DNA of 64,000 bases, taken from assembly GCF_900104355.1 (NCBI RefSeq), contig NZ_FNIY01000005.1, positions 124,001 to 188,000 of the forward strand, read 5' to 3'. This DNA is from Phyllobacterium sp. OV277. GTDB lineage: Bacteria; Pseudomonadota; Alphaproteobacteria; Rhizobiales; Rhizobiaceae. Position 1 is the stretch's first letter; the number at the start of each line of letters is the position of its first letter. The translations under genes and the position numbers were made by a program. Of this stretch, positions 1 through 64,000 are shown piece after piece. Below the pieces are notes generated by a model, which saw only the letters and a list, made by a program, of their open reading frames with translations, was not told the origin of the DNA and did not search any database.

Positions 1-1065
1 TTCAAGGGCATCGAAATGCGGGCGGTGGCTGATCTGAACAAGAAGGCGGCAGAGGCACGCGCCAAGGAATTTGGCGTCGAGGCCCGCAGCATCGATAAGC
101 TGCTGGCAAGCGATGACATCGACATCATCGTCAACTTGACTGTGCCGGACGCGCATTTCGATGTCTCGCAGCAGATCCTTTCAGCAGGTAAGCATCTCTA
201 TTCGGAGAAGCCGCTTACCCTGTCGCTCAAGGATGGCCTTGAGTTGCAGAAGCTCGCCAACAAGAAGGGCTTGAAGGCGGGCTGTGCGCCGGACACCTAT
301 CTCGGCGGTGCGCATCAGCTGGCACGCAAAGCGGTTGATGACGGCCAGATCGGCACAATCACATCTGGAACAGCCCATGTCATGAGCCATGGCATGGAAC
401 ACTGGCACCCAAACCCGGACTTCTTCTTCCGTCCGGGCGGCGGCCCGATCCTTGATCTTGGACCCTATTACATTGCCAATCTGGTCAATCTCATAGGGCC
501 GGTAAGACGGGTTGCTGCGCTGACTTCGATGGCGACACCGACGCGGACCATTTCCAGTGAACCGCGCAAAGGTGAAACCATTGCGGTGACAACGCCGACT
601 ACTATTCAGGCTCTGCTCGAATTCGACAGCGGCGCTTCGATCACGCTTTCGGCAAGCTGGGATGTCTGGGCTCATCATCATCCCAATATGGAGCTTTACG
701 GGACGGAAGGTTCATTGTTCCTTCCAGATCCAAACTTCTTTGGCGGCGATGTCAAACTGGCAAAGCCCGGCAAGAAGGCAAAATCGCTCAAGAGCTGGTC
801 GCATCCTTTTGGCATTCCGAACCAGAAGCATTCGGTTGGCATGATGGCCAATTACCGCACAGCTGGTCTTGCGGATATGGCAGCGGCGATACTTGAGGGC
901 CGTGATATCCGCTGCTCCATCGACCGGGCGCTGCACGGTGTCGATGTGATGGTTTCAATCCTGCGCTCCGGTGAGGAAAAGAAGTTCATCGATATCAAGA
1001 GCAGTTGTACGCGGCCCGAAGCGCTTGGGATCAAGGAAGCCAAATCCTTGCTCAGGAAGAAATAG
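1..1065 (+). CDS. Gfo/Idh/MocA family NAD(P)-dependent oxidoreductase (5' end outside window)
   Basis: The reading frame is open from base 1 (codons before the first ATG at 16 read F-K-G-I-E), so the true start and the GxGxxG part of the Rossmann fold lie upstream. What remains shows the rest of the NAD-binding fold with the EKP motif (SEKPLTLS, about residue 67 from the ATG) that is typical of the family. The C-terminal GFO_IDH_MocA domain follows, with the WHPNPDFFFRPGGGPILDLG stretch near the active site. Such enzymes oxidise or reduce sugars, inositols and related polyols. The substrate cannot be told from this fragment. It runs convergent to soxR and ends just before a strong hairpin. 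Confidence 0.9.
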   Translation, partial: FKGIEMRAVADLNKKAAEARAKEFGVEARSIDKLLASDDIDIIVNLTVPDAHFDVSQQILSAGKHLYSEKPLTLSLKDGLELQKLANKKGLKAGCAPDTYLGGAHQLARKAVDDGQIGTITSGTAHVMSHGMEHWHPNPDFFFRPGGGPILDLGPYYIANLVNLIGPVRRVAALTSMATPTRTISSEPRKGETIAVTTPTTIQALLEFDSGASITLSASWDVWAHHHPNMELYGTEGSLFLPDPNFFGGDVKLAKPGKKAKSLKSWSHPFGIPNQKHSVGMMANYRTAGLADMAAAILEGRDIRCSIDRALHGVDVMVSILRSGEEKKFIDIKSSCTRPEALGIKEAKSLLRKK

Positions 1066-1083
1066 CCTCCCAAGGCTGTTCAC

Positions 1084-1108
1084 CCCCTCTGCCCGGGCGG
1101 CAGAGGGG
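1084..1108. terminator. Hairpin between convergent genes
   Basis: A perfect 10-bp inverted repeat (CCCCTCTGCC at 1084-1093, GGCAGAGGGG at 1099-1108) with a 5-nt loop lies between the end of the oxidoreductase and the end of soxR. There is no long T run on either side, so it is either a weak intrinsic terminator or an RNA 3'-end stabiliser serving both genes. Confidence 0.6.
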
Positions 1109-1121
1109 CTTGGCTCGAATT

Positions 1122-1592
1122 TCAATCCGCATCCGCCACGGGGTCGAGCAATCTCGGTCCCGGCCCTTGCTCTGACAATTCATCCCACGGATTACGCAGT
1201 GGACAGTCCTGCATCGACAGGCAGCCACAACCGATACACGTATTCAATTGATCACGAAGACCAATCAGTTTGTTAATCCGGTCGTCCAGATCTTCTTTCC
1301 AGCCAGCCGAAAGCCGCCGCCAGTCAGCAGCAGTGGGCGTGCGTCCTTGTGGCAATGTCGATAGGGCTTCGGCTATCGAAGCGAGTGGTATGCCTGTCCG
1401 CTGCGCCACCTTAATAATAGCAACCCGGCGCAAGACCTCACGCGAATAGCGGCGCTGATTGCCGCGATTGCGTTCGCTTTGGATTAACCCCTTGTTTTCA
1501 TAGAAATGCAGTGTCGAAACCGCAACCCCGCTGCGCGCAGCTACCTCGCCGACCGTCAGCTGTCTGTGTCGCTCACTCGGTTTGATTGTCAT
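1122..1592 (-). CDS. soxR: Redox-sensitive MerR-family activator SoxR
   Basis: A 156-aa MerR-family regulator with an N-terminal winged helix-turn-helix ([20 protein letters not shown]), a dimerisation helix and the SoxR [2Fe-2S] signature [12 protein letters not shown]. From the ATG at 1592 the four cysteines fall at 119, 122, 124 and 130, the same numbering as E. coli SoxR. I prefer this ATG to the GTG at 1601 because AAGGTGGGAG sits directly before it. In most non-enteric bacteria SoxR senses redox-active metabolites and superoxide and controls a few efflux and redox genes. There is no soxS nearby, as expected outside enterics. A sox-box lies just upstream. Confidence 0.95.
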
Positions 1593-1606
1593 GGCTCCCA
1601 CCTTAA

Positions 1607-1624
1607 CCTCAATATTACTTCAGG
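1607..1624. promoter_or_regulatory. SoxR box
   Basis: CCTCAATATTACTTCAGG matches the E. coli SoxR operator consensus (CCTCAAGTTAACTTGAGG) at 14 of 18 positions and keeps the dyad symmetry of the outer arms. It lies 14 bp upstream of the soxR start, so autoregulation is likely. It also lies in the intergenic region shared with the divergent ggt gene (ATG at 1742), which may therefore respond to SoxR too. Confidence 0.75.
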
Positions 1625-1741
1625 TTCATAGCGAACTGCGCGAACATTGTAAATTTGCGGGACATGTCGCATTTCTGGCTGGACATGCAGCGTCAGACCG
1701 GTTCCTCTAGCGATTCATAAATTGCCAGTAGGAGGAAGAGT

Positions 1742-3487
1742 ATGAAGACCCGTTTCACAACGGTGGTTTCTTTCACCGTTTCGCTCGCCCTGAGCACCAT
1801 CTCACCCAGTATTGTCATGGCAGCCTCGCCCGAACCGGCAAAAGCTGAGCATGGAATGGTTGTCACGGCCCAGCACCTTGCCACCCAGGCTGGTGTGGAC
1901 GTTCTGAAGAATGGCGGCAACGCAGTCGATGCCGCCGTGGCTGTTGGCTATGCCCTTGCGGTTGTCTATCCAACAGCCGGCAATGTCGGCGGCGGTGGCT
2001 TCATGACCATCCGCCTCAAGGACGGCAAGACCACCTTCCTCGATTTCCGCGAGCGGGCACCGCTCGCATCCACCAAGACAATGTATCTCGATGACAAGGG
2101 CAATATCGTCAAAGGTCTGAGCACGGATGGCTATCTTGCTGTCGGCGTACCCGGCTCCGTTGCCGGGTTTGAGCTGGCCCGAACAGAATATGGAACGAAA
2201 TCACGCGAAGAACTGATAGGCCCCGCCATTCGTCTGGCGCGGGATGGCTTCGAACTCGTTCAAGGCGATATCAATTCGTTGAAATCTGGCAATAAGAAGC
2301 TGGCCAAGGACCCTGCTGCCGCCGCCATCTTCCTCAAACCCGATGGCAAGCCCTATGTGGTTGGTGAAACGCTCGTCCAGACCGATCTCGCCGCTACACT
2401 TTCCGGTATCTCCGACAAGGGGCCGGATTCATTCTACAAAGGCGCGACGGCGGATGCCATTGCCAAGGCCAGTCAGGACAAGGGCGGCATCCTCACCAAA
2501 CAGGATTTAGAGCAGTATTCGGTGCGCGAACTGGAGCCGGTGAAGTGCAACTACCGCGGTTATGACATCGTCTCCTCGCCCCCACCCAGCTCCGGCGGCG
2601 TGATCATCTGTGAAATCCTGAACGTTCTGGAAGGCTATCCGCTTTCCTATCTTGGTTATGGATCAGCCGAAACGGTGCATGCCATGGTTGAAGCCATGCG
2701 CTATGCCTATGTCGATCGCAACTCAGCCCTTGGCGATCCGGACTTCGTCAACAATCCGGTCACGAAATTGCTCGACAAGGCCTATGCCAAGGAAATCCGT
2801 GACAAGATCAGCCCGTTCAAGGCTGGGGTTTCGAAAGACCTGATGCCCAAGGGCCTCGGCGAAAGCCACGAAACCACCCACTATTCGATTATCGACAATG
2901 ACGGCAATGCCGTTGCTGTCACTTACACGCTGAACGGCTCGTTCGGTGCCGGTGTTGTCGCTCCCGGAACCGGTATCCTTCTCAACAATGAGATGGATGA
3001 TTTCACCTCAAAGCCCGGCGTTCCCAATCTCTACGGTCTTGTCCAAGGTGAAGCCAATGCCATTGCGCCCAAGAAGACGCCGCTTTCTTCGATGAGCCCG
3101 ACGATCATTTCCAAGGACGGCAAGCCATTCATGGTCATCGGCAGCCCCGGCGGCTCGCGTATCATCACCATCACGCTGGAAGCGATCCTCAATGTGATCG
3201 ATCATGGCATGAACATTCAGGAAGCCATTGATGCACCACGCGTTCATCATCAGTGGTTGCCAGACAAAGTCTATATGGAACCCTATGCGCTATCAGCCGA
3301 TACGCAGAAGGTTTTGACTGAGATGGGACACGACGTGCAGATCGACAAGGATTGGTCGATCTGGGGTCAGGCCGCAGGCATACTCGTTGGCGGCGAAAGT
3401 CTTTCCGAGATCGCTAAGGGTGACGGCTCCCGTTACAACGGTGCCATCGACAGCCGCGCCAGCTCAGGCGAGGCAAAAGGCTACTAA
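1742..3487 (+). CDS. ggt: Gamma-glutamyltranspeptidase precursor
   Basis: A 581-aa periplasmic N-terminal-nucleophile hydrolase with a signal peptide (residues 1-28, ending VMAAS). The family transfers or hydrolyses the gamma-glutamyl group of glutathione. The autocatalytic cleavage site and nucleophile sit in HETTHYS, with Thr378 as the likely nucleophile, and the substrate-binding arginine region DFRERAP is at 101-107. The NGSFGAG and GSPGGS segments of the small subunit are intact, and the length is normal. A strong AGGAGG lies 6 bp before the ATG. It is divergent from soxR across a 149-bp region containing a SoxR box, which fits glutathione turnover under redox stress. It ends at a strong terminator. 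Confidence 0.95.
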   Translation: MKTRFTTVVSFTVSLALSTISPSIVMAASPEPAKAEHGMVVTAQHLATQAGVDVLKNGGNAVDAAVAVGYALAVVYPTAGNVGGGGFMTIRLKDGKTTFLDFRERAPLASTKTMYLDDKGNIVKGLSTDGYLAVGVPGSVAGFELARTEYGTKSREELIGPAIRLARDGFELVQGDINSLKSGNKKLAKDPAAAAIFLKPDGKPYVVGETLVQTDLAATLSGISDKGPDSFYKGATADAIAKASQDKGGILTKQDLEQYSVRELEPVKCNYRGYDIVSSPPPSSGGVIICEILNVLEGYPLSYLGYGSAETVHAMVEAMRYAYVDRNSALGDPDFVNNPVTKLLDKAYAKEIRDKISPFKAGVSKDLMPKGLGESHETTHYSIIDNDGNAVAVTYTLNGSFGAGVVAPGTGILLNNEMDDFTSKPGVPNLYGLVQGEANAIAPKKTPLSSMSPTIISKDGKPFMVIGSPGGSRIITITLEAILNVIDHGMNIQEAIDAPRVHHQWLPDKVYMEPYALSADTQKVLTEMGHDVQIDKDWSIWGQAAGILVGGESLSEIAKGDGSRYNGAIDSRASSGEAKGY

Positions 3488-3496
3488 AATAATTGA

Positions 3497-3528
3497 AGAG
3501 GCTGGCATTGTTGCCAGCCTCTCTTTTT
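3497..3528. terminator. Rho-independent terminator
   Basis: An 11-bp perfect stem (AGAGGCTGGCA at 3497-3507, TGCCAGCCTCT at 3512-3522) with a TTGT loop is followed by CTTTTT on the plus strand. On the minus strand it is followed by an A/T-rich tract, so it probably serves both ggt and the convergent aminotransferase. Confidence 0.9.
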
Positions 3529-4703
3529 CACAGACTGAAAATGGCCATCCGGCTGCGCAACTGACGGATCGTCGCTGCATCCGCATTGGCAAAAGCAAAG
3601 CGCAGAAACCGCGTATGACCAGCGCCGAAATATTCGCCGGGAATTGCCAGAATGCCCGCTTTTTTGGCCAGTTGTTCGGCCACTTCCACCGACGTTTTAT
3701 CCGCAAAAGGATGGCGGACGAAAGCAAAGTAAGCGCCAATAGCGGCCAACTGCCAACCACCGAGATCGGTCATCGTTTCGCGCAGGGCATTGGCCCGTGT
3801 CTCGATTTCGAGCCGATTGCCAGCGCGCCAATCAGTCAACGCCGGAAGTGCCCGCGCCACAGCGATTTGCGGTGCGCGTGGTGCACAGATTTGCAGATTG
3901 TCCATGATCTTGGCGATCTCGGTGACAACAGCTTCGCCAGCCGTTATTGCTCCGAGCCTATGTCCGGGAATGCAGAAGGATTTGGAAAAGCTGTAAAGCT
4001 GGATCAGATTGTCTTCCCAGCCTGATACATTGAAAAGACCGTGCGGCGCACCCGTGCCCTCAGCCAGAAAGTCGCGATAGGTTTCATCCAGAATGAGCCA
4101 GATGCCACGCTTCGTGCAGACGTCGAAAATCGCCTTGAGCCGCTCGGGGGAATACACCGCGCCTGTTGGATTGTTGGGTGTTACCAGGGCCAAAGCCCGC
4201 ACGCCCGGCACCAATGCTTCTTCCACGGCTTCCACTGTTGGCACGAAGCCATGTTCCGAACCGCAGCCGACAAAGCCTGTTTTGATGCCAAGCATCGATA
4301 GCGTCGTCTCATGATTGAAGTAGAATGGATCCGTGACAAGCACCGTCTCACCCGCTTCCGCCACGACCATCGCAGCGCAGATAAAGGCCTGATTGCAGCC
4401 TGACGTGATGTGGACGTTCTGGCCACCAATTTTCGAGCCATAAAGCTCCGACATGTGCGTAGCATAGGCATCACGCAGAACCGTTTCACCCTCGATCGGC
4501 CCGTAATTGGCGAAAGCAACCGAGGACGCCGCCTCACCCAGCCAGCGCAACATGTCGGGATGCGGCGGATAGCCGGGAACCGCCTGCGACAGGTCGATCA
4601 ATGGTCCATGGCCGCCCGTATAGGACTTGCCCCATGCCTGCACGGCCGGAATCGGCGGCGGCGACAAGCGGGTTACGAGCGAGTTCAGCAGAGCAGCGGT
4701 CAT
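3528..4703 (-). CDS. PLP-dependent class I/II aminotransferase
   Basis: A 391-aa fold-type I aminotransferase. TPNNPTG (175-181), DETYRDF (206-212) and the Schiff-base lysine in YSFSKSFCIPGHRLG (Lys241) are all present. The family moves amino groups between amino acids and 2-oxo acids; the substrate is not evident. The GHRLG arginine resembles the phosphate- or carboxylate-anchoring region of aspartate/aromatic aminotransferases. A LysR gene of the GcvA type ends 11 bp upstream of its start on the same strand, so the two probably form a unit and the regulator may control the aminotransferase. Confidence 0.85.
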   Translation of the reverse strand: MTAALLNSLVTRLSPPPIPAVQAWGKSYTGGHGPLIDLSQAVPGYPPHPDMLRWLGEAASSVAFANYGPIEGETVLRDAYATHMSELYGSKIGGQNVHITSGCNQAFICAAMVVAEAGETVLVTDPFYFNHETTLSMLGIKTGFVGCGSEHGFVPTVEAVEEALVPGVRALALVTPNNPTGAVYSPERLKAIFDVCTKRGIWLILDETYRDFLAEGTGAPHGLFNVSGWEDNLIQLYSFSKSFCIPGHRLGAITAGEAVVTEIAKIMDNLQICAPRAPQIAVARALPALTDWRAGNRLEIETRANALRETMTDLGGWQLAAIGAYFAFVRHPFADKTSVEVAEQLAKKAGILAIPGEYFGAGHTRFLRFAFANADAATIRQLRSRMAIFSL

Positions 4704-4714
4704 GGATGATGGTC

Positions 4715-5761
4715 CTATCGGATATCGGTCTTGGCCCGGCGCTTTTGCGTGCGGTCAAGCCGTTTGGGCCGTGTTGTGGGAATGGATGGTGGCGCCGTCA
4801 ACCGTTCGGGCGCGCTTATTTTGCCGTTGCGCCGACGGATGATACGGCGCGCCGAGGTCTGCGGTTCAGTGATCGTTTCGGACTCAAGTGAGGCAAAGAG
4901 CCAGTCGATAAACACCCTGACGATGGGCGCGTTGCGCACCTCGTTACGACAGGCGACATAGAAAGCATCATTAGCGGGAACGGTCAGATCGAAGGGAACG
5001 ATGAGTTCACCTTTGGCAATCAGATTGCTCGCGGTGATCGTATCGCCAAGCGAAACACCCTGACCATATAGCGCTGCTTCCGTGGACAGCCGCGCATCGC
5101 TCATGAAATGCTGGGCACCGCGCGCGAGATCAGTGGCATCGGCAGCCGCCAGCCATGTATTCCACTCGCGCCCGTCATCACCATGCAGGAGAACATGATT
5201 GCGCAGGTCACGCACCGAGCGCAGTGGCCGGCTGTTAAGCAGTGTGGGACTGGCCACTGGAAAGAGTTTCAGTGTGCTCCACAGACGCGACCAGCAATCG
5301 GTCCATTTGCCATCGCCATAGAGCACGCAGACATCTACATCCGGCGATTGGAGATGATGCGCCTCGTTCGTGGCGTTCAACGTCAATCTGATATCCGGAT
5401 ATTGCTCGGTGAACTGGTTCAAACGGGGAATGAGCCACAGCGAAAGCAGCGCGGGCACGCAGGTAACAGTCAGTTCGCCCTTCGTCGTCGGGCGCTTCAT
5501 CAAGGCCGTTGCTGTCGCAATATCCTCAAACGCCTTGGATACTGTTGGCAAGAGCAAAGCCCCCTGCGCCGTCAGTTTCAACCGCTGCGCACCACGTTCG
5601 AACAGTTGCACGTCAAGCGTTGTTTCCAGTGCCTTGATCTGGTGGCTGATGGCGCCGTGGGTGACATTGAGTTCCCGGGCTGCCGCAGTCACGGAGCCAT
5701 GCCGCGCCGTCGCTTCGAAGGCGCGCAAGGGATTCAGCGGAGGCAACCGGCCAAGTGTCAT
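4715..5761 (-). CDS. LysR-family transcriptional regulator (GcvA-like)
   Basis: A 348-aa LysR protein with an N-terminal winged HTH (LNPLRAFEATARHGSVTAAARELNVT) and a periplasmic-binding-like effector domain. The NPLRAFEA start and HGAISHQIKALE are typical of the GcvA/TrpI-like branch. I chose the ATG at 5761, preceded at 6 bp by GGAG, over the TTG at 5773. About 50 residues after the effector domain are basic and low-complexity (RRIIRRRNGK onwards), an unusual tail for the family. It is divergent from the long ureohydrolase operon, with a 17-bp perfect palindrome between them, so it may regulate that operon, the downstream aminotransferase, or both. Confidence 0.85.
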   Translation of the reverse strand: MTLGRLPPLNPLRAFEATARHGSVTAAARELNVTHGAISHQIKALETTLDVQLFERGAQRLKLTAQGALLLPTVSKAFEDIATATALMKRPTTKGELTVTCVPALLSLWLIPRLNQFTEQYPDIRLTLNATNEAHHLQSPDVDVCVLYGDGKWTDCWSRLWSTLKLFPVASPTLLNSRPLRSVRDLRNHVLLHGDDGREWNTWLAAADATDLARGAQHFMSDARLSTEAALYGQGVSLGDTITASNLIAKGELIVPFDLTVPANDAFYVACRNEVRNAPIVRVFIDWLFASLESETITEPQTSARRIIRRRNGKISAPERLTAPPSIPTTRPKRLDRTQKRRAKTDIR

Positions 5762-5797
5762 AGGAGACTCCAATAGACATCAAACGCCCATTTGTCA

Positions 5798-5814
5798 TGT
5801 GAGATTTTCTCACA
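5798..5814. promoter_or_regulatory. 17-bp perfect palindrome, candidate LysR operator
   Basis: TGTGAGA (5798-5804), three T, then TCTCACA (5808-5814). It lies 37 bp upstream of the LysR start and about 170 bp before the divergent ureohydrolase gene. Position and symmetry fit an operator for the adjacent LysR protein. The remaining bases up to 5983 form a long leader for the ureohydrolase operon with no clear small gene. Confidence 0.5.
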
Positions 5815-5983
5815 CAAAACCCTATAACAATGTCAATTGCTTTTCTATCGCTTTTGTATCGATAATGCCGGGAGCAGAGGCGAAAAGCCCAGGGGAACAG
5901 ACAGACGCGGAGCAGATTGGAAAGCTCGAATGGGCCAATCCGCACCTTATGTCCCCTCGGCTTTCAGATAGCGGGATAGCGTC

Positions 5984-7048
5984 ATGGTACCATGGGATGA
6001 GAAAAAGCTGAGTGATCTTCGCGCCAAATACGGCGAAAGCCATGGCGGCGAATTGTTTGACCCGACCTTTCGCAAAGTCGCAGACAAGATTTTCTCCAAG
6101 AGCGGCACACGACTTGCTCCCTATGCGGGCGTGCCGACGTTTCTGACTGCGCCTTACATGCCGGTTGATGCGGCGGCTCCCGATTTTGGAAATCTGCAGG
6201 TTGCTATTGTCGGCGTACCGATGGATCTCGGCGTTACCAACCGCCCCGGCTCGCGTTTTGGCCCACGGGCGCTGCGCACCATTGAGCGCATTGGCCCCTA
6301 CAATCACGTACTTGAATGCGCGCCTGTCTTCGATCTGCGTGTTGCCGATATTGGCGATGTACCCTTTGCCAGCCGTTACCGACTGGAACAAAGCCATGAC
6401 GATATCGAGCGCCGTTTCAACCAGATCGTCGACGCGGGCGTTGTACCCCTTGCCGTTGGCGGCGATCATTCGATCACCCATCCAATTCTCAAGGCGGTCG
6501 GTAAAAAGCGTCCGGTTGGCATGATCCACATCGATGCCCATTGCGATACCGGCGGTGCCTTCGACCAGACAAAGTTCCACCACGGCGGACCGTTCCGTAA
6601 TGCGGTACTCGACGGCGTTCTTGACCCTACCCGCACAATCCAGATCGGCATCCGTGGGTCGGCGGAATATCTGTGGGAGTTCTCATACGAGTCCGGCATG
6701 ACCGTCATCCATGCCGAAGAGGTCACTGGCCTCGGCATGCCCGCAATCATTGAGAAAGCCCGCAAGATTATCGGGGATGGCCCGACATATCTGTCCTTTG
6801 ATATCGACAGTGTTGATCCAAGCTTTGCGCCGGGCACCGGTACGCCCGAAGTAGGCGGTCTGACCACGCGCGAAGTGCTGGAACTGATCCGTGGTCTCAA
6901 GGGTATCAACATTGTCGGCGGCGATGTGGTGGAAGTTGCCCCGCAATATGATGCAACGGCCAACACAGCCCATGCGGGCGCACAGGTGCTCTTCGAGATC
7001 CTGAGCCTGATGGTATTCAGCCCGTTTGTAACAGGCAAACGCGACTGA
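5984..7048 (+). CDS. Agmatinase-like ureohydrolase (arginase family)
   Basis: A 354-aa binuclear manganese ureohydrolase. The metal-binding motifs are complete: GGDHSITHP, HIDAHCDTG and SFDIDSVDPSFAPGTGTPE. Family members release urea from agmatine, guanidinobutyrate, guanidinopropionate or related guanidino compounds, and sequence alone does not separate these. It opens a ten-gene co-directional operon with two ABC importers, a nitrilase and an FAD amine oxidase. That context argues for catabolism of an imported guanidino compound. The N-terminus has about 60 residues before the catalytic core, slightly long for SpeB. Confidence 0.85.
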   Translation: MVPWDEKKLSDLRAKYGESHGGELFDPTFRKVADKIFSKSGTRLAPYAGVPTFLTAPYMPVDAAAPDFGNLQVAIVGVPMDLGVTNRPGSRFGPRALRTIERIGPYNHVLECAPVFDLRVADIGDVPFASRYRLEQSHDDIERRFNQIVDAGVVPLAVGGDHSITHPILKAVGKKRPVGMIHIDAHCDTGGAFDQTKFHHGGPFRNAVLDGVLDPTRTIQIGIRGSAEYLWEFSYESGMTVIHAEEVTGLGMPAIIEKARKIIGDGPTYLSFDIDSVDPSFAPGTGTPEVGGLTTREVLELIRGLKGINIVGGDVVEVAPQYDATANTAHAGAQVLFEILSLMVFSPFVTGKRD

Positions 7049-7117
7049 TCCTTACACCTGACAAACGGTGCGGCGAGAACACCCTGCACCGTCAAACAAT
7101 AACAAATGGGGACCGAC

Positions 7118-7912
7118 ATGACATTCAGAACTACGCTCAAATTATCCGTTGCCGCACTTCTGCTATTGGGCGGAGCCACCGTCGGCGCCCGCGCCGATGC
7201 CATCGACGACATCACCAAGGCGGGGGTTCTCAATGTTGGCGTCTTCGCTGACTTTCCACCCTTTTCCTCGGCCAGCGCCGATATGAGCCTCAAGGGTTAT
7301 GATATCGATGTGGCGCAGGCTCTTGCTGATGCATTGAAGGTGAAGCTCAAGACCGTCAGCGTCACCGGCCAGAACCGTATTCCGTATCTTACCGAACATC
7401 GCGTCGATCTGCTGATGAGCGTCGGTTATAGCAAGGAACGCGAACAGGTCATTGATTTTGCTGCACGCTATGCGCCCTATTACATCGCGGTCATTGGCCC
7501 AAAGGCGCTTGCAGTGAAAGGCAAGGATGACCTTGCAGGCAAGAGCATCGCAGTCAATCGCGGCACACTCGAAGACACGTCCTTGACGGCTGCTGCTCCG
7601 GCCTCCGCCGATGTAAAACGCTTTGACAATTATAACGCCGTCATTCAGGCCTTTATCTCGGGCCAGACCCAGCTCATGGTGGTCGGCAACGATGTGGGCG
7701 CGCAGGTTCTTGCCCGTCAGGAAGCACTTGCGCCGGAGCAGAAATTCCAGCTTCTGACCTCGCCATCGCATATCGCCCTCAACAAGAAAGAAGACCGGCT
7801 CAAGCAGGCGATCAACGATGCCGTTGCCAAGATGCTTAGCGATGGTTCTTTGAACAAAAGCTCCGAAGCATGGCTCAAGACACCGCTCAATCCCGCAAAC
7901 CTCAAGGATTAA
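7118..7912 (+). CDS. Polar amino acid-type ABC transporter substrate-binding protein
   Basis: A family-3 (HisJ/ArtJ-like) periplasmic binding protein with a signal peptide (KLSVAALLLLGGATVGARADA). GVLNVGVFADFPPFSS, the usual N-terminal lobe start, follows, then GYDIDVAQALADAL. The ATG at 7118 is preferred to that at 7106 because GGGGA (7108-7112) is correctly spaced from it. It delivers a small amino compound to the two permeases directly downstream. Confidence 0.9.
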   Translation: MTFRTTLKLSVAALLLLGGATVGARADAIDDITKAGVLNVGVFADFPPFSSASADMSLKGYDIDVAQALADALKVKLKTVSVTGQNRIPYLTEHRVDLLMSVGYSKEREQVIDFAARYAPYYIAVIGPKALAVKGKDDLAGKSIAVNRGTLEDTSLTAAAPASADVKRFDNYNAVIQAFISGQTQLMVVGNDVGAQVLARQEALAPEQKFQLLTSPSHIALNKKEDRLKQAINDAVAKMLSDGSLNKSSEAWLKTPLNPANLKD

Positions 7913-7915
7913 CAG

Positions 7916-8584
7916 GTGGGCTATGCGCTCGATTTCGGCTGGCTGAATGATGCGATCGGCATGATCGCCAGCGGCGCGGGCATGACGGTTTTCCTGATCG
8001 TCGTGACCTCCGTTGCTGGCACGGTGCTGAGCATCTTCGGTGCCATCGGGCGCCGCAGCCGTCATGCGATCCTGCGTAAGCTCGTTGCGGGTTATGTCGA
8101 ACTGATCCGCAACACGCCATTTCTGGTGCAGCTGTTCTTCATCTTCTTCGGGCTGCCGCGTTTCGGCATCCGCCTTGATCCGGTGACGGCGGCGATCCTT
8201 GCCATGACCCTGAATATGGCGGCTTACAGCACCGAGATCGTTGGTGCTGGTCTGGACGCCGTGCCGAAAGGGCAGACCGAAGCGGCGAAGGCACTCGGTC
8301 TCCATCCAAGAATCATCTTCATCAAAGTCATCCTGCCGCAGGCGCTCAAGGTCATCTTCCCCGCTCTGACCAGCCAGATCATCATCATGATGCTCGAATC
8401 CGCAGTGGTGTCGCAGATCGCCGTGCGGGAATTGACCTATGAGGCAGATATGCTTCAGGCGCGCACATTCCGTGCCTTCGAGACCTACTTTATCGTGACC
8501 CTCGTTTATCTCGGGCTTAGTATCGGACTGCGCAGACTGCTTTATGCGGTTGGACGCCGGTCGATTGCCGGAGGTATGGCATGA
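7916..8584 (+). CDS. Amino acid ABC transporter permease (HisM/GlnP-like), first of pair
   Basis: A 222-aa inner-membrane permease with several transmembrane helices. It carries the ELIRNTPFLVQLFFIFFGLP segment and the EAA loop (TEAAKALGLHPRIIFIKVILPQALK) that docks an ATPase. It starts at a GTG 3 bp after the binding-protein gene and overlaps the next permease by ATGA. No ATPase of the HisP/GlnQ type is encoded next to the pair. Confidence 0.9.
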   Translation: MGYALDFGWLNDAIGMIASGAGMTVFLIVVTSVAGTVLSIFGAIGRRSRHAILRKLVAGYVELIRNTPFLVQLFFIFFGLPRFGIRLDPVTAAILAMTLNMAAYSTEIVGAGLDAVPKGQTEAAKALGLHPRIIFIKVILPQALKVIFPALTSQIIIMMLESAVVSQIAVRELTYEADMLQARTFRAFETYFIVTLVYLGLSIGLRRLLYAVGRRSIAGGMA

Positions 8585-9228
8585 TCGAGTTCACCTTCTG
8601 GGACATAGCGCGCAATCTGCTTCTGGCCGCCCGCTGGACGGTTCTGCTTTCCGTCGTTGCCTTTACTGGAGGTGCTATTGTCGGCGTGGCGATCCTCCTG
8701 GCTCGTATCTCAAAACGGAAATGGCTAAGGCGTAGCGCCGAATATTATATCGGCCTGTTTCAGGGAACGCCTTTGCTCATGCAGCTGTTTCTGCTGTTTT
8801 TCGGCCTGCCCCTCCTTGGTTTTCGCATTGAGGCATGGACGGCAGCCGTGCTTGGCCTGACGCTCTGTGCCAGTGCCTTCCTTGCCGAAATCTGGCGCGG
8901 CGGCGTGCAATCCCTGCCAAACGGACAGTGGGACGCCGGGAGCAGTCTCGGCCTGCATTATGTCGCACAGTTGCGCCTGATTATCCTACCGCAGGCTTTC
9001 GCGATCACACGCGCGCCGACGGTGGGTTTTCTGGTCCAGCTGATCAAGAGCACGGCATTGACTTCGATCATCGGATTTGAGGAACTGGTCAGAACCTCGA
9101 ACGCCATCAACAATGCAACATTCGAACCCTTCACCGTCTACGGACTGGTCGCGCTGATCTATTTTGTTCTGTGCTATCCGCTGACGCGCTACACTAAGAA
9201 ATTGGAACTTCGTGCCGTGCAGCGTTAG
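8581..9228 (+). CDS. Amino acid ABC transporter permease (HisQ/GlnP-like), second of pair
   Basis: A 215-aa permease paralogous to its upstream neighbour (YYIGLFQGTPLLMQLFLLFFGLP corresponds to the ELIRNTPFLVQ region). Its EAA loop is WDAGSSLGLHYVAQLRLIILPQ. The two would form the heterodimeric membrane channel for the upstream binding protein. The following gene begins a second, different importer, so the ATPase for this one must come from elsewhere or be shared with the PotA-like protein downstream. Confidence 0.9.
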   Translation: MIEFTFWDIARNLLLAARWTVLLSVVAFTGGAIVGVAILLARISKRKWLRRSAEYYIGLFQGTPLLMQLFLLFFGLPLLGFRIEAWTAAVLGLTLCASAFLAEIWRGGVQSLPNGQWDAGSSLGLHYVAQLRLIILPQAFAITRAPTVGFLVQLIKSTALTSIIGFEELVRTSNAINNATFEPFTVYGLVALIYFVLCYPLTRYTKKLELRAVQR

Positions 9229-9296
9229 GGCTTGCGCGGCTGTTGGCAAAAAGAGTGGGAATCAGCCAGAAACTGGCAGGAAAAGGAGATCGGACT

Positions 9297-10385
9297 ATGG
9301 ATACAATTCTCAAGAAACACGTCAGTCGGCGGACTGTGCTTGGTGCGGGTGCCCTCGGCGTTGCAATGCTCGCCATGCCATCAATACTGCGCGCGCAGGA
9401 CAAGTCGCTGAAGATTGGCGTCTATGGCGGCTATTTCAAGAATTCGTTCGACAAGAACATTTTCCCTGAATTCACCAAGGCAACCGGAATCGCCGTTGAA
9501 TCCGTCGCCGAACCAACAGGCGAAGCGTGGCTGGTTCAGCTGGAACAGGCCGCCAAGGCTGGTGCTGCCCCTGCCGACATTTCGATGATGTCACAGGTCG
9601 CCATGATTAAGGGACAGTCGACCAATCTGTGGACACCGCTTGACGTGTCGAAGCTGCCGAACTCCAAAAACCTGATTGACCGTTTCATCAACAAATACCC
9701 TGACGGACGTGTCGCCGGTATCGGTGCCGTTGCATGGTACATCACCCTTGTCACCAATACCGATGTCTACAAGGAAGCACCGACCTCATGGCAGGCACTT
9801 TGGGACCCGGCGAACGCTGACAAGCTTGGTCTGCTGGCGCTTGTTTCAAACTCGTTCCTTCTGGAAGTCACCGCCAAGACTTTCTTCGGTGGCACCAATG
9901 CCCTCGATACCGAAGAAGGTATCCTCAAGGTCTTCGACAAGCTCGCTGAAGTGAAGCCGAATGTCCGCCTCTGGTATCGCGATGAAGCGCAATTTGAACA
10001 GGCGCTGAAGTCAGGCGAAATTCCAATGGGCCAGTATTATCACGATGTAACGGGTCTTGCTGCATCCGAAGGGCATCCTGTTCGCTCGACTTTCCCGAAA
10101 GAAGGCGGCATTCAGGACTCCGGTTGCTGGGCACTGTCGCGCGCGTCGAAGAAGGTCGACGAAGCCCATATCTTCATCGATTATATGAGCCAGCCAGCCA
10201 TTCAGGCGACATTGTCACGTAAAGTCGGAACAGCGCCAACGGTCAAGCGCGAACTGCTTGATCTGAATGACAAGGAATTCGCAGCGGTCTCATCGGATAT
10301 CGAACCGATCCTGCCGCGCTACGATCTTTTGACGACCAAGGCCGATTTCCTCAACCAGAAATGGACCGAGCTGATTGTCGGTTGA
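9297..10385 (+). CDS. PotD-like ABC transporter substrate-binding protein (Tat signal)
   Basis: A 362-aa extracellular solute-binding protein of the polyamine/iron/putrescine class (family 1). The N-terminus carries a twin-arginine signal (SRRTVLGAGALG, cleavage after SILRAQ), so it is probably exported folded. I moved the start to the ATG at 9297, which has AGGAG 8 bp upstream; the TTG at 9243 has no such support. It is the binding protein for the ATPase and two permeases that follow. Confidence 0.9.
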   Translation: MDTILKKHVSRRTVLGAGALGVAMLAMPSILRAQDKSLKIGVYGGYFKNSFDKNIFPEFTKATGIAVESVAEPTGEAWLVQLEQAAKAGAAPADISMMSQVAMIKGQSTNLWTPLDVSKLPNSKNLIDRFINKYPDGRVAGIGAVAWYITLVTNTDVYKEAPTSWQALWDPANADKLGLLALVSNSFLLEVTAKTFFGGTNALDTEEGILKVFDKLAEVKPNVRLWYRDEAQFEQALKSGEIPMGQYYHDVTGLAASEGHPVRSTFPKEGGIQDSGCWALSRASKKVDEAHIFIDYMSQPAIQATLSRKVGTAPTVKRELLDLNDKEFAAVSSDIEPILPRYDLLTTKADFLNQKWTELIVG

Positions 10386-10430
10386 TTGCAACTGGCGGCC
10401 GGTGGCTGCAGATTGCGAGACTGTATCGGC

Positions 10431-10463
10431 GGGAAACCCGGATTATTCCAAACCGGGTTTCCC
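10431..10463 (+). other. Intercistronic hairpin
   Basis: A perfect 11-bp inverted repeat (GGGAAACCCGG at 10431-10441, CCGGGTTTCCC at 10453-10463) with an 11-nt loop sits between the binding-protein gene and the ATPase gene of the same operon. No T run follows, so read-through is expected. Such hairpins commonly protect the upstream message and keep the binding protein in excess over the membrane components. Confidence 0.7.
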
Positions 10464-10493
10464 CTTGAATAAGACCAATGAAATGGGGGCTTG

Positions 10494-11531
10494 ATGTCCG
10501 GACTGGTTCTCAACAATGTAACCAAGCAATTTGGTTCATTTACCGCCGTAGAAAACGTGCAGCTTTCCGTGCCGCACGGAACGTTTGTCTGCATGCTCGG
10601 ACCATCGGGCTGCGGCAAGACTACGTTGCTGCGCATGATTGCGGGCCTTGATGATCCCACAGGCGGTTCCATTCTGCTTGATGGCGAAGACATAACCAAA
10701 GTCCCGACGCACAAGCGCAATCTTGGCATGGTGTTCCAGTCGCTGGCCCTGTTTCCTCATTTGAGCGTTGGTGAGAATATCGCCTACCCCTTGCGCATTC
10801 GCGGCAAAAGCCGCGAAGAACAGAAGAAGCGTGTTGATGAGCTTCTCGCCCTCATTCACCTTCCCGGCTATGGCGACCGGCCCGTTTCCAAACTATCGGG
10901 CGGGCAACGCCAGCGTGTGGCCATAGCCCGCGCCCTTGCGCTTTCCCCCAAACTTTTCCTGCTGGACGAACCACTCTCAGCGCTTGATGCAAAGTTGCGC
11001 GAGGCAATGCAGGTGGAACTGCGGCAGTTGCAGCAGAAGCTCGGCATTACCACCATTGTCGTCACCCACGACCAGCGCGAAGCGATGACCATGGCCGATA
11101 CGGTGGTCGTGATGAATGGCGGCCACATCCGGCAGGCCGCCTCGCCGATCGAAATTTACCGCAAGCCTGCCGATACGTTTGTTGCTGATTTTATCGGCTC
11201 AACAAATCTCATCGAAACCACAGCTGACAGTTCCGGCGCAGCGACCGTTTTCGGAAACAAGGTCCCCGGCCTCATCCTGCCAGCCGGTATGCAGAAGGCA
11301 ACGATTTCCGTTCGCCCCGAAGATGTTCATCTGACCGCGCCCGGTAATGGCGCTATCAACGGCATCGTGACCTTCGTGCGCGATCTCGGCGGCACAATTG
11401 AAACTTTTGTCGAAGCTGGTGGCAAACAGATCGTTGCCGTTTCAACACCGCGTGCGCGGCCTGAAGTCACCGCCGGACAGCAGGTGGGCATCGTGCTTGC
11501 GCCTGACGTTTGCGTGGTGCTCAAGCAATGA
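10494..11531 (+). CDS. PotA-like ABC transporter ATP-binding protein
   Basis: A 345-aa ATPase with Walker A GPSGCGKTT, signature LSGGQRQRVA, Walker B LFLLDEPLSALD and the H-loop VTHDQ. A C-terminal TOBE/OB-fold regulatory domain (from about residue 240) is typical of the PotA/MalK/FbpC group. I use the ATG at 10494 with GGGGG just upstream. It is the only ATPase gene in an operon with two complete sets of permeases, so it may energise both importers. Its end overlaps the next gene by ATGA. Confidence 0.93.
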   Translation: MSGLVLNNVTKQFGSFTAVENVQLSVPHGTFVCMLGPSGCGKTTLLRMIAGLDDPTGGSILLDGEDITKVPTHKRNLGMVFQSLALFPHLSVGENIAYPLRIRGKSREEQKKRVDELLALIHLPGYGDRPVSKLSGGQRQRVAIARALALSPKLFLLDEPLSALDAKLREAMQVELRQLQQKLGITTIVVTHDQREAMTMADTVVVMNGGHIRQAASPIEIYRKPADTFVADFIGSTNLIETTADSSGAATVFGNKVPGLILPAGMQKATISVRPEDVHLTAPGNGAINGIVTFVRDLGGTIETFVEAGGKQIVAVSTPRARPEVTAGQQVGIVLAPDVCVVLKQ

Positions 11532-12382
11532 AGCGCGAAGCCCCGCAATCCGTAGCCGATTACGGTCCGCTGTTTTTCCCAGCCGGTATGCTGCTCGTCT
11601 TCTTTGTCGTGCCGTTTGGTACGATGATCGCCGTCAGCTTTTTCCAGCGTCAGCAAGGCGGCTTCTATACACCAGCCTTCGTCTTTTCCAATTACGAGCG
11701 CTTTCTCAGCGTCTTCTTTGGCGGTGTTCTTGGCTTCTCCCTGATGCTGGCAATTACGGTCGCCATATGTTGCGTCGTGCTTGCGCTGCCCTTCACCTAT
11801 CTTTTGTCAAAGCTGCCACGCCGCTTACAGGTAATCTGGCTCGTCGCCCTGCTTTCCGTGCTGTCCCTATCGGAAGTCATTATCGGCTTTGCGTGGTCTA
11901 CGCTGTTCTCGCGTACGGCCGGGATCACCAATATTCTCGTGCAGCTTGGTTTGATGAAACAGGCCGTTGCGCTTTCGCCCAGCTTCGGTGCGGTGCTGAC
12001 AGGTATGGTCTATCAGGCCCTGCCCTATACGGTGCTGGTGCTTTACCCCGCTCTTGTCAGGCTTGATCCGACCCTGATGGAGGCGGCGCGAACGTTGGGT
12101 TCATCGCCGCTACGCGCCTTCTTCAACGTGCTTGTACCGGCGCTGCGCAATACGATCATGGCAACGCTCATTATGGTGTTCATTTTTGCGCTCGGTTCCT
12201 ATCTGTTGCCGCAGATTCTTGGCAGGCCGCAGCACTGGACGCTTTCGGTCCTCATCACCGATCAAGCGATTTATCAGTCCAATATGCCATTCGCAGCTGC
12301 CATGGCCGTATTTCTGGTGCTCGTCACACTCGGTCTTGTGGCTCTTACTCTGCTCATCGGACGCAAGGGAGAAAAGGCATGA
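11528..12382 (+). CDS. PotB-like ABC transporter permease
   Basis: A 284-aa inner-membrane permease with about six helices and an EAA loop (LMEAARTLGSSPLRAFFNVLVPALR). The start is the ATG overlapping the ATPase stop by ATGA. It pairs with the PotC-like permease that overlaps its own end by ATGA, giving the usual PotB-PotC heterodimer for polyamine, putrescine, spermidine or related cationic substrates. Confidence 0.9.
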   Translation: MKREAPQSVADYGPLFFPAGMLLVFFVVPFGTMIAVSFFQRQQGGFYTPAFVFSNYERFLSVFFGGVLGFSLMLAITVAICCVVLALPFTYLLSKLPRRLQVIWLVALLSVLSLSEVIIGFAWSTLFSRTAGITNILVQLGLMKQAVALSPSFGAVLTGMVYQALPYTVLVLYPALVRLDPTLMEAARTLGSSPLRAFFNVLVPALRNTIMATLIMVFIFALGSYLLPQILGRPQHWTLSVLITDQAIYQSNMPFAAAMAVFLVLVTLGLVALTLLIGRKGEKA

Positions 12383-13179
12383 CCACCTGGCTCCGGCGTC
12401 TTTACTTCTTTGCGATTGGCCTCTTTCTCGCGCTTCCATTGATGGTGGTAGCCGGGGTGTCAGTCAATGCCAAGCAGACCCTTGCATTTCCGCCGCAAGG
12501 CTTTTCACTGGCATGGTATGGCGAAATCTTTCTCAACCCGGAATGGCGCAGCGCGCTTTTCGCCTCTGTCCTGCTTGCCACCACTTCGGCGGCTTTGGCC
12601 GTGCTGATCGCGCTACCGCTTTCATGGTTTCTTTGGCGGCGGATTGCGCCATGGGCCAACATCTTCCAGGTCCTTGGCATCGCGCCGTTCACGCTGCCGC
12701 CCGTCATCACCGCGCTTGGCCTTCTCACGTTCTGGGCCACCACAGGTTTCTATGGCCAGCCATGGACCGCTGTTATCGGTCACGCAATCTTCTTCGTCAC
12801 CTTGCCGCTCGTTACCCTGTCGCTTGGCTTCTCCGCTATTGATCGCTCTTTCGTTGAAGCTGCTGCCACGATGGGCGCCAATGACCGCACCATCTTTCGC
12901 ACGGTGATCCTGCCGTTAATCCTGCCCTATCTGGTGTCGGGCTATGCCTTTGCTTTCGTGTTGTCGCTCAACGAATATATCGTTGCCTATATGACCGTAG
13001 GCTTTACGCTGGAAACCCTGCCTATCAAAATTTTCAATGCCCTGCGTTATGGCTACACGCCAACCATGGCATCGGTCACGATCCTGTTTGTCGCGACTGC
13101 GGCAGTGATTTTCTCGCTGGTTGCCAAATTCGGCGATCTGCCAAAACTTCTCGGTGCCATGGCTACGGACGATAAATGA
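12379..13179 (+). CDS. PotC-like ABC transporter permease
   Basis: A 266-aa permease with an EAA loop (FVEAAATMGANDRTIFRTVILPLI). It is the second half of the importer encoded from 9297. Both junctions are 4-bp ATGA overlaps, which points to translational coupling across the operon. Confidence 0.9.
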   Translation: MTTWLRRLYFFAIGLFLALPLMVVAGVSVNAKQTLAFPPQGFSLAWYGEIFLNPEWRSALFASVLLATTSAALAVLIALPLSWFLWRRIAPWANIFQVLGIAPFTLPPVITALGLLTFWATTGFYGQPWTAVIGHAIFFVTLPLVTLSLGFSAIDRSFVEAAATMGANDRTIFRTVILPLILPYLVSGYAFAFVLSLNEYIVAYMTVGFTLETLPIKIFNALRYGYTPTMASVTILFVATAAVIFSLVAKFGDLPKLLGAMATDDK

Positions 13180-13955
13180 TGCGGATTGCAGCGCTTCAAA
13201 TGCAGGCGGTTTGTGGCGATGTCGGCGCAAATCTTGCGCGTATAGAACAGGCCGCCGTGGATGCAGCAAAAGCTGGTGCCGACCTTCTGGTCGTACCGGA
13301 GCTTGCCCTGACAGGCTATGGTGCGGGCGACGCAATCACGGCATTGGCAGAACCTGCAAATGGCAGTCAGATTAGCCAGCTACAGGCAATATCCAAAGCA
13401 AATGCCATAGCCATCATCGCTGGCTTTGCCGAGCGTGACGGCTACCATGTTTATAACAGTGCAGCTTATGTCTGCGGCGATGCGCAGCCAGTGGTTTACC
13501 GCAAATCACATCTCTATGGCGATTATGAGCGAGCCCTGTTCAGCCCGGAAAAACCTGCAAGCTGCATCGTCCAGATAGCCGGATTAAAGCTCGGGATACT
13601 CATCTGCTACGATGTGGAATTTCCGGAAAATGTACGTCGCCTTGCACAGGCTGGCGCCCAGATGGTCATTGTGCCAACAGCTCTTCCTGCGGGTCCATCC
13701 GGCACGTTCATTGCTGGCCATATGATTCAGGTGCGCGCCTTCGAGAACCAGATATTTGTCGCCTATGTCAATCATGCTGATAATGACGGGCGCTTTAGTT
13801 TTGCCGGTCTGTCACGCATTGCGGCACCTGATGGCAGCTTGATTGCCGCCTCTACCGATACGAAAGAGCAACTGCTGTTTGCCGATATTAACAGGCACAT
13901 GTTTGCCGCTTCCATCGAAAACAATCCCTATCTGAAAGACCTCGCACTGTTATGA
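13176..13955 (+). CDS. Carbon-nitrogen hydrolase (nitrilase superfamily)
   Basis: A 259-aa member of the nitrilase superfamily with the Glu-Lys-Cys triad visible at Glu42 (VVPELALTGYG), Lys110 (VYRKSHLYG) and Cys144 (LICYDVEFPE). Members hydrolyse amides, N-carbamoyl compounds or omega-amides. In an operon opened by an arginase-family enzyme it could remove a carbamoyl or amide group from the imported substrate; the exact reaction is unknown. An alternative start at 13179 differs by one residue. It overlaps both neighbours by 4 bp. Confidence 0.88.
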   Translation: MMRIAALQMQAVCGDVGANLARIEQAAVDAAKAGADLLVVPELALTGYGAGDAITALAEPANGSQISQLQAISKANAIAIIAGFAERDGYHVYNSAAYVCGDAQPVVYRKSHLYGDYERALFSPEKPASCIVQIAGLKLGILICYDVEFPENVRRLAQAGAQMVIVPTALPAGPSGTFIAGHMIQVRAFENQIFVAYVNHADNDGRFSFAGLSRIAAPDGSLIAASTDTKEQLLFADINRHMFAASIENNPYLKDLALL

Positions 13956-15076
13956 CCGACATAATTGATACCGACGTTCTCATAATCGGCGCTGGCATTG
14001 CCGGTGTTGGAGCCGCCGCCGAGCTGGCCAGTACCCACAAGGTCATCATTCTCGAACGGGAGAGCCAGCCAGCCTATCATTCGACAGGACGTTCGGCAGC
14101 AATCTTCCTGCCCAATTACGGCAATGACGTCATTCGTGCGCTCAATCGGGCCAGTGCGCCAATGTTCATGCAGCGCGATACAAAGCTGTTTCCCGAGCCG
14201 CTGCTGACACTGCGCGGTTCGCTGACTGTTGCTGACGATACCGGCATCGAACGCTGCGAAGACCTGCTCAAGAACGGTGTCAATGTCGATGAAATCAGCG
14301 CCGATCGCGCGGTTGAAATGGTTCCGATCCTCAATCGCGAATACATCAAGGCGGCCTGTTATCAGGCCGAGGCACAGGACATCGATGTGAACGCCCTGCA
14401 TCAGGGTTGGCTGCGCAAGGCCACTGGCCTCGGCGTAGACCTTCGCACAAACGCGGAGGTTATCAGTGCCACGCGTGTAAATGGTTTGTGGCTCGTCGAA
14501 ACACCTGATCAAATATTCCGCGCTCAAATCGTCGTCAATGCTGCGGGTGCCTGGGCTGATGTCATAGCGGGTATTTTCGGCGGCAAGCCGCTTGGCCTTA
14601 CGCCGTTGCGCCGCAGTATCGCAGTTCTCCCCGTACCTGAAGGCTATGACACCCGAGGCTGGCCGCTGGTCGATGACGCCAATGAAGCATGGTATCTCAA
14701 GCCCGACGGCGGGAGGCTGTTCGTCTCGCCTTGCGATGAAACCCCGGTTGAGCCGCACGATGCCTATGTCGATGACATGGTACTGGCTGAGGGTCTCTAT
14801 CGCTATGAGCAGGCGGTTACGGTGCCCGTTAATCGTGTTGAACGGAGCTGGGCAGGTCTCCGCACTTTTGCGCCTGACCGTACCCCCGTTGCGGGCTTTG
14901 ACGCTGAACTTGATGGGTTCTTCTGGCTCGCCGGACAGGGCGGCTATGGTATCCAGACGGCACCGGCCCTCTCGCAATTCACTGCAACGCTTATTCGCCA
15001 GCAATCGCTGCCGGATGCGCTGGCACAAATCGCCCCGCGCCTTTCTGCTACCCGTTTTCAGCCGAACAATGGGTAG
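13952..15076 (+). CDS. FAD-dependent amine/D-amino acid oxidoreductase (DAO family)
   Basis: A 374-aa flavoprotein. The dinucleotide-binding motif is at the N-terminus (VLIIGAGIAGVGAAAELAS) and the C-terminal FAD contact is GQGGYGIQTAP. The family includes D-amino acid dehydrogenases, sarcosine and glycine oxidases. As last gene of the ureohydrolase operon it would oxidatively deaminate an amine or amino acid product. It overlaps the convergent LysR gene by 19 bp at its 3' end. Confidence 0.87.
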   Translation: MTDIIDTDVLIIGAGIAGVGAAAELASTHKVIILERESQPAYHSTGRSAAIFLPNYGNDVIRALNRASAPMFMQRDTKLFPEPLLTLRGSLTVADDTGIERCEDLLKNGVNVDEISADRAVEMVPILNREYIKAACYQAEAQDIDVNALHQGWLRKATGLGVDLRTNAEVISATRVNGLWLVETPDQIFRAQIVVNAAGAWADVIAGIFGGKPLGLTPLRRSIAVLPVPEGYDTRGWPLVDDANEAWYLKPDGGRLFVSPCDETPVEPHDAYVDDMVLAEGLYRYEQAVTVPVNRVERSWAGLRTFAPDRTPVAGFDAELDGFFWLAGQGGYGIQTAPALSQFTATLIRQQSLPDALAQIAPRLSATRFQPNNG

Positions 15077-15969
15077 CCCCCGAAGATTTCCGTCTGGCTG
15101 CCCACTTCTGACCTGATAAAATCGCTGAGCACACGAATGCGCGGCGTATTGACGATATCCTCATGGCAGATCAGCCAGTAATCGCGGTTGAGGTGCATCT
15201 CTTTTGCCAAAACGGGCACCAGCTCAGGATAATTGCAGGCGATGAAATAGGGCAGGATACAAAGACCGAAGCCGGAACGCGCAGCGCTCAATTGGGCAAA
15301 GATACTTGAGCTTTGATAGGCAGGCCGCAAGCCCGGCAGAATCTCGCGCATATAATCGAGCCCCGGCGTGAAAATCATATCCTCAATGTAACCAATGAAC
15401 CGGTGGCCAGAGAGATCTGACCGCTGGCGGATTGCCGGATGTTTCGCCAGATAGTCCTTCGCACCATAAATGAAGAGGCGATACGGCATCAGCTTTTCCT
15501 GATGGTAGGGGCCGGTGCGCGTCGCATTCAATGTTATCGATAAATCAGCCTCGCGACGCGAAAGCGAAACAATCTGCTGGATCGTCACCATCTCCACGGA
15601 AAGGCTGGGATAGGCCTGCGCCATCCGCGGCAGCCGGTCCGCCAGAAAGAAATTGGCGATGCCCTCGAGAATGCTCAGACGCACAACACCGCTCAGCGAA
15701 ATCGTGCCGCCGGATGCCTCATTTTGAAAGCGTTCCGCTTCGCGTTCCATGATTTCAGCGGATTCGATCAGCTTTTCGCCCAGCGCCGTGAGGATATAGC
15801 CACGCGGGTTGCGTTCGAACAGCCGCGCGGAAAGTGCCTCTTCCAGCCGGTCTATGCGGCGGGAGACGGTGACGTGATTGGTGCGCAAACGGCGGGCGGC
15901 CGTCGTAAGCTGGCCAGTGCGCGCCACGGCCAGAAAATACTGAAGATCATCCCACGTATATTGCCGCAC
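15058..15969 (-). CDS. LysR-family transcriptional regulator
   Basis: A 303-aa LysR protein with an N-terminal HTH (LQYFLAVARTGQLTTAARRLRTNHVTVSRRIDRLEE) and an effector-binding domain. It is divergent from the Liv-type operon starting at 16276 and convergent to the ureohydrolase operon. Control of the Liv-type operon is the more natural guess, since the shared 306-bp region contains symmetric and repeated elements typical of LysR sites. Confidence 0.88.
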   Translation of the reverse strand: MRQYTWDDLQYFLAVARTGQLTTAARRLRTNHVTVSRRIDRLEEALSARLFERNPRGYILTALGEKLIESAEIMEREAERFQNEASGGTISLSGVVRLSILEGIANFFLADRLPRMAQAYPSLSVEMVTIQQIVSLSRREADLSITLNATRTGPYHQEKLMPYRLFIYGAKDYLAKHPAIRQRSDLSGHRFIGYIEDMIFTPGLDYMREILPGLRPAYQSSSIFAQLSAARSGFGLCILPYFIACNYPELVPVLAKEMHLNRDYWLICHEDIVNTPRIRVLSDFIRSEVGSQTEIFGGYPLFG

Positions 15970-16275
15970 GGCCCCACCTTAATGTACATTTTTGTACTTA
16001 TTCTGTTCGAAAATAGGTGTTTGTGTACTTATTTGTCAATGCTACAGTTTTTTCAACAGAGTGGTTGCCCGTCAGAAGAAACGGGACAATCATAGGGGCA
16101 AGAATTATCCGGCAGAGAGAATGACTGACCGGATTGAGGGAGGGAGAACCGAACCGGTTGCGCGCAGACATATCTGCGTCATGTCTCCGGGTCATTTTCA
16201 ATCGAGACGATCAAGCCCGCGACGGTCCATCATACGATGATCCTGTGAGCGGCATTTCTTTGGGAGGAGAACAGA
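15970..16275. promoter_or_regulatory. Divergent regulatory region (LysR / Liv operon)
   Basis: A 306-bp gene-free region. A 10-bp palindrome AATGTACATT lies at 15981-15990, 12 bp from the LysR start. Two direct copies of GTACTTATT begin at 15994 and 16025, 31 bp (about three helical turns) apart. These are plausible regulator half-sites. The part from about 16060 to 16260 shows nothing I recognise. GGGAGGAG precedes the livJ-type start at 16276. Confidence 0.5.
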
Positions 16276-17481
16276 ATGAAATTATTGGCAATAGCAACCG
16301 CAGCCCTTATGGCGGCAACCGTCATGCCTGCGGCAAGTGCAGAGATTTCCGACGGCAAGGTGAAGATTGGTATCCTGAACGATCAGTCTGGCGTCTATGC
16401 GGATTTCGGTGGCAAGTGGTCCTATGAAGCGGCAAAGATGGCTGCCGAGGATTTTGGCGGCAAGGTGCTGGATGCACCGATCGAGATCATCACCGCCGAC
16501 CATCAGAACAAGCCTGATATTGCCTCCAATATCGCCCGCCAATGGTATGATACCGAACAGGTCGACTCGATCATGGAGTTGACCACATCATCCGTTGCGC
16601 TTGCCGTGCAGGGCATCTCCAAGGAAAAGAAGAAGATCGATCTTGTAACCGGTGCGGCGACAGCTGAACTGACCGGCAAGCAGTGCTCGCCCTATGGTTT
16701 CCATTGGGCTTATGACACCCATGCTCTCGCCGTTGGTACCGGCGGCGCGCTCGTCAAGCAGGGCGGCGATACATGGTTTTTCCTGACTGCCGATTATGCC
16801 TTCGGCTATTCTTTGGAAGAGCAGACAAGCAAGTATGTCACCTCCAAAGGCGGTAAGATTGTTGGCTCCGTGCGCCATCCGCTTGCAAACAGCGACTATT
16901 CCTCGTTCCTGCTACAGGCACAATCATCGGGCGCAAAGGTCATCGGCCTTGCCAATGCCGGACTTGATACGGCGAATGCTATCAAGCAGGCAGCCGAATT
17001 CGGTATCGTAGCCGGTGGCCAGCGTCTGGCCGCCCTGCTCTTTACACTGGCCGAAGTGCACGGTCTTGGCCTTGAAGCGGCTCAGGGATTGACGCTGACG
17101 GAAAGCTTCTACTGGGATCGCGATGACCAGTCCCGTGAGTTCGGGCGCAAGTTCTTCAAGCGCACAGGCCGTATGCCAAACATGATTCAGGCTGCGACCT
17201 ATTCCGGCGTCATGCAATATCTGAAGGCTATTCAGAAAGCCGGAACTGACGATACGGTAAAGGTTGCCGCAGCGATGCATGAAATGCCCGTTGATGACGT
17301 CTTCGGACGGGGTGCCAAGGTTGGTGCCAATGGCCGCCTGATCAGCGATGTCTATCTGATGGAAGTCAAGAAGCCCTCGGAAAGCAAGGAGCCATGGGAC
17401 TATTACAAGGTTCTCGCCACGGTTCCCGGTGACGAAGCTTACATGAAGCCAGCCGAAAGCGGCTGCGATCTGGCCAAGTAA
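16276..17481 (+). CDS. Branched-chain amino acid-type ABC transporter substrate-binding protein (LivJ-like)
   Basis: A 401-aa periplasmic binding protein of the Leu/Ile/Val (Peripla_BP_6) family. It has a signal peptide (LLAIATAALMAATVMPAASA) and the characteristic start of the mature lobe, VKIGILNDQSGVYADFGG. In rhizobia such proteins often bind substrates other than branched-chain amino acids, including amides and aromatic acids. It heads a complete five-gene importer followed by a GMC alcohol dehydrogenase, so the ligand may be a small alcohol or its derivative. Confidence 0.9.
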   Translation: MKLLAIATAALMAATVMPAASAEISDGKVKIGILNDQSGVYADFGGKWSYEAAKMAAEDFGGKVLDAPIEIITADHQNKPDIASNIARQWYDTEQVDSIMELTTSSVALAVQGISKEKKKIDLVTGAATAELTGKQCSPYGFHWAYDTHALAVGTGGALVKQGGDTWFFLTADYAFGYSLEEQTSKYVTSKGGKIVGSVRHPLANSDYSSFLLQAQSSGAKVIGLANAGLDTANAIKQAAEFGIVAGGQRLAALLFTLAEVHGLGLEAAQGLTLTESFYWDRDDQSREFGRKFFKRTGRMPNMIQAATYSGVMQYLKAIQKAGTDDTVKVAAAMHEMPVDDVFGRGAKVGANGRLISDVYLMEVKKPSESKEPWDYYKVLATVPGDEAYMKPAESGCDLAK

Positions 17482-17486
17482 TCCGT

Positions 17487-18308
17487 ATGACGGCTTCGCT
17501 AACAGGCACGGCTTTCGGGGGAGGACAGACCTCTCCCGGCAACGCCGACAACGCTGAGTCCCGGGTGGTTCTCTCCGCCCGTGGCCTGCGCCGGGACTTT
17601 GGCGGCTTCATTGCTGTCAACAATGTGGATCTGGATGTTCAGCATGCACAAGTGCATGCGCTGATCGGCCCGAACGGGGCGGGAAAGACCACTGTTTTCA
17701 ATCTGTTGACGAAATTTCTGCAACCATCGAGCGGTACAATCACCCTGCTTGATCACGACATCACCAGAACCGACCCGGCCAAGGTTGCCCGGATGGGACT
17801 GGTGCGCTCGTTCCAGATCTCTGCGGTTTTCCCGCATCTGACAGTCCTCGACAATGTGCGCGTTGCCCTGCAGCGCCCCGGTGGACTGTCCACCCAATTC
17901 TGGCTGCCAACCAGTGCGCTCAACCGTCTGAATGACCGCGCCATGGAACTGATCAGCGCTGTCGGCTTACAGGATGCGCGCAACAAACTTGCCGCTGACC
18001 TTTCCTATGGCCGCAAGCGCGTATTGGAAATTGCAACAACGCTGGCGCTCGACCCCAAGGTGCTGCTGCTGGATGAACCCATGGCCGGTATGGGCCACGA
18101 GGACGTGCACATCGTTTCCGACATTATCCGCGAAGTTGCCCGCGACCGGGCTATTCTCATGGTGGAACACAATCTGAAGGTCGTTGCGGACCTTTGCGAC
18201 AAGGTCACCGTTTTGCAGCGCGGCGAAATCCTCATCTCCGGCGACTACCAGACTGTCAGCCAGGATGAACGGGTGCGTGTCGCCTATATGGGGACCGAAC
18301 ATGAGTGA
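17487..18308 (+). CDS. Branched-chain amino acid-type ABC transporter ATPase (LivG-like)
   Basis: A 273-aa ATPase with Walker A GPNGAGKTT, the LivG-typical LVRSFQISAVFPHLTVLDNV segment, signature LSYGRKRVLEIA and Walker B LLLDEPMAGM. About 25 residues precede the first strand of the domain. It overlaps the LivF-like gene by 8 bp. Confidence 0.92.
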   Translation: MTASLTGTAFGGGQTSPGNADNAESRVVLSARGLRRDFGGFIAVNNVDLDVQHAQVHALIGPNGAGKTTVFNLLTKFLQPSSGTITLLDHDITRTDPAKVARMGLVRSFQISAVFPHLTVLDNVRVALQRPGGLSTQFWLPTSALNRLNDRAMELISAVGLQDARNKLAADLSYGRKRVLEIATTLALDPKVLLLDEPMAGMGHEDVHIVSDIIREVARDRAILMVEHNLKVVADLCDKVTVLQRGEILISGDYQTVSQDERVRVAYMGTEHE

Positions 18309-19011
18309 AACCAAACCTCTTCTCGCCGTTCGCGATCTCCACGCATGGTACGGCGAAGGCCACGCGCTGCATGGTATCAATCTTGATATTCACGAGGGCG
18401 AAACCGTGACACTTCTTGGCCGCAACGGTGTTGGCAAGACCACGACCCTGCGTTCCATCATGGGCATCATTCGCAAGCGTACCGGCAGCATCACATTTAA
18501 CGGCAAAGACATGATGCGCGTGCCGCTGCACCGCACGGCCCATGCGGGCATTGGTTTTGTGCCAGAAGAACGCGGCATCTTCGCAACGCTGTCCGTCGAC
18601 GAAAATCTCAACCTGCCCCCTATTGTTGCCAAGGGCGGCATGTCCATTGCCGAGATTTACGACCTGTTCCCCAATCTGAAAGAGCGGCGCAACAGTCCGG
18701 GCACAAAACTTTCCGGCGGTGAACAGCAGATGCTGGCGATTGCCCGCATCCTGCGCACCGGCGTCAAACTCTTGCTGCTTGACGAGCCAACTGAAGGTCT
18801 CGCGCCTGTTATCGTCCAGCGCATCGGCGAAGTACTTGTCACCCTGAAACAACGCGGCATGACCATCCTGCTCGTCGAGCAGAATTTCCGTTTCGCCAGC
18901 AAGGTCGCAGACCGGTTCTATGTGGTGGACCACGGCAAGATTATCGACAATTTCCATGTCCGGGAACTGCCGGACCGCATGACCATGCTCAATGAAGCGC
19001 TGGGAGTCTGA
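18301..19011 (+). CDS. Branched-chain amino acid-type ABC transporter ATPase (LivF-like)
   Basis: A 236-aa ATPase: Walker A GRNGVGKTT, FVPEERGIF, signature LSGGEQQMLAIA, Walker B LLLLDEPTEGLAP. The start is the ATG at 18301 inside the end of the LivG-like gene. The upstream-extended frame would run through 39 residues unrelated to the family. It pairs with LivG to drive the LivH/LivM channel. Confidence 0.92.
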   Translation: MSETKPLLAVRDLHAWYGEGHALHGINLDIHEGETVTLLGRNGVGKTTTLRSIMGIIRKRTGSITFNGKDMMRVPLHRTAHAGIGFVPEERGIFATLSVDENLNLPPIVAKGGMSIAEIYDLFPNLKERRNSPGTKLSGGEQQMLAIARILRTGVKLLLLDEPTEGLAPVIVQRIGEVLVTLKQRGMTILLVEQNFRFASKVADRFYVVDHGKIIDNFHVRELPDRMTMLNEALGV

Positions 19012-19014
19012 TCC

Positions 19015-19902
19015 ATGACAATGATCTTCGGCGTTCCACTTCAGGCCTTTCTTGGACAGTTGCTCATCGGTCTGATCAACGGCTCCTTTTATGCCATGCT
19101 CAGCCTTGGCCTTGCGATCATCTTCGGTCTGCTGCGCGTGATCAATTTCGCCCATGGCGCCCAGTACATGCTGGGGGCCTTCATCGGTTATCTTCTGTTG
19201 GCACAACTGGGTATCGGCTATTGGCCTGCCCTGCTCCTCGCGCCGATTGTGGTCGGCGTTGCAGGTGCAATCGTCGAGCGCGTGGCACTTTCGCGCCTCT
19301 ATAATCTTGACCATCTCTATGGGCTGCTCTTCACCTTCGGCCTTGCGCTCGTGATTGAAGGCACGTTCCGTTATTACTACGGTGCAGCGGGTCAACCCTA
19401 TGCGGTGCCATCAGCGCTTGCCGGTGGTTACAATCTCGGTTTCATGTTCCTGCCGAAATATCGTGCCTGGGTGGTGATTGCGTCCCTTGCCGTCTGCATC
19501 GGCACATGGCTGCTGATCGAGAAAACACGGCTGGGCTCGTATCTGCGCGCTGCCACAGAAAATCCAACCCTCGTGCGGGCTTTTGGCATCAATGTGCCAC
19601 TGCTTCTGACCTTTACCTATGGTCTGGGCGCAGGCCTTGCCGGTCTTGCCGGTATTATGGCAGCACCGATCTATCAGGTGAGCCCATTGATGGGGTCGAA
19701 CCTGATCATCGTCGTGTTCGCTGTCGTCGTGGTGGGTGGCATGGGCTCCATTCTTGGCGCCATCGTCACCGGCTATATGCTCGGTATTTTCGAAGGTTTG
19801 ACCAAGGTGTTCTATCCGGAAGCCTCGAATATCGTGATCTTCGTCATCATGGCGATTGTCCTGCTTGTCCGTCCGGCAGGCCTGTTCGGCAAGGAGGTCT
19901 GA
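19015..19902 (+). CDS. Branched-chain amino acid-type ABC transporter permease (LivH-like)
   Basis: A 295-aa inner-membrane permease with the LivH-typical segments GLINGSFYAMLSLGLAIIFG and VINFAHGAQYMLGAF near the N-terminus. The ATPase-docking loop is TENPTLVRAFGINV. It follows livF after 3 bp. Confidence 0.92.
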   Translation: MTMIFGVPLQAFLGQLLIGLINGSFYAMLSLGLAIIFGLLRVINFAHGAQYMLGAFIGYLLLAQLGIGYWPALLLAPIVVGVAGAIVERVALSRLYNLDHLYGLLFTFGLALVIEGTFRYYYGAAGQPYAVPSALAGGYNLGFMFLPKYRAWVVIASLAVCIGTWLLIEKTRLGSYLRAATENPTLVRAFGINVPLLLTFTYGLGAGLAGLAGIMAAPIYQVSPLMGSNLIIVVFAVVVVGGMGSILGAIVTGYMLGIFEGLTKVFYPEASNIVIFVIMAIVLLVRPAGLFGKEV

Positions 19903-19904
19903 TT

Positions 19905-20888
19905 ATGACCGATACAACAATTTCTTCCGTTCAGAAAAACAAGTTCTTTACGCTTGAAATGGTGCTGATCCTTATCGGCGTTGGGTTGCTTATTCTGGCA
20001 CCGTTCCATTTCTATCCGGTCTTCCTGATGAAGGTGTTGTGCTTTGCGCTTTTTGCCTGCGCGTTCAACCTTCTGCTTGGCTATACGGGTATTCTTTCCT
20101 TCGGCCATGCGGCTTTCTTCGGTGGAGCCGCCTATTTCACCGCCCATTCGGTCAAAGAGTGGGGCTTTCCGCCTGAACTTGGCATCCTGCTCGGCGTCTT
20201 CGGCGCGGCCTTTTTGGGCCTGATCATCGGTTTCTTCGCCATTCGCCGTCAGGGCATCTATTCAACGATGATCACGCTTGCCCTCTCGCAGATGTTTTTC
20301 TTCTTCTGCCTGCAGGCATCTTTCACCAAAGGCGAGGACGGCATTCAGGGCGTGCCACGCGGCAAACTGCTGGGCTTCATCAATCTCAATGATCCGCTCA
20401 ACATGTATTTCTTCGTGCTGGCGGTGTTCCTGATCGGCATATTCATCATCTGGCGCATCATCAACTCGCCATTCGGCATGATCCTGAAATCCGTCCGGGA
20501 AAATGAGAACCGCGCCATATCGCTGGGTTATTCGGTTGCCCGCTACAAGCTTGCAGCTTTCGTCATGTCAGCCGCCCTTACAGGTCTGGCGGGCGGTTTG
20601 AAAGCCATCGTCTTTCAGTTCGCGACATTGACCGACGTCAGTTGGCAGATGTCCGGTGAAGTCGTTCTGATGACCCTGCTAGGCGGTATCGGCACGCTGG
20701 TTGGTCCGATCGTCGGTGCAGGATTTGTCTCCGCGCTGGAAAACTATCTCGCCACCTCGGAATTTCCGGTCACCGTCATCACAGGCATCATTTTCATGGT
20801 CTGCGTGCTTGTATTCCGGCGCGGCGTGATCGGTGAACTCTACGCTTCACGCCTTGGCAAGAAACTCGAGAGCAACTCCGGGCACTGA
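19905..20888 (+). CDS. Branched-chain amino acid-type ABC transporter permease (LivM-like)
   Basis: A 327-aa permease with the LivM signature LLGYTGILSFGHAAFFGGAAY and a long hydrophobic core. The ATG at 19905 is chosen for its ideal AAGGAGGT (about 7 bp upstream). The longer open frame from 19506 lies inside livH and is not coding. It completes the importer. Confidence 0.92.
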   Translation: MTDTTISSVQKNKFFTLEMVLILIGVGLLILAPFHFYPVFLMKVLCFALFACAFNLLLGYTGILSFGHAAFFGGAAYFTAHSVKEWGFPPELGILLGVFGAAFLGLIIGFFAIRRQGIYSTMITLALSQMFFFFCLQASFTKGEDGIQGVPRGKLLGFINLNDPLNMYFFVLAVFLIGIFIIWRIINSPFGMILKSVRENENRAISLGYSVARYKLAAFVMSAALTGLAGGLKAIVFQFATLTDVSWQMSGEVVLMTLLGGIGTLVGPIVGAGFVSALENYLATSEFPVTVITGIIFMVCVLVFRRGVIGELYASRLGKKLESNSGH

Positions 20889-20889
20889 C

Positions 20890-22482
20890 ATGACAGCCAG
20901 CTATGACTACATCATCGTCGGGGCGGGCACGGCAGGCTGCACCTTGGCCAACCGTTTGTCGAAAGACCCGAATGTGTCGGTTCTGCTGCTTGAAGCGGGT
21001 GGTAAGGACAACTATCCCTGGATTCACATTCCGGTCGGCTATCTCTACTGCATTTCCAATCCGCGCACGGATTGGTGCTTTTCAACGGAAGCTGAACCGG
21101 GCCTCAATGGCCGTATCCTGAACTATCCGCGCGGAAAAGTGCTGGGCGGCTGTTCATCGATCAACGGCATGATCTATATGCGCGGTCAGGCGCGCGACTA
21201 CGATTTATGGCGGCAGGACGGTTGCACCGGTTGGGGCTGGGACGATGTTCTGCCCTACTTTCGTAAATCGGAGGATTATTATCTGGGTGCCGACGATTTC
21301 CATGGATCGGGCGGCGAATGGCGCGTGGAAGAAGCGCGGCTCCACTGGGATATTCTCGATGCCTTTCGTGATGCCGCCGAGGCAGCCGGTATTCCGCGCA
21401 CCGACGATTTCAATCGCGGCGACAATGAAGGCAGTTCCTATTTCAAGGTGAATCAGAAGCGCGGCATTCGCTGGAACACGGCAAAGGCATTTCTTCGTCC
21501 GGCTATGAAACGCCCCAATCTCAGGGTCGAGACCGGTGCCCATGTGCGCAAGCTTATTATCGATGACCTGACTGCCAAGGGCGTGGAAATTGAACAGGCG
21601 GGAACGATCCACAGGATCGATTGCAGACGGGAGGTCATCCTTGCAGCTGGAGCCGTGGGCTCACCACAAATTCTTGAATTGTCGGGCATCGGACGCGGCG
21701 AGATCATGCAGAACGCAGGAATTACACCTGTTCTCGAGCGGCGCTCAGTCGGCGAAAATCTTCAGGACCACCTGCAACTGCGGTGCGCCTATAAGGTAAC
21801 TGGTATTCCGACACTCAACGAAAAAGCCAATCGCCTGCTTGGCAAAGCATCGATTGCCCTTGAATATCTCTTCAACCAATCCGGCCCTATGTCGATGGCA
21901 CCAAGCCAACTGGGTGTATTCACCCGCTCGGACCCGTCTTTCGCCACTGCGAATCTGCAATATCACGTACAGCCGCTTTCGCTGGAAAAGTTCGGTGAAA
22001 ATGTTCACCCCTTCCCTGCCTTTACCGCCAGTGTCTGTAATCTTAGGCCCGATAGTCGCGGTTCGGTTCACGTCAAATCGCCTGATTACCGCGCGCATCC
22101 GGCTATCCGTCCGAATTATCTTGCAACGGACAGCGACCGCCGCGTGGCTGCGGATTCAATTCGCATCACTCGAAACATTGTGGCGCAGGAACCGTTGCAA
22201 CGCTATCGGCCGGAAGAATTCAAACCGGGCCCGCAATATCAAAACGAGGCGGAACTGATTGAAGCGGCAGGAGCCATTGGCACGACGATCTTCCATCCTG
22301 TCGGCACTTGCCGTATGGGCGCCGATCAGGAGTCCGTGGTCGATCCGCAATTGCGCGTACGCGGCATTAAAGGCCTGCGTATATCAGATGCTTCGATCAT
22401 GCCATCTATCACGTCAGGCAATACCAACTCCCCGACAATCATGATTGCCGAAAAGGCGGCCGAGATGATTATCAGCGCTTGA
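20890..22482 (+). CDS. GMC-family FAD alcohol dehydrogenase (choline dehydrogenase-like)
   Basis: A 530-aa glucose-methanol-choline oxidoreductase. The FAD motif YIIVGAGTAGCTLANRLS is N-terminal, the PROSITE-type GMC stretch is near GKVLGGCSSINGMIYMRG, and the C-terminal catalytic HPVGTCRMG and NSPTIMIAEK are present. Substrates in the family are primary alcohols such as choline, polyethylene glycol or aromatic alcohols. It starts 1 bp after livM stops, so its substrate is probably what the Liv-type system brings in. The ATG at 20890 begins directly at the FAD motif and is preferred to the upstream one at 20833. Confidence 0.9.
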   Translation: MTASYDYIIVGAGTAGCTLANRLSKDPNVSVLLLEAGGKDNYPWIHIPVGYLYCISNPRTDWCFSTEAEPGLNGRILNYPRGKVLGGCSSINGMIYMRGQARDYDLWRQDGCTGWGWDDVLPYFRKSEDYYLGADDFHGSGGEWRVEEARLHWDILDAFRDAAEAAGIPRTDDFNRGDNEGSSYFKVNQKRGIRWNTAKAFLRPAMKRPNLRVETGAHVRKLIIDDLTAKGVEIEQAGTIHRIDCRREVILAAGAVGSPQILELSGIGRGEIMQNAGITPVLERRSVGENLQDHLQLRCAYKVTGIPTLNEKANRLLGKASIALEYLFNQSGPMSMAPSQLGVFTRSDPSFATANLQYHVQPLSLEKFGENVHPFPAFTASVCNLRPDSRGSVHVKSPDYRAHPAIRPNYLATDSDRRVAADSIRITRNIVAQEPLQRYRPEEFKPGPQYQNEAELIEAAGAIGTTIFHPVGTCRMGADQESVVDPQLRVRGIKGLRISDASIMPSITSGNTNSPTIMIAEKAAEMIISA

Positions 22483-22487
22483 GCCCA

Positions 22488-22517
22488 ATTGATCTCTTTG
22501 CTATCATTGAGATCAAT
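22488..22517. promoter_or_regulatory. Inverted-repeat operator of the toxin-antitoxin operon
   Basis: Perfect 9-bp arms ATTGATCTC (22488-22496) and GAGATCAAT (22509-22517) separated by 12 nt lie directly before the antitoxin ribosome-binding site. Ribbon-helix-helix antitoxins of the FitA/VapB type bind such repeats to repress their own operon; this assignment is inferred from position and symmetry. Confidence 0.7.
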
Positions 22518-22527
22518 GGAGGCATTA

Positions 22528-22767
22528 ATGACCGGAAATTTGCACGTCAGAAATCTCGACGACGACCTGATCACGAGGCTCAAACTGCGCGCGGCGCGGC
22601 ACGGGCGCTCGACGGAGGCGGAACATCGCGAAATTTTGCGCCAGGCTTTGGAAACAGAAGTTGAACCTTCGTTCGATGAATTAGCGGCACAATTGCGTAA
22701 ACTCACAACGAAACGGCAACAAACGCCCTCTGAAGTGTTGCTGCGCGAAGGGCGCGACGAACGCTAA
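22528..22767 (+). CDS. FitA/VapB-type ribbon-helix-helix antitoxin
   Basis: A 79-aa protein. The N-terminal segment LHVRNLDDDLITRLKLRAARHGRSTEAEHREIL is the ribbon-helix-helix fold of FitA-like antitoxins. The C-terminal part should wrap the PIN toxin. The ATG at 22528 is chosen because TGGAGG lies 5 bp upstream; longer frames begin inside the operator. It overlaps the toxin gene by 1 bp (TAATG). Confidence 0.9.
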   Translation: MTGNLHVRNLDDDLITRLKLRAARHGRSTEAEHREILRQALETEVEPSFDELAAQLRKLTTKRQQTPSEVLLREGRDER

Positions 22768-23204
22768 TGGACACTCTTATTATCGACGCCAGCATTGCCA
22801 TCAAATGGGTCGTCGAAGAAGAGGGTACAGAGGAAGCCGTCAAACTGCGTGGACGCTATAAGTTTGCGGCTCCGGATCTGCTGGTTGCCGAATGTGCAAA
22901 CATTCTTTGGAAGAAAGTACAGCGAAACGAGCTTGTACCAGACGAAGCACGGCTTGCAGCGCGCCTGCTTCAACGCGCGGATATTGAACTGATCTCCATG
23001 CGTGGGCTACTGGAAGAAGCAGCAATGCTCGCGATATTGCTCGGCCACCCAGCCTATGACTGCATCTATCTGGCGCTGGCCAAACAACGACAGTGCCGCT
23101 TTGTCACGGCTGATGAAAGACTCCGGCGTGTCATTCAACAAAAGGCCGCGAAAGAACTTAGTTCACTCTGCGTATCGCTTGATCAAATTAACAAGACGAC
23201 TTGA
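22767..23204 (+). CDS. PIN-domain ribonuclease toxin (VapC/FitB family)
   Basis: A 145-aa PIN-domain protein with the four acidic residues that hold the metal: Asp7 (IIDASIAIKW), Glu42 (VAECANILW), Asp98 (YDCIYLALA) and Asp116 (TADERLRR). Toxins of this class cleave tRNA or rRNA and are neutralised by the upstream antitoxin. All catalytic residues are present, so the toxin should be active. The pair sits between metabolic genes with no other mobile features. Confidence 0.93.
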   Translation: MDTLIIDASIAIKWVVEEEGTEEAVKLRGRYKFAAPDLLVAECANILWKKVQRNELVPDEARLAARLLQRADIELISMRGLLEEAAMLAILLGHPAYDCIYLALAKQRQCRFVTADERLRRVIQQKAAKELSSLCVSLDQINKTT

Positions 23205-23216
23205 TCAAGCCCGAAA

Positions 23217-24044
23217 TCACTGGATTGTAATTGTCACAGCCGTCGACTGACTCCCACCAGTAAAATCATCCGGTGCGGAGGGAACTGGCGATGCACGACG
23301 AACCACATCAAGAATATATTGATCCAGTTCAGGCTTTCCCGAACTGACTGCTATTCTAGATGAGGTGATATCACCGCTTCTTGTAAAAGTAAGAGCAACC
23401 CTAGCACTACCCGCTCCATGATTACGACCTCCCGGACGACGCGCATAACGGGCGAGATAAGAATTGATTTTTTGGCCCCAGCTTTGTGCTGCACGGGCTG
23501 AAGCCGCACGCGATATGCTCGGCTGCTGCTTTGCTTCCACCACAGTATCGCTCTTAATGTCCGCCACCACTGTCTTTACTGGCTTACGGACAACTTTCTT
23601 CGGAACCTCTTTCTTCGGTTCCGGTTTGACAACAGGAAGCGGCACTTCAACCTTTGGCAGTTCAACCGTTTCCTCCGGCTGCACTTTCTCTGGCACAACC
23701 TGTTCCTCCGGCGTTGGTTGAGGTTCCGGCTCAACTGGCTTTTCCGGTTGGATTTCGGGAGCAGCGGCTTCCTGTTGAACGGGCTCCGGCGTTACCTTTT
23801 CCGGTTCAACAGGCGGCAGTTCAGCAACAGCCTCAGGCACGATTGGCGCTGGCAACGGCTCCATATCGATCATCACGGCAGCGGCAACTTCACCGCCATT
23901 TGCGTCTGACTGGTAGCTATATCCGTACCAGCCAGCGCCCGCATGAACACCAATCGCCACGACGGCCGCTGCGGACCACAAGCCAATTTCACGCCAGTTC
24001 GTTTGAAACCGGCCTGCCATGGGTGCTACTGGCCTGTCTGGCAT
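23217..24044 (-). CDS. tonB: Energy transducer TonB
   Basis: A 275-aa inner-membrane protein. One N-terminal helix (WSAAAVVAIGVHAGAGWYGYSY) is followed by a proline/glutamate/lysine-rich periplasmic spacer (about residues 55-165, rich in PEPV/KPEP). The C-terminal TonB domain (SGDITSSRIAVSSGKPELDQ) ends at the terminus. It transmits proton-motive force from ExbB-ExbD to outer-membrane siderophore receptors such as the one at 57-59 kb. It is the last gene of the exbB-exbD-tonB operon; its ATG overlaps the exbD stop (TAATG). Confidence 0.93.
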   Translation of the reverse strand: MPDRPVAPMAGRFQTNWREIGLWSAAAVVAIGVHAGAGWYGYSYQSDANGGEVAAAVMIDMEPLPAPIVPEAVAELPPVEPEKVTPEPVQQEAAAPEIQPEKPVEPEPQPTPEEQVVPEKVQPEETVELPKVEVPLPVVKPEPKKEVPKKVVRKPVKTVVADIKSDTVVEAKQQPSISRAASARAAQSWGQKINSYLARYARRPGGRNHGAGSARVALTFTRSGDITSSRIAVSSGKPELDQYILDVVRRASPVPSAPDDFTGGSQSTAVTITIQ

Positions 24045-24508
24045 TATTGCGCGCTTCCCGTTGGTGCAGGCGTGGCCGGAGCCAACGGTGCGCTTTCAAG
24101 CCCGACAAGCGCGATCTTGAGATACCCACTGGCGCGCAAGGTATTCATCAGATCCATCAGCGCGCCATAATCCACAGCGCGGTCGGCGCGCAGGAACACG
24201 CGTGTCTCCTTGTCGCCCTGCGTCTTCTGATCAAGGAACGCACCAAGCGTTTCCTTTGTCACCATGTCATTGACGATTGCGATGGTGTGATCTTCTTTCA
24301 AAGTGAGATAAAGCGGTTTGTCAGGACGGTTAGCGGGTACTGCCGTCGATGCCGGCAGATCGACATTGATATCGACGGTCGCCAATGGCGCTGCCACCAT
24401 GAAAATGATTAGCAGAACCAGCATGACATCGATAAACGGTGTCACGTTAATCTCGTGGTTTTCCTGCAAATCGTCGTCAGAAACGTTGTGTCTGATACCG
24501 CCAGCCAT
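24044..24508 (-). CDS. exbD: TonB-system accessory protein ExbD
   Basis: A 154-aa protein with one N-terminal transmembrane helix. HEINVTPFIDVMLVLLIIFMV contains the conserved aspartate that carries protons. A periplasmic domain with the FLRADRAVDYGALMDLM segment follows. It works with ExbB as the proton channel that energises TonB and lies between exbB (11-bp gap) and tonB. Confidence 0.95.
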   Translation of the reverse strand: MAGGIRHNVSDDDLQENHEINVTPFIDVMLVLLIIFMVAAPLATVDINVDLPASTAVPANRPDKPLYLTLKEDHTIAIVNDMVTKETLGAFLDQKTQGDKETRVFLRADRAVDYGALMDLMNTLRASGYLKIALVGLESAPLAPATPAPTGSAQ

Positions 24509-24519
24509 GATCTGTACCT

Positions 24520-25500
24520 TTATTCTGCCGCTGCAGGGCGTGCCTGATGCACCTGAGGTACAAGCGCAAAATCCACATCACGGCTGACAAGACGTTCAAC
24601 GCCCGCCGACGCGTCAGCCAGCAATTGCCGGTAACCAGTAATCGACCGGGCAAACACGTTGTAGATCACAACTGCGGGGATGGCTGCGACGAGGCCGATA
24701 GCCGTGGCCAGAAGAGCTTCCGCGATCCCGGGAGCCACGATGGCGAGATTGGTTGTCTGCGATTCTGAGATACCGATGAACGAGTTCATGATGCCCCACA
24801 CCGTGCCGAAAAGACCAACGAAGGGAGCGGTTGAACCGATTGTTGCAAGCACACCTGTGCCACGGCTCATGCGGCGCCCAGCCTGTGCCTCGATACGCGA
24901 CAGACGCGAGGCAACGCGTTCTTTCAGGCCATCCGCACCGGCATAATTGCGCGCTTCCTGCGACATCCGCACTTCCTCGCGCGCCGCATTAACCAATTGC
25001 ACACCCGGTCCACCCCGCCCTTCAAGCGCCTGCTCCGCATCGCGCAGCGTACGGGCATTGCCAATTGCATTGAGGGCGCGATAAGCGCGAACACGCGCAC
25101 CAGCAAGTTCCAACGTCTTGGCGAGCCAGACAGTCCAGGTGATAAGCGAAGCAAAGGCGAGGCCGATCATGACACCCTTCACCACCCAGTCTGCAGCCAT
25201 GAACATGCCCCATGGTGACAGGTTGTGTGGCAGGTTCGCCTTGTTCGCTGCCGCGGGCGCTGCTGGTGCGGAGGCAATCGGTGAGGGTGCAGGGCTTACA
25301 GCGGGCGCAGAACCAGAAGCTTGAGGCGCAGGTGCGGCTTCAACAGGGCTCTGTTGTGCAGGTTGCGGTGCCTGAGAAGCGGTTTCCTGTGCCATCACAG
25401 GGGAAATCAAAGACAACAGAAGTGCGGAGGTAAGCGCCGCTGCCCTGATCCTTACAGAAACATTCTGCATTGGTGAAAACCTGTCTGTATTTTTCCGCAT
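24520..25500 (-). CDS. exbB: TonB-system proton channel protein ExbB
   Basis: A 326-aa MotA/TolQ/ExbB family protein. It has a signal-like N-terminal hydrophobic segment and an Ala/Pro-rich linker (about residues 40-90), as seen in many alphaproteobacterial ExbB proteins. Three membrane helices follow, with the conserved GLFGTVWGIMNSFIGIS and EALLATAIGLVAAIPAVV blocks. An alternative start is the ATG at 25470. It heads the exbB-exbD-tonB operon, preceded by a promoter overlapped by an iron box. Confidence 0.93.
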   Translation of the reverse strand: MRKNTDRFSPMQNVSVRIRAAALTSALLLSLISPVMAQETASQAPQPAQQSPVEAAPAPQASGSAPAVSPAPSPIASAPAAPAAANKANLPHNLSPWGMFMAADWVVKGVMIGLAFASLITWTVWLAKTLELAGARVRAYRALNAIGNARTLRDAEQALEGRGGPGVQLVNAAREEVRMSQEARNYAGADGLKERVASRLSRIEAQAGRRMSRGTGVLATIGSTAPFVGLFGTVWGIMNSFIGISESQTTNLAIVAPGIAEALLATAIGLVAAIPAVVIYNVFARSITGYRQLLADASAGVERLVSRDVDFALVPQVHQARPAAAE

Positions 25501-25613
25501 GGCTTTTGTCTTTCGCTTCTTCCGCCGCCCCGGTCATCTCGTCGCGATAATGCATCCATTATCCAAGGCTCCGATGCGTGGCGCATGGTCTGTTGGAGCG
25601 GCTGTAATATTCC

Positions 25614-25645
25614 TGAGTATAATAATCAACTATTAACTTCTGCAA
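25614..25645 (-). promoter_or_regulatory. exbB promoter with RirA-type iron-responsive operator
   Basis: TGA-N9-TCA at 25614-25628 fits the rhizobial RirA operator. On the minus strand -35 TTGCAG (25645-25640) and -10 TATACT (25621-25616), spaced 18 bp, form a good sigma-70 promoter. The -10 lies inside the iron box, so repressor binding would block it. Confidence 0.65.
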
Positions 25646-25680
25646 CCCCGGGTTTTAAATGCTTTGCATTTTTGAGCTTT

Positions 25681-26775
25681 TCAATCGCTCCGCCGGGCGT
25701 TGTCGCCATCAAAGCCTCGCCGCCAATAGGCGACCACATGGTGTTTTTCGCGATCATGTTTGAGTTTTTTACGCAGATGGGCGCGAATTCGTTTGAAGTC
25801 GTTAAATTCACAGCCGGCCCACACGAAGGTATCAGCTGAAAGAGCGGAGGCATCCAGTTCCTCAACAATATCAGCCAGCTTGCCAGTTGTTCCCGCCGGT
25901 GAACCATGACGATACAACCAGCGAACATCAACCTGCGCAGGCGATTGCAATGGCTGCCGGTCATCGGGACCGTCAATCTCAAGAATAACCGTTGCTTTTG
26001 TCTGGGCGTGCAAGTTCTGCAGAATACGGCCAATGGCTGGCAAAGCGGTTTCGTCACCGATCAGCAATTGTTGCGGTGCGCCCAATATGCCGCCTCCGCC
26101 CGGTCCTGTCATACCGACGATATCACCGGATTTGGCGTTCAGTGCCCATGTTGCACCCGGCGTATTCTCACCGGGATGAACGACCATATCGATATCGACT
26201 TCGCCCCGGTCCACGTCGATATTGCGGATCGTATAAACACGGGCGATCAGCGCATCTTCACCGCCCGCCCACACGGGTCGGCCATCGCGGCCCATGGTTG
26301 GCCATTTCGGAGCCCTGCCCTCGGGTACGAACAGGAGCCGGATATGCAGACCGCCGATAGCAAAACGAGCCAAATTCTCACCCCGCAATCTTATACGTCG
26401 CATATGCGGGGTAAGGTCCTGGGCACTCACCACACGCATTTCGCGGAAGTAAGGAAGCTCCGAGCTGGTCAGGCCATCGCCCACCCAGAATAATTGCGGC
26501 TTCTCATTGCCGGCAATGTCCAGAATATTATCGGCCAGCACCATGCGTACGTAAGCAAGGGAGGTCTCGTCATCGGCCTCAACGTCAAGGGAAAGTACGT
26601 CGCCAACGATTGTCAGATGCGCTTTGCCATAGGGTGTCTGAATGCGCCCTTCCAGATCGTCCCGCTCAACATGTGCATGTTCGGCAAATACATTGCAAAG
26701 CTTGTCGAGCATGACACCGGGCGCCAAGAGTTTAACCGTAGCAGAGCTGCTTAGAACATTCGGCGTGGCGGACAT
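25681..26775 (-). CDS. Siderophore-interacting protein (DUF2218 + FAD-binding ferric reductase)
   Basis: A 364-aa two-domain protein. Residues about 1-100 resemble the DUF2218 domain (AEHAHVERDDLEGRIQTPYGKAHL). The rest is a ViuB/SIP-type FAD-binding ferric-siderophore reductase (TPHMRRIRLRGENL; VYTIRNIDVDRGEVDIDMVVH; the NAD-binding GDETALPAI segment). Such proteins release iron from imported ferric siderophores in the cytoplasm. I use the ATG at 26775, preceded by AGGAGAA, rather than 26814. An iron box lies 82 bp upstream. Confidence 0.9.
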   Translation of the reverse strand: MSATPNVLSSSATVKLLAPGVMLDKLCNVFAEHAHVERDDLEGRIQTPYGKAHLTIVGDVLSLDVEADDETSLAYVRMVLADNILDIAGNEKPQLFWVGDGLTSSELPYFREMRVVSAQDLTPHMRRIRLRGENLARFAIGGLHIRLLFVPEGRAPKWPTMGRDGRPVWAGGEDALIARVYTIRNIDVDRGEVDIDMVVHPGENTPGATWALNAKSGDIVGMTGPGGGGILGAPQQLLIGDETALPAIGRILQNLHAQTKATVILEIDGPDDRQPLQSPAQVDVRWLYRHGSPAGTTGKLADIVEELDASALSADTFVWAGCEFNDFKRIRAHLRKKLKHDREKHHVVAYWRRGFDGDNARRSD

Positions 26776-26856
26776 CGGTATTCTCCTGGCACTTTCTTCC
26801 TGCCAGTCGTCCATAAAGAGGATCGCAGGACAGGTCGCCGGGACCCTAATAAAATA

Positions 26857-26872
26857 TGATCAATTTAGTCAA
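26857..26872 (-). promoter_or_regulatory. Iron-responsive operator and -35 of siderophore-interacting protein gene
   Basis: TGA-N9-TCA at 26857-26871, overlapping a minus-strand TTGACT (26872-26867) that would serve as -35. The -10 is poorly defined. Position 82-96 bp upstream of the reductase start fits an iron-repressed promoter. Confidence 0.6.
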
Positions 26873-26922
26873 GTATTAATACGAGGAATTTCTGCTCTTG
26901 CACCGATCACAAAAACGGGATG

Positions 26923-28143
26923 TCAGACGATACCCCAGGCGCGGTAACGTCCTCTACCTGTCATCTCGCGAACGCCCAATTCGGTAATCAGATTTAGAGC
27001 ACCGCGCGGCGAGACCTTTAGCTCTTTTGCTACCAATGATGTCGAAACCATAGGTCGCGACAGGATCAGATCGATCATACCCGGTAGACTGGATGTGGAG
27101 CGCCGGTCCTTCAGCTTCCGCTCCATCTGGACACGGGCAAGGCTCAAACGGTCAATCTCTTTCAAACTGGCCATGGCCGATGTTTGTGCAGCCTCGAGAA
27201 AAGCAGTAAGACGCGTGTTGGGATTACGGGCACGGCGGCGATCGCGTGGTATCGCGCGCAAACCCGCATTGAATGCCGCCAAATGCGCCCGTGTCTTCAA
27301 ACGCTCGCGCAGCATCGAGGCGACCAGCATGGGACCGAGCCAATGCTGGTGTTGCAAGGGTTCAATCTCTTCCCACGCATCCCAGAGCAAGGCTGCTGCC
27401 AGCATGGGAGGCAGATCACGGGTCCGGTCCATGACTGCGAACCATTGATCCATGCGGCCATCTTCATCCCAGTCCGGATCATAAACCAGGGGATCACCAT
27501 CCGGCGTCAAATCCCCGGCGGAAGAAGCCCTCCGCCTGACCTGCTGCTTGCTATCTGCCTCCGGCGAAGGTTTCTCGGCAGGCTGGTTCAACAGGCGTTC
27601 GGAACGGTTGAGCAACGCATCCAGCCGCGCCAATTCTTCTTCAAAGGCATTTTCCGCCTCTGATCCAGCTTCTGGGGCAGTTTCGAGTTCAGGTCGCCTC
27701 ACCGGTTCGCTTGGCACAGGCGCAAGAAGTGCGTCCGCGCCCCAGCGGCCACGCAAGCTGGCTATGCCCTTGGGGCTCAATGCCCATTGCGCCGGGCTCG
27801 CGGCGATCTGGCGCCGTGTTCGCAATATCGCATGGGCGCGGGTCAGTTCATGCGTTGGTGTTCTGATATCCATTCGCGCATCATGGAGAACCAGATCCTC
27901 CACATGAACGAGTTCGCCTGCCAGCCAGAGCGCGTTGCAGGCCTCCATGAAATGTGAGCGTGCAATCCAGCCTTCGTTCTCACGCAGCAATCCGTCCTTT
28001 GACTGACGGCTACTCAATTCACCAAAGTCACCCTTGCGCGCGACCCGCTCGTCCAGCCGCGCCAAGGCATCTTCTGCAGCCACAATAGGGCGAAGCAGCT
28101 CTTTCAGGGAGTAATTTGCAGAATCATAAGTCATTGAAATCAT
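26923..28143 (-). CDS. RHE_PE00001/DUF1612 family protein with C-terminal HTH
   Basis: A 406-aa cytoplasmic protein of a family common in rhizobial genomes. The N-terminal region (RSHFMEACNALWLAGELVHVEDLVLHDARMDIRTPTHELTRAHAILRTRR) matches what I know of the DUF1612 family. The C-terminus (IDLILSRPMVSTSLVAKELKVSPRGALNLITELGVREMTGRGRYRAWG) is a winged helix-turn-helix. The middle (about 165-235) is acidic and probably disordered. Function is not known; DNA binding is likely. A second ATG at 28134 is possible. Confidence 0.75.
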   Translation of the reverse strand: MISMTYDSANYSLKELLRPIVAAEDALARLDERVARKGDFGELSSRQSKDGLLRENEGWIARSHFMEACNALWLAGELVHVEDLVLHDARMDIRTPTHELTRAHAILRTRRQIAASPAQWALSPKGIASLRGRWGADALLAPVPSEPVRRPELETAPEAGSEAENAFEEELARLDALLNRSERLLNQPAEKPSPEADSKQQVRRRASSAGDLTPDGDPLVYDPDWDEDGRMDQWFAVMDRTRDLPPMLAAALLWDAWEEIEPLQHQHWLGPMLVASMLRERLKTRAHLAAFNAGLRAIPRDRRRARNPNTRLTAFLEAAQTSAMASLKEIDRLSLARVQMERKLKDRRSTSSLPGMIDLILSRPMVSTSLVAKELKVSPRGALNLITELGVREMTGRGRYRAWGIV

Positions 28144-28207
28144 GTTAGGCGAATAGTGAAAGTGAAGCTATTGCCTTGAGATAAATGGATACCTGCAAAC
28201 ACAGGTA

Positions 28208-30292
28208 TCAGAGCGATGGTAACCGGAAGAAGCCTTTTTTGCTTTCGCTCGGCTTCATTCCCAAAGCCAGAGACGGGTGATCCTCGATCATAACCGCAAT
28301 CAAACGCAACGATGCAGCAGCCTGCAATACCAGCGGCCGATCTGAGACCTCAGCAGTATCTGCCGCAAGCGATCGCGCTGATGCAACATATTCTGCCACA
28401 AGGCCGGGGTCCTGTGTCTGCAGGCTTATGATTTTTGCCAGTTGCGCCAGGTTCTCCGATACGCGGTCGGCTATGCCGTGTTCCAGCCGCCCCCACAACA
28501 ACAATCGACGCAACCGGATGATCTCTGCCCCTAATGTTACCGAAGAGAGGGCATCGTCCATCAATGTCTCGCCTGTCTCCCGCATTGCTTGCAGGATCGG
28601 CATCAGCTGGTTGATCCGATCATAAGCAAGGCTGTTGAATGCAGAGGCATTTGGCACGCGGTCGCGCAGACAAAGGCGAACGATATCCGTCCGCAGCGCA
28701 TTCATCATCCGGTTCACGGTCACAAGGGGCCGCTTCGGCAAAACGACAATGAAAACCAGAATCCCGATCAGAACACCAACCAGAACCGAAAGGGAGGTTT
28801 CCATGAATATGGCAGGTTCGAACGCCATTTTTTCATGGGGTTTCAGGAAGACGATGAAATTGATGGAAAAAGCAGTGGCTGGGCCGGCATGGCGTGGATC
28901 AGCCATCAGGATCGCAGCTGGCACCAGAACCGGAATGATGAATACAGCGAACCAGAACAGCCCCGGAAAATGTGGCAGGACCAACTGGCTGAGAATAAAC
29001 GCAAATGGCACGGCGTAGAGGGTGCCCCTGAAAAAACCCCAACTCGTTTGAAGCGGGTTGGGCATTGATGCGAAAAGGCTGCACACCACCGCCACGATGA
29101 TTGCTGCCGCGGCAGCATCCGAGTGCTTGGTTTGCATCCAATAGGCGGTCATCAAGGCTGTTGCGACGATTGCCCTGATGGCATTGACAAGAGCCGTATT
29201 GTGGTCGCGATAAACAGGCAAGGCCGGTGGCTTCCTGCTTCCAGCCATATATTGCGAACGGCTTCCCAATGCTGAAAGTCCGTCCAGAGTTGCCTTCAGA
29301 CTGTCAATAAATTCCCCAAGCAATGTCAAGCGGGCCATCATGCCAATCCGGTCATCGCCCCACGGCTTGCTTTTCAATTCCGCAATCTCTGCTGCGAAGA
29401 CGTCAAGTTTGCCGAGCCAGGGCCCTGTTGCGTCAGGCTTGAAATCATCAGCCATAACATCGAGCAGCTTGCCAAGCTTGTCGCGCAAATTGCGCCATGT
29501 CTCATCGGATGAGACACGATGGGCCACGAGAATATTCACAATGGACAGACAGGACATAAGATGGCCCACCGTATGCCGCGAGTGCCGCCCGTGGGTAACG
29601 AGGCTTGGCGCTTCGAGCCGCGCATGGGCACGCATTGCCGCCAGTGCCTGCGTATCGGCAATCAGCTTTCTATGGGCAGTTTTCAATTGGACCGAATCGC
29701 CACCGGCAATAGCGTCACTGGTATATCGCGCGAGATCCGCAATACAATTTTCCAACCCTTCAACCAGCGCGGTTCGGGCAAGTTGCGGCTGAAAGAAACG
29801 GCTGGCAATACCGGCACAGACAATACCGAGCATGATTTCCGCGCAGCGGGCATAGGCAACGTCAACCAGGAGATGGGACTGGCCAAAGGCGGGCAACGCA
29901 ATAATGACGGCGGTATAGCCCGCAAGTGCAGCACCATAGGATTCCGGATTGCGCAGCATCGACGCTGCAAAGGTGCACAGCGCCACCCAGAGCGCAATTG
30001 ACACCACAAACAGCCATTGTATATCGCCCGTCGCCGCCGTTATCCCGATCGCCGCCAGCGCACCGATCAAGGTTCCGGCAAGACGAAACAGGCCCTTGCT
30101 GATAACCATGCCGGCAATGGGTTGCGACACGATAAAGACCGTCATCATTGCCCATTGCGGTTGCTGCAGGTTCAATGCAAAGGCTGCCATGAGCGCAACA
30201 AGCGCTGCAGCATTGGTTCTGAGCGCAAATACCCAAGCCGTCCTACCGGGCCAAGCGGGATGTTCAACAAACTTTTCAATGTATTGAATCAT
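28208..30292 (-). CDS. FUSC-family (AaeB/YccS-like) inner-membrane exporter
   Basis: A 694-aa protein with two blocks of five to six transmembrane helices separated by a soluble region, the layout of fusaric acid resistance/aromatic acid efflux proteins. TAWVFALRTNAAALVALMAAFALNLQQPQWAMMTVFIVSQP marks the start of block one, and RAIVATALMTAYWMQTKHSDAAAAAIIVAVVCSLFAS the start of block two. No membrane-fusion partner lies next to it, so its partner, if any, is elsewhere. Substrates are probably aromatic acids. Confidence 0.85.
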   Translation of the reverse strand: MIQYIEKFVEHPAWPGRTAWVFALRTNAAALVALMAAFALNLQQPQWAMMTVFIVSQPIAGMVISKGLFRLAGTLIGALAAIGITAATGDIQWLFVVSIALWVALCTFAASMLRNPESYGAALAGYTAVIIALPAFGQSHLLVDVAYARCAEIMLGIVCAGIASRFFQPQLARTALVEGLENCIADLARYTSDAIAGGDSVQLKTAHRKLIADTQALAAMRAHARLEAPSLVTHGRHSRHTVGHLMSCLSIVNILVAHRVSSDETWRNLRDKLGKLLDVMADDFKPDATGPWLGKLDVFAAEIAELKSKPWGDDRIGMMARLTLLGEFIDSLKATLDGLSALGSRSQYMAGSRKPPALPVYRDHNTALVNAIRAIVATALMTAYWMQTKHSDAAAAAIIVAVVCSLFASMPNPLQTSWGFFRGTLYAVPFAFILSQLVLPHFPGLFWFAVFIIPVLVPAAILMADPRHAGPATAFSINFIVFLKPHEKMAFEPAIFMETSLSVLVGVLIGILVFIVVLPKRPLVTVNRMMNALRTDIVRLCLRDRVPNASAFNSLAYDRINQLMPILQAMRETGETLMDDALSSVTLGAEIIRLRRLLLWGRLEHGIADRVSENLAQLAKIISLQTQDPGLVAEYVASARSLAADTAEVSDRPLVLQAAASLRLIAVMIEDHPSLALGMKPSESKKGFFRLPSL

Positions 30293-30480
30293 GGCGTCCG
30301 ATCTGACAGCTAGCGCCTCTCATTATCTTTCGTGGGCGGACCGCACAACGGAAACAGCTTGTCTCTCCATGCGTCTTCTTGCCACCCGGATGTGCCACAG
30401 ATCGCCCCATTGTGTCACAGGCATGACATCCGGCAAGCGCATGATCGACCTCCCGCAATCACCCTAACGAGGACTATTTC

Positions 30481-31182
30481 ATGCGTAGATTTCTCAGCCT
30501 GCTGACAGCATTTGTTTTTGTTGGCCTTACCGCTGCGTATGCTGGCGACGCAAAGCCTTTCGCCGACAATAAGGAGATTGATCTCCTGACGATTTTGCCA
30601 CCCCCGCCCGCCAATGACTCGCCGCAGACCAAGGCGGAACTGGGTGAAGTCCTGACATTGCAGGTGACCCGGACTCCGGAAATGGTTGCGCGCGCGCAAG
30701 CCGATGCGGAAGAAAATGTCTGGCGTTTTGCAGATGTAATGGGCCCGGATTTCAATAAGGACAAATTGCCGAAACTGGCAGCGTTCTTCGACCGCATTGT
30801 CGAGACTGAGGGCGCGGTGGTTGATCCGGCAAAGGATGTTTTCAAGCGTCCTCGCCCGCATCAGTTGAGCGACCTTGTTAAACCGGCAGTAAAACTCTCC
30901 AACTCGGGCGCTTGGCCATCCGGTCACACGACGCTTGGCACTCTGATGGGCATTGAATTGTCCAACATGGTTCCCGAGAAGAAGGCCGAGATCATGGCGC
31001 GCGCCTGGGAATATGGTAACAACCGCATCATTGGCGGCATACACTATCGCTCTGACGTGGAGATGGGCCGAATCTCGGGCAGCATCATTGCCGCGACGAT
31101 CATGAAGCATGATGACTTCAAGGCTGAATACGAACCTGCAAAAGCCGAACTGCGTGCAGCCCTGGGTCTTGGCGGCGCTTGA
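30481..31182 (+). CDS. Class A non-specific acid phosphatase (PAP2 family)
   Basis: A 233-aa periplasmic phosphatase with a signal peptide (residues 1-21, ending AAYAG). All three motifs of the vanadate-type acid phosphatase superfamily are present: KX6RP (KDVFKRPRP), PSGHT with the catalytic His, and RX5HX3D (RIIGGIHYRSD). In the last motif the usual SR is NR. It resembles PhoN/PhoC enzymes and would release phosphate from organic esters. It stands alone. Confidence 0.9.
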   Translation: MRRFLSLLTAFVFVGLTAAYAGDAKPFADNKEIDLLTILPPPPANDSPQTKAELGEVLTLQVTRTPEMVARAQADAEENVWRFADVMGPDFNKDKLPKLAAFFDRIVETEGAVVDPAKDVFKRPRPHQLSDLVKPAVKLSNSGAWPSGHTTLGTLMGIELSNMVPEKKAEIMARAWEYGNNRIIGGIHYRSDVEMGRISGSIIAATIMKHDDFKAEYEPAKAELRAALGLGGA

Positions 31183-31392
31183 TGGCAATCGTCATAAACC
31201 TATAAAGATAGTCCCGTCATGCCGGTTCAGATGCGTGGCGGGCCTATCAATATCTGCAAATAAGTACGACTTTTGGCGTGGACACCGGGCTGACCTTCGC
31301 CCGATGCACACCGTTTCAAACAGGCTTACTTTCCGGGCATGCGCTTTGCAATAGCCTTGCTCGCGGACCTCAGGCTGCACCGGTTTGATCGA

Positions 31393-33138
31393 TCAATCTG
31401 TCCCAGTTTTATCCGGATTACGGCGCAAAGTGTTCATCTCTGCCCTTTCACGCGCCATATTGCTGACGGCTGTGCGTAATGCCGGATGCCGCGACATGAA
31501 CATGTTGAAGTCGCGGCGATCAAGCACCAGAAATTCGCAAAAATCGATGGCGACAACATCTGCCGTGCGCCGCCCGCCGCTGAGGAGTGCCATCTCGCCG
31601 AAAAATGCTCCAGGCTCCAAGCGCACGGGGTCGCTGTCAAGCTGGACCTCCACCGCTCCGGACGCGATAAAATACATCCCGTCACCCCTGTCGCCGATGC
31701 GAATGATACGCTCACCCGGCGATGCCGATTTGGGTTTGAACAGCAGCAGCAATTCTTCCTGTGAATGTTCATCCACCTGCGCGAACAACGGGAAAGTATC
31801 GATCAGCTGCTGCATCTTGAGTTGATGCTGCCTGTTTCTTTCATCGCTCAATGCCCTGATATCACCGAGTTCGCGAGCAAGAACGTCATGCCTTTTCTTG
31901 CCATAACTGGCAAAGAATGACGGCCATTTGTAGTGGAAACCTTTCTCCAAAACCTCGGCGCCCCAAAACACAAGTGGATTGATCGTGATCGAGAGGATTG
32001 CTCCGGCCAGAATAATGTCCTGACCTTCTCGCGGTAAAAGCCCCAGCGTGACACCGAGACCAGCCAGAATGAACGAGAATTCTCCGATCTGCGCGAGGCT
32101 GGCTGCCACGGTCAGTCCCATCCCGACCGGAAAGCGCAGCAAAAGCACGATGCAAAACGCGATCAGCGATTTACCGAAGATGATGAGCGCGAGCGCAGCT
32201 ATCACAGCCATAGGCTCCCGCAGGAGAATGGACGGATCAAACAGCATTCCGACTGAAATAAAGAACAGGACCGAGAATGCATTCTGCAGAGGTAGCGAAT
32301 CTGCGGCGGCCCTGTGACTGAGGTTCGACTCACTCATGACGACACCGGCAAAAAAAGCACCCAGCGCGAATGATACACCAAAAATCTCTGTCGCCCCGAA
32401 CGCAATACCAAGCGCGATAGCAAGAACGGAAAGGGTGAACAGCTCTTGCGAGCCAGTCCGTGCGACCAGAGTAAGCAACCAGGGAACCACTTTCGGCCCA
32501 AGGAAGATCGCCATGACGGCGAAAGCTCCGACCTTCAGCAAGGTTATCGCGATTGTCAGCACGAGTGGCATTCCACCGGCAGCACTTGCAGCAGCGCCAG
32601 ATCCCTGAGCTCCAAGAATCTGTGCCAATGCAGGCAGGAGCACCAAAGCAAGTACCATCGCCAAGTCTTCAACGATGAGCCAACCAACCGCTACACGGCC
32701 GTTTGCTGAGTTCACCAGATTGCGCTCTTCCAGCGCTTTCAGCAAAACAACGGTGCTGGCAACGGAGAGACTGAGGCCAAAAACCAAACCGGCACCAATC
32801 CCCCACCCCCATAGTTCACTCAAGCCAACACCGAGCAGTGTAGCGAGCACAATCTGGGCAATGGCACCGGGAACCGCGATGCCTCGAACCGCCAGCAGCT
32901 CCTTGGCGGAGAAATGCAATCCGACCCCGAACATCAGAAGAATGACGCCCATTTCCGCGAGCTGTGATGCTAAAGCGCCATCCGCAATGAAACCCGGCGT
33001 AAACGGTCCCATCAGAATTCCGGCAACCAGATATCCAACCAGCGGAGGCAGGCGCAGACGATCCGCTAGATATCCAAACACGGCTGCAAAGACAAAACTG
33101 ACCGCCACCGTGGCTATTAAAGAAACTTCGTGATGCAC
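31393..33138 (-). CDS. CPA2-type cation:proton antiporter with C-terminal cyclic-nucleotide-binding domain
   Basis: A 581-aa protein. Residues about 1-390 are 12 or so membrane helices of the KefB/YbaL/NapA type (LPPLVGYLVAGILMGPFTPG; LGAFFAGVVMSESNLSHRAA). In place of the usual RCK/KTN domain the C-terminus (about 430-570) is a cyclic-nucleotide-binding fold. Its phosphate-binding cassette, FFGEMALLSGGRRTADVVA, keeps the Glu and Arg that contact cyclic nucleotide and closely resembles that of the rhizobial MlotiK1 channel. Ligand-gated potassium or sodium/proton exchange is the likely role. Confidence 0.88.
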   Translation of the reverse strand: MHHEVSLIATVAVSFVFAAVFGYLADRLRLPPLVGYLVAGILMGPFTPGFIADGALASQLAEMGVILLMFGVGLHFSAKELLAVRGIAVPGAIAQIVLATLLGVGLSELWGWGIGAGLVFGLSLSVASTVVLLKALEERNLVNSANGRVAVGWLIVEDLAMVLALVLLPALAQILGAQGSGAAASAAGGMPLVLTIAITLLKVGAFAVMAIFLGPKVVPWLLTLVARTGSQELFTLSVLAIALGIAFGATEIFGVSFALGAFFAGVVMSESNLSHRAAADSLPLQNAFSVLFFISVGMLFDPSILLREPMAVIAALALIIFGKSLIAFCIVLLLRFPVGMGLTVAASLAQIGEFSFILAGLGVTLGLLPREGQDIILAGAILSITINPLVFWGAEVLEKGFHYKWPSFFASYGKKRHDVLARELGDIRALSDERNRQHQLKMQQLIDTFPLFAQVDEHSQEELLLLFKPKSASPGERIIRIGDRGDGMYFIASGAVEVQLDSDPVRLEPGAFFGEMALLSGGRRTADVVAIDFCEFLVLDRRDFNMFMSRHPALRTAVSNMARERAEMNTLRRNPDKTGTD

Positions 33139-33292
33139 GTCCGCCCTTTTGTTCTTTTTGATGATTTTCCACTCAGACCAGACAAGGCTGGCCCGACTTC
33201 AACCCATACAAGTTAGATTGCATGGAACAAAGCCCAAAATCACATCGGGCGAGACGAAGATCATATCCGGGCCTAACAGCACCCGGCAGGCA

Positions 33293-33317
33293 AAAGCCGG
33301 AGCATTGCCCCGGCTTT
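33293..33317 (-). terminator. Terminator of DUF1097 gene
   Basis: An 8-bp stem (AAAGCCGG at 33293-33300, CCGGCTTT at 33310-33317) with a 9-nt loop, 21 bp beyond the stop of the minus-strand gene. On that strand it ends in CTTTTG, a short T tract. Confidence 0.6.
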
Positions 33318-33338
33318 CCATCCTTCTGTTGATGAACG

Positions 33339-33839
33339 TTACCGGCGCGCGATCTTCGTTTGCCATGTGTGGGCGAGCCATGCGGCAAAAGAACCAAGCC
33401 CGCTGACTGCAGCCAGTTCAGAGAAGGCAAGAACACCGGGTTCAAGGTGCGCGGCAAAGAACGTAATCAGCCCGAGGAAATAGCTCGGCACGTTGTTCAG
33501 ATGTGGAACGGCGCGCAGCGACACGACGACGATGGCAACCACAAAGACCACGGGGCCAAATGCAAATGGTCCGATCAGCGGCATCAATTGGCCTACTGCC
33601 AGCGCAGCGCCCATGCCGAATGCCACACCGATGGCGAGACAGAGATAGCTGAACAGCGCTTCTTTCGCCGAGTGACCCCGGGTGAAGAATGCGACCCAGC
33701 CCATAAACATGGCCCAGACTGGCCAGCCGACGCTGGCGGCAGTGGTGGCGGCGACGGCAGCTGTAATGGCAGCAGCCAGAGTGAGAATGTTGAACTGCAT
33801 GGAGGTAGGCGCCAGTGTGGCTTTTGGTTGCGAAGTCAT
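33339..33839 (-). CDS. DUF1097 family membrane protein
   Basis: A 166-aa inner-membrane protein with about five hydrophobic helices and the GWVAFFTRGHSAKEALFSYLCLAIGVAFGM segment, which I recognise as DUF1097. I use the ATG at 33839, preceded by AAGGAGAA at 6 bp, rather than 33875. Function unknown. It lies downstream of two SDR genes on the same strand and may belong to that unit. Confidence 0.8.
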   Translation of the reverse strand: MTSQPKATLAPTSMQFNILTLAAAITAAVAATTAASVGWPVWAMFMGWVAFFTRGHSAKEALFSYLCLAIGVAFGMGAALAVGQLMPLIGPFAFGPVVFVVAIVVVSLRAVPHLNNVPSYFLGLITFFAAHLEPGVLAFSELAAVSGLGSFAAWLAHTWQTKIARR

Positions 33840-33910
33840 GATGTTCTCCTTTGAAGGTTGCCGGCTGACAGCCAACCCTTTGAGGGCTGGCCGATAGCGG
33901 TGAATTGGAT

Positions 33911-34816
33911 TTACGTGTTGGTATTTGCTGGCTTCAGCAGGTCTTCGAGACCAATACGACGGAACATTTCGGCCCGGACACGATCAGCAACACCGTTGAC
34001 GATCTCAGCTCCGTCCTGCGATGGATCGATATGGGTGCGGAATGGACGCGTTCCGAACGGCATGCCAATCACATCGACAATCGCCGTGGCGACAGCACCG
34101 GCGTCCGCATCGGCGGGTTCCAGAGCAGCGAGGCCTTTTAGTGCCATGTCAGGCACACCGGCATAGGGACCTTCATTGTACTCAGCGGCGCGCTCCTTGT
34201 CGGCGGGCGAACCGGAATGGGCAAAATGGTTGGTGCCCTTTGTAAAAGCGCCCGGAACGATAATCGCCGTCTCAATGCCCCAGCGGGTGAGTTCCGCCGC
34301 ATAGGATACGGCAAGGGAATCCATCGCTGCCTTGGCGGCAAAATAGGGCGACAGATATGGCGGTGTGCCGCCACGGGTGCTTGACGAGGAGACCCAGACA
34401 ACAAGTCCCTTCCCCTGCTTGCGCAGATAGGGCAGCGCGGCACGATTGACGCGCTGTGTGGATAGCACATTGATGTCATAAAGTTCAGCGAACTGTTCCG
34501 GCGTGAAAGCCTCTGCCGGGCCAAAGGACATATGGCCCGCATTGTGCATGATCACATCGAGACGACCCGCATCAGCAATGATCTTGGCGATGCCTGCTTC
34601 GACGGAAGCGTCGGAAGCAACATCCAACTCAACCGAGCGCAGATCGACGCTGTGTTCCGCAGCAAAGGCGGCTGCTTCTGCAACCTGCGGCGCATTGCGC
34701 CCCTCCGTGGCACGCATTCCGGCATAAACCGTGTGGCCTGCCTGCGCCAAAGCGCGGGCTGTAAGAGCACCAAAACCGCTGGAAGCGCCAGTAACAACAA
34801 TAACTTGCTTGCTCAT
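33911..34816 (-). CDS. Short-chain dehydrogenase/reductase, longer type
   Basis: A 301-aa classical SDR. NAD(P)-binding VTGASSGFGALTARALAQAGHTVYAG is N-terminal, NAGHMSFG is the NAG motif, and the catalytic Ser-Tyr-Lys lies in VSSSSTRGGTPPYLSPYFAAKAA. The typical Tyr-X3-Lys is Y-F-A-A-K. The substrate is unknown. It follows the SDR at 34866 after a 49-bp gap on the same strand. Confidence 0.88.
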   Translation of the reverse strand: MSKQVIVVTGASSGFGALTARALAQAGHTVYAGMRATEGRNAPQVAEAAAFAAEHSVDLRSVELDVASDASVEAGIAKIIADAGRLDVIMHNAGHMSFGPAEAFTPEQFAELYDINVLSTQRVNRAALPYLRKQGKGLVVWVSSSSTRGGTPPYLSPYFAAKAAMDSLAVSYAAELTRWGIETAIIVPGAFTKGTNHFAHSGSPADKERAAEYNEGPYAGVPDMALKGLAALEPADADAGAVATAIVDVIGMPFGTRPFRTHIDPSQDGAEIVNGVADRVRAEMFRRIGLEDLLKPANTNT

Positions 34817-34865
34817 GATAATATTCCTTCTGAATTGCTTGATGTTGTTTGTTAGAAAAGCTCAG

Positions 34866-35606
34866 TCAGGCAACACCGCCATTGGCGCGAACGATCTGGC
34901 CATTGATCCAGCCGGCATCGGGGCCGACGAGGAAGGCAACAGCACGGGCAATATCGTCAGGCTGGCCCAAGCGCTCGAGTGGCGGCATCTTGGCAAACTG
35001 GGCGACAAGCTCATCACTCTTGCCCGTGAAGAACAGCTCCGTTGCAACAGGACCGGGAGCCACCGCATTGACGGTGATATTGCGACCGCGCAATTCCTTG
35101 GCGAAGACATGGGTGAAGGCTTCGACTGCAGCCTTGGTACCGTTATAAATCGCGTAACCCGGCATGTTCAGCGCAAGGGTCGTGCTGGAGAAATTGACGA
35201 TCCGGCCACCATCCCTCAGGCGCTTGGCGGCTTCACGCAGCGTGTTGAACGTGCCTTTGACATTGATAGCAAAATGGCGGTCAAATTCGGCGTCACTGGT
35301 TTCGGCCAATGGGATCGCCTTCAGGATACCGGCATTGTTGACGAGAACATCCACCCCGCCGAAGGCAGCTTCGGCCGCATCAAACATACGGGCAACGGCA
35401 TCCGCATCACTCACATCTGCCTTGGCAGTCAAAGCACTGCCGCCATTGTCTTCGATCTGACGCGCCAATGCCTCAGCTGGTGCAGCATCGCCCGAATAGT
35501 TGATGACGACTGTGAAACCATCGGAAGCGAGGCGCTGCGCAATTGCGGCACCGATACCGCGCGATGCACCAGTCACGATTGCGATCTTCTTTTGTGGTTG
35601 TGTCAT
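34866..35606 (-). CDS. Short-chain dehydrogenase/reductase (FabG-like)
   Basis: A 246-aa classical SDR: TGASRGIGAAIAQRLA cofactor motif, NNAGI, catalytic Ser in NFSSTT and YNGTKAA (Tyr-X3-Lys). Length and motifs fit 3-oxoacyl-ACP reductase-like enzymes; the substrate is not evident. It is the first gene of the leftward unit and is divergent from a LysR regulator 113 bp away that probably controls it. Confidence 0.9.
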   Translation of the reverse strand: MTQPQKKIAIVTGASRGIGAAIAQRLASDGFTVVINYSGDAAPAEALARQIEDNGGSALTAKADVSDADAVARMFDAAEAAFGGVDVLVNNAGILKAIPLAETSDAEFDRHFAINVKGTFNTLREAAKRLRDGGRIVNFSSTTLALNMPGYAIYNGTKAAVEAFTHVFAKELRGRNITVNAVAPGPVATELFFTGKSDELVAQFAKMPPLERLGQPDDIARAVAFLVGPDAGWINGQIVRANGGVA

Positions 35607-35719
35607 GGTCTTTCTCCTTCATGTCTGCGCCGCAGCGCTGTTGATGAAGGCACCATGCACTATTTATATTTCCGGATAATCATGCAATAACTGGCATCAC
35701 TATTCGGGATATACAAACA

Positions 35720-36661
35720 ATGGATACATTGGACGCCATGCGGGTTTTCGCCCGCGTTGTAGAACGTCGCAGCTTCACGCTGGCGGCAGAAGATGTTGGC
35801 TTGCCTCGTTCAACGGTGACGAATGCGGTACAACAGCTGGAAGCGCGGCTGGGCATTGGCCTTTTGCAACGGACCACACGGCACGTCAGTCCGACGCTGG
35901 ATGGCGAAGCCTACTACCAGCGCTGTCTGGTCATTCTGGCCGATATTGAGGATGCCGAGGGTGCATTTGCCGGTGCAAAACCAAAAGGGCCACTGCGGGT
36001 GGATGTGCATGGAACACTTGCCCGGCACTTCCTGTTGCCCGGACTGCCCGCATTCCTGCAAAAATATCCCGAGATACAATTCTATATGAGCGAAGGTGAT
36101 CGGCTGGTGGATCTCGTGCGCGAAGGTGTCGACTGCGTGCTGCGCGTCGGCGATCTGTCCGACAGTGATATGATAGCGAAACGCGTAGGGATGCTTGAAG
36201 AGATAACTCTGGCCTCATCAGGCTATATTGAGAAATTCGGCATGCCCGAGCATCCGGACAGACTCGACGGGCATCAGATGATTGGCTTCCGCTCGACCGC
36301 GACAGGGGGAATTCTACCGCTTGAATTCCTTGTGAATGGCCACGTCCGCAATGTCACTCTGCCTGCACCCGTCTGGGTGAATGCAGCGGAAAGCTTCGTC
36401 ACCGTGGCTCGACTTGGGCTCGGATTAATCCAGATCCCCCGCTATCACGCGGAAGCTGACCTTGCTGCTGGCACGCTTGTTCACATTCTTCCGGGCTTTC
36501 CGCTTTCACCAACCCCGGTATCCCTGCTCTATCCGCGCAATCGCCAGCTTTCGCCGCGCGTGCGAGTGTTCATTGATTGGATATCGCAGGAATTTGCCAG
36601 CCGAAAGGCCGCAGCGGCAGAAGTGGACGGTCAGGCAATTGTCGGGGTTCCGCAGCACTAA
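35720..36661 (+). CDS. LysR-family regulator (DntR/YhcS-like clade)
   Basis: A 313-aa LysR protein whose N-terminus MDTLDAMRVFARVVERRSFTLAAEDVGLPRSTVTNAVQQLE is typical of the large proteobacterial group often adjacent to SDR genes. The effector domain follows (GPLRVDVHGTLARHFLLPGLPAFL). It is divergent from the two SDR genes, the usual arrangement for a regulator and its target. Its stop overlaps the convergent VOC gene by 4 bp. Confidence 0.9.
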   Translation: MDTLDAMRVFARVVERRSFTLAAEDVGLPRSTVTNAVQQLEARLGIGLLQRTTRHVSPTLDGEAYYQRCLVILADIEDAEGAFAGAKPKGPLRVDVHGTLARHFLLPGLPAFLQKYPEIQFYMSEGDRLVDLVREGVDCVLRVGDLSDSDMIAKRVGMLEEITLASSGYIEKFGMPEHPDRLDGHQMIGFRSTATGGILPLEFLVNGHVRNVTLPAPVWVNAAESFVTVARLGLGLIQIPRYHAEADLAAGTLVHILPGFPLSPTPVSLLYPRNRQLSPRVRVFIDWISQEFASRKAAAAEVDGQAIVGVPQH

Positions 36662-37041
36662 CCCACTTCGTAAATCTCGATGGGAAGACCATCAGGATCA
36701 GCAAAGAATGTGAAGGCGCGTTTGGTATAGGGGTCAATCCGTACAGCCTCAGTCTCGACACCCCTCTCCTGCAACAAAGCCAGAGTATCGGCGACGGACT
36801 CAACGGCAAATGCGAGATGCCGAAGACCACACGCTTCAGGCCGCGACGGACGTGCCGGAGAGTGCGGGAAATGAAACAACTCAATCTGGGCATCGCCAGA
36901 CCTTAAATCACACTTCCAAGACTGACTATCTGATCGCCAGTTTTCACCAATAATCTCGTAACCGAGCTTCTCAATATAGAACGCCTTGGACCGATCATAA
37001 TCGCTGCAAATGACTGCGACGTGGTGAAAGCGTGAAAACAT
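36658..37041 (-). CDS. VOC-family (glyoxalase I-like) metalloprotein
   Basis: A 127-aa single-domain vicinal oxygen chelate protein (FHHVAVICSDYDRSKAFYIEKLGYEIIGE at the start, FFADPDGLPIEIYEV at the end). The His and Glu metal ligands are conserved. It resembles the YaeR/Gly_Oxase-like group of unknown substrate. Confidence 0.88.
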   Translation of the reverse strand: MFSRFHHVAVICSDYDRSKAFYIEKLGYEIIGENWRSDSQSWKCDLRSGDAQIELFHFPHSPARPSRPEACGLRHLAFAVESVADTLALLQERGVETEAVRIDPYTKRAFTFFADPDGLPIEIYEVG

Positions 37042-37128
37042 GGCTATTCCTATGTGTGCTGGCCAATGCCATGCATATGACTTGGCTTGTCATTCCTCTG
37101 GCACGCTCAAGCAATATTTATTGACTGC

Positions 37129-37809
37129 CTACCACGTATTGAAGCGAACACCCGCGCGAATTTGATGCGTTTTGATCCCGTCATCGCTGACAGTCACGTC
37201 TCCGTTTTTGTACAGGTCGGCGCCGTTAATGTTCGCGTAGCGATAGCCGAGGTCCAATTTTAGCCTCGGCGTCACATCAATGGCAACACCCGCCATGAGC
37301 GCCCATTCAAAACGATTGGTGTCACCGGATTTGAGACCCGGATAGACAGGGCCCTGAAAGTCGTAGTTGACATTGGCAAAGCCGACGCCACCACCGACAT
37401 AGGGCGTAATGCCATAATATTTGCCGAGATCCACATAGGCGTTCGCCATGGCTTCCCAGAGGTCGGCAGTGGTTTCAAAATAAGTTGTATCGCGCTGGCT
37501 GTAGCCGACGGTGACATCGCCACGCAGATAATCATTGAACTGATAGCCAATGCCGATAAACGGCGAAAATCCGCGTTTCATTTCATAGTCACTCGGAGAA
37601 CTGCCGCCGACAAAGTCGACTTTGGCTTTTACGTCGGACTTAAAATTGTAAGCCACGTCGCCGCGCAGATACCAGCCTGACGCTTGTTCAAGCGGCGCAT
37701 ATACAGGGACCTCCGGTGGATAGGCTTGTCCAAGATCGGCAGCAAGAACAGGTCCTCCAAAGAATGAGAATAAGGAGGCAGCAGAAAGGACTGTTATGTT
37801 CAAACGCAT
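37129..37809 (-). CDS. Omp25/Omp31-like outer-membrane beta-barrel protein
   Basis: A 226-aa outer-membrane protein with a signal peptide (ending GGPVLAADL) and an eight-stranded barrel pattern of alternating residues. It ends in an aromatic residue (IRAGVRFNTW), the signal for outer-membrane assembly. WYLRGDVAYNFKSD at the mature N-terminus is the Brucella/rhizobial Omp25/31/RopB-like opening. It probably acts as a structural porin-like protein. Confidence 0.88.
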   Translation of the reverse strand: MRLNITVLSAASLFSFFGGPVLAADLGQAYPPEVPVYAPLEQASGWYLRGDVAYNFKSDVKAKVDFVGGSSPSDYEMKRGFSPFIGIGYQFNDYLRGDVTVGYSQRDTTYFETTADLWEAMANAYVDLGKYYGITPYVGGGVGFANVNYDFQGPVYPGLKSGDTNRFEWALMAGVAIDVTPRLKLDLGYRYANINGADLYKNGDVTVSDDGIKTHQIRAGVRFNTW

Positions 37810-38521
37810 CGTGAAATCCCGAGATGATCGTCAGAGAGGTAAACTTCCGTTGTCTATACTTTAGGTTGAGCCCGTTAAGTTCTGGTTAAGCATAATTTGA
37901 AAAGCAAATGCCTGGCACACCAACTGGATTTGGAGGTGTAATTGGTATATCAATCACTGGTTGGATTTGTGTCTGCAGGTGATGCCTCATGCACGACGAC
38001 GAGCAGGACAATATGAGTGAATATGCGCCATACCTCACCAGTTTGGTGCCATATCTCGTCGGCTTTTTTGTAATGGTGCCGTTGGTCATGTGGCTCGGCC
38101 GTTCTTGCAGCCATATTCTTCCATAATTATGGAATCTTCGATTGACGGAACGTCAAAAACCACAATAAATTGGGAGTGTCATTTCCGACAGGCCATCCAG
38201 CAATTGGTGAGCATGACGCCGCGCGATCCCTTCCGCACCTTTCTCTGGCTTGCCCCCATAGCTTTGTTTGTTTTTGCCTGCACCTGGCTGATTGGATACA
38301 GTTCCTTCCACTCCCGATCGCACTACAAAGCGATGTTTTGCGCTGTGCAACACGATCCGGAATTATCCGAAATGAAGCGTAAAAATGCGGGCTGGGCCCA
38401 CAGCATTTGCCATCAGGACTGGTGACGCTGAGGGTGCACTGAACCTTCCAGATTGCATTGCGCGCAACAGCGAATAAGCTTTGAACACGACTCACCGCAA
38501 CCTGATCAAGAAGCGGAATTC
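37810..38521. other. 712-bp region without a well-supported gene
   Basis: Between the outer-membrane protein and the histone deacetylase-like gene no frame has family-level support. The first 180 bp are A/T-rich and probably hold the porin promoter. A 45-codon frame at 37989-38126 has a ribosome-binding site (listed separately). A plus-strand frame at 38129-38425 contains one hydrophobic helix (FLWLAPIALFVFACTWLIGY) but lacks a convincing start signal and resembles nothing I know. Confidence 0.5.
37989..38126 (+). CDS. Possible small single-pass membrane protein (45 aa)
   Basis: ATG at 37989 with AGGTGA 6 bp upstream, ending at TAA 38126. The product has an acidic N-terminus (MHDDEQDNMSEY) and one hydrophobic helix (LVPYLVGFFVMVPLVMWLG). 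I do not recognise it. Coding status rests only on the start signal and the helix. Confidence 0.3.
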   Translation: MHDDEQDNMSEYAPYLTSLVPYLVGFFVMVPLVMWLGRSCSHILP

Positions 38522-39580
38522 ATGAAACTGTTCTTTGCCAGCCAGCAAATGGCGCACCAGCCCAAACAATATATGATCAATGGCCGGATTACCGATCCAC
38601 TTGAAAATCCGGCACGCGCCCACACGCTGATCGATGCCCTGACGAAACTGGGATTTTCGCAGGAAGAGCCGGGCGATGCGGGGCTTGATCCCATCCACGC
38701 CGTGCACGCTGATCACTACGTCGCTTTCCTGCGAACCGCCTATGACAGGTTCATGCAGTTGCCAAACCATGGGCCCGAAGTGCTGCCGAATGTCAGTGCA
38801 TATCAGGGCGCTGGCCAAGATTTGGCCGCACGTTCACGCCCGCGACCAACAGGCGTTTTGGGTCAGGCTGGCTGGTACATCAATGGGCTCTCCTGCGCGA
38901 TGATGGAACACACCTATGCGGCGGCCTATGCATCTGCACAGACAGCAATTGCCGCAGCCGATGCCGTCTTGAATGGTGCGCGGGCGTCATTTGCGCTTTG
39001 CCGCCCACCCGGCCATCACGCCTATGCGGATCGCGCAGCGGGCTTTTGCTATTTCAACAACGCGGCAATTATCGCCCAACGCCTGCGCCAGCAACATGAC
39101 CGCGTGGCGATCATCGATTTTGATACGCATCATGGTGATGGCACACAGGCCATTTTCTATACCCGCGACGATGTGTTTTTTGGTTCCACTCACACCGATC
39201 CATCAAACTACTATCCGCATTACAGCGGCTATGCGGACGAGACAGGTGCCGGTGCGGGCCAAGGCGCCAATCTTAATCTGCCTTTGTCCGAAGGCAGCGG
39301 CGATGATGCATTTATCGAGGCCAACCGGAAACTGGCCGATGCGGTTGCCAGACATGGATCGACCGCATTGGTGATATCGGCAGGCTGGGACGCACACCAC
39401 AACGACCCTCTGTCAAAACTCAAGGTTACCACGGAGGCCTATGCGGAAATCGGGAATATATGGGGCGCGGTCGATCTGCCAACCGTGATTGTTCAGGAAG
39501 GCGGCTATTCACTGAGCGCCGTTGCCGAAGCAGCGCCCCGTTTCATGGCTGCCTATCAGGAATCACGGGACAGGTCGTAG
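38522..39580 (+). CDS. Histone deacetylase-family acetylpolyamine amidohydrolase
   Basis: A 352-aa class II HDAC-fold zinc amidohydrolase. RPPGHHAYADRAAGFCYFNN carries the charge-relay histidines (165-166). DFDTHHGDGT provides zinc ligands Asp201 and His203, and AGWDAHHNDPL the third. Length and sequence fit bacterial acetylpolyamine amidohydrolases (AphA type), which remove acetyl groups from acetylputrescine, cadaverine or spermidine. The ATG at 38522 matches the usual family start (MKLFFASQQMAHQPKQYM). It is followed after 33 bp by an MFS transporter, probably in one unit. Confidence 0.9.
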   Translation: MKLFFASQQMAHQPKQYMINGRITDPLENPARAHTLIDALTKLGFSQEEPGDAGLDPIHAVHADHYVAFLRTAYDRFMQLPNHGPEVLPNVSAYQGAGQDLAARSRPRPTGVLGQAGWYINGLSCAMMEHTYAAAYASAQTAIAAADAVLNGARASFALCRPPGHHAYADRAAGFCYFNNAAIIAQRLRQQHDRVAIIDFDTHHGDGTQAIFYTRDDVFFGSTHTDPSNYYPHYSGYADETGAGAGQGANLNLPLSEGSGDDAFIEANRKLADAVARHGSTALVISAGWDAHHNDPLSKLKVTTEAYAEIGNIWGAVDLPTVIVQEGGYSLSAVAEAAPRFMAAYQESRDRS

Positions 39581-39613
39581 ACGAAACCATTTGGAAGAGC
39601 GGGGGACGAGGGA

Positions 39614-40939
39614 ATGACACAAGCAACCATTGAGAGGCAACCGATCCGGGCTGCCTTGGGAGCCTTCGTCGGCACCATGATCGAATGGTACGATTTCTAT
39701 ATCTACGGAACAGCGGCGGCGCTGGTTTTCGGCGATGTGTTCTTTGCATCCACCGACCCGATCATGGGTATCCTCGCATCTCTCGGCACGTTTGCGATTG
39801 GCTTCGTTGCCCGGCCTTTCGGCGCTTTGCTCTTCGGTCATTTCGGTGACAAGGTTGGCCGCAAGAAATCCCTGATTATCACTCTGCTGTTGATGGGCGT
39901 TGCAACAGTTCTGATTGGTCTCTTGCCAAGCTTTCATTCTATTGGCCTGACGGCTGCAGTTCTTCTCGTGGTGCTGCGTCTGGTGCAAGGCGTTGCGGTG
40001 GGCGGGGAATGGGGCGGCGCGGTTCTCATTGCCGCAGAACATGCCCCGCCGCGCTGGCGGACCTTTCTGGCATCTGCCCCGCAATATGGCAGTCCCGTCG
40101 GCCTTATTCTGGCCACCCTCGCCTTCCGTACAGTTTCCGACCTGCCTCAGGAGGATTTTCTAAGCTGGGGTTGGCGCGTGCCGTTCCTCCTGAGCGGCGT
40201 TCTGATCATCTTCGCTTTCATCATTCGCGCAGGTATCAATGAAAGTCCGGAACTTCTGGAGCGGCTAAAGGAGAAATCGGTTCAAAGCGTTATCCCGGCC
40301 AAGGAAATATTCCGTACAAAGAAAATGTCCTTGCTGCTTGGCATGGGGTTGTGCCTGCTGGGTGTCGCTGGCTTCTATTTCATCACCACCTTGATGATGA
40401 CATTCACAACCACATCACTCGGCATCAATCGTTCTGATATGCTGGTGTTGATTTCCTGGGTTGGTGTGGTCGAACTGTTCGCCTTTCCCGCCGGTTCCTA
40501 CATCGCCACGCGATATGGTGAACGCTTCCTGCTGGTTGCAATGGCCGGTGCGGCTCTGCTCTTTGCCATTCCCATGATGATGCTGATCGTTTCCGGCAAT
40601 CTGACCAACATCTATATCGCTATCCTCGGAGCGACTGTCTTTCTCGCAGCCCACTACGCTGTCATGGCGCCATTCCTGACGCGCGCCTTTCCCGTACATC
40701 TGCGTTACACGGGTATTTCGCTGTGTTCTTCCCTGAGCGGTGCCATTTTCAGCGGATTGACCCCCGTCATCGGTGTCTGGCTCGTGCACAAATACGGGGT
40801 TCAATGGGCACCCCTGGCATTCCTGTTCATATTCATTGCGGGAGCGAGTTTTATATCCAGTCTCCTCTTACCTGTGGATGACAGCGCAGCAGAAGCGCGG
40901 GCAACTCCGGCAACAGACCCTGTTCAAAGCAGCGCCTGA
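39614..40939 (+). CDS. MFS transporter, metabolite:proton symporter type (ProP/ShiA-like)
   Basis: A 441-aa, 12-helix major facilitator of the MHS family. The N-terminus GAFVGTMIEWYDFYIYGTAAALVF is diagnostic. GHFGDKVGRKKSLI is the loop 2-3 motif, and RLVQGVAVGGEWGGAVLIAAEHAP is helix 4-5. Family substrates include shikimate, proline-betaine, ketoglutarate and dicarboxylates. Its neighbour suggests an acetylated amine or its breakdown product. Confidence 0.9.
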   Translation: MTQATIERQPIRAALGAFVGTMIEWYDFYIYGTAAALVFGDVFFASTDPIMGILASLGTFAIGFVARPFGALLFGHFGDKVGRKKSLIITLLLMGVATVLIGLLPSFHSIGLTAAVLLVVLRLVQGVAVGGEWGGAVLIAAEHAPPRWRTFLASAPQYGSPVGLILATLAFRTVSDLPQEDFLSWGWRVPFLLSGVLIIFAFIIRAGINESPELLERLKEKSVQSVIPAKEIFRTKKMSLLLGMGLCLLGVAGFYFITTLMMTFTTTSLGINRSDMLVLISWVGVVELFAFPAGSYIATRYGERFLLVAMAGAALLFAIPMMMLIVSGNLTNIYIAILGATVFLAAHYAVMAPFLTRAFPVHLRYTGISLCSSLSGAIFSGLTPVIGVWLVHKYGVQWAPLAFLFIFIAGASFISSLLLPVDDSAAEARATPATDPVQSSA

Positions 40940-41001
40940 TCCGAAGGTTCGACACCCATGACCAAATTTGCCCCCATACAATTGGGAGCAAGCATATAGC
41001 G

Positions 41002-41036
41002 TTCAGCTACCCTGTGTTGTAAACTGGGTAGCTGAA
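41002..41036. terminator. Inverted repeat after the MFS gene
   Basis: An 11-bp perfect stem (TTCAGCTACCC at 41002-41012, GGGTAGCTGAA at 41026-41036) with a 13-nt loop, 62 bp after the MFS stop. No T run follows, so intrinsic termination is uncertain. The remaining 160 bp before the next gene include an AAGGAGG at 41125-41131 that is too far from the ATG at 41198 to be its ribosome-binding site. Confidence 0.5.
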
Positions 41037-41197
41037 AGGTTCGGGGGATTCCTGCCAGTCCCATAAAATTTACCAGCTGCCATCCATTTTTGCCCTCCAA
41101 TTCATTGCACCTAATGGTTTCAAAAGGAGGATCTCACCGAAACACAACCTATTAGAATTGTTCAGAATTCAGCTTATTTGACAGCTTACGGTTACCC

Positions 41198-43912
41198 ATG
41201 GAAAAAAGTCTAACACGCTACATCTGGTCGAACACACGGTTCCAGCAAATATGGATATTGACGGTCGTTGCGGCCTCTATGGTCCCGTATTTCCTGTCGT
41301 TCGATTTGCCGAAACAGATTGTCAACGGCCCCATACAGGGCACCGGATTTGAAGCTGAGGGTGCGACCCAGACCTTCATGCGCATCCAGTACACCCTGCC
41401 CTATTTCGGCAAAGTGATGTTTTTCGAAGGGCTGCAACTGACGCGCTTCCAGATGCTGATGGCCCTGAGCCTCGTATTTCTGTTGCTCGTTGTCATCAAC
41501 GGTCTCTTCAAGCTCTATATCAACACATATAAGGGCCGGCTTGGCGAACGCATGTTGCGCCGCATTCGCTTTGAATTGATTGATCGCGTTTTGCGGTTTC
41601 CGCCCAGCCAGTTCAAACGGGTGAAATCAGCCGAAATTGCCACGATGATCAAGGACGAGGTGGAGCCGATGGGTGGCTTCACGGGCGATGCTTTTGTCCA
41701 GCCGGCCCTTCTCGGGGGACAAGCCATTACGGCGCTTGTTTTCATTATCCTGCAGAATTTCTGGCTTGGAATGATCGCAGCAGGCATTGTCGCCGTGCAA
41801 GGCGTTGTCATTCCGCGCATGCGCAAAAAACTGCTTGAGCTTGGGCGTCAGCGCCAGTTAACGGCGCGCGAACTATCGGGCCGTGTTGGTGAAATTGTCG
41901 ACGGTATCGGCACCATTCACGGCAATGATACCTCCAATTACGAGCGCGCTGATATTGCAGCACGTCTCGGACTGATCTTCTCGATCCGCTATGATCTTTA
42001 TCAGTGGAAATTCCTGGTTAAATTCATCAACAACTTCCTCGCGCAGGTTACGCCCTTCCTGTTTTACTCCATCGGCGGCGTACTGGCATTGCAGGGCCGT
42101 CTCGATATCGGCCAGCTCGTTGCGGTTATCAATGCCTATAAGGACCTGCCCGGCCCGTTAAAGGAACTGATCGACTGGGATCAGTCGCGTCAGGACGTTC
42201 AGATCAAATATGCGCAGGTTGTCGAGCAGTTCAATGTCGATATGCTTGTTGACCCGCGTATCCAGGCAGTTGTTCACGACCCCGTGGGCAAGCTGGAACA
42301 TTCTCTGAACGCAGTGAACCTTACGCTTTCTGACGATAGTGGCGCTCGTCTGGTCGAACATGTTTCACTTGAAATCAAGCTTGGCGAGACAGTTGCCATC
42401 GTTGGTACCAGCGGCAGCGGTGGTGAGGCAATTGCCGAGGCGTTTGCCCGCCTCCTGTGGCCCGATTCCGGCCGCATCACCATTGATGGCAAGGATATTC
42501 TCGAACTGCCGGAATCCATCACCGGCCGCCGTATCGCCTATGCTGCCTCGGACGCTTATTTCTTCCATGGAACACTGCGCGACAATCTTCTTTATGGTCT
42601 CAAACACGCTCCGTTGACGAAGGTTGAGTATGAGGGCGCGAAGGCAACCAAGTACAAGTGGAACATCAATGAGGCTCGCCTTGCGGGCAATCCCGATCTT
42701 GATCTCAACAGTGATTGGGTGGATTACCAGTCCGCAGGTGTCACAGGTCCACATGATCTCTTCACCGTGGTAAGACCCGTGCTGGAAGCGGTGATGATCT
42801 CGCAGGATATTGTCGATCTGGCACTTCGCTCGCAGGTGGATACTGCAACGCATGCCGATCTTACAAGCCGCATCGTGGAATTGCGCCAGGCCTTGCGCAA
42901 AAGCCTCAAGGATGAGGACCTCGACGGGCTCGTGGTGCCGTTTGAACCGAAGGCCTACAACCCACAGGCAACCATCGGCGAGAACCTGCTTTTCGGCACG
43001 GTGAAACGCCCGATGATGACCAACCTGAAGCTTGCCGCCCATCCGTACTTCCGTTCCGTATTGCGGGACAGCGGTTTGAACATCGATCTGTACAATATGG
43101 GTCTCGAAATCGCAGCCAACGCGATTGAACTGTTCGAGGATTTGCCCCCAGATCATCCGTTCTTCCAGCAATTGACGTTCATGACTGCGGATGACATTCC
43201 GACGTATCAATTGCTGTTGCAAAAGCTGCAGGGACGCGATTTCGATGCGGCTTCACCGGATGAACGGTCAAGCATCATCCGCCTGAGTTTTGCCTATATT
43301 GAGCCAAGACACCGTTTTGGTCTTCTGACCGATGAGCTCATGGCTAAGATTGTCGATGCGCGGCTTCGTTTCCACAAAAACCTGCCGGATGATCTTAAAG
43401 CTGTGGTCGAACGCTATGATGCCAAGAAGTTCATCACATCGGCCAACCTGATGGACAATGTTCTCTTTGGCAGAATTGGATTTACCCAGGCAGACGGGCC
43501 GGAACGCATACGCGTTATCCTGCGTGATCTTTTCGATAAGCTCGGTCTTTATGACAGCGTGCTATCGATCGGTCTGGATTTCGATGTCGGCTCGGGCGGC
43601 AAACGGATCACCAATGTGCAACGACAGAAGCTGAACGTCGCCAGAGCCCTGCTCAAGCGCGCTGATTATGTGATCTTCAACCGTCCATTGCCTGCCCTTG
43701 ATCAGCGTGTGCAGGATCAAATCATGCGTAATATCCTGCAAGACCTGCATGTCGAGGGCCATGCACCTGCAATCATCTGGGTGTTGGCTAATTCTTCTCT
43801 GGCAAACTTGTTTGATCGCGTCCTCGTGTTCGACCGTGGTACTTTGGTTGAAGACGGAACACACGCGACTCTTTTGGAGAAAAACGGTATATTCAAAGAA
43901 CTAGTATCGTAA
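41198..43912 (+). CDS. ABC exporter-like protein with catalytically dead nucleotide-binding domain
   Basis: A 904-aa protein. Residues 1-330 form a type-IV exporter membrane domain with two early helices and further ones around 85-105, 170-205 and 280-310. Residues 370-904 follow an ABC ATPase plan, but each catalytic motif is changed. Walker A is GTSGSGGE (403-410, Lys and Ser/Thr replaced by Gly and Glu). The signature position is ITNVQ (804-808), Walker B ends FNRP (827-830) where Asp-Glu is expected, and the switch His is absent (VLANSS). About 340 residues are inserted between Walker A and the signature region. A (D/E)N(L/V)L(Y/F)G motif occurs three times, at 462, 595 and 753. An ATP-independent or regulatory role is inferred. 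A stop codon at 41180 excludes earlier starts. Confidence 0.85.
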   Translation: MEKSLTRYIWSNTRFQQIWILTVVAASMVPYFLSFDLPKQIVNGPIQGTGFEAEGATQTFMRIQYTLPYFGKVMFFEGLQLTRFQMLMALSLVFLLLVVINGLFKLYINTYKGRLGERMLRRIRFELIDRVLRFPPSQFKRVKSAEIATMIKDEVEPMGGFTGDAFVQPALLGGQAITALVFIILQNFWLGMIAAGIVAVQGVVIPRMRKKLLELGRQRQLTARELSGRVGEIVDGIGTIHGNDTSNYERADIAARLGLIFSIRYDLYQWKFLVKFINNFLAQVTPFLFYSIGGVLALQGRLDIGQLVAVINAYKDLPGPLKELIDWDQSRQDVQIKYAQVVEQFNVDMLVDPRIQAVVHDPVGKLEHSLNAVNLTLSDDSGARLVEHVSLEIKLGETVAIVGTSGSGGEAIAEAFARLLWPDSGRITIDGKDILELPESITGRRIAYAASDAYFFHGTLRDNLLYGLKHAPLTKVEYEGAKATKYKWNINEARLAGNPDLDLNSDWVDYQSAGVTGPHDLFTVVRPVLEAVMISQDIVDLALRSQVDTATHADLTSRIVELRQALRKSLKDEDLDGLVVPFEPKAYNPQATIGENLLFGTVKRPMMTNLKLAAHPYFRSVLRDSGLNIDLYNMGLEIAANAIELFEDLPPDHPFFQQLTFMTADDIPTYQLLLQKLQGRDFDAASPDERSSIIRLSFAYIEPRHRFGLLTDELMAKIVDARLRFHKNLPDDLKAVVERYDAKKFITSANLMDNVLFGRIGFTQADGPERIRVILRDLFDKLGLYDSVLSIGLDFDVGSGGKRITNVQRQKLNVARALLKRADYVIFNRPLPALDQRVQDQIMRNILQDLHVEGHAPAIIWVLANSSLANLFDRVLVFDRGTLVEDGTHATLLEKNGIFKELVS

Positions 43913-43959
43913 TACTCTGCGTTCTGGGTAGAGTAGCACTTTGGGGGTAATGGACGTTC

Positions 43960-44409
43960 ATGCTTCTGAAAGACGAAGTCGAAATGTTGCGGCGGATTCC
44001 GCTGTTTTCGGGTGTGGCGCCAGCAAAGCTGAAGCTTCTGGCGTTTACGTCGGATCGTGTCAGCTACCGCGCTGAACAGGCTCTGTTCCGTCAAGGCGAT
44101 ATGGCCGATGCGGCCTATGTCATACTTTCAGGCACGGCTGATGTCAGCGTTGATACGCCCAACGGGCTGATCAAGGTGGCTGAAGTCGAACATGATTCCA
44201 TCGTGGGCGAGATCGCAATTCTCTGCGACGTGCAGCGCACAGCGACTGTTACCGCATCCACACCTCTCGAGGCCTTGCGTATCAGCAAGGAACATTTCCT
44301 CAAGCTGCTGAGCGACTATCCGGAGATGACCATCGAAATCATGCGCGTTTTGGCGAGCAGGCTAAGCCACACGACCGCGGAACTTTCGGAAGAGCGCAGC
44401 AAACACTGA
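43960..44409 (+). CDS. Stand-alone cyclic-nucleotide-binding domain protein
   Basis: A 149-aa CAP-type cyclic-nucleotide-binding domain (LRRIPLFSGVAPAKLKLLAF opening). The phosphate-binding cassette VGEIAILCDVQRTATVTA retains the Glu and Arg that contact the ribose and phosphate. The typical C-terminal helices follow, and there is no DNA-binding domain. It should therefore bind cAMP or cGMP and act through a protein partner. It lies 47 bp downstream of the pseudo-ABC protein on the same strand, which is the obvious candidate partner. Confidence 0.9.
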   Translation: MLLKDEVEMLRRIPLFSGVAPAKLKLLAFTSDRVSYRAEQALFRQGDMADAAYVILSGTADVSVDTPNGLIKVAEVEHDSIVGEIAILCDVQRTATVTASTPLEALRISKEHFLKLLSDYPEMTIEIMRVLASRLSHTTAELSEERSKH

Positions 44410-44427
44410 TCCGAACTTGCTAATCCA

Positions 44428-46197
44428 TTAAACTTTCTCAATCCTGCCGGTTTCAGGATCGATCATGAAATTGCGTGATGGCAGCCCTGAGAGGTAGCGT
44501 TCCATCATTCGCAACATCAGAGCAAACTGCGCCTGCGCGCCACCAGTTGTCATTGCATTTGAACCAGCGAAAATATCGATTAACACCCGATAGATTTTCA
44601 ACCGTGCCGCCGATATGCGATCCAGCGCCATTTCACTTCCCATTCGCAGGCGATACCAATCGCCCAGAAGCTCCTGCACCGTCATCTTGTCGAACTGCTC
44701 AAGTCCGGCATCAGTATCCGCAAGGAGTGCCTGTATTTTGACGATGGTTTCCGGCCGCCCGCGTTCGGCGTGGACAAGAATGATTGTCGCGTCGATATCA
44801 ACAGGCTGCTCGATGAGGCTGAGCGTAAGCAGATCGCCGAGGGTAAGCATTGGCAGTATGCGGGCAATGTCCTTCGGCCATTCGCGCCGCAAATAGCGAT
44901 GCACGACCAACTGATCGACATGTTCTGAGATGAATGCTCCGTAATCCGCCGCATCCAGCATGGTCCCCACCATCTTGCCAGTCAGGCTGATTTCGGTGCG
45001 ATACTGGTCATTCAAGGTTTGATCAATAATCTGCTCATCGATACCGATTGTTTCAACTTGCAGACCTCGCTCTTCAAAACTCACAACCTTGAAGGCTGGC
45101 GGGAAAGCCACGAGCGAAGGCACCGCGATATTGATCAACCAGGATGAGCCCTTCTCTACCCTTGCCGTGTCATTGACATGAAGATGACCGCTAAAGTGTA
45201 TCCGTATACCAGCATCCATCATGGTCGCGGCGACTTCGGACGAGGGCGTCCGTTTGACGGCGCTGGTATTGCCAATCAAATGCCCTTCATCACCATGCGT
45301 ACCATCCAGAGCATCGAGCATGGGATAATGCGAGAAGGTAAGCAGCATCTTACCTTTATTTTTTGCCCGCGTCGCAACATCCTGCATCCAGTCGATGACA
45401 AAACGCTTGTGGTCCAGCATGCCATTCCAGCCAGCATTGGTGCTGTCAACGAATGCACCGGAATCGCCGCGCTCGAAATCACCATCCCGGGGCACGAAGA
45501 CATTGGCATCGATCATCAGCAGCCAGAGACCAGGGACCGGTTCAACCAGATATGACGCGTCCATAAGCTGATAATCATTTGTACCATCGGCGGATCGAAC
45601 GGGATAAACTCGCTTGCCGGGAGCATCATCTTGACCGAAGGGTGTCTCCCAATGGATGTCGCTGGATCGCCGGAAAAAACCAAGATCAGGCAGCATCTGC
45701 AATCCTTGCGGATATCCCTCACAATACATCTTGTCTGTCACGACCATGCCATCGGCATCCTCGTCGATGAATGCACTGTCGCTCGCCACGATTGTGTAAG
45801 TGCCGTCGGGGTTCAGCAGCCGCTTGGCATGATGCCTGCCCTTTGGGCCAAAAATGTCGTGGTTTCCCGGCACCGCTGTAAATACAAGCCCATGTTTTTC
45901 GGAGTATCCATCAAGCAACCGCCCAAGCGCACCAAGCGTGGAGACTTGTCCGTCATCGGAATAATCACCAAGTAAGATGACATGCTGGATACCGCGCTGC
46001 ACTACCTTGTCCAACGCGGTCCGCAGGGCAAAATAGCTTTCGTTAAAAACACGGGTCGAGCGCACTGTATCCGTCAGGCGCCGGGCAGTCATGCGCAGGC
46101 CACTAACCTCCACGCCGGCAAAGTCGTAATCGCCGTAAAGATCATGAAAATGGGCGTCTGCGATAACTGCTAAGGACGGAAATTGGGCCGAGGACAT
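44428..46197 (-). CDS. Calcineurin-like metallophosphoesterase, large form
   Basis: A 589-aa protein with the full binuclear metal motif set in the first 370 residues: ADAHFHD, LLGDYSDDG, PGNHDIFG, FSHYPM and FSGHLHVND. The C-terminal 220 residues are helical with no family I know. Class III cAMP phosphodiesterases (CpdA) share this fold but are about half the length. A cyclic-nucleotide or sugar-phosphate substrate is possible. No signal peptide is evident. It converges with the cyclic-nucleotide-binding gene (18-bp gap) and diverges from the MBL-fold gene across 200 bp. Confidence 0.85.
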   Translation of the reverse strand: MSSAQFPSLAVIADAHFHDLYGDYDFAGVEVSGLRMTARRLTDTVRSTRVFNESYFALRTALDKVVQRGIQHVILLGDYSDDGQVSTLGALGRLLDGYSEKHGLVFTAVPGNHDIFGPKGRHHAKRLLNPDGTYTIVASDSAFIDEDADGMVVTDKMYCEGYPQGLQMLPDLGFFRRSSDIHWETPFGQDDAPGKRVYPVRSADGTNDYQLMDASYLVEPVPGLWLLMIDANVFVPRDGDFERGDSGAFVDSTNAGWNGMLDHKRFVIDWMQDVATRAKNKGKMLLTFSHYPMLDALDGTHGDEGHLIGNTSAVKRTPSSEVAATMMDAGIRIHFSGHLHVNDTARVEKGSSWLINIAVPSLVAFPPAFKVVSFEERGLQVETIGIDEQIIDQTLNDQYRTEISLTGKMVGTMLDAADYGAFISEHVDQLVVHRYLRREWPKDIARILPMLTLGDLLTLSLIEQPVDIDATIILVHAERGRPETIVKIQALLADTDAGLEQFDKMTVQELLGDWYRLRMGSEMALDRISAARLKIYRVLIDIFAGSNAMTTGGAQAQFALMLRMMERYLSGLPSRNFMIDPETGRIEKV

Positions 46198-46397
46198 GAA
46201 TCAGATGTTCCGATGATTTTATACATTTGTATCAGCGATTGTCATAAAGCTTAAAAAACAAATCGCTATCGCCTACATATACAGAATGGCAGACTTTTAT
46301 TGCGCACTTAGCCAATAAAACAAAATCCAAGCCTCGCATAACGTCTGCAGTTTGGTTACGATGACCAAAAAAACGGGGACTTGGGTGTGAGAAACGT

Positions 46398-47228
46398 ATG
46401 AGCGAAGATGTATTTCGGGTGAAATTCTGGGGAACGCGTGGCAGCGTACCAGTATCCGGCCCCGAATTTGAACGTTATGGCGGAAACACGTCATGTATAG
46501 AAGTACGCTGCGGCGAACACAGATTGATCTTTGACGGAGGCTCCGGCCTGCGTCAGGCAGGTGATGCGCTGTCCGGTGAAGGTATCGACAAGATCGATAT
46601 TATCTTCACCCATTGCCATTATGACCACATTATCGGCCTGCCCTATTTCGCCCCACTCTACAATCCGATGATGAATGTGCGCCTCTGGTCCGGCCATCTT
46701 GCTGGTATCATGACCACGCGCGAAATGGTCAAGCAGTTCATGCGACCACCATGGTTTCCCGTTGAGCCAGATATCTGCAAGGCAAGTCTTGGCTTCCGTG
46801 ATTTTAAATCAGGCGATGTCCTGACACCGCGCGAAGGCATGACGATCCGCACAGATAGTCTGAACCACCCCGGCGGTTGTATTGGATATCGCATTGAATG
46901 GGCAGGCAAAGTGCTTGCGCTCATTTACGATACGGAACACGAAGCCGGTGTTCTTGATCCTGTGGTGCTGCGACTGATCGAGGGCGCTGATCTCGTTGTT
47001 TATGACTGCACCTATACGGAAGATGAAATGCCACGGCGCTTCGGCTACGGGCATTCCACCTGGCAGCAGGGCGTGAAGCTGGCGGCAGCGGGTAAAATTG
47101 GCAAGCTCGCACTGTTCCACCATGCGCCATCGCGTACGGATGACGAGATTGACCGCTTTGAGGCCCTGGCAAAAAAACACTTCGCCGGGACTTTTGCGGC
47201 TCGCGACAGTCAGGTCATCGATCTCTAG
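46398..47228 (+). CDS. Metallo-beta-lactamase-fold hydrolase (PhnP/phosphodiesterase-like)
   Basis: A 276-aa MBL-fold hydrolase. FWGTRGSVPVSGPEFERYGGNTSCIEV is an N-terminus shared with PhnP-like and cyclic-phosphate phosphodiesterases. HCHYDH (in FTHCHYDHIIGLP) is the zinc motif. LNHPGGCIGYRIEW, YDTEHE and FHHAP supply the remaining ligands. A phosphodiester substrate is plausible, and with a cyclase and a cAMP-binding protein nearby cAMP is worth testing. Its 3' end overlaps the convergent deacetylase gene by 14 bp. Confidence 0.87.
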   Translation: MSEDVFRVKFWGTRGSVPVSGPEFERYGGNTSCIEVRCGEHRLIFDGGSGLRQAGDALSGEGIDKIDIIFTHCHYDHIIGLPYFAPLYNPMMNVRLWSGHLAGIMTTREMVKQFMRPPWFPVEPDICKASLGFRDFKSGDVLTPREGMTIRTDSLNHPGGCIGYRIEWAGKVLALIYDTEHEAGVLDPVVLRLIEGADLVVYDCTYTEDEMPRRFGYGHSTWQQGVKLAAAGKIGKLALFHHAPSRTDDEIDRFEALAKKHFAGTFAARDSQVIDL

Positions 47229-47988
47229 ACTTCTGGCTCTTCATCAGTTCACTTATGGAGAGCCAGCGTCCGCCCGGCGTCTTCGCCACAACCTGAAAAA
47301 GCTTCTTCAGGAAAATCCATGCCGACTCATCATGAACAAGATGGTGCGTCAAAATCCCGATTGGCTCTGCACTTCCGTCAAATCGTTGCCGTAGCTCCGT
47401 CACGATTGCGGCCACGAGTTCCGCATGGTCTCGACACCCCTTTGATCCGTGCCAGTCCATCAGATCAACATGCGTATTGATTGAAGGCAGCGAATTTGCC
47501 GCCGGATTTGCTGCGCCAAACACCGAAAGCGCCTCGAATCCGCAATCACCGAGATAAGGCAGGAGCGCCGGGTCAATCCGGTTCCATGGCGGCACAAGCA
47601 CTGGCACAAATCGTGCTGAATGCAGCTTCGCAAGACGCGTGCAACCATCGCGCAATTGTTCAAGAATCAACGCGCGCGGTCGATCAGGACCCAGTTCCTG
47701 TTTCTTCTTGTCCTTTGCCGCGTGATTTTCATGCGACCAGCCGTGCGCTACCACAGATATCCAGCGTTCGGTTTCAAGGCGTTTGACCAATGGTTCCCCG
47801 GTATGAACAGGAATCACGGCAAGGGCCGTGGGCACTTTGAAATCATTAGCGAGTTGGAGAAGCCGATCCAGCGCTGCCGTTGGCTCAACGGCGTCATCAT
47901 CACGCAACCAGAACCTGGCGCTGCGGTTGGCATGAATCCAGCGTGCAAGCTCGGCTTGCAGGGGTTGCCAGATTGGATCTTCCGTCAT
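47215..47988 (-). CDS. Polysaccharide deacetylase family protein (NodB-like fold)
   Basis: A 257-aa protein. The metal-binding set of carbohydrate esterase 4-like deacetylases is visible: FWLRDDDAV (catalytic and metal Asp), HGWSHENHA (His-X3-His), VPPWNRI and THHLVHD near the end. No signal peptide, so it may act on a cytoplasmic sugar intermediate. It overlaps the glycosyltransferase gene by ATGA, so the two act together, probably in making or trimming an N-acetylated glycan. Confidence 0.85.
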   Translation of the reverse strand: MTEDPIWQPLQAELARWIHANRSARFWLRDDDAVEPTAALDRLLQLANDFKVPTALAVIPVHTGEPLVKRLETERWISVVAHGWSHENHAAKDKKKQELGPDRPRALILEQLRDGCTRLAKLHSARFVPVLVPPWNRIDPALLPYLGDCGFEALSVFGAANPAANSLPSINTHVDLMDWHGSKGCRDHAELVAAIVTELRQRFDGSAEPIGILTHHLVHDESAWIFLKKLFQVVAKTPGGRWLSISELMKSQKSRDR

Positions 47989-49076
47989 CGGCTTCCTCCC
48001 ATTGAATTTCTCAGCAGCGCATCCAGCTGTCTTGCAGCGATCTCGAGCGATCTTTCTTCCAATACAAAACGCCGGGCTGCAGAGCCCATTGAGACCAGCA
48101 AGTCATTATCATCGAGCAGGCTGGCGATAGCATCGGCGTAGGCCTGTACATTTCCCTCCGGTGTCAGAAAACCGGTGACACCGTTCTGTACTACTTCGGG
48201 AACACCCGCCGTTGCCTGCGCAATAACAGGCAAACCCGCCGCCTGCGCCTCCAGATAAGCGATACCATAAGCCTCTCCACAACCGGGCCAGACATAAATA
48301 CCTCCCTCACTCAACAACGCGGAAATCTCATCCGCGTTCCTTTGTCCAAGCCAGCTTATCCGGTTGCCAAATGCCGAAAACAGCGCCCGTACTTCATTCT
48401 CCACCGGGCCATCACCGACAATCGTCAAGGTCCACGGCCTTTTATCGAGCAGCGCAAGGGCCGCCGCGAGCATCTCATAACTATGAAGCTTGTCGCCCGG
48501 CCGCATCATCGCCACGGTGACAAGGCGATGGGGATTGTGCGCAATGGGGTCTGGATGAAACGATGCGATATCGATGAATGGCTTCAACTGCTCCAGCCGG
48601 GCGCTCGGGATGTTCGTTGCAAGTCCAGTCATATCGCGCTGCGTAAAACATATATTGACCGCTGCATTGCGAACTGCCTCAGCCACCAATATCTGGGTTT
48701 CCGCCCATCCGGTAGCATTGCGGCGCGGTGAATAGGATGCCTCCGCCGTCACATAGGGAATATCCAATGCGGCGGCTAAAACTGGGCCAATCAAATCCGG
48801 TGCTTTGTAATAAGGATGATAACAGAACCAGAGATCAGGTCTCCTGCCTGCCTGCCAAAGACTGGAAAGACGCTCAACCTCCTGCCGTGCGGACGCCGCG
48901 ACACGCTCCCGGTCTTCAAAATTCGGCAGTTTCGTAAAGCTGCGCAGTTCCGATACCACATCGACGGAATGGCCTGCCATGCGCAGCGCCGCAATCAGCA
49001 GGCGAGCCATCTGCCGGTCACCCGATGGAACGGGATGATCGGGTGATTTCAAGGGGGCGTAAAAGGCAACCTGCAT
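47985..49076 (-). CDS. Glycosyltransferase family 4 protein
   Basis: A 363-aa GT-B fold transferase. The C-terminal half has the nucleotide-sugar-binding region: GDKLHSYEMLAAALALLDKR, LTIVGDGPVENEVRALF and the EX7E motif in CGEAYGIAYLEAQAAGLPVIA. The N-terminal acceptor domain starts with VAFYAPLKSPDHPVPSGDRQMARLL. I take the ATG at 49076 rather than the TTG at 49082. Likely adds a sugar to a lipid or polysaccharide; it is translationally coupled to the deacetylase. Confidence 0.9.
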   Translation of the reverse strand: MQVAFYAPLKSPDHPVPSGDRQMARLLIAALRMAGHSVDVVSELRSFTKLPNFEDRERVAASARQEVERLSSLWQAGRRPDLWFCYHPYYKAPDLIGPVLAAALDIPYVTAEASYSPRRNATGWAETQILVAEAVRNAAVNICFTQRDMTGLATNIPSARLEQLKPFIDIASFHPDPIAHNPHRLVTVAMMRPGDKLHSYEMLAAALALLDKRPWTLTIVGDGPVENEVRALFSAFGNRISWLGQRNADEISALLSEGGIYVWPGCGEAYGIAYLEAQAAGLPVIAQATAGVPEVVQNGVTGFLTPEGNVQAYADAIASLLDDNDLLVSMGSAARRFVLEERSLEIAARQLDALLRNSMGGSR

Positions 49077-49295
49077 GCGCAAGCAATCCAGTATTTCACA
49101 ATGGTTTCAATCATTTCGGCAAAAACTCGCCGAGTCCTGCAAATCTATAGCCGGTTCTTGCCTCCCGACACTAACAATCTTTTGATCGGCTATCACAGAA
49201 CCGTTTGTCAAAAAGCCATCATTGCGCTTGATCCCGCACCTATGGCTCGCCAAATCAGCTGGGCTCGAATAAGATTCAGATGAAGATGGGAATGG

Positions 49296-49311
49296 CATGG
49301 GAAGTCCCATG
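49296..49311. promoter_or_regulatory. 16-bp palindrome upstream of adenylate cyclase gene
   Basis: CATGGGA, AG, TCCCATG, 29 bp before the cyclase start. It could be an operator or a short mRNA hairpin near the ribosome-binding site. The rest of the 264-bp divergent region shows no motif I recognise. Confidence 0.4.
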
Positions 49312-49340
49312 TTTAAAGGGCGGGGATTGATCCAGCATTC

Positions 49341-51074
49341 ATGACAATAGCAGCGACTGCACCCATGCTTTCCGAGCGGTTCTTGCGCCGGGCACGTCTG
49401 GCATCAGGCCTGATCATGCTCACATTCCTGACTTTGCATCTCGCCAATCATTCACTCAATCTCATTTCACTTTCCGCTGCTGAAGAAGGTCGTCGCTGGT
49501 TTCTTTTCATCTGGCGCAATCCCGTTGGAACCCTGATTTTCTACGGCGCAGCGATCACACACGTCATTCTCGTGATGCGATCGCTCTATATGCGTCGCAC
49601 ATTGCATATGCCGCTCGGCGAGGCACTGCAGATCATACTCGGATTGCTGATCCCCGTTCTGATCATCGAACATGTGGTTGGCACCCGCATCCGCTATGAA
49701 ATATCCAATTACTATGACAGCTATGAAACCGTCATTCGCGGCTTCTGGATTACCTCCCCTTTCAATGGCATCAAACAGACCGTCGCCCTGATCGTCATCT
49801 GGTGTCATGGTTGTATCGGCATTCATTTCTGGTTGCGCTACCGGCAATGGTATCAACGTGCGGCGCCCGTGTTGCTGACGGTTGCCATACTCCTGCCGGT
49901 GCTTGCACTGCTTGGTTTTGCCAATACCGGCCGGACAATTGCCAATATGTCCCCAGCTTCCGGTTACGGTGAATACCCGTCATCGGGTTATCAGGGCCAC
50001 AAGAACTACAATTCCACGCGCTATTCTTCGCCAGCCGAGCGCACCGAAGTCAAAGAGGATGAATTCCTCGTCAAACTTGGCCTGTACGGTGCCTTTGCAG
50101 GTGGGCTCGCACTGGTTCTTGTTCTGCGTGTGTACAGGCGCTGGCGCGAGCGGGCCAGCCAGATCGAGATCCGTTACGCCGATGGCCAAAGTGTCCGCGT
50201 ACCGCTTGGCTTCAGTGTGCTGGAAGCAAGCCGCCTCGGCGGCGTACCGCATTACGCGGTATGCGGCGGCAAAGGGCGATGCTCGACGTGCCGCATTCAG
50301 GTTCTGGAAGGTGCTGAAACGCTTCCTCCAGCAGAACCGATCGAGCAGGCCACGCTAACCCGTATTGGCGCCGACCATGGCGTGCGGCTGGCGTGCCAGC
50401 TACATCCTACCAGCAGTATCAGCGTTGTTCCACTGCTTGTGCCGAGCCTCGAAAGCATCGTTCCGGCAGGAAGCCAGCAGACAAGTCCGGGACGAGAACG
50501 TGAAATCGCGATCCTGTTTTGCGATATACGCAGCTTCACCATGCTAACCGAAGCACGGCTGCCTTATGATATCGTTTTTCTGCTCAACCGGTATTTTGCT
50601 GTTGTCGGTCAGGCCGTCGAGCGCTCCGGCGGGCGGCTTGACAAGTTCATTGGTGACGGTGCCATGGCTCTGTTCGGTTTGAACGGTTCAGCAGCGGACG
50701 CCTGTAGCAATGCGCTGAAGGCCGCGACAATCATCGTCAAGGAAATCGAGCGGCTCAATGACGAACTGGCAGGTGAACTCAGCATTCCGCTGCGCGTTGC
50801 CATCGGCATCCATACCGGTCCTGCTATTGTCGGGGCGATGGGTTATGGCGCAGTCAAAAGCCTGACGGCCATAGGCGATACGGTCAACGTTGCGAGCCGG
50901 CTGGAGACTGTTGCCAAGGAATTTAATGTAACACTGGTGGTCTCGGAACCTGCGATTATCCTTGCCGGTTCCGATACCACGGGCCTTGAAGTTCGGGAGG
51001 TAGCAATTCGCGGGCGCGCCCTGCCTCTGCGCGTTTATATCGTCCCACAGGAAAGCAGTGTTCGCTTCGTGTGA
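49341..51074 (+). CDS. Membrane 2Fe-2S ferredoxin-adenylate cyclase (class III)
   Basis: A 577-aa protein with three parts. Residues 1-270 hold about six membrane helices resembling a cytochrome-b-type anchor, with histidines at 33, 37, 74, 111, 156 and 162. Residues about 275-365 are a plant-type [2Fe-2S] ferredoxin domain with ligands Cys308, Cys314, Cys317 and Cys352. Residues about 385-577 are a class III cyclase with metal Asp395 and Asp439, adenine-selecting Lys506 and Asp513, and transition-state Asn516 and Arg520, all present. It should make cAMP in response to a redox or respiratory signal. It overlaps the FkbM gene by GTGA. Confidence 0.93.
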   Translation: MTIAATAPMLSERFLRRARLASGLIMLTFLTLHLANHSLNLISLSAAEEGRRWFLFIWRNPVGTLIFYGAAITHVILVMRSLYMRRTLHMPLGEALQIILGLLIPVLIIEHVVGTRIRYEISNYYDSYETVIRGFWITSPFNGIKQTVALIVIWCHGCIGIHFWLRYRQWYQRAAPVLLTVAILLPVLALLGFANTGRTIANMSPASGYGEYPSSGYQGHKNYNSTRYSSPAERTEVKEDEFLVKLGLYGAFAGGLALVLVLRVYRRWRERASQIEIRYADGQSVRVPLGFSVLEASRLGGVPHYAVCGGKGRCSTCRIQVLEGAETLPPAEPIEQATLTRIGADHGVRLACQLHPTSSISVVPLLVPSLESIVPAGSQQTSPGREREIAILFCDIRSFTMLTEARLPYDIVFLLNRYFAVVGQAVERSGGRLDKFIGDGAMALFGLNGSAADACSNALKAATIIVKEIERLNDELAGELSIPLRVAIGIHTGPAIVGAMGYGAVKSLTAIGDTVNVASRLETVAKEFNVTLVVSEPAIILAGSDTTGLEVREVAIRGRALPLRVYIVPQESSVRFV

Positions 51075-51997
51075 CAGAGCCTGATATTCTCCCCACCGGA
51101 GAGTGGCTATATCACAAGAGTTTGGGGCGGACGGTGATAGATATCAAGGCATGGCGGCGGGGCTTCCAAAAAGCCAGAAACCGCGCGGCAGGACAATTTT
51201 TCGATACGCGCTACGGCCGCGAACTGATGATCAGTGCAATGGATGCGCGTGTACTCACCATGACCGTTGATTGTGGTGATCATGTCATGACGTTCTCGCC
51301 GAACGACTATATCGGGAAGAAAATCTTCCGGAAGGGCCATTTCGAGCGGCATCACGTCAGTCGTTTGCTATCGGTCCTCAAGGAGAAGCAACTTCTGCGC
51401 GAAGGCACCACATTGCTTGAACTCGGCGGCAATATCGGCACCCAAACGGTCTATTTCAGCCTGAGCGGTTCTTTCGCACATATTATCAGCGTGGAACCCG
51501 ACCCGCGTAATTTCCAGTTGTTGAAGTCGAACATTGCGCAGAATTCGATTGAAGACCGGGTGACATCTGTCCATTGCGCAGCAGGTGATCACGACGGCGA
51601 AATCGAATTCTTTCAGCATTGCAGCAATCACGGGAAAAGCAGCACAAGCCGCCAGAGCAAGACGGACACCAAAATCGTTGTTCCGGTGCGCCGTGTTGAC
51701 AATATTCTCGCAGAGGCAGCCGTTACACCCGATCAGATCGGGCTGATATGGATGGATATTGAAGGCTATGAACCGGTGGCCTGCCGCTCGATGGAAGCAT
51801 TGATGATGCGCAAGGTTCCACTCTACCTCGAGTTTTCACCAAACTTTTATGGGCAGGATGAGGCGGCAGCCTTCATCCGCTATCTGGCTGGGTTCTACGA
51901 CGACTGTCTCGCCTTTCTGAATGACAAGCCTTTGGCGATGAAAGTCAGCGCCCTTCCAATCGATCAGGGGCAATTTGACGTGCTGCTCTTCGCTTGA
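51071..51997 (+). CDS. FkbM-family SAM-dependent methyltransferase
   Basis: A 308-aa protein with the SAM motif LLELGGNIGTQTVYFSLSG and IISVEPDPRNFQLLKSNIAQN. IWMDIEGYEPVACRSMEAL is the typical FkbM segment, ending in a beta strand. Family members O-methylate sugars, lipids or polyketides. The GTG start overlaps the cyclase stop by 4 bp, so the two are translationally coupled. Confidence 0.87.
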   Translation: MTEPDILPTGEWLYHKSLGRTVIDIKAWRRGFQKARNRAAGQFFDTRYGRELMISAMDARVLTMTVDCGDHVMTFSPNDYIGKKIFRKGHFERHHVSRLLSVLKEKQLLREGTTLLELGGNIGTQTVYFSLSGSFAHIISVEPDPRNFQLLKSNIAQNSIEDRVTSVHCAAGDHDGEIEFFQHCSNHGKSSTSRQSKTDTKIVVPVRRVDNILAEAAVTPDQIGLIWMDIEGYEPVACRSMEALMMRKVPLYLEFSPNFYGQDEAAAFIRYLAGFYDDCLAFLNDKPLAMKVSALPIDQGQFDVLLFA

Positions 51998-52486
51998 TTA
52001 TCTGCGGCGATACAGGAAGTAGCGCCCCGGCTTGACGCTGCGCGGCAGAGGCAGAAGTTCGAGTTCCTGATGATCAAGTGCCAGCCCACTGGCAACAATA
52101 CCGTGACGCGCCAGCAAACCTGCCGCCAGTTGCGGCAACCATGTCAGTGTGATCGCATCAACATCCGGATAACCCGTGCCAATATCCGCATGAACCAGCG
52201 CCGCATCAATCCCGATAAAACTTTGAGCCGTTTCCTTGATTTCTCCAATCACCATATTTTCCGGATCAGGAGTGGAGCTTTTGTAAGCATGGGAGGCTCT
52301 GTCAAACGCGATGATTCGCCTGTCAGGAAAGCGCTCACGCAAATGGTCATATGTGCGACCATTACCCAATCCAAGTTCGAGCAAAGGCCCCGGCAATTCC
52401 CTGATACTGTCCGAAATATGATTGAGGATATCGCGCTGGGCCGTCATGCGGCGAATGAAGCTGTCTAGGCGGCTCATGATTATCAT
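51998..52486 (-). CDS. Class I SAM-dependent methyltransferase (small)
   Basis: A 162-aa protein with the SAM-binding GPLLELGLGNGRTYDHLRERF and IIAFDRASHA motifs. It is shorter than most class I methyltransferases and has no clear substrate domain. It begins immediately after the FkbM gene, convergent with it. A second ATG at 52477 is possible. Substrate unknown; the context suggests the same envelope pathway. Confidence 0.8.
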   Translation of the reverse strand: MIIMSRLDSFIRRMTAQRDILNHISDSIRELPGPLLELGLGNGRTYDHLRERFPDRRIIAFDRASHAYKSSTPDPENMVIGEIKETAQSFIGIDAALVHADIGTGYPDVDAITLTWLPQLAAGLLARHGIVASGLALDHQELELLPLPRSVKPGRYFLYRRR

Positions 52487-52800
52487 GTGTCCATATTGTC
52501 AGTTTTATGCCAGCCCGGCTTATCAGGCTGTCGCAATCGGGTCGACCATAGGCAACGACATATCCGGTAGATTCTTTTTGATCAGACGCACTGGAACCAT
52601 TTCCCTTTGATCATTTTCAGTCGCTTTGCGTGTGCTGTTATAAATCGTGCTTTCTTTAACTTGACTCTTTTTCTCATGTTCTTGTATAGCTGTTCGCGCG
52701 ATGGTTGCATGGCTGTTTATTTCAATATTTGAAATAAATCTGGCCGTGTTGTCGCTCGCTCAAAAGCAAATAAAATCCAATATCAAAAAGAATAAAGATC
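52487..52800 (+). promoter_or_regulatory. Control region of the iron-starvation sigma gene
   Basis: A 314-bp A/T-rich region. It holds -35 TTGACT (52661-52666) and -10 TATAGC (52685-52690) with 18-bp spacing. A TGA-N9-TCA iron-responsive operator at 52662-52676 overlaps the -35. Downstream, in the presumed leader, lies a 23-bp perfect dyad (52716-52738). No small gene is evident. Repression by a RirA-like protein in iron-replete cells is the natural reading. Confidence 0.65.
52716..52738. repeat. 23-bp dyad in the sigma-gene leader
   Basis: Perfect 9-bp arms TTTATTTCA (52716-52724) and TGAAATAAA (52730-52738) with a 5-nt spacer, 62 bp before the sigma-factor ATG. It may be a second operator or an RNA hairpin. 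Confidence 0.6.
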
Positions 52801-53319
52801 ATGCCAAAAGAACAAGGTCTTCATGATGGAAATGTTCTTATCGATGCATTGGTTAAATACAAAAATAAACTGATAGTTATTGCCGAAAGTGTATTGCATT
52901 CTCACGCGCAAGCCGAAGATATATTTCACGATGCCATTGTGAAAGCTTGCACGATGCAGACGAATTGCATCCACTGCCCTGTCGGATATGCCTGTCGTAT
53001 GGTGTATAATCTTGCGCTTGATGAGGCGCGCAAACGGCAATACGAGAAGAACAATCTTATGCCGATGGATGGCGTGGATTCAGTGCCGGCTCCATGTGTC
53101 AACGCTCTCGACTGTATCGTTATGGCGGAAGCGTTGAACAAAGTGATGGCCTCGCTCAAGGACTTGCCGAAGCGTACCCATGACGCATTCATCCGTCATC
53201 GTATTGAGGGTGTTCCGCAGAAAGATATCGCGGAAGAACTGGGCGTCTCGCGCACCCTCGTCAATTTCATGATCAAGGATGCGCACCGCTACTGCGAGCA
53301 ATCACTTAAAGCTGCCTAG
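52801..53319 (+). CDS. ECF sigma factor, iron-starvation type (RpoI/PvdS/FecI-like)
   Basis: A 172-aa ECF sigma factor. Region 2 covers about residues 10-85 (AEDIFHDAIVKAC; CRMVYNLALDEARKRQYE) and region 4 about 110-165, with the HTH in PQKDIAEELGVSRTLVNFMI. It resembles rhizobial RpoI, which drives vicibactin genes, and Pseudomonas PvdS. No FecR-type anti-sigma gene is next to it. It is flanked by siderophore uptake genes, and two promoters of its expected type lie at 63 kb. The 3' end overlaps the fhuB-like gene by 14 bp. Confidence 0.92.
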   Translation: MPKEQGLHDGNVLIDALVKYKNKLIVIAESVLHSHAQAEDIFHDAIVKACTMQTNCIHCPVGYACRMVYNLALDEARKRQYEKNNLMPMDGVDSVPAPCVNALDCIVMAEALNKVMASLKDLPKRTHDAFIRHRIEGVPQKDIAEELGVSRTLVNFMIKDAHRYCEQSLKAA

Positions 53320-55303
53320 CAGTTTTTCGCGGTCGCAGAAGCAGTAGCGCAAACACCGGACCACCCAAAAGCGTGGCGATCAGCCCCGTTGGCAATTGCC
53401 ACGGGAAATAGGCGGTGCGGCCGATAAAATCCGCAACGGCCATCAGCAGAGCGCCAACCAGAGCCGTACCAAGAAGATGCGGAAAGCCGCGTGTCAGTCC
53501 CATACGCTGTGCCAGATGTGGCGCCATAAGGCCGACAAAGCTCAAGGGCCCGACGACGAGCGTGGCGATGGCCGTCAGAAGAGCCGCAAAACCAAGAATG
53601 AGTATTCGGAATGTCCGAACGTTGACCCCGTGCGAATGCGCCGACGCTTCACCCAAGGCAAAATGCTGCAAGGGTCGGAGAAAGACTGAAACCGTGGTCA
53701 TGGCGACTAGGGCGCAGATGAGTGAGATGATCGCCATAGAACTACTGACACTGTAGGTGGAGCCTGTCATCCAACTGATCAGCGACATGGCTTTTGGATC
53801 ACCGGATGCGAGAATGACCGAAACAAGTGCGGTGAGAAATGCGCTCAACGAGACGCCAATAATGAGGAACTGGTTGCCCGACTGCGCTTTGTGCCAACTC
53901 ATGGCAAACAGCGCGACAAGGACTGCGGCTGCACCAAGAAAACCGCCAAGTAACCTGTGACCATAATCAGGCTGGGCAACAACAAACAGGACACAAAGCA
54001 ATCCAAAGGCAGTACCGGCACTGACGCCAAGCACTTCAGGGCTGGCCATGGAATTGCCTGTTAACCGCTGCAGGAGACTGCCCGCAAGAGCGAGCATTAT
54101 TCCCGCCGAAAGTGCAGCAACCAGTCTTGGTAACCGCCATGGCAACACGGATTCCAACACCTTGCCGGTGTGAACAGCCCATGAAGAATCGATGCCTCGC
54201 CCGATAAAGATTGCGGCGACACAGGCAAGGAGCAAAAGCGCGGCGAGCGTGGATAACAGCAATACCGGGTGCTGGCTCTTGCGGATCGATGGCGATGCTG
54301 TGGTGGGTTGACCAATAGCCTTGCGGCGCAACATGACGATCAACAATGCCGGTACGCCGATCAGCGCGGTCACGGCACCGGTTGGCAGCACAATGCCTGT
54401 GATTGCCGACTGCAACTGCAAGAGTTGGTCGATGAGTACAAGAAGACCGGCACCGACAAGTGGAGCTATGATGAGCCGGTCCTTGATGCGCCGCGCACCA
54501 ATCGCACGGGCAATAGCCGGTGATGCGAGACCAAGAAAGCCGATAATGCCGACGACACTGACTGTGAACGTCGTCAATGCAACGGCAACCGCGAGGGTAA
54601 ACGCTCGGGTTGTATGCAATTTCATGCCCAACCCTTGCGCCGCATCGCCAAGCGTCAATACATTCAATTGCCGCGTCAGAAGGAAGGCAACGAACGTAAA
54701 GACAGCAATTTTGGGCCAAAGTGCGCTTACATCGCGCCAGTCGTTCTGATTGAGCGAACCGCCACCCCAGACAAACAAACCTGCAAGATAATGATCATTC
54801 ATCAGAACCAGAATTGTCACGATCGCCGTACAATAGAGGCCCATGACAAGGCCGGTCAGAATGACAGTCACTGGCTGAAACTGAAAACGCCATGCCACGG
54901 CAAAAACAATTGCCATTGCAGTGAAACCGCCAATCGCCGTGGTTAGATCACGATTCCAGCCAAGGAGTGCCGGAAACCACAATATCGCAACCCCAAGTGC
55001 CAGTTGGGCTCCAGCTTCAATCCCCAATGTCGAGGGCGACGCCAGCGGATTGCGCAATATATGCTGGAAGAGTGTGCCGGAAAGCCCAAGCGCAAAGCCG
55101 CAGACAACTGACATGGCAAGGCGCGGCAGAAGGCTATAATGCAGAAGGACCGCCTGACCATCGCTGGCCGAAGGCGGCAGAAAAACGGCTTCAACCCCGA
55201 GCCTGCTGATCATCGGCCATAGATTGAGAGCGGCGGTGCCAAATGCAAGCAACCAAAGAATGCTGGTCCAGATCAGGCGTTGTGATGAGGATGTACGCAG
55301 CAT
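53306..55303 (-). CDS. Ferric hydroxamate ABC transporter permease (FhuB-like, double length)
   Basis: A 665-aa inner-membrane protein made of two fused FecCD permeases. Each half carries LSGTLFQHILRNPLASPSTLGIEAGAQL-type and GLMAPHLAQR/GLASPAIARAI-type blocks (first half about 1-330, second about 340-665). The double-length form is characteristic of FhuB for ferrichrome and other hydroxamates. The start codon overlaps the fhuD-like stop (TAATG). Confidence 0.92.
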   Translation of the reverse strand: MLRTSSSQRLIWTSILWLLAFGTAALNLWPMISRLGVEAVFLPPSASDGQAVLLHYSLLPRLAMSVVCGFALGLSGTLFQHILRNPLASPSTLGIEAGAQLALGVAILWFPALLGWNRDLTTAIGGFTAMAIVFAVAWRFQFQPVTVILTGLVMGLYCTAIVTILVLMNDHYLAGLFVWGGGSLNQNDWRDVSALWPKIAVFTFVAFLLTRQLNVLTLGDAAQGLGMKLHTTRAFTLAVAVALTTFTVSVVGIIGFLGLASPAIARAIGARRIKDRLIIAPLVGAGLLVLIDQLLQLQSAITGIVLPTGAVTALIGVPALLIVMLRRKAIGQPTTASPSIRKSQHPVLLLSTLAALLLLACVAAIFIGRGIDSSWAVHTGKVLESVLPWRLPRLVAALSAGIMLALAGSLLQRLTGNSMASPEVLGVSAGTAFGLLCVLFVVAQPDYGHRLLGGFLGAAAVLVALFAMSWHKAQSGNQFLIIGVSLSAFLTALVSVILASGDPKAMSLISWMTGSTYSVSSSMAIISLICALVAMTTVSVFLRPLQHFALGEASAHSHGVNVRTFRILILGFAALLTAIATLVVGPLSFVGLMAPHLAQRMGLTRGFPHLLGTALVGALLMAVADFIGRTAYFPWQLPTGLIATLLGGPVFALLLLRPRKTARQL

Positions 55304-56172
55304 TACACTTTAACCTCGGCCAGAAGACGCGCGAAGCGCGAGACTGACGGCAGCGCGCCGAACATCAGCACACTTGCCATGCGCTGCGCATGTCCTGTTT
55401 GAACAAAGGGCATGGCTTGCCATAAAGGGCTGCCCGTCAAACCGGCAAGCACGTCTGGGGGAACCGGGTCCATGTAAAAAACGCGGCTGTCACCCAGGGT
55501 AATCAGGTCAGCCAGGCTGGCATCACCGAAACCCCATTCATTGGTGCGCCTTGTCCAGGCGTTCTGCAACTCAAGCCGGTCAAAAACATCCTGAAAAATG
55601 CCGCCGGGACCATAAACACGGATATTGCGTGCATCGAGAAAGGTTATGATAGCCAGTTTTTGTGCGGCGAGAGGTCGGGTCGCTATTTTGGCCGCATCGA
55701 GCCCACGTTCGGTTCGGTCGATCAGATCCTGCGCTTGCTGAGGTCGACCCACAATCTGGCCAAGCTCCCGCGTCGCACTCAGGATATGCGGGTATGGCGA
55801 GGATCCAAGCGCATGGATGGGAAAGGATTTAACCGGTGCGATCGTCTCAAGCTGGGGCCTGATCCACTCAAGGTAAGGCGTTGAAATAATCAGGTCAGGC
55901 TGCAGAAGCTGCAGCATCTCCATGTTGATTTCATAATTGGAACCGACATTGGCAATGCCCGCCGGCAGCGGCGGCTCCATCACCCAGTCATACCAGCCCT
56001 GTGTATCGATCAGGCCAACGGGCGGAGCACCAAATTCAATCAATGTCTGTGCCAGACCATAATCCAGCGACACGACCCGCGGTTCGGCTGCCTTTCCTGA
56101 TCTGACCGACATGAATGATGCAAGCGCGACGGTCGAGCCGAATAGAAAATCACGTCGACGCAGCGCAGTCAT
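55303..56172 (-). CDS. Ferric siderophore ABC transporter binding protein (FhuD-like)
   Basis: A 289-aa periplasmic binding protein of the FecB/FhuD class. It has a Tat-type signal (LRRRDFLFGSTVALASFMSV), PRVVSLDYGLAQTLIEFGAPPVG at the mature start, and PDLIISTPYLEWIRPQLETIAPV. The ATG at 56172, which puts the signal directly at the N-terminus, is preferred to 56262. It hands ferric siderophore to the FhuB-like permease. Confidence 0.9.
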   Translation of the reverse strand: MTALRRRDFLFGSTVALASFMSVRSGKAAEPRVVSLDYGLAQTLIEFGAPPVGLIDTQGWYDWVMEPPLPAGIANVGSNYEINMEMLQLLQPDLIISTPYLEWIRPQLETIAPVKSFPIHALGSSPYPHILSATRELGQIVGRPQQAQDLIDRTERGLDAAKIATRPLAAQKLAIITFLDARNIRVYGPGGIFQDVFDRLELQNAWTRRTNEWGFGDASLADLITLGDSRVFYMDPVPPDVLAGLTGSPLWQAMPFVQTGHAQRMASVLMFGALPSVSRFARLLAEVKV

Positions 56173-56188
56173 TACAAGAATTCCAATC

Positions 56189-56968
56189 TCAGAGAACGTA
56201 GCTGATGGGCGATTGCGTTTCCGGATGCCGGAAAATGCCCATGCGAACACCATAAATGGCATTGAGCTTGTCGGCTGTAATCAGCGCATCCGTAGCATCA
56301 TGTGCCACGAGCTTGCCACCCGACAAGGCGATCAGCCGGTCGCAGTAGCGCGCGGCCATGTTGATATCATGCAAGACAATCAGAACCGAACGGTTGTGCT
56401 CATGCGCAAGCGTCTGGATGAGACTCATCACCTCGATCTGATGATTGATGTCGAGGGCCGAGATCGGCTCGTCGAGCAGAAGACATTCCGTATCCTGCGC
56501 AATGAGCATGGCCAAAAAGGCACGCTGACGCTCGCCGCCTGACAAAGTGTCGACGATACGATCTGCAAACGGCGTCAGGCCGGTAAGTTCCAGCGCTTCG
56601 CTTACCTTGGTCCGGTCAGTGAGAGAAAACCGCCCCAGTGCGCCATGCCATGGGTACCTGCCCAGCGACACCACCTCCCGCACTGTCATACCATCCGTAT
56701 CGGGCGTCTGTTGCGGCAGATAAGCGACTTTTTTGGCATAATCTTTCGGGCGGAACGATGCGAGAGGCTGACCTTGATAGTCAGCCTGCCCATGTGTCGG
56801 CGCCTGAAAACGCGCGAGGATTTTCAGAAGCGTCGACTTTCCGGAACCATTATGTCCCAGAATGCCGACGACTTCGCCCTTGGGAACATCCAGAGTCAGC
56901 GGATGAAGCAAAGTTCGTCCGTCAATATCGAAACCGACACCGCTGAGAGAAAAGGATGTTCCGTTCAT
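56189..56968 (-). CDS. Ferric siderophore ABC transporter ATPase (FhuC-like)
   Basis: A 259-aa ATPase with Walker A GHNGSGKST (38-46), VAYLPQQTP, signature LSGGERQRA (142-150) and Walker B CLLLDEPISALD. The frame extends upstream into the receptor gene, but the ATG at 56968 fits the FhuC/FepC start (FSLSGVGFDIDGRTLLHPL). It lies 13 bp after the receptor gene. Confidence 0.92.
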   Translation of the reverse strand: MNGTSFSLSGVGFDIDGRTLLHPLTLDVPKGEVVGILGHNGSGKSTLLKILARFQAPTHGQADYQGQPLASFRPKDYAKKVAYLPQQTPDTDGMTVREVVSLGRYPWHGALGRFSLTDRTKVSEALELTGLTPFADRIVDTLSGGERQRAFLAMLIAQDTECLLLDEPISALDINHQIEVMSLIQTLAHEHNRSVLIVLHDINMAARYCDRLIALSGGKLVAHDATDALITADKLNAIYGVRMGIFRHPETQSPISYVL

Positions 56969-56981
56969 TTTATCGCTGACC

Positions 56982-59159
56982 TTAGAATTTGACCGACAAG
57001 GTGCCTTTGACTGTGCGGCCCTCGCCATAGATGCACATTGGGGCGTTATCGTAGTCAGTGGAGCAGGTCGAATAGTAGCCCTTATCAAACAGATTGCTGA
57101 CTTTAAGCGCACCCTTCCACCCATTCTTCTCGTAGCTGATGGCTGCGTCGACCAATGTATAATCGGGAATATTCACCTGCGTGCCATTGGGACCACTGCC
57201 AACACTACTGCCGATATACCTTATACCTGAGCCGACATTCAGCCCCTGAAGGATACCTGAATCGAAGGTGTATTTTGCCCAGAGCGAGGCTTGATTCTTC
57301 GGTACCATCGGCGTGCGATTACCCACCTCCGGTAGTGAGCTTTCCGTGATTTCCGCGTCGAGATAGGTGTAACTACCCGTCAAACTGACATTGTGGAAAA
57401 GATTCACGGTCGATTCGAGTTCAAGCCCACGATGATGCACCTCATCAATCTGCCTGTACGCGCCATCACTGACGAATGCCAAAATATTGGTCTTGGTAAT
57501 ATCGAACAGCGCTGCCGTGAAATGAGCAGGCATAAAATCGGGATCATATTTGACGCCAACTTCATATTGATGCGCCTTGGAAGGTGCGAAAGAGCCACCC
57601 GTTACACTTTGGCCAATATTGGTCACGAATGATGTGGAGTAGCTTGCATAAGGCGTTATACCGTTGTCGAAGAGATACCCTAGTCCCACATTGCCGGTGA
57701 ACGCATTGTCTGATGTATCTGTTGTTGTATTGCTCAGACGATCATTCGTCTTCTCTTCAAACCACGACTGCCGCCCGCCGAGATTGAGCAACCAGTGATC
57801 ATTGATCTTGGTCTGCGTCTGCGCGTAGATGCCAACCTGATCGGTTGTGGTCTTCCGGTCCACAATGATTCCAGGCATTGGAACATCGATACCATAGACG
57901 GGGTTTTCGAAATTGAGATCCGGCCCTGTGGCGTATCCATTATGGCCATCAACCGTATAGCGGCTGTAATCGAGGCCCATCACCAATGTGTTCTTGATGT
58001 GATCGGACTGATAGTCGTACTGAGCGCTGTTATCGACACTGAAGATCGAAGCTTTCTCATCAACGGTAAAGGCAGCTCTGCCCAAAGTCTGCTCATCACG
58101 CAACTGGGTGTAATAAAGATGGCGATAATCCGTATCCTGCGACGTGTAGCGAAGATTCTGGCGGATCGTCCAGGCATCATTGAAGCGATGTTCAAAGGAA
58201 TAACCGATCGAACCATGATTTGCATTGAAACGGTCGAAGTCGGGATCGGACGTGGTGAAGCTGCGCGAGAACTTCGGTAAATTGGGATGCAATGGACTTG
58301 CGACGGGCAGGAATGTGTTCGGCGGCAACTTATCCCACTGATAATTGGCAAATACTGTCAGTGAGGTATCGGCGCTGGGAGACCACGTTATTGCCGGGGC
58401 TATAAACACGCGATTGTTCTTTGAGAAATCAATCGCCTCGTGCCCTTCACGGAAAAGGCCGGTCAAGCGATAGGTCCAAACGCCTTCCTTGTCGAGCGGA
58501 CCACCGGCATCGATACCAACTTCATAGGTATTATGCGAACCATAACCGGCATAGGCACTGTAAAGCGGGTCCTTGGTCGGGCGCTTGGTCGTCAGATTGA
58601 CGACACCATCCGCACCATTCTGGCCGTAGAGCACCGATGCTGCACCCTTCATCACCTCAATGCGCTCAAGACCATAAGGTTCTGCCTTGAAGCCCGAGAA
58701 ATCAATGGTTCTTTGTGGTAAACCATCGCGGAATACGGCGTAGGGACCCACATCAAAACCACGGATCATGAACTGGTTGTACCGCTCGTCCACACCCCAG
58801 GGCGAACTGGTTACACCTGCCGTATAGGCGAGCGCATCTTCAATACGTTGTGAAGGTCGATCATCCAATTGCTCGCGTGTGATGACCGAAACGGAACGAG
58901 GAAGCTCACGCAGCGGCGTGCTGACTTTTGTTCCGGTTGTTGTGGTGCTCGCAAGGTAGCCATTGCCGGGACCGGTAGCGTCGTCACCACTGTTAATGAT
59001 GATCGGGTTCAGCTCAATGACTGGTGCCTGCTGTGCAAAAGCGAGATTGGTGGCCAATAATGTTGCCAGCGATGTGGTCATCAGCAAACCGATACGATAT
59101 TGGCGCTTGCGTGCCGCTGAATTGACCGCGTTCCAAATCATTGTCCTGCAACCCCGCAT
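56982..59159 (-). CDS. TonB-dependent siderophore receptor (FhuA/FoxA-like)
   Basis: A 725-aa outer-membrane receptor. The signal peptide is late (about residues 22-43, LLMTTSLATLLATNLAFAQQ). A plug domain (STPLRELPRSVSVITREQL; GLERIEVMKGAASVLYGQNG) precedes the 22-strand barrel, which ends in KGTLSVKF with the terminal Phe. There is no extra N-terminal signalling domain, so it should not talk to the sigma factor through a FecR. I use the ATG at 59159 with AGGGG 8 bp upstream, over the GTG at 59168 and the ATG at 59141. It heads the uptake operon and has two iron boxes upstream. Confidence 0.93.
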   Translation of the reverse strand: MRGCRTMIWNAVNSAARKRQYRIGLLMTTSLATLLATNLAFAQQAPVIELNPIIINSGDDATGPGNGYLASTTTTGTKVSTPLRELPRSVSVITREQLDDRPSQRIEDALAYTAGVTSSPWGVDERYNQFMIRGFDVGPYAVFRDGLPQRTIDFSGFKAEPYGLERIEVMKGAASVLYGQNGADGVVNLTTKRPTKDPLYSAYAGYGSHNTYEVGIDAGGPLDKEGVWTYRLTGLFREGHEAIDFSKNNRVFIAPAITWSPSADTSLTVFANYQWDKLPPNTFLPVASPLHPNLPKFSRSFTTSDPDFDRFNANHGSIGYSFEHRFNDAWTIRQNLRYTSQDTDYRHLYYTQLRDEQTLGRAAFTVDEKASIFSVDNSAQYDYQSDHIKNTLVMGLDYSRYTVDGHNGYATGPDLNFENPVYGIDVPMPGIIVDRKTTTDQVGIYAQTQTKINDHWLLNLGGRQSWFEEKTNDRLSNTTTDTSDNAFTGNVGLGYLFDNGITPYASYSTSFVTNIGQSVTGGSFAPSKAHQYEVGVKYDPDFMPAHFTAALFDITKTNILAFVSDGAYRQIDEVHHRGLELESTVNLFHNVSLTGSYTYLDAEITESSLPEVGNRTPMVPKNQASLWAKYTFDSGILQGLNVGSGIRYIGSSVGSGPNGTQVNIPDYTLVDAAISYEKNGWKGALKVSNLFDKGYYSTCSTDYDNAPMCIYGEGRTVKGTLSVKF

Positions 59160-59200
59160 GAACCACACCCCTGCTAAAACCCTGAGACTATTTGATATTT

Positions 59201-59260
59201 AATATGAGTATTGTTCTCATATTGAAAACATGACTACATTTGTCATCTTAGTAGAGTCAA
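59201..59260 (-). promoter_or_regulatory. Receptor operon control region with two iron-responsive operators
   Basis: Two TGA-N9-TCA boxes at 59205-59219 and 59231-59245. The first is embedded in a perfect dyad (AATATGAG at 59201-59208, CTCATATT at 59216-59223). A minus-strand -35 TTGACT (59260-59255) with a weak -10 TAGTCA (59236-59231) would place the second box over the promoter and the first near the transcription start. Confidence 0.65.
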
Positions 59261-59326
59261 GGCGGATTTGACGAAATATCCGTCTTTTTTCCGCCCTCAA
59301 CCAACTTTGTTTTGGCCGCTTGCCAT

Positions 59327-60514
59327 TTACAACTTGGCGGTGTGGAGCGCCTGCTGGATATCGTTCCAGATGACTTCAGGCTCTTCCAAACCGACAGCGA
59401 AACGGATCGTCTGAGGGTTAACACCGAAGCGAACAAACGACGTCATCCGGTCAGGAATCTGCAGAGCGGCCTTGGCAGGAACAACAAGTGTTTCCGGACC
59501 ACCCCAGCTGACGCCGAGGCGAATATGGCGAAGCGCATTGACGAAGCGCGCAACATCAATGTCCGGGTTCAGGTCAAAGGCAAAGAGGCCAGAGAAACCC
59601 GTCAGCGTCTTCTTGCCCGGATGATCCGAAAAAGCCGGATGGCGGACAAGTTCAATATCGTTGTGCTGTTGCAGGTGCTTGGCGAGCACCAGACCATTGT
59701 GCATGTGCTCCTTCAGCCGGACCTTCAATGTACGCATGCCGCGCAACAGCAGCCATGCCTCAAAGGGTGAGAGCTTTGCGCCGATATAGGGATAGGTCGA
59801 GCTGTTGATCTTGGCGATCAGATCGCGCGGACCGACAACAACGCCCGCCACCGTATCGCTGTGACCACCCAGATATTTCGAAGCGGCGTGGATGACGATA
59901 TCGACACCGTGCTGGATCGGTTTCTGGAACAGAGGCGTTGCCCAGGAATTGTCGATGACCGTTGTCACGCCATATTCCTTGGCCATCGTCGTCAAGGCTT
60001 CGATGTCCTGCAACTCGAAAACCATCGATGTCGGATTTTCCAGATAAAGCAGCTTCGCGCCTGGCAAGGCAGCCCGCACTTCGTCAAGATTGGACGGATC
60101 AACAAAATCCACCGTCACTCCAAACCGGGCGAGCATTTTTACGAAGAGACGATAAATATCATTGTAAAGGTGCTGAACCGCAACCACACGATCACCAGCT
60201 TCGACAAGGCTAAGGATCGTTGCGGTGATTGCCGCAGTACCACTGGAGAAACCACGGCCATCCTCCGCGCCTTCAAGCCGCGCTGTCAGCAGCTCAAACT
60301 CGCGCACGGTGGGGTTATCGCCACGCGAATAGATGTAATTGCGCGAACGACCGGCAAATACGTCTTCCATCGCTTCATAGGTGTCATAAGTGAAGAGTGA
60401 TGTCTGGAAGATGGGTGGGGAAACCGCATTAAATGCGGCGGTATCTACAGGTGAAAACAGATCATCCGGCATTTCCATCGGGCCGAATTCGTGGGGTGGC
60501 ATGGATTTGTTCAT
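59327..60514 (-). CDS. PLP-dependent trans-sulfuration family enzyme (cystathionine lyase/synthase-like)
   Basis: A 395-aa Cys/Met metabolism PLP enzyme. SSGTAAITATILSLVEAGDRVV, the PLP-contact VIDNSWATP and the Schiff-base lysine in HAASKYLGGHSDTVAG are all present. The family beta- or gamma-eliminates or substitutes sulfur and oxygen amino acids. As last gene of an operon with a siderophore acyltransferase and exporter it may make an unusual amino acid for the peptide, though a housekeeping MetC role is possible. Its ATG overlaps the MATE stop (ATGA). Confidence 0.88.
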   Translation of the reverse strand: MNKSMPPHEFGPMEMPDDLFSPVDTAAFNAVSPPIFQTSLFTYDTYEAMEDVFAGRSRNYIYSRGDNPTVREFELLTARLEGAEDGRGFSSGTAAITATILSLVEAGDRVVAVQHLYNDIYRLFVKMLARFGVTVDFVDPSNLDEVRAALPGAKLLYLENPTSMVFELQDIEALTTMAKEYGVTTVIDNSWATPLFQKPIQHGVDIVIHAASKYLGGHSDTVAGVVVGPRDLIAKINSSTYPYIGAKLSPFEAWLLLRGMRTLKVRLKEHMHNGLVLAKHLQQHNDIELVRHPAFSDHPGKKTLTGFSGLFAFDLNPDIDVARFVNALRHIRLGVSWGGPETLVVPAKAALQIPDRMTSFVRFGVNPQTIRFAVGLEEPEVIWNDIQQALHTAKL

Positions 60515-61947
60515 GATGCCCTCTCAGACACTGTGTTGTTGAAAGTTGTGATGGGAAGAGATGATGCAGTAGCGGTGCCGCGCAGCTGGCGCAGCGTGGT
60601 GAAAAGGATAATTGCCGACAGGAGCGCTGTTAGTGCCGGAGCCAGAAACAAGCTCGCAAGAAGCCCGCTGAAACCGAACAGGTGCGGCAGGACAAACAGC
60701 AGTGGCAGCAGGAAATAACCATTCTGTGCAATGCTGATAGTGGCAGCCAGCCGTGCCCTGCTTTGTGCTTGCAGGAGCACAACGAGAATCTGACGTATGC
60801 CGAAAAAGACAAAAGGGACGTGGGTGACGATAATGGTCAGTGCCGCCGTTTGCGCGATTTCGATATCGTTCGTAAACACGGCGGCGATGGGATATCGCAA
60901 GACAACAGCACCAAGTCCGTAAATCACTGCAAAAGCCGAAGTCAGCACCAGAAGCATGGTCGAGGCTGACAGGAGTCGCGGCGTGTTTTTGGCACCCCAA
61001 GCGAAGCTTAGCACCGCCTGACCACCAAGCGACAAGCCAATGATGGGCAACATGCCCAAGGTGAGAACACGCAGCGCAATACCAACGCCAGCAATGCCGC
61101 TATCACCCCGGTAAAAGCCCGCATAGGTAAACAGAACGGCAAAGCTGATACTGCTCAGCATACTGGTCAGGGTTGTGGGCAGGCCAATTGAGAATACAGG
61201 CTTCAGGATATCAGCCCGGAACGCTGCAAATCGCGCCGACAAATGCAATGTGCCAACCCGTTTGCGGAAGTAGAGTGCATAGGCCCCAAGTGCTGCAATC
61301 TGCGACAGGATGGTTGCCAAGGCTGCGCCAGCAAGTCCGAAGCCGAAACCAAAGATCATGATCGGATCGAGAACAATATTGAGCGCAAAACACCCAAGCA
61401 GCGTCCACATGCTGAAGCGCGTATTGCCTTCCGATATGGCAATGAAATCGGACAGGATTTGCAGCATTGTCAGCGTTACCGAGAAGGCAACGATCATCAG
61501 ATAGTGCTCGGCAAGCGGCATGATGGCCTCGCTGGCGCCGAAAAGACCGAGAAGCTCGCGCCGGAAGAAGAAAATACCGACCGTCAGGAGAATTCCGAGC
61601 GGCACAGCTGAAACCATGAATGTCGAGGCCGTCACATTGGCACGCTGTGGGCTGTTACTGCCAAGCGCACGCCCAACGGCGGTGGCAACACCTACGCCAA
61701 GCCCCTCACCGATAGCACCAATCATCATCAGGATCGGCAAGACAACTGTGATGGCAGCGATTTCATGACTGCCGATCATCCCGACAAAGACCATGTTAAT
61801 GGTGTGATGAACAGCATTGATAGACAGACCAGCCACTGCTGGCATACCTAACCTGAAGATCAAACGCGTGAGCGCCGGATCGTTTAGATCATCCGGGGCA
61901 AAATAAGCGCGCTTGGGCTTTGAAGGCCCGACTGCATCGGGCTTCAT
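60511..61947 (-). CDS. MATE-family efflux transporter
   Basis: A 478-aa, 12-helix multidrug/toxic compound extrusion protein (LIFRLGMPAVAGLSINAVHHTINMVFVG; GEGLGVGVATAVGRALGSNSPQRA in the first half). In this operon the natural substrate is the finished siderophore or a precursor. It overlaps both neighbours by ATGA. Confidence 0.9.
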   Translation of the reverse strand: MKPDAVGPSKPKRAYFAPDDLNDPALTRLIFRLGMPAVAGLSINAVHHTINMVFVGMIGSHEIAAITVVLPILMMIGAIGEGLGVGVATAVGRALGSNSPQRANVTASTFMVSAVPLGILLTVGIFFFRRELLGLFGASEAIMPLAEHYLMIVAFSVTLTMLQILSDFIAISEGNTRFSMWTLLGCFALNIVLDPIMIFGFGFGLAGAALATILSQIAALGAYALYFRKRVGTLHLSARFAAFRADILKPVFSIGLPTTLTSMLSSISFAVLFTYAGFYRGDSGIAGVGIALRVLTLGMLPIIGLSLGGQAVLSFAWGAKNTPRLLSASTMLLVLTSAFAVIYGLGAVVLRYPIAAVFTNDIEIAQTAALTIIVTHVPFVFFGIRQILVVLLQAQSRARLAATISIAQNGYFLLPLLFVLPHLFGFSGLLASLFLAPALTALLSAIILFTTLRQLRGTATASSLPITTFNNTVSERAS

Positions 61948-62972
61948 GGTGCAGGAACCCAGAGCCTGTCGTCAAAGAAGCGCTCGCGCAACAGCATCAC
62001 CAGCATGGCGCGCTTATGCGGAAAATCGAAGTGCTTCACCTTGGAAAAACCGGAACGGTCGAGATTGCGGATCTGCTGTTCGTGGCTCGCGCGCGGCTCA
62101 CCGACGATGCGCTGTGTGCGCGGATCATCGAGGAACATGAAGTGCATCAGCGACGGTAGCCAAGCGGTAATCCACTGCTTGCCGCGATAATCAGGCTCGC
62201 CGATCGCCACATGCCAGCCCCGGTCGTAATCTTGCGCATCGTAGTAAGGTCCGAGACGATTTTCCTTGGCCCAATAGACTTCAAAATAGCCAAACGGAAC
62301 GCCGTTAAAGCAACCGATCAGGGCGAGAATATGCGGGTCATGCAGCCGCTCTTCGAGAATGGCAGCATGCTTATCTCTGTCGCCGCCATCTTCCCAGATC
62401 ACATTGACCTGCTCGTCGTTCATCCAACGGTGGAAATGATCGAGATCAGTTTCTGGATCAGCGGCGCGGAAGGAAAGCGTCTGATCGAGCCAGGGAATGT
62501 AACGCTCATAAACAACGCCAACAGCTTTGCGCGGCCGCTTGGGATGATATTGGCCATTGGTGAGTGTATGCACTTGCGGATGCGGATAGGGCGGATTGGC
62601 AATCCACGGCATTGGCCACTGCCAGAACTCCCGCGTATCAACGGCCAACGAATTCCCGTTGTATAAGCCAAGCGGGAAATCCGATGGTTGCACATTGTCG
62701 ATTTCAACCAGATTGATATTACGCGACTGCGCCGACAGGAACTCGATGGCTGAGGCCAGCACGGGTATGGTTTCACCGGCATTCAAGTCCGGCAAGCGAA
62801 CCCGGACACTGTCCTCCTTGGAATCTACGTCAACGAGATAGCGACCGGCCCCGGTGGCGATTACAAGCTGATTTGGCGTTTTCATCTCCGCTGATTTCAG
62901 AAAACACGAGGAGCCGGGTGTTGAAAGCCGTGAAACATTGGCCTCTTTGGAAATATTGGAAACAAGAGTCAT
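61944..62972 (-). CDS. AlcB/IucB-type siderophore N-acyltransferase (GNAT)
   Basis: A 342-aa protein whose C-terminal 190 residues are the siderophore-specific GNAT domain (FRAADPETDLDHFHRWMNDEQVNVIWEDGG; GYFEVYWAKENRLGPYYDAQDYDRGWHVAIGE; RIVGEPRASHEQQIRNLDRSGFSK). This type acylates N-hydroxyornithine or N-hydroxylysine to form a hydroxamate. The N-terminal part resembles the IucB/RhbD leader domain. I place the start at the ATG at 62972, with TGGAG 7 bp upstream. The GTG at 63098 and ATG at 63023 lie within or upstream of the promoter found at 63028-63051. Confidence 0.88.
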   Translation of the reverse strand: MTLVSNISKEANVSRLSTPGSSCFLKSAEMKTPNQLVIATGAGRYLVDVDSKEDSVRVRLPDLNAGETIPVLASAIEFLSAQSRNINLVEIDNVQPSDFPLGLYNGNSLAVDTREFWQWPMPWIANPPYPHPQVHTLTNGQYHPKRPRKAVGVVYERYIPWLDQTLSFRAADPETDLDHFHRWMNDEQVNVIWEDGGDRDKHAAILEERLHDPHILALIGCFNGVPFGYFEVYWAKENRLGPYYDAQDYDRGWHVAIGEPDYRGKQWITAWLPSLMHFMFLDDPRTQRIVGEPRASHEQQIRNLDRSGFSKVKHFDFPHKRAMLVMLLRERFFDDRLWVPAP

Positions 62973-63027
62973 GGCGCACTCCACAGCATGTTCGCTGCCA
63001 TCGTTTGACAAAGTGATTTCCATAGAG

Positions 63028-63051
63028 ACGGCTGAGGCGCTTTTCGATTTA
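63028..63051 (-). promoter_or_regulatory. Iron-starvation sigma promoter, leftward (acyltransferase operon)
   Basis: On the minus strand CTAAAT (-35, 63052-63047), 16 nt, CGT (-10, 63030-63028). This is exactly the Pseudomonas PvdS iron-starvation box (G/C)TAAAT-N16-CGT. Predicted transcript start is near 63020, about 50 nt before the acyltransferase ATG at 62972. Confidence 0.7.
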
Positions 63052-63086
63052 GCCAAAACTTTGAAAAATTTTTCTCCTATTCCGCT

Positions 63087-63110
63087 TAAATCGGACACGG
63101 GCTCATCCGT
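63087..63110 (+). promoter_or_regulatory. Iron-starvation sigma promoter, rightward (mbtH-NRPS)
   Basis: TAAAT (63087-63091), 16 nt, CGT (63108-63110), followed by CTCT. Over the 28 bases from TAAAT through CGTCTCT it is identical to the leftward promoter at 22 positions, including CTCA before the -10. It lies 36 bp upstream of mbtH. Confidence 0.7.
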
Positions 63111-63145
63111 CTCTTGGTCATGTCTTTATTCTGCAAGGAGCCCGC

Positions 63146-63352
63146 ATGATGTCGGATGTCGACACGTCACCAGAGACCTGGAGCATCGTTCGCGATCAGG
63201 AACACCGCTATTCCGTCTGGTCCAATGACAAGGCTCTGCCGGTTGGCTGGAGCAAGGAAAGCTTTAGCGGCACCCGCGAGGAATGCCTGAGCGAAATCAA
63301 GAAAATCTGGGTTGACCCGCGGCCGCTCGCCTTGCGGCAGGCGATGGCGTGA
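63146..63352 (+). CDS. mbtH: MbtH-family NRPS chaperone
   Basis: A 68-aa MbtH-like protein with the conserved pattern HRYSVWSNDKALPVGW...CLSEIKKIWVDPRP. These small proteins bind and activate adenylation domains of peptide synthetases. AAGGAG lies 5 bp before the ATG; a second in-frame ATG at 63149 is equally possible. It precedes the NRPS gene by 39 bp. Confidence 0.95.
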   Translation: MMSDVDTSPETWSIVRDQEHRYSVWSNDKALPVGWSKESFSGTREECLSEIKKIWVDPRPLALRQAMA

Positions 63353-63391
63353 TTGCCGGATAACCTTTTCAGACAACAGATCGGTGACGAT

Positions 63392-64000
63392 ATGAACAAA
63401 CTATTCGCTCAACCTGATACCAATGAGCCTGTTTCCATGGATGACATTGCCAATAGCGCTGTCGAAAGCTTTCCGCTGACGCTGGCACAAAAGCGCATCT
63501 GGTCACTTGAGCAGATCGGCAACAGCACGGTCTTCCCGTTTCAGATTCTTTCCTTGCAATGGAATGAAACGGTTGATCTGGATCAGTTGCAGACCGCATT
63601 GAATGCTTTGGCACACCGCCACAGTGCCCTGCGCACGCGCTTCCGCCGTTTTGCCGGTGGCCGCATCGAACAGTTCTCCATTCCGGGTGATCTTCCATCA
63701 AATGAGAGTGTCGGCAGCGACGGCAATCCTTTGACCCAGACGGAAATCGAAGACGCTAAAGGCGGCTTTGTTGCCCGTCCTTTCGATCTCCTGAATGGAG
63801 TTTCCGCCCGCAATCAACTGATTGTTGGAAGCAAGGGCCAGTTGGTGTCAACTACCGTCTTGCATCCGATTGTCTGTGACGAAGCGGGGCTCGCGATCCT
63901 GCGCAATGATCTCATTGCGCTGGTCGAAGGCAAAGAATTGCCGGCGCTTTCCGAGGACACTCTTCAGCGCGGCGTGCGCGAAGAGGAGTGGCTGGATAAG
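63392..64000 (+). CDS. Non-ribosomal peptide synthetase, N-terminal fragment (runs off window)
   Basis: Open from the ATG at 63392 to the last base (203 codons). After about 25 residues it enters a condensation-type domain: FPLTLAQKRIWSLEQIGNSTVFPFQ, then ALNALAHRHSALRTRFRR. The active-site motif position reads HPIVCDE where HHXXXDG is expected, so the catalytic second His and the Gly are replaced. This first domain may be inactive or have a special role. With mbtH, acyltransferase, exporter and hydroxamate-type uptake genes it should assemble a hydroxamate siderophore peptide. Confidence 0.9.
   Translation, partial: MNKLFAQPDTNEPVSMDDIANSAVESFPLTLAQKRIWSLEQIGNSTVFPFQILSLQWNETVDLDQLQTALNALAHRHSALRTRFRRFAGGRIEQFSIPGDLPSNESVGSDGNPLTQTEIEDAKGGFVARPFDLLNGVSARNQLIVGSKGQLVSTTVLHPIVCDEAGLAILRNDLIALVEGKELPALSEDTLQRGVREEEWLDK

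Follow-up and report, generated by a model that had tools for sequence, protein, structure and literature searches.

Within the window, the 64,000-nucleotide stretch of the Phyllobacterium sp. OV277 genome analysed here, one intact open reading frame encodes a 904-residue protein that combines an ABC exporter fold with a nucleotide-binding domain (NBD) stripped of its catalytic motifs. Its features are as follows.

41198..43912, + strand: pseudo-ABC exporter, 904 aa (open reading frame)
41198..42232, + strand: exporter-type membrane domain, residues 1-345 (Pfam ABC_membrane; model against MsbA)
42404..42427, + strand: former Walker A, GTSGSGGE, residues 403-410 (sequence, alignment, census of relatives)
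42581..42598, + strand: repeat motif 1, DNLLYG, residues 462-467 (sequence, conservation)
42623..43417, + strand: extra segment, approximately residues 476-740, tandem repeats of the Q-loop/helical-subdomain unit (HHalign)
42980..42997, + strand: repeat motif 2, ENLLFG, residues 595-600 (sequence, HHalign, conservation)
43454..43471, + strand: repeat motif 3, DNVLFG, residues 753-758 (sequence, HHalign, conservation)
43607..43621, + strand: former signature, ITNVQ, residues 804-808, within RITNVQRQK (sequence, alignment)
43667..43684, + strand: former Walker B, YVIFNR, residues 824-829 (sequence, alignment, census of relatives)
43778..43792, + strand: former switch region, WVLAN, residues 861-865, within WVLANSS (sequence, alignment)

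Fold, lost motifs and internal repeats of the pseudo-exporter

An earlier note, made from the DNA alone, had described this reading frame as a 904-residue protein with an exporter membrane domain, and both the reading frame and the Pfam ABC_membrane match (60.8 bits, cut-off 28) bear this out. The structure prediction and superposition that the note called for also returned an exporter fold. The predicted model aligned with Acinetobacter baumannii MsbA over 346 residues from residue 2 onward at 5.3 Å, and the modelled NBD, C-terminal to the membrane domain (residues 363-904, 542 residues), is complete, covering the ComA NBD over its full 240 residues at 2.3 Å. SUR structures were among the fold matches as well. 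The arrangement of the domains in the model is uncertain, since whole-chain Foldseek TM-scores (by query) reached at most 0.36 among the 50 matches listed and pLDDT fell below 50 at residues 136-141, 155-173 and 318-349.

The sequence lacks each of the motifs by which an active ABC ATPase is recognized, namely Walker A GxxGxGK[ST], the LSGGQ signature, Walker B Asp-Glu and the switch His. Gly-Glu occupies the Walker A Lys-Ser/Thr positions, ITNVQ stands at the signature, the Walker B position reads YVIFNRPLPALD, with Asn-Arg in place of Asp-Glu, and the switch region has no His, all exactly as first reported. Two landmarks survive, the ALD of the D-loop and the ARALL helix, and the coverage of the ComA NBD agrees with the accompanying claim that the fold remains recognizable. 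The genome encodes 11 other ABC_membrane proteins; when these were scanned with loose motif patterns, Walker A, the signature and Walker B were matched in all 11 and the switch His in 10. Because all 11 keep the first three motifs, the loss in the window protein goes beyond chance. From a sequence without the Lys, the Mg ligands, the catalytic Glu and the His, we infer that the window protein does not hydrolyse ATP.

The pseudo-NBD also carries extra length, put at about 340 residues in the earlier note and nearer 300 by comparison of its 542 residues with the 240 of ComA. The extra segment repeats the NBD's own 'NLLFG...AR' unit: in an HHalign self-comparison, residues 553-590 matched 712-747 (probability 97.4) and residues 577-638 matched 735-795 (probability 97.7). 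The (D/E)N(L/V)L(Y/F)G motif was indeed found at residues 462, 595 and 753, and its Asn is near-invariant, with a conservation in the 60 distant members described below of 1.00 at positions 596 and 754 and 0.98 at 463; the internal repeats also have a conserved Arg. The 'Q-loop-like' label given to these repeats needs correcting, since the motif corresponds to the canonical TIxENLxxG stretch that immediately follows the Q-loop and not the Q-loop itself. Searches with the extra segment (residues 474-762) gave a best Pfam E-value of 0.049, a best PDB sequence E-value of 0.09 and weak structural matches only.

Distribution, motif census and selection

The gene was found in 18 of 19 Phyllobacterium genomes, the exception (G015) being 88% complete, in 97 of 199 genomes of its own taxonomic family and in 131 of 385 genomes sampled from the class (E ≤ 1e-90), mostly as one near-full-length match each. 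In the phylum sample it occurred in 27 of 398 genomes, every carrier belonging to the same class or closer; all these tallies count the window's own genome. Carriers include Phyllobacterium, Rhizobium, Sinorhizobium, Mesorhizobium, Agrobacterium and Brucella/Ochrobactrum, to which plasmid records add Azospirillum, Ruegeria and Sulfitobacter; Sinorhizobium meliloti replicons of approximately 1.6-1.7 Mb also carry it. No description of the family was found in the open-access literature searched.

Motif states were counted in an alignment of the window protein and 140 relatives. The 80 near relatives are the best-kept 80 of 564 loci encoding a relative, and the 60 far ones are places in 58 genomes, hand-picked from the genus and class searches to span families. 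None of the 80 near members has the Walker A Lys, the Walker B Glu or the switch His; all 80 have Asn for the Walker B Asp and 79 have an acid at the Walker A Ser/Thr position. In far members, Walker A keeps Lys in 35/60, with an acid at the Ser/Thr position in 47/60 and Ser/Thr in 2/60, Walker B has Asp in 11/60, Asn in 33/60 and Glu in 34/60, and the switch His is present in 18/60. Twenty-four far members keep both Lys and Glu with the Walker B Asp changed, and the A-loop position holds Tyr or Trp in 10 of the 60.

Across the family, Ser/Thr of Walker A has become Glu/Asp in 126 of 140 members and both Mg ligands are changed in most, while the window's clade additionally lacks Lys, Glu and His. 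Lys and Ser/Thr occur together in one of the 140 (far member L160), Walker B Asp-Glu in two (far members L139 and L195), and all four catalytic residues together in none of the 140 members examined, in agreement with the proposal of an ABC exporter derivative whose motif loss is conserved. Nucleotide binding by the more distant members is nevertheless possible because of the Lys, Walker B Glu and switch His that part of them retain, and the earlier interpretation is to that extent narrowed: a maintained, exporter-derived protein with conserved motif loss stands, whereas distant members partly keep the residues in question.

A midpoint-rooted tree, built by a quick method from the membrane domain alone for 76 of the 141 rows (the window, 15 hand-picked near members and the 60 far ones), placed the window-type state (small residue, acid, Asn, mostly Arg) in one clade of 17 rows with an SH-aLRT of 99. 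Forms with Lys-acid-Asn/Ser-Glu are scattered across much of the remaining tree. The tree requires a minimum of 15 changes at the Lys and 9 at the acid. The simplest history would be an early loss of both Mg ligands, after which the window's clade lost the other catalytic residues as well; given the midpoint rooting, we infer the direction of these changes.

Pairwise Nei-Gojobori estimates for 17 same-genus sequences, limited to pairs with dS of 0.1-1.5, which left 40 of 136 pairs in the whole-gene comparison and between 26 and 57 in the comparisons by part, gave a median whole-gene dN/dS of 0.045, indicative of purifying selection. By part, the medians were 0.041 for the membrane domain, 0.067 for the first NBD part, 0.048 for the insert and 0.053 for the last part, with overlapping quartiles. 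These ratios indicate that the catalytically dead NBD and its insert are under strong constraint. The gene is thus maintained, as had been supposed from its length; close relatives with intact Walker motifs and relaxed selection, which were looked for as a refutation, were not found. Mean conservation in distant members is highest in the membrane domain (0.64, against 0.53-0.56 elsewhere).

The predicted cyclic-nucleotide-binding partner and the wider neighbourhood

The genes downstream of the pseudo-exporter in the window are listed below.

43960..44409, + strand: predicted cyclic-nucleotide-binding protein, 149 aa, partner gene (Pfam cNMP_binding, E 2.7e-20)
44206..44247, + strand: phosphate-binding-cassette motif GEIAILCDVQRTAT, partner residues 83-96 (aligned domains)
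44428..46197, - strand: metallophosphoesterase, 589 aa (relative in 12/80 near loci)
46398..47228, + strand: MBL-fold hydrolase (relative in 38/80 near loci)
47215..47988, - strand: polysaccharide-deacetylase-like protein, recurrent neighbour (Polysacc_deac_1 E 0.0015, below cut-off)
47985..49082, - strand: family 4 glycosyltransferase (GT4), recurrent neighbour (annotation of a plasmid with a 99%-identical pseudo-exporter)
49341..51074, + strand: class III nucleotide cyclase with a 2Fe-2S domain (Pfam Guanylate_cyc and Fer2)

The best PDB sequence match of the partner is a cyclic-nucleotide-binding protein, and the partner has the Gly-Glu...Arg of a phosphate-binding cassette. In 138 aligned cNMP domains these residues are conserved in 138 (Gly), 133 (Glu) and 138 (Arg); the full cassette pattern fits 128, and 6 of the 10 domains that depart from it are among the 9 fused domains. 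A relative of the partner was found in 80/80 near and 48/60 far loci, always downstream and on the same strand (128 of 140 loci), with a gap of -10 to 625 bases. At nine further loci, all far and from seven genomes, the pseudo-exporter is longer than 980 aa and has a C-terminal segment, directly behind the pseudo-NBD, that aligns with the cNMP domain; Pfam confirmed the domain in both fused members scanned (L183 and L186). On the tree, at least two changes between the fused and the separate state are needed. The partner is missing from the other three loci, in one of which (L180) a class III cyclase reading frame is next downstream.

The most divergent fused members (L186, L187, L189, L192 and L193) have an atypical cyclic-nucleotide motif and an almost unrecognizable Walker A, two copies being present in genomes G192 and G369. 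These members may constitute a subfamily of their own.

The conserved partner gene or fused domain provides an independent lead for the 'ligand-gated' idea raised in the earlier note. The adjacency could also reflect co-regulation rather than contact. On sequence grounds, the family may be described as ABC-exporter-derived pseudo-ATPases with a cNMP-domain partner.

The MBL-fold hydrolase, whose cluster occurs in 1/60 far loci, scored 37 bits against a cyclic-nucleotide phosphodiesterase model with a cut-off of 400, and since this is far under the cut-off a phosphodiesterase role is only a lead. The class III cyclase, which presumably resembles the S. meliloti CyaC type, has a relative more than 50% identical within the fetched stretch in 12/80 near loci; its N-terminal part is hydrophobic by reading. 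Directly upstream of the pseudo-exporter lie a histone-deacetylase-family protein (38453-39580) and then an MFS metabolite/H+ symporter (39614-40939). The former has no match in the 80 near loci and the latter has matches of 30-31% only; both genes are carried by the plasmid with the 99%-identical pseudo-exporter.

Glycan-related genes recur around the family. The label of the deacetylase-like protein matches the annotation in the same plasmid, and its cluster occurs in 33/80 near and 27/60 far loci; a relative of the GT4 enzyme is present in 37/80 near loci, a few of the matches being weak. Many far loci have a divergent block that runs GT28-like, GT4, GT4, histidine phosphatase, GT28-like and deacetylase-like, and then a protein of approximately 170 aa and an oligopeptide-importer ATPase. 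GT4 and GT28 clusters lie within the stretch in 39/60 far and 67/80 near loci, and a histidine phosphatase accompanies them in 36/60 far and 0/80 near loci, some stretches being shortened by contig ends. The conserved protein of approximately 170 aa (L172:2360-2872, - strand, and relatives) occurs in the glycan cluster of 25/60 far loci and gave no significant Pfam or NCBIfam match. Five far loci, picked because the importer ATPase was already visible at the edge, were extended outward; all five reach that ATPase and two permeases, and four a binding protein. Comparable linkage is seen in annotated records of R. etli p42e, Sulfitobacter indolifex and Azospirillum lipoferum, and at an S. meliloti locus (L207) glycosyltransferase and importer genes lie upstream of the pseudo-exporter.

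In the window genome, a GT28/GT4/GT28 and oligopeptide-importer block lies on another contig (L215, G000:C4:128000-147500), where it adjoins genes resembling Ku and DNA ligase by reading. Linkage to the block is therefore not needed for the pseudo-exporter to be retained, and since 21/60 far stretches also lack the GT4 and GT28 pair, the glycan link is not universal.

Possible modes of action

The pseudo-exporter shares its membrane domain and NBD fold with MsbA/ABCB-type exporters (MsbA, ComA, TmrAB, TAP). Unlike these, it lacks the Walker A Lys-Ser/Thr, LSGGQ, the Walker B Asp-Glu and the switch His, and its NBD is approximately 300 residues longer. CFTR and SUR are ABC exporter folds turned channel or regulator, a repurposing like that proposed here; both are eukaryotic and retain one or more functional nucleotide sites. 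Heterodimers with a degenerate site (TAP, TmrAB, MsRv1273c/72c) likewise have changed catalytic residues in an exporter NBD, but one of their sites remains active; we know of no cyclic-nucleotide partner or repeat insert in them. A parallel for the partner is the Nostoc protein HetC, an ABC exporter with a peptidase, which is reported to need an N-terminal cyclic-nucleotide-binding domain for function and to have an essential ATPase residue; the domain bound ppGpp, whereas protection by cAMP was not significant (PMC10986499). HetC likewise ties an ABC exporter to a cNMP-type domain. It differs in that its domain is N-terminal, not a separate protein or C-terminal, and in having a peptidase and an essential ATPase where the pseudo-exporter has lost its ATPase motifs. 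As HetC demonstrates, an exporter can depend on a cNMP-type domain, and such a domain can bind a ligand other than cAMP or cGMP.

The reading we prefer, with slightly less than even confidence, is a non-hydrolysing, cyclic-nucleotide-controlled membrane protein that serves cell-surface glycan and uses its NBD as a regulatory platform. The partner, with cyclic nucleotide bound, would dock on the pseudo-NBD, a contact suggested by the fused domain directly behind it in nine loci, and would move the exporter domain between states, so that the cyclic-nucleotide signal substitutes for ATP binding. The membrane domain might then pass a lipid-linked or secreted glycan passively, or stay shut, the glycan presumably being the product of the associated enzymes. 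Conformational control by cyclic nucleotide over the passage or assembly of surface glycan would be the likeliest mechanism. A supply of the signal is plausible, as one report credits S. meliloti, in different places, with 28 and with 25 adenylate cyclases, the first figure being given beside CyaD1D2K (PMC5498481).

A protein that transports nothing and forms, with the cNMP protein, a membrane receptor or assembly platform regulating neighbouring glycosyltransferases is rather less than probable. It would account for the loss of every catalytic residue in the window's clade, the near-constant partner, the glycosyltransferase linkage and a large helical insert without known relatives in Pfam and PDB sequence searches. 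Yet the membrane domain is the part best conserved in distant members and has the lowest median dN/dS, its range overlapping those of other parts, so a working membrane path fits at least as well as a scaffold. That the family still binds or hydrolyses ATP through an unusual metal arrangement of a GKE/GKD Walker A and an Asn-Glu Walker B, with only the window's clade dead, is improbable: the Lys, Glu and His kept by some far members, including the 24 with Lys and Glu and a changed Asp, and the spread of such states over much of the tree speak for it, but the rarity of Walker A Ser/Thr and Walker B Asp in far members, the complete absence of the four-residue set and the few A-loop Tyr or Trp residues speak against it. 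It is also inapplicable to the window protein, where Gly replaces the Lys and Arg the Glu.

Heterodimeric exporters in which one of the sites is degenerate are well documented (PMC12038006), and a canonical half encoded elsewhere might provide the ATPase here. This is very unlikely in view of the 140 loci, which hold just 23 other reading frames of more than 450 aa matching the family's residue 80-480 profile. The 23 include a single group of nine 555-aa Rhizobium reading frames, and ABC importer ATPases match the profile too; a conserved linked half-exporter is therefore absent from these loci, and an unlinked one is possible. To our knowledge, known degenerate heterodimers have one site degraded, never all motifs of a half. 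A decaying pseudogene is scarcely credible. The gene is split over two frames in two same-genus genomes, G013 (L019/L026) and G019 (L018/L027), and the class match in G248 and a further match in G722 have an internal stop each, but the other class-sample matches (several partial, some at contig ends) have none, and these stop-free matches and a dN/dS of approximately 0.045 refute decay for the family as a whole.

Returning to control by cyclic nucleotide, we offer a wider version as a doubtful but possible generalization: across this alphaproteobacterial exporter family, cyclic nucleotide would replace ATP as the switch, and a cNMP protein, separate or fused, would gate surface glycan through a dead, repeat-expanded NBD. 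This version includes an apparent shift of the negative Mg ligand out of Walker B, where Asp became Asn/Ser, and into Walker A, where Ser/Thr became Glu/Asp.

ABC exporters serve as the textbook example of ATP-driven pumps. Many of the annotated records examined name the pseudo-exporter 'ABC transporter ATP-binding protein', a label that masks both the ATPase loss and the cNMP partner. Carriers make up approximately a third of the sampled class genomes, legume symbionts among them. If the proposal is true, the ABC exporter fold would here be run or regulated without ATP, and bacterial cAMP/cGMP signalling would gain a membrane target besides transcription factors.
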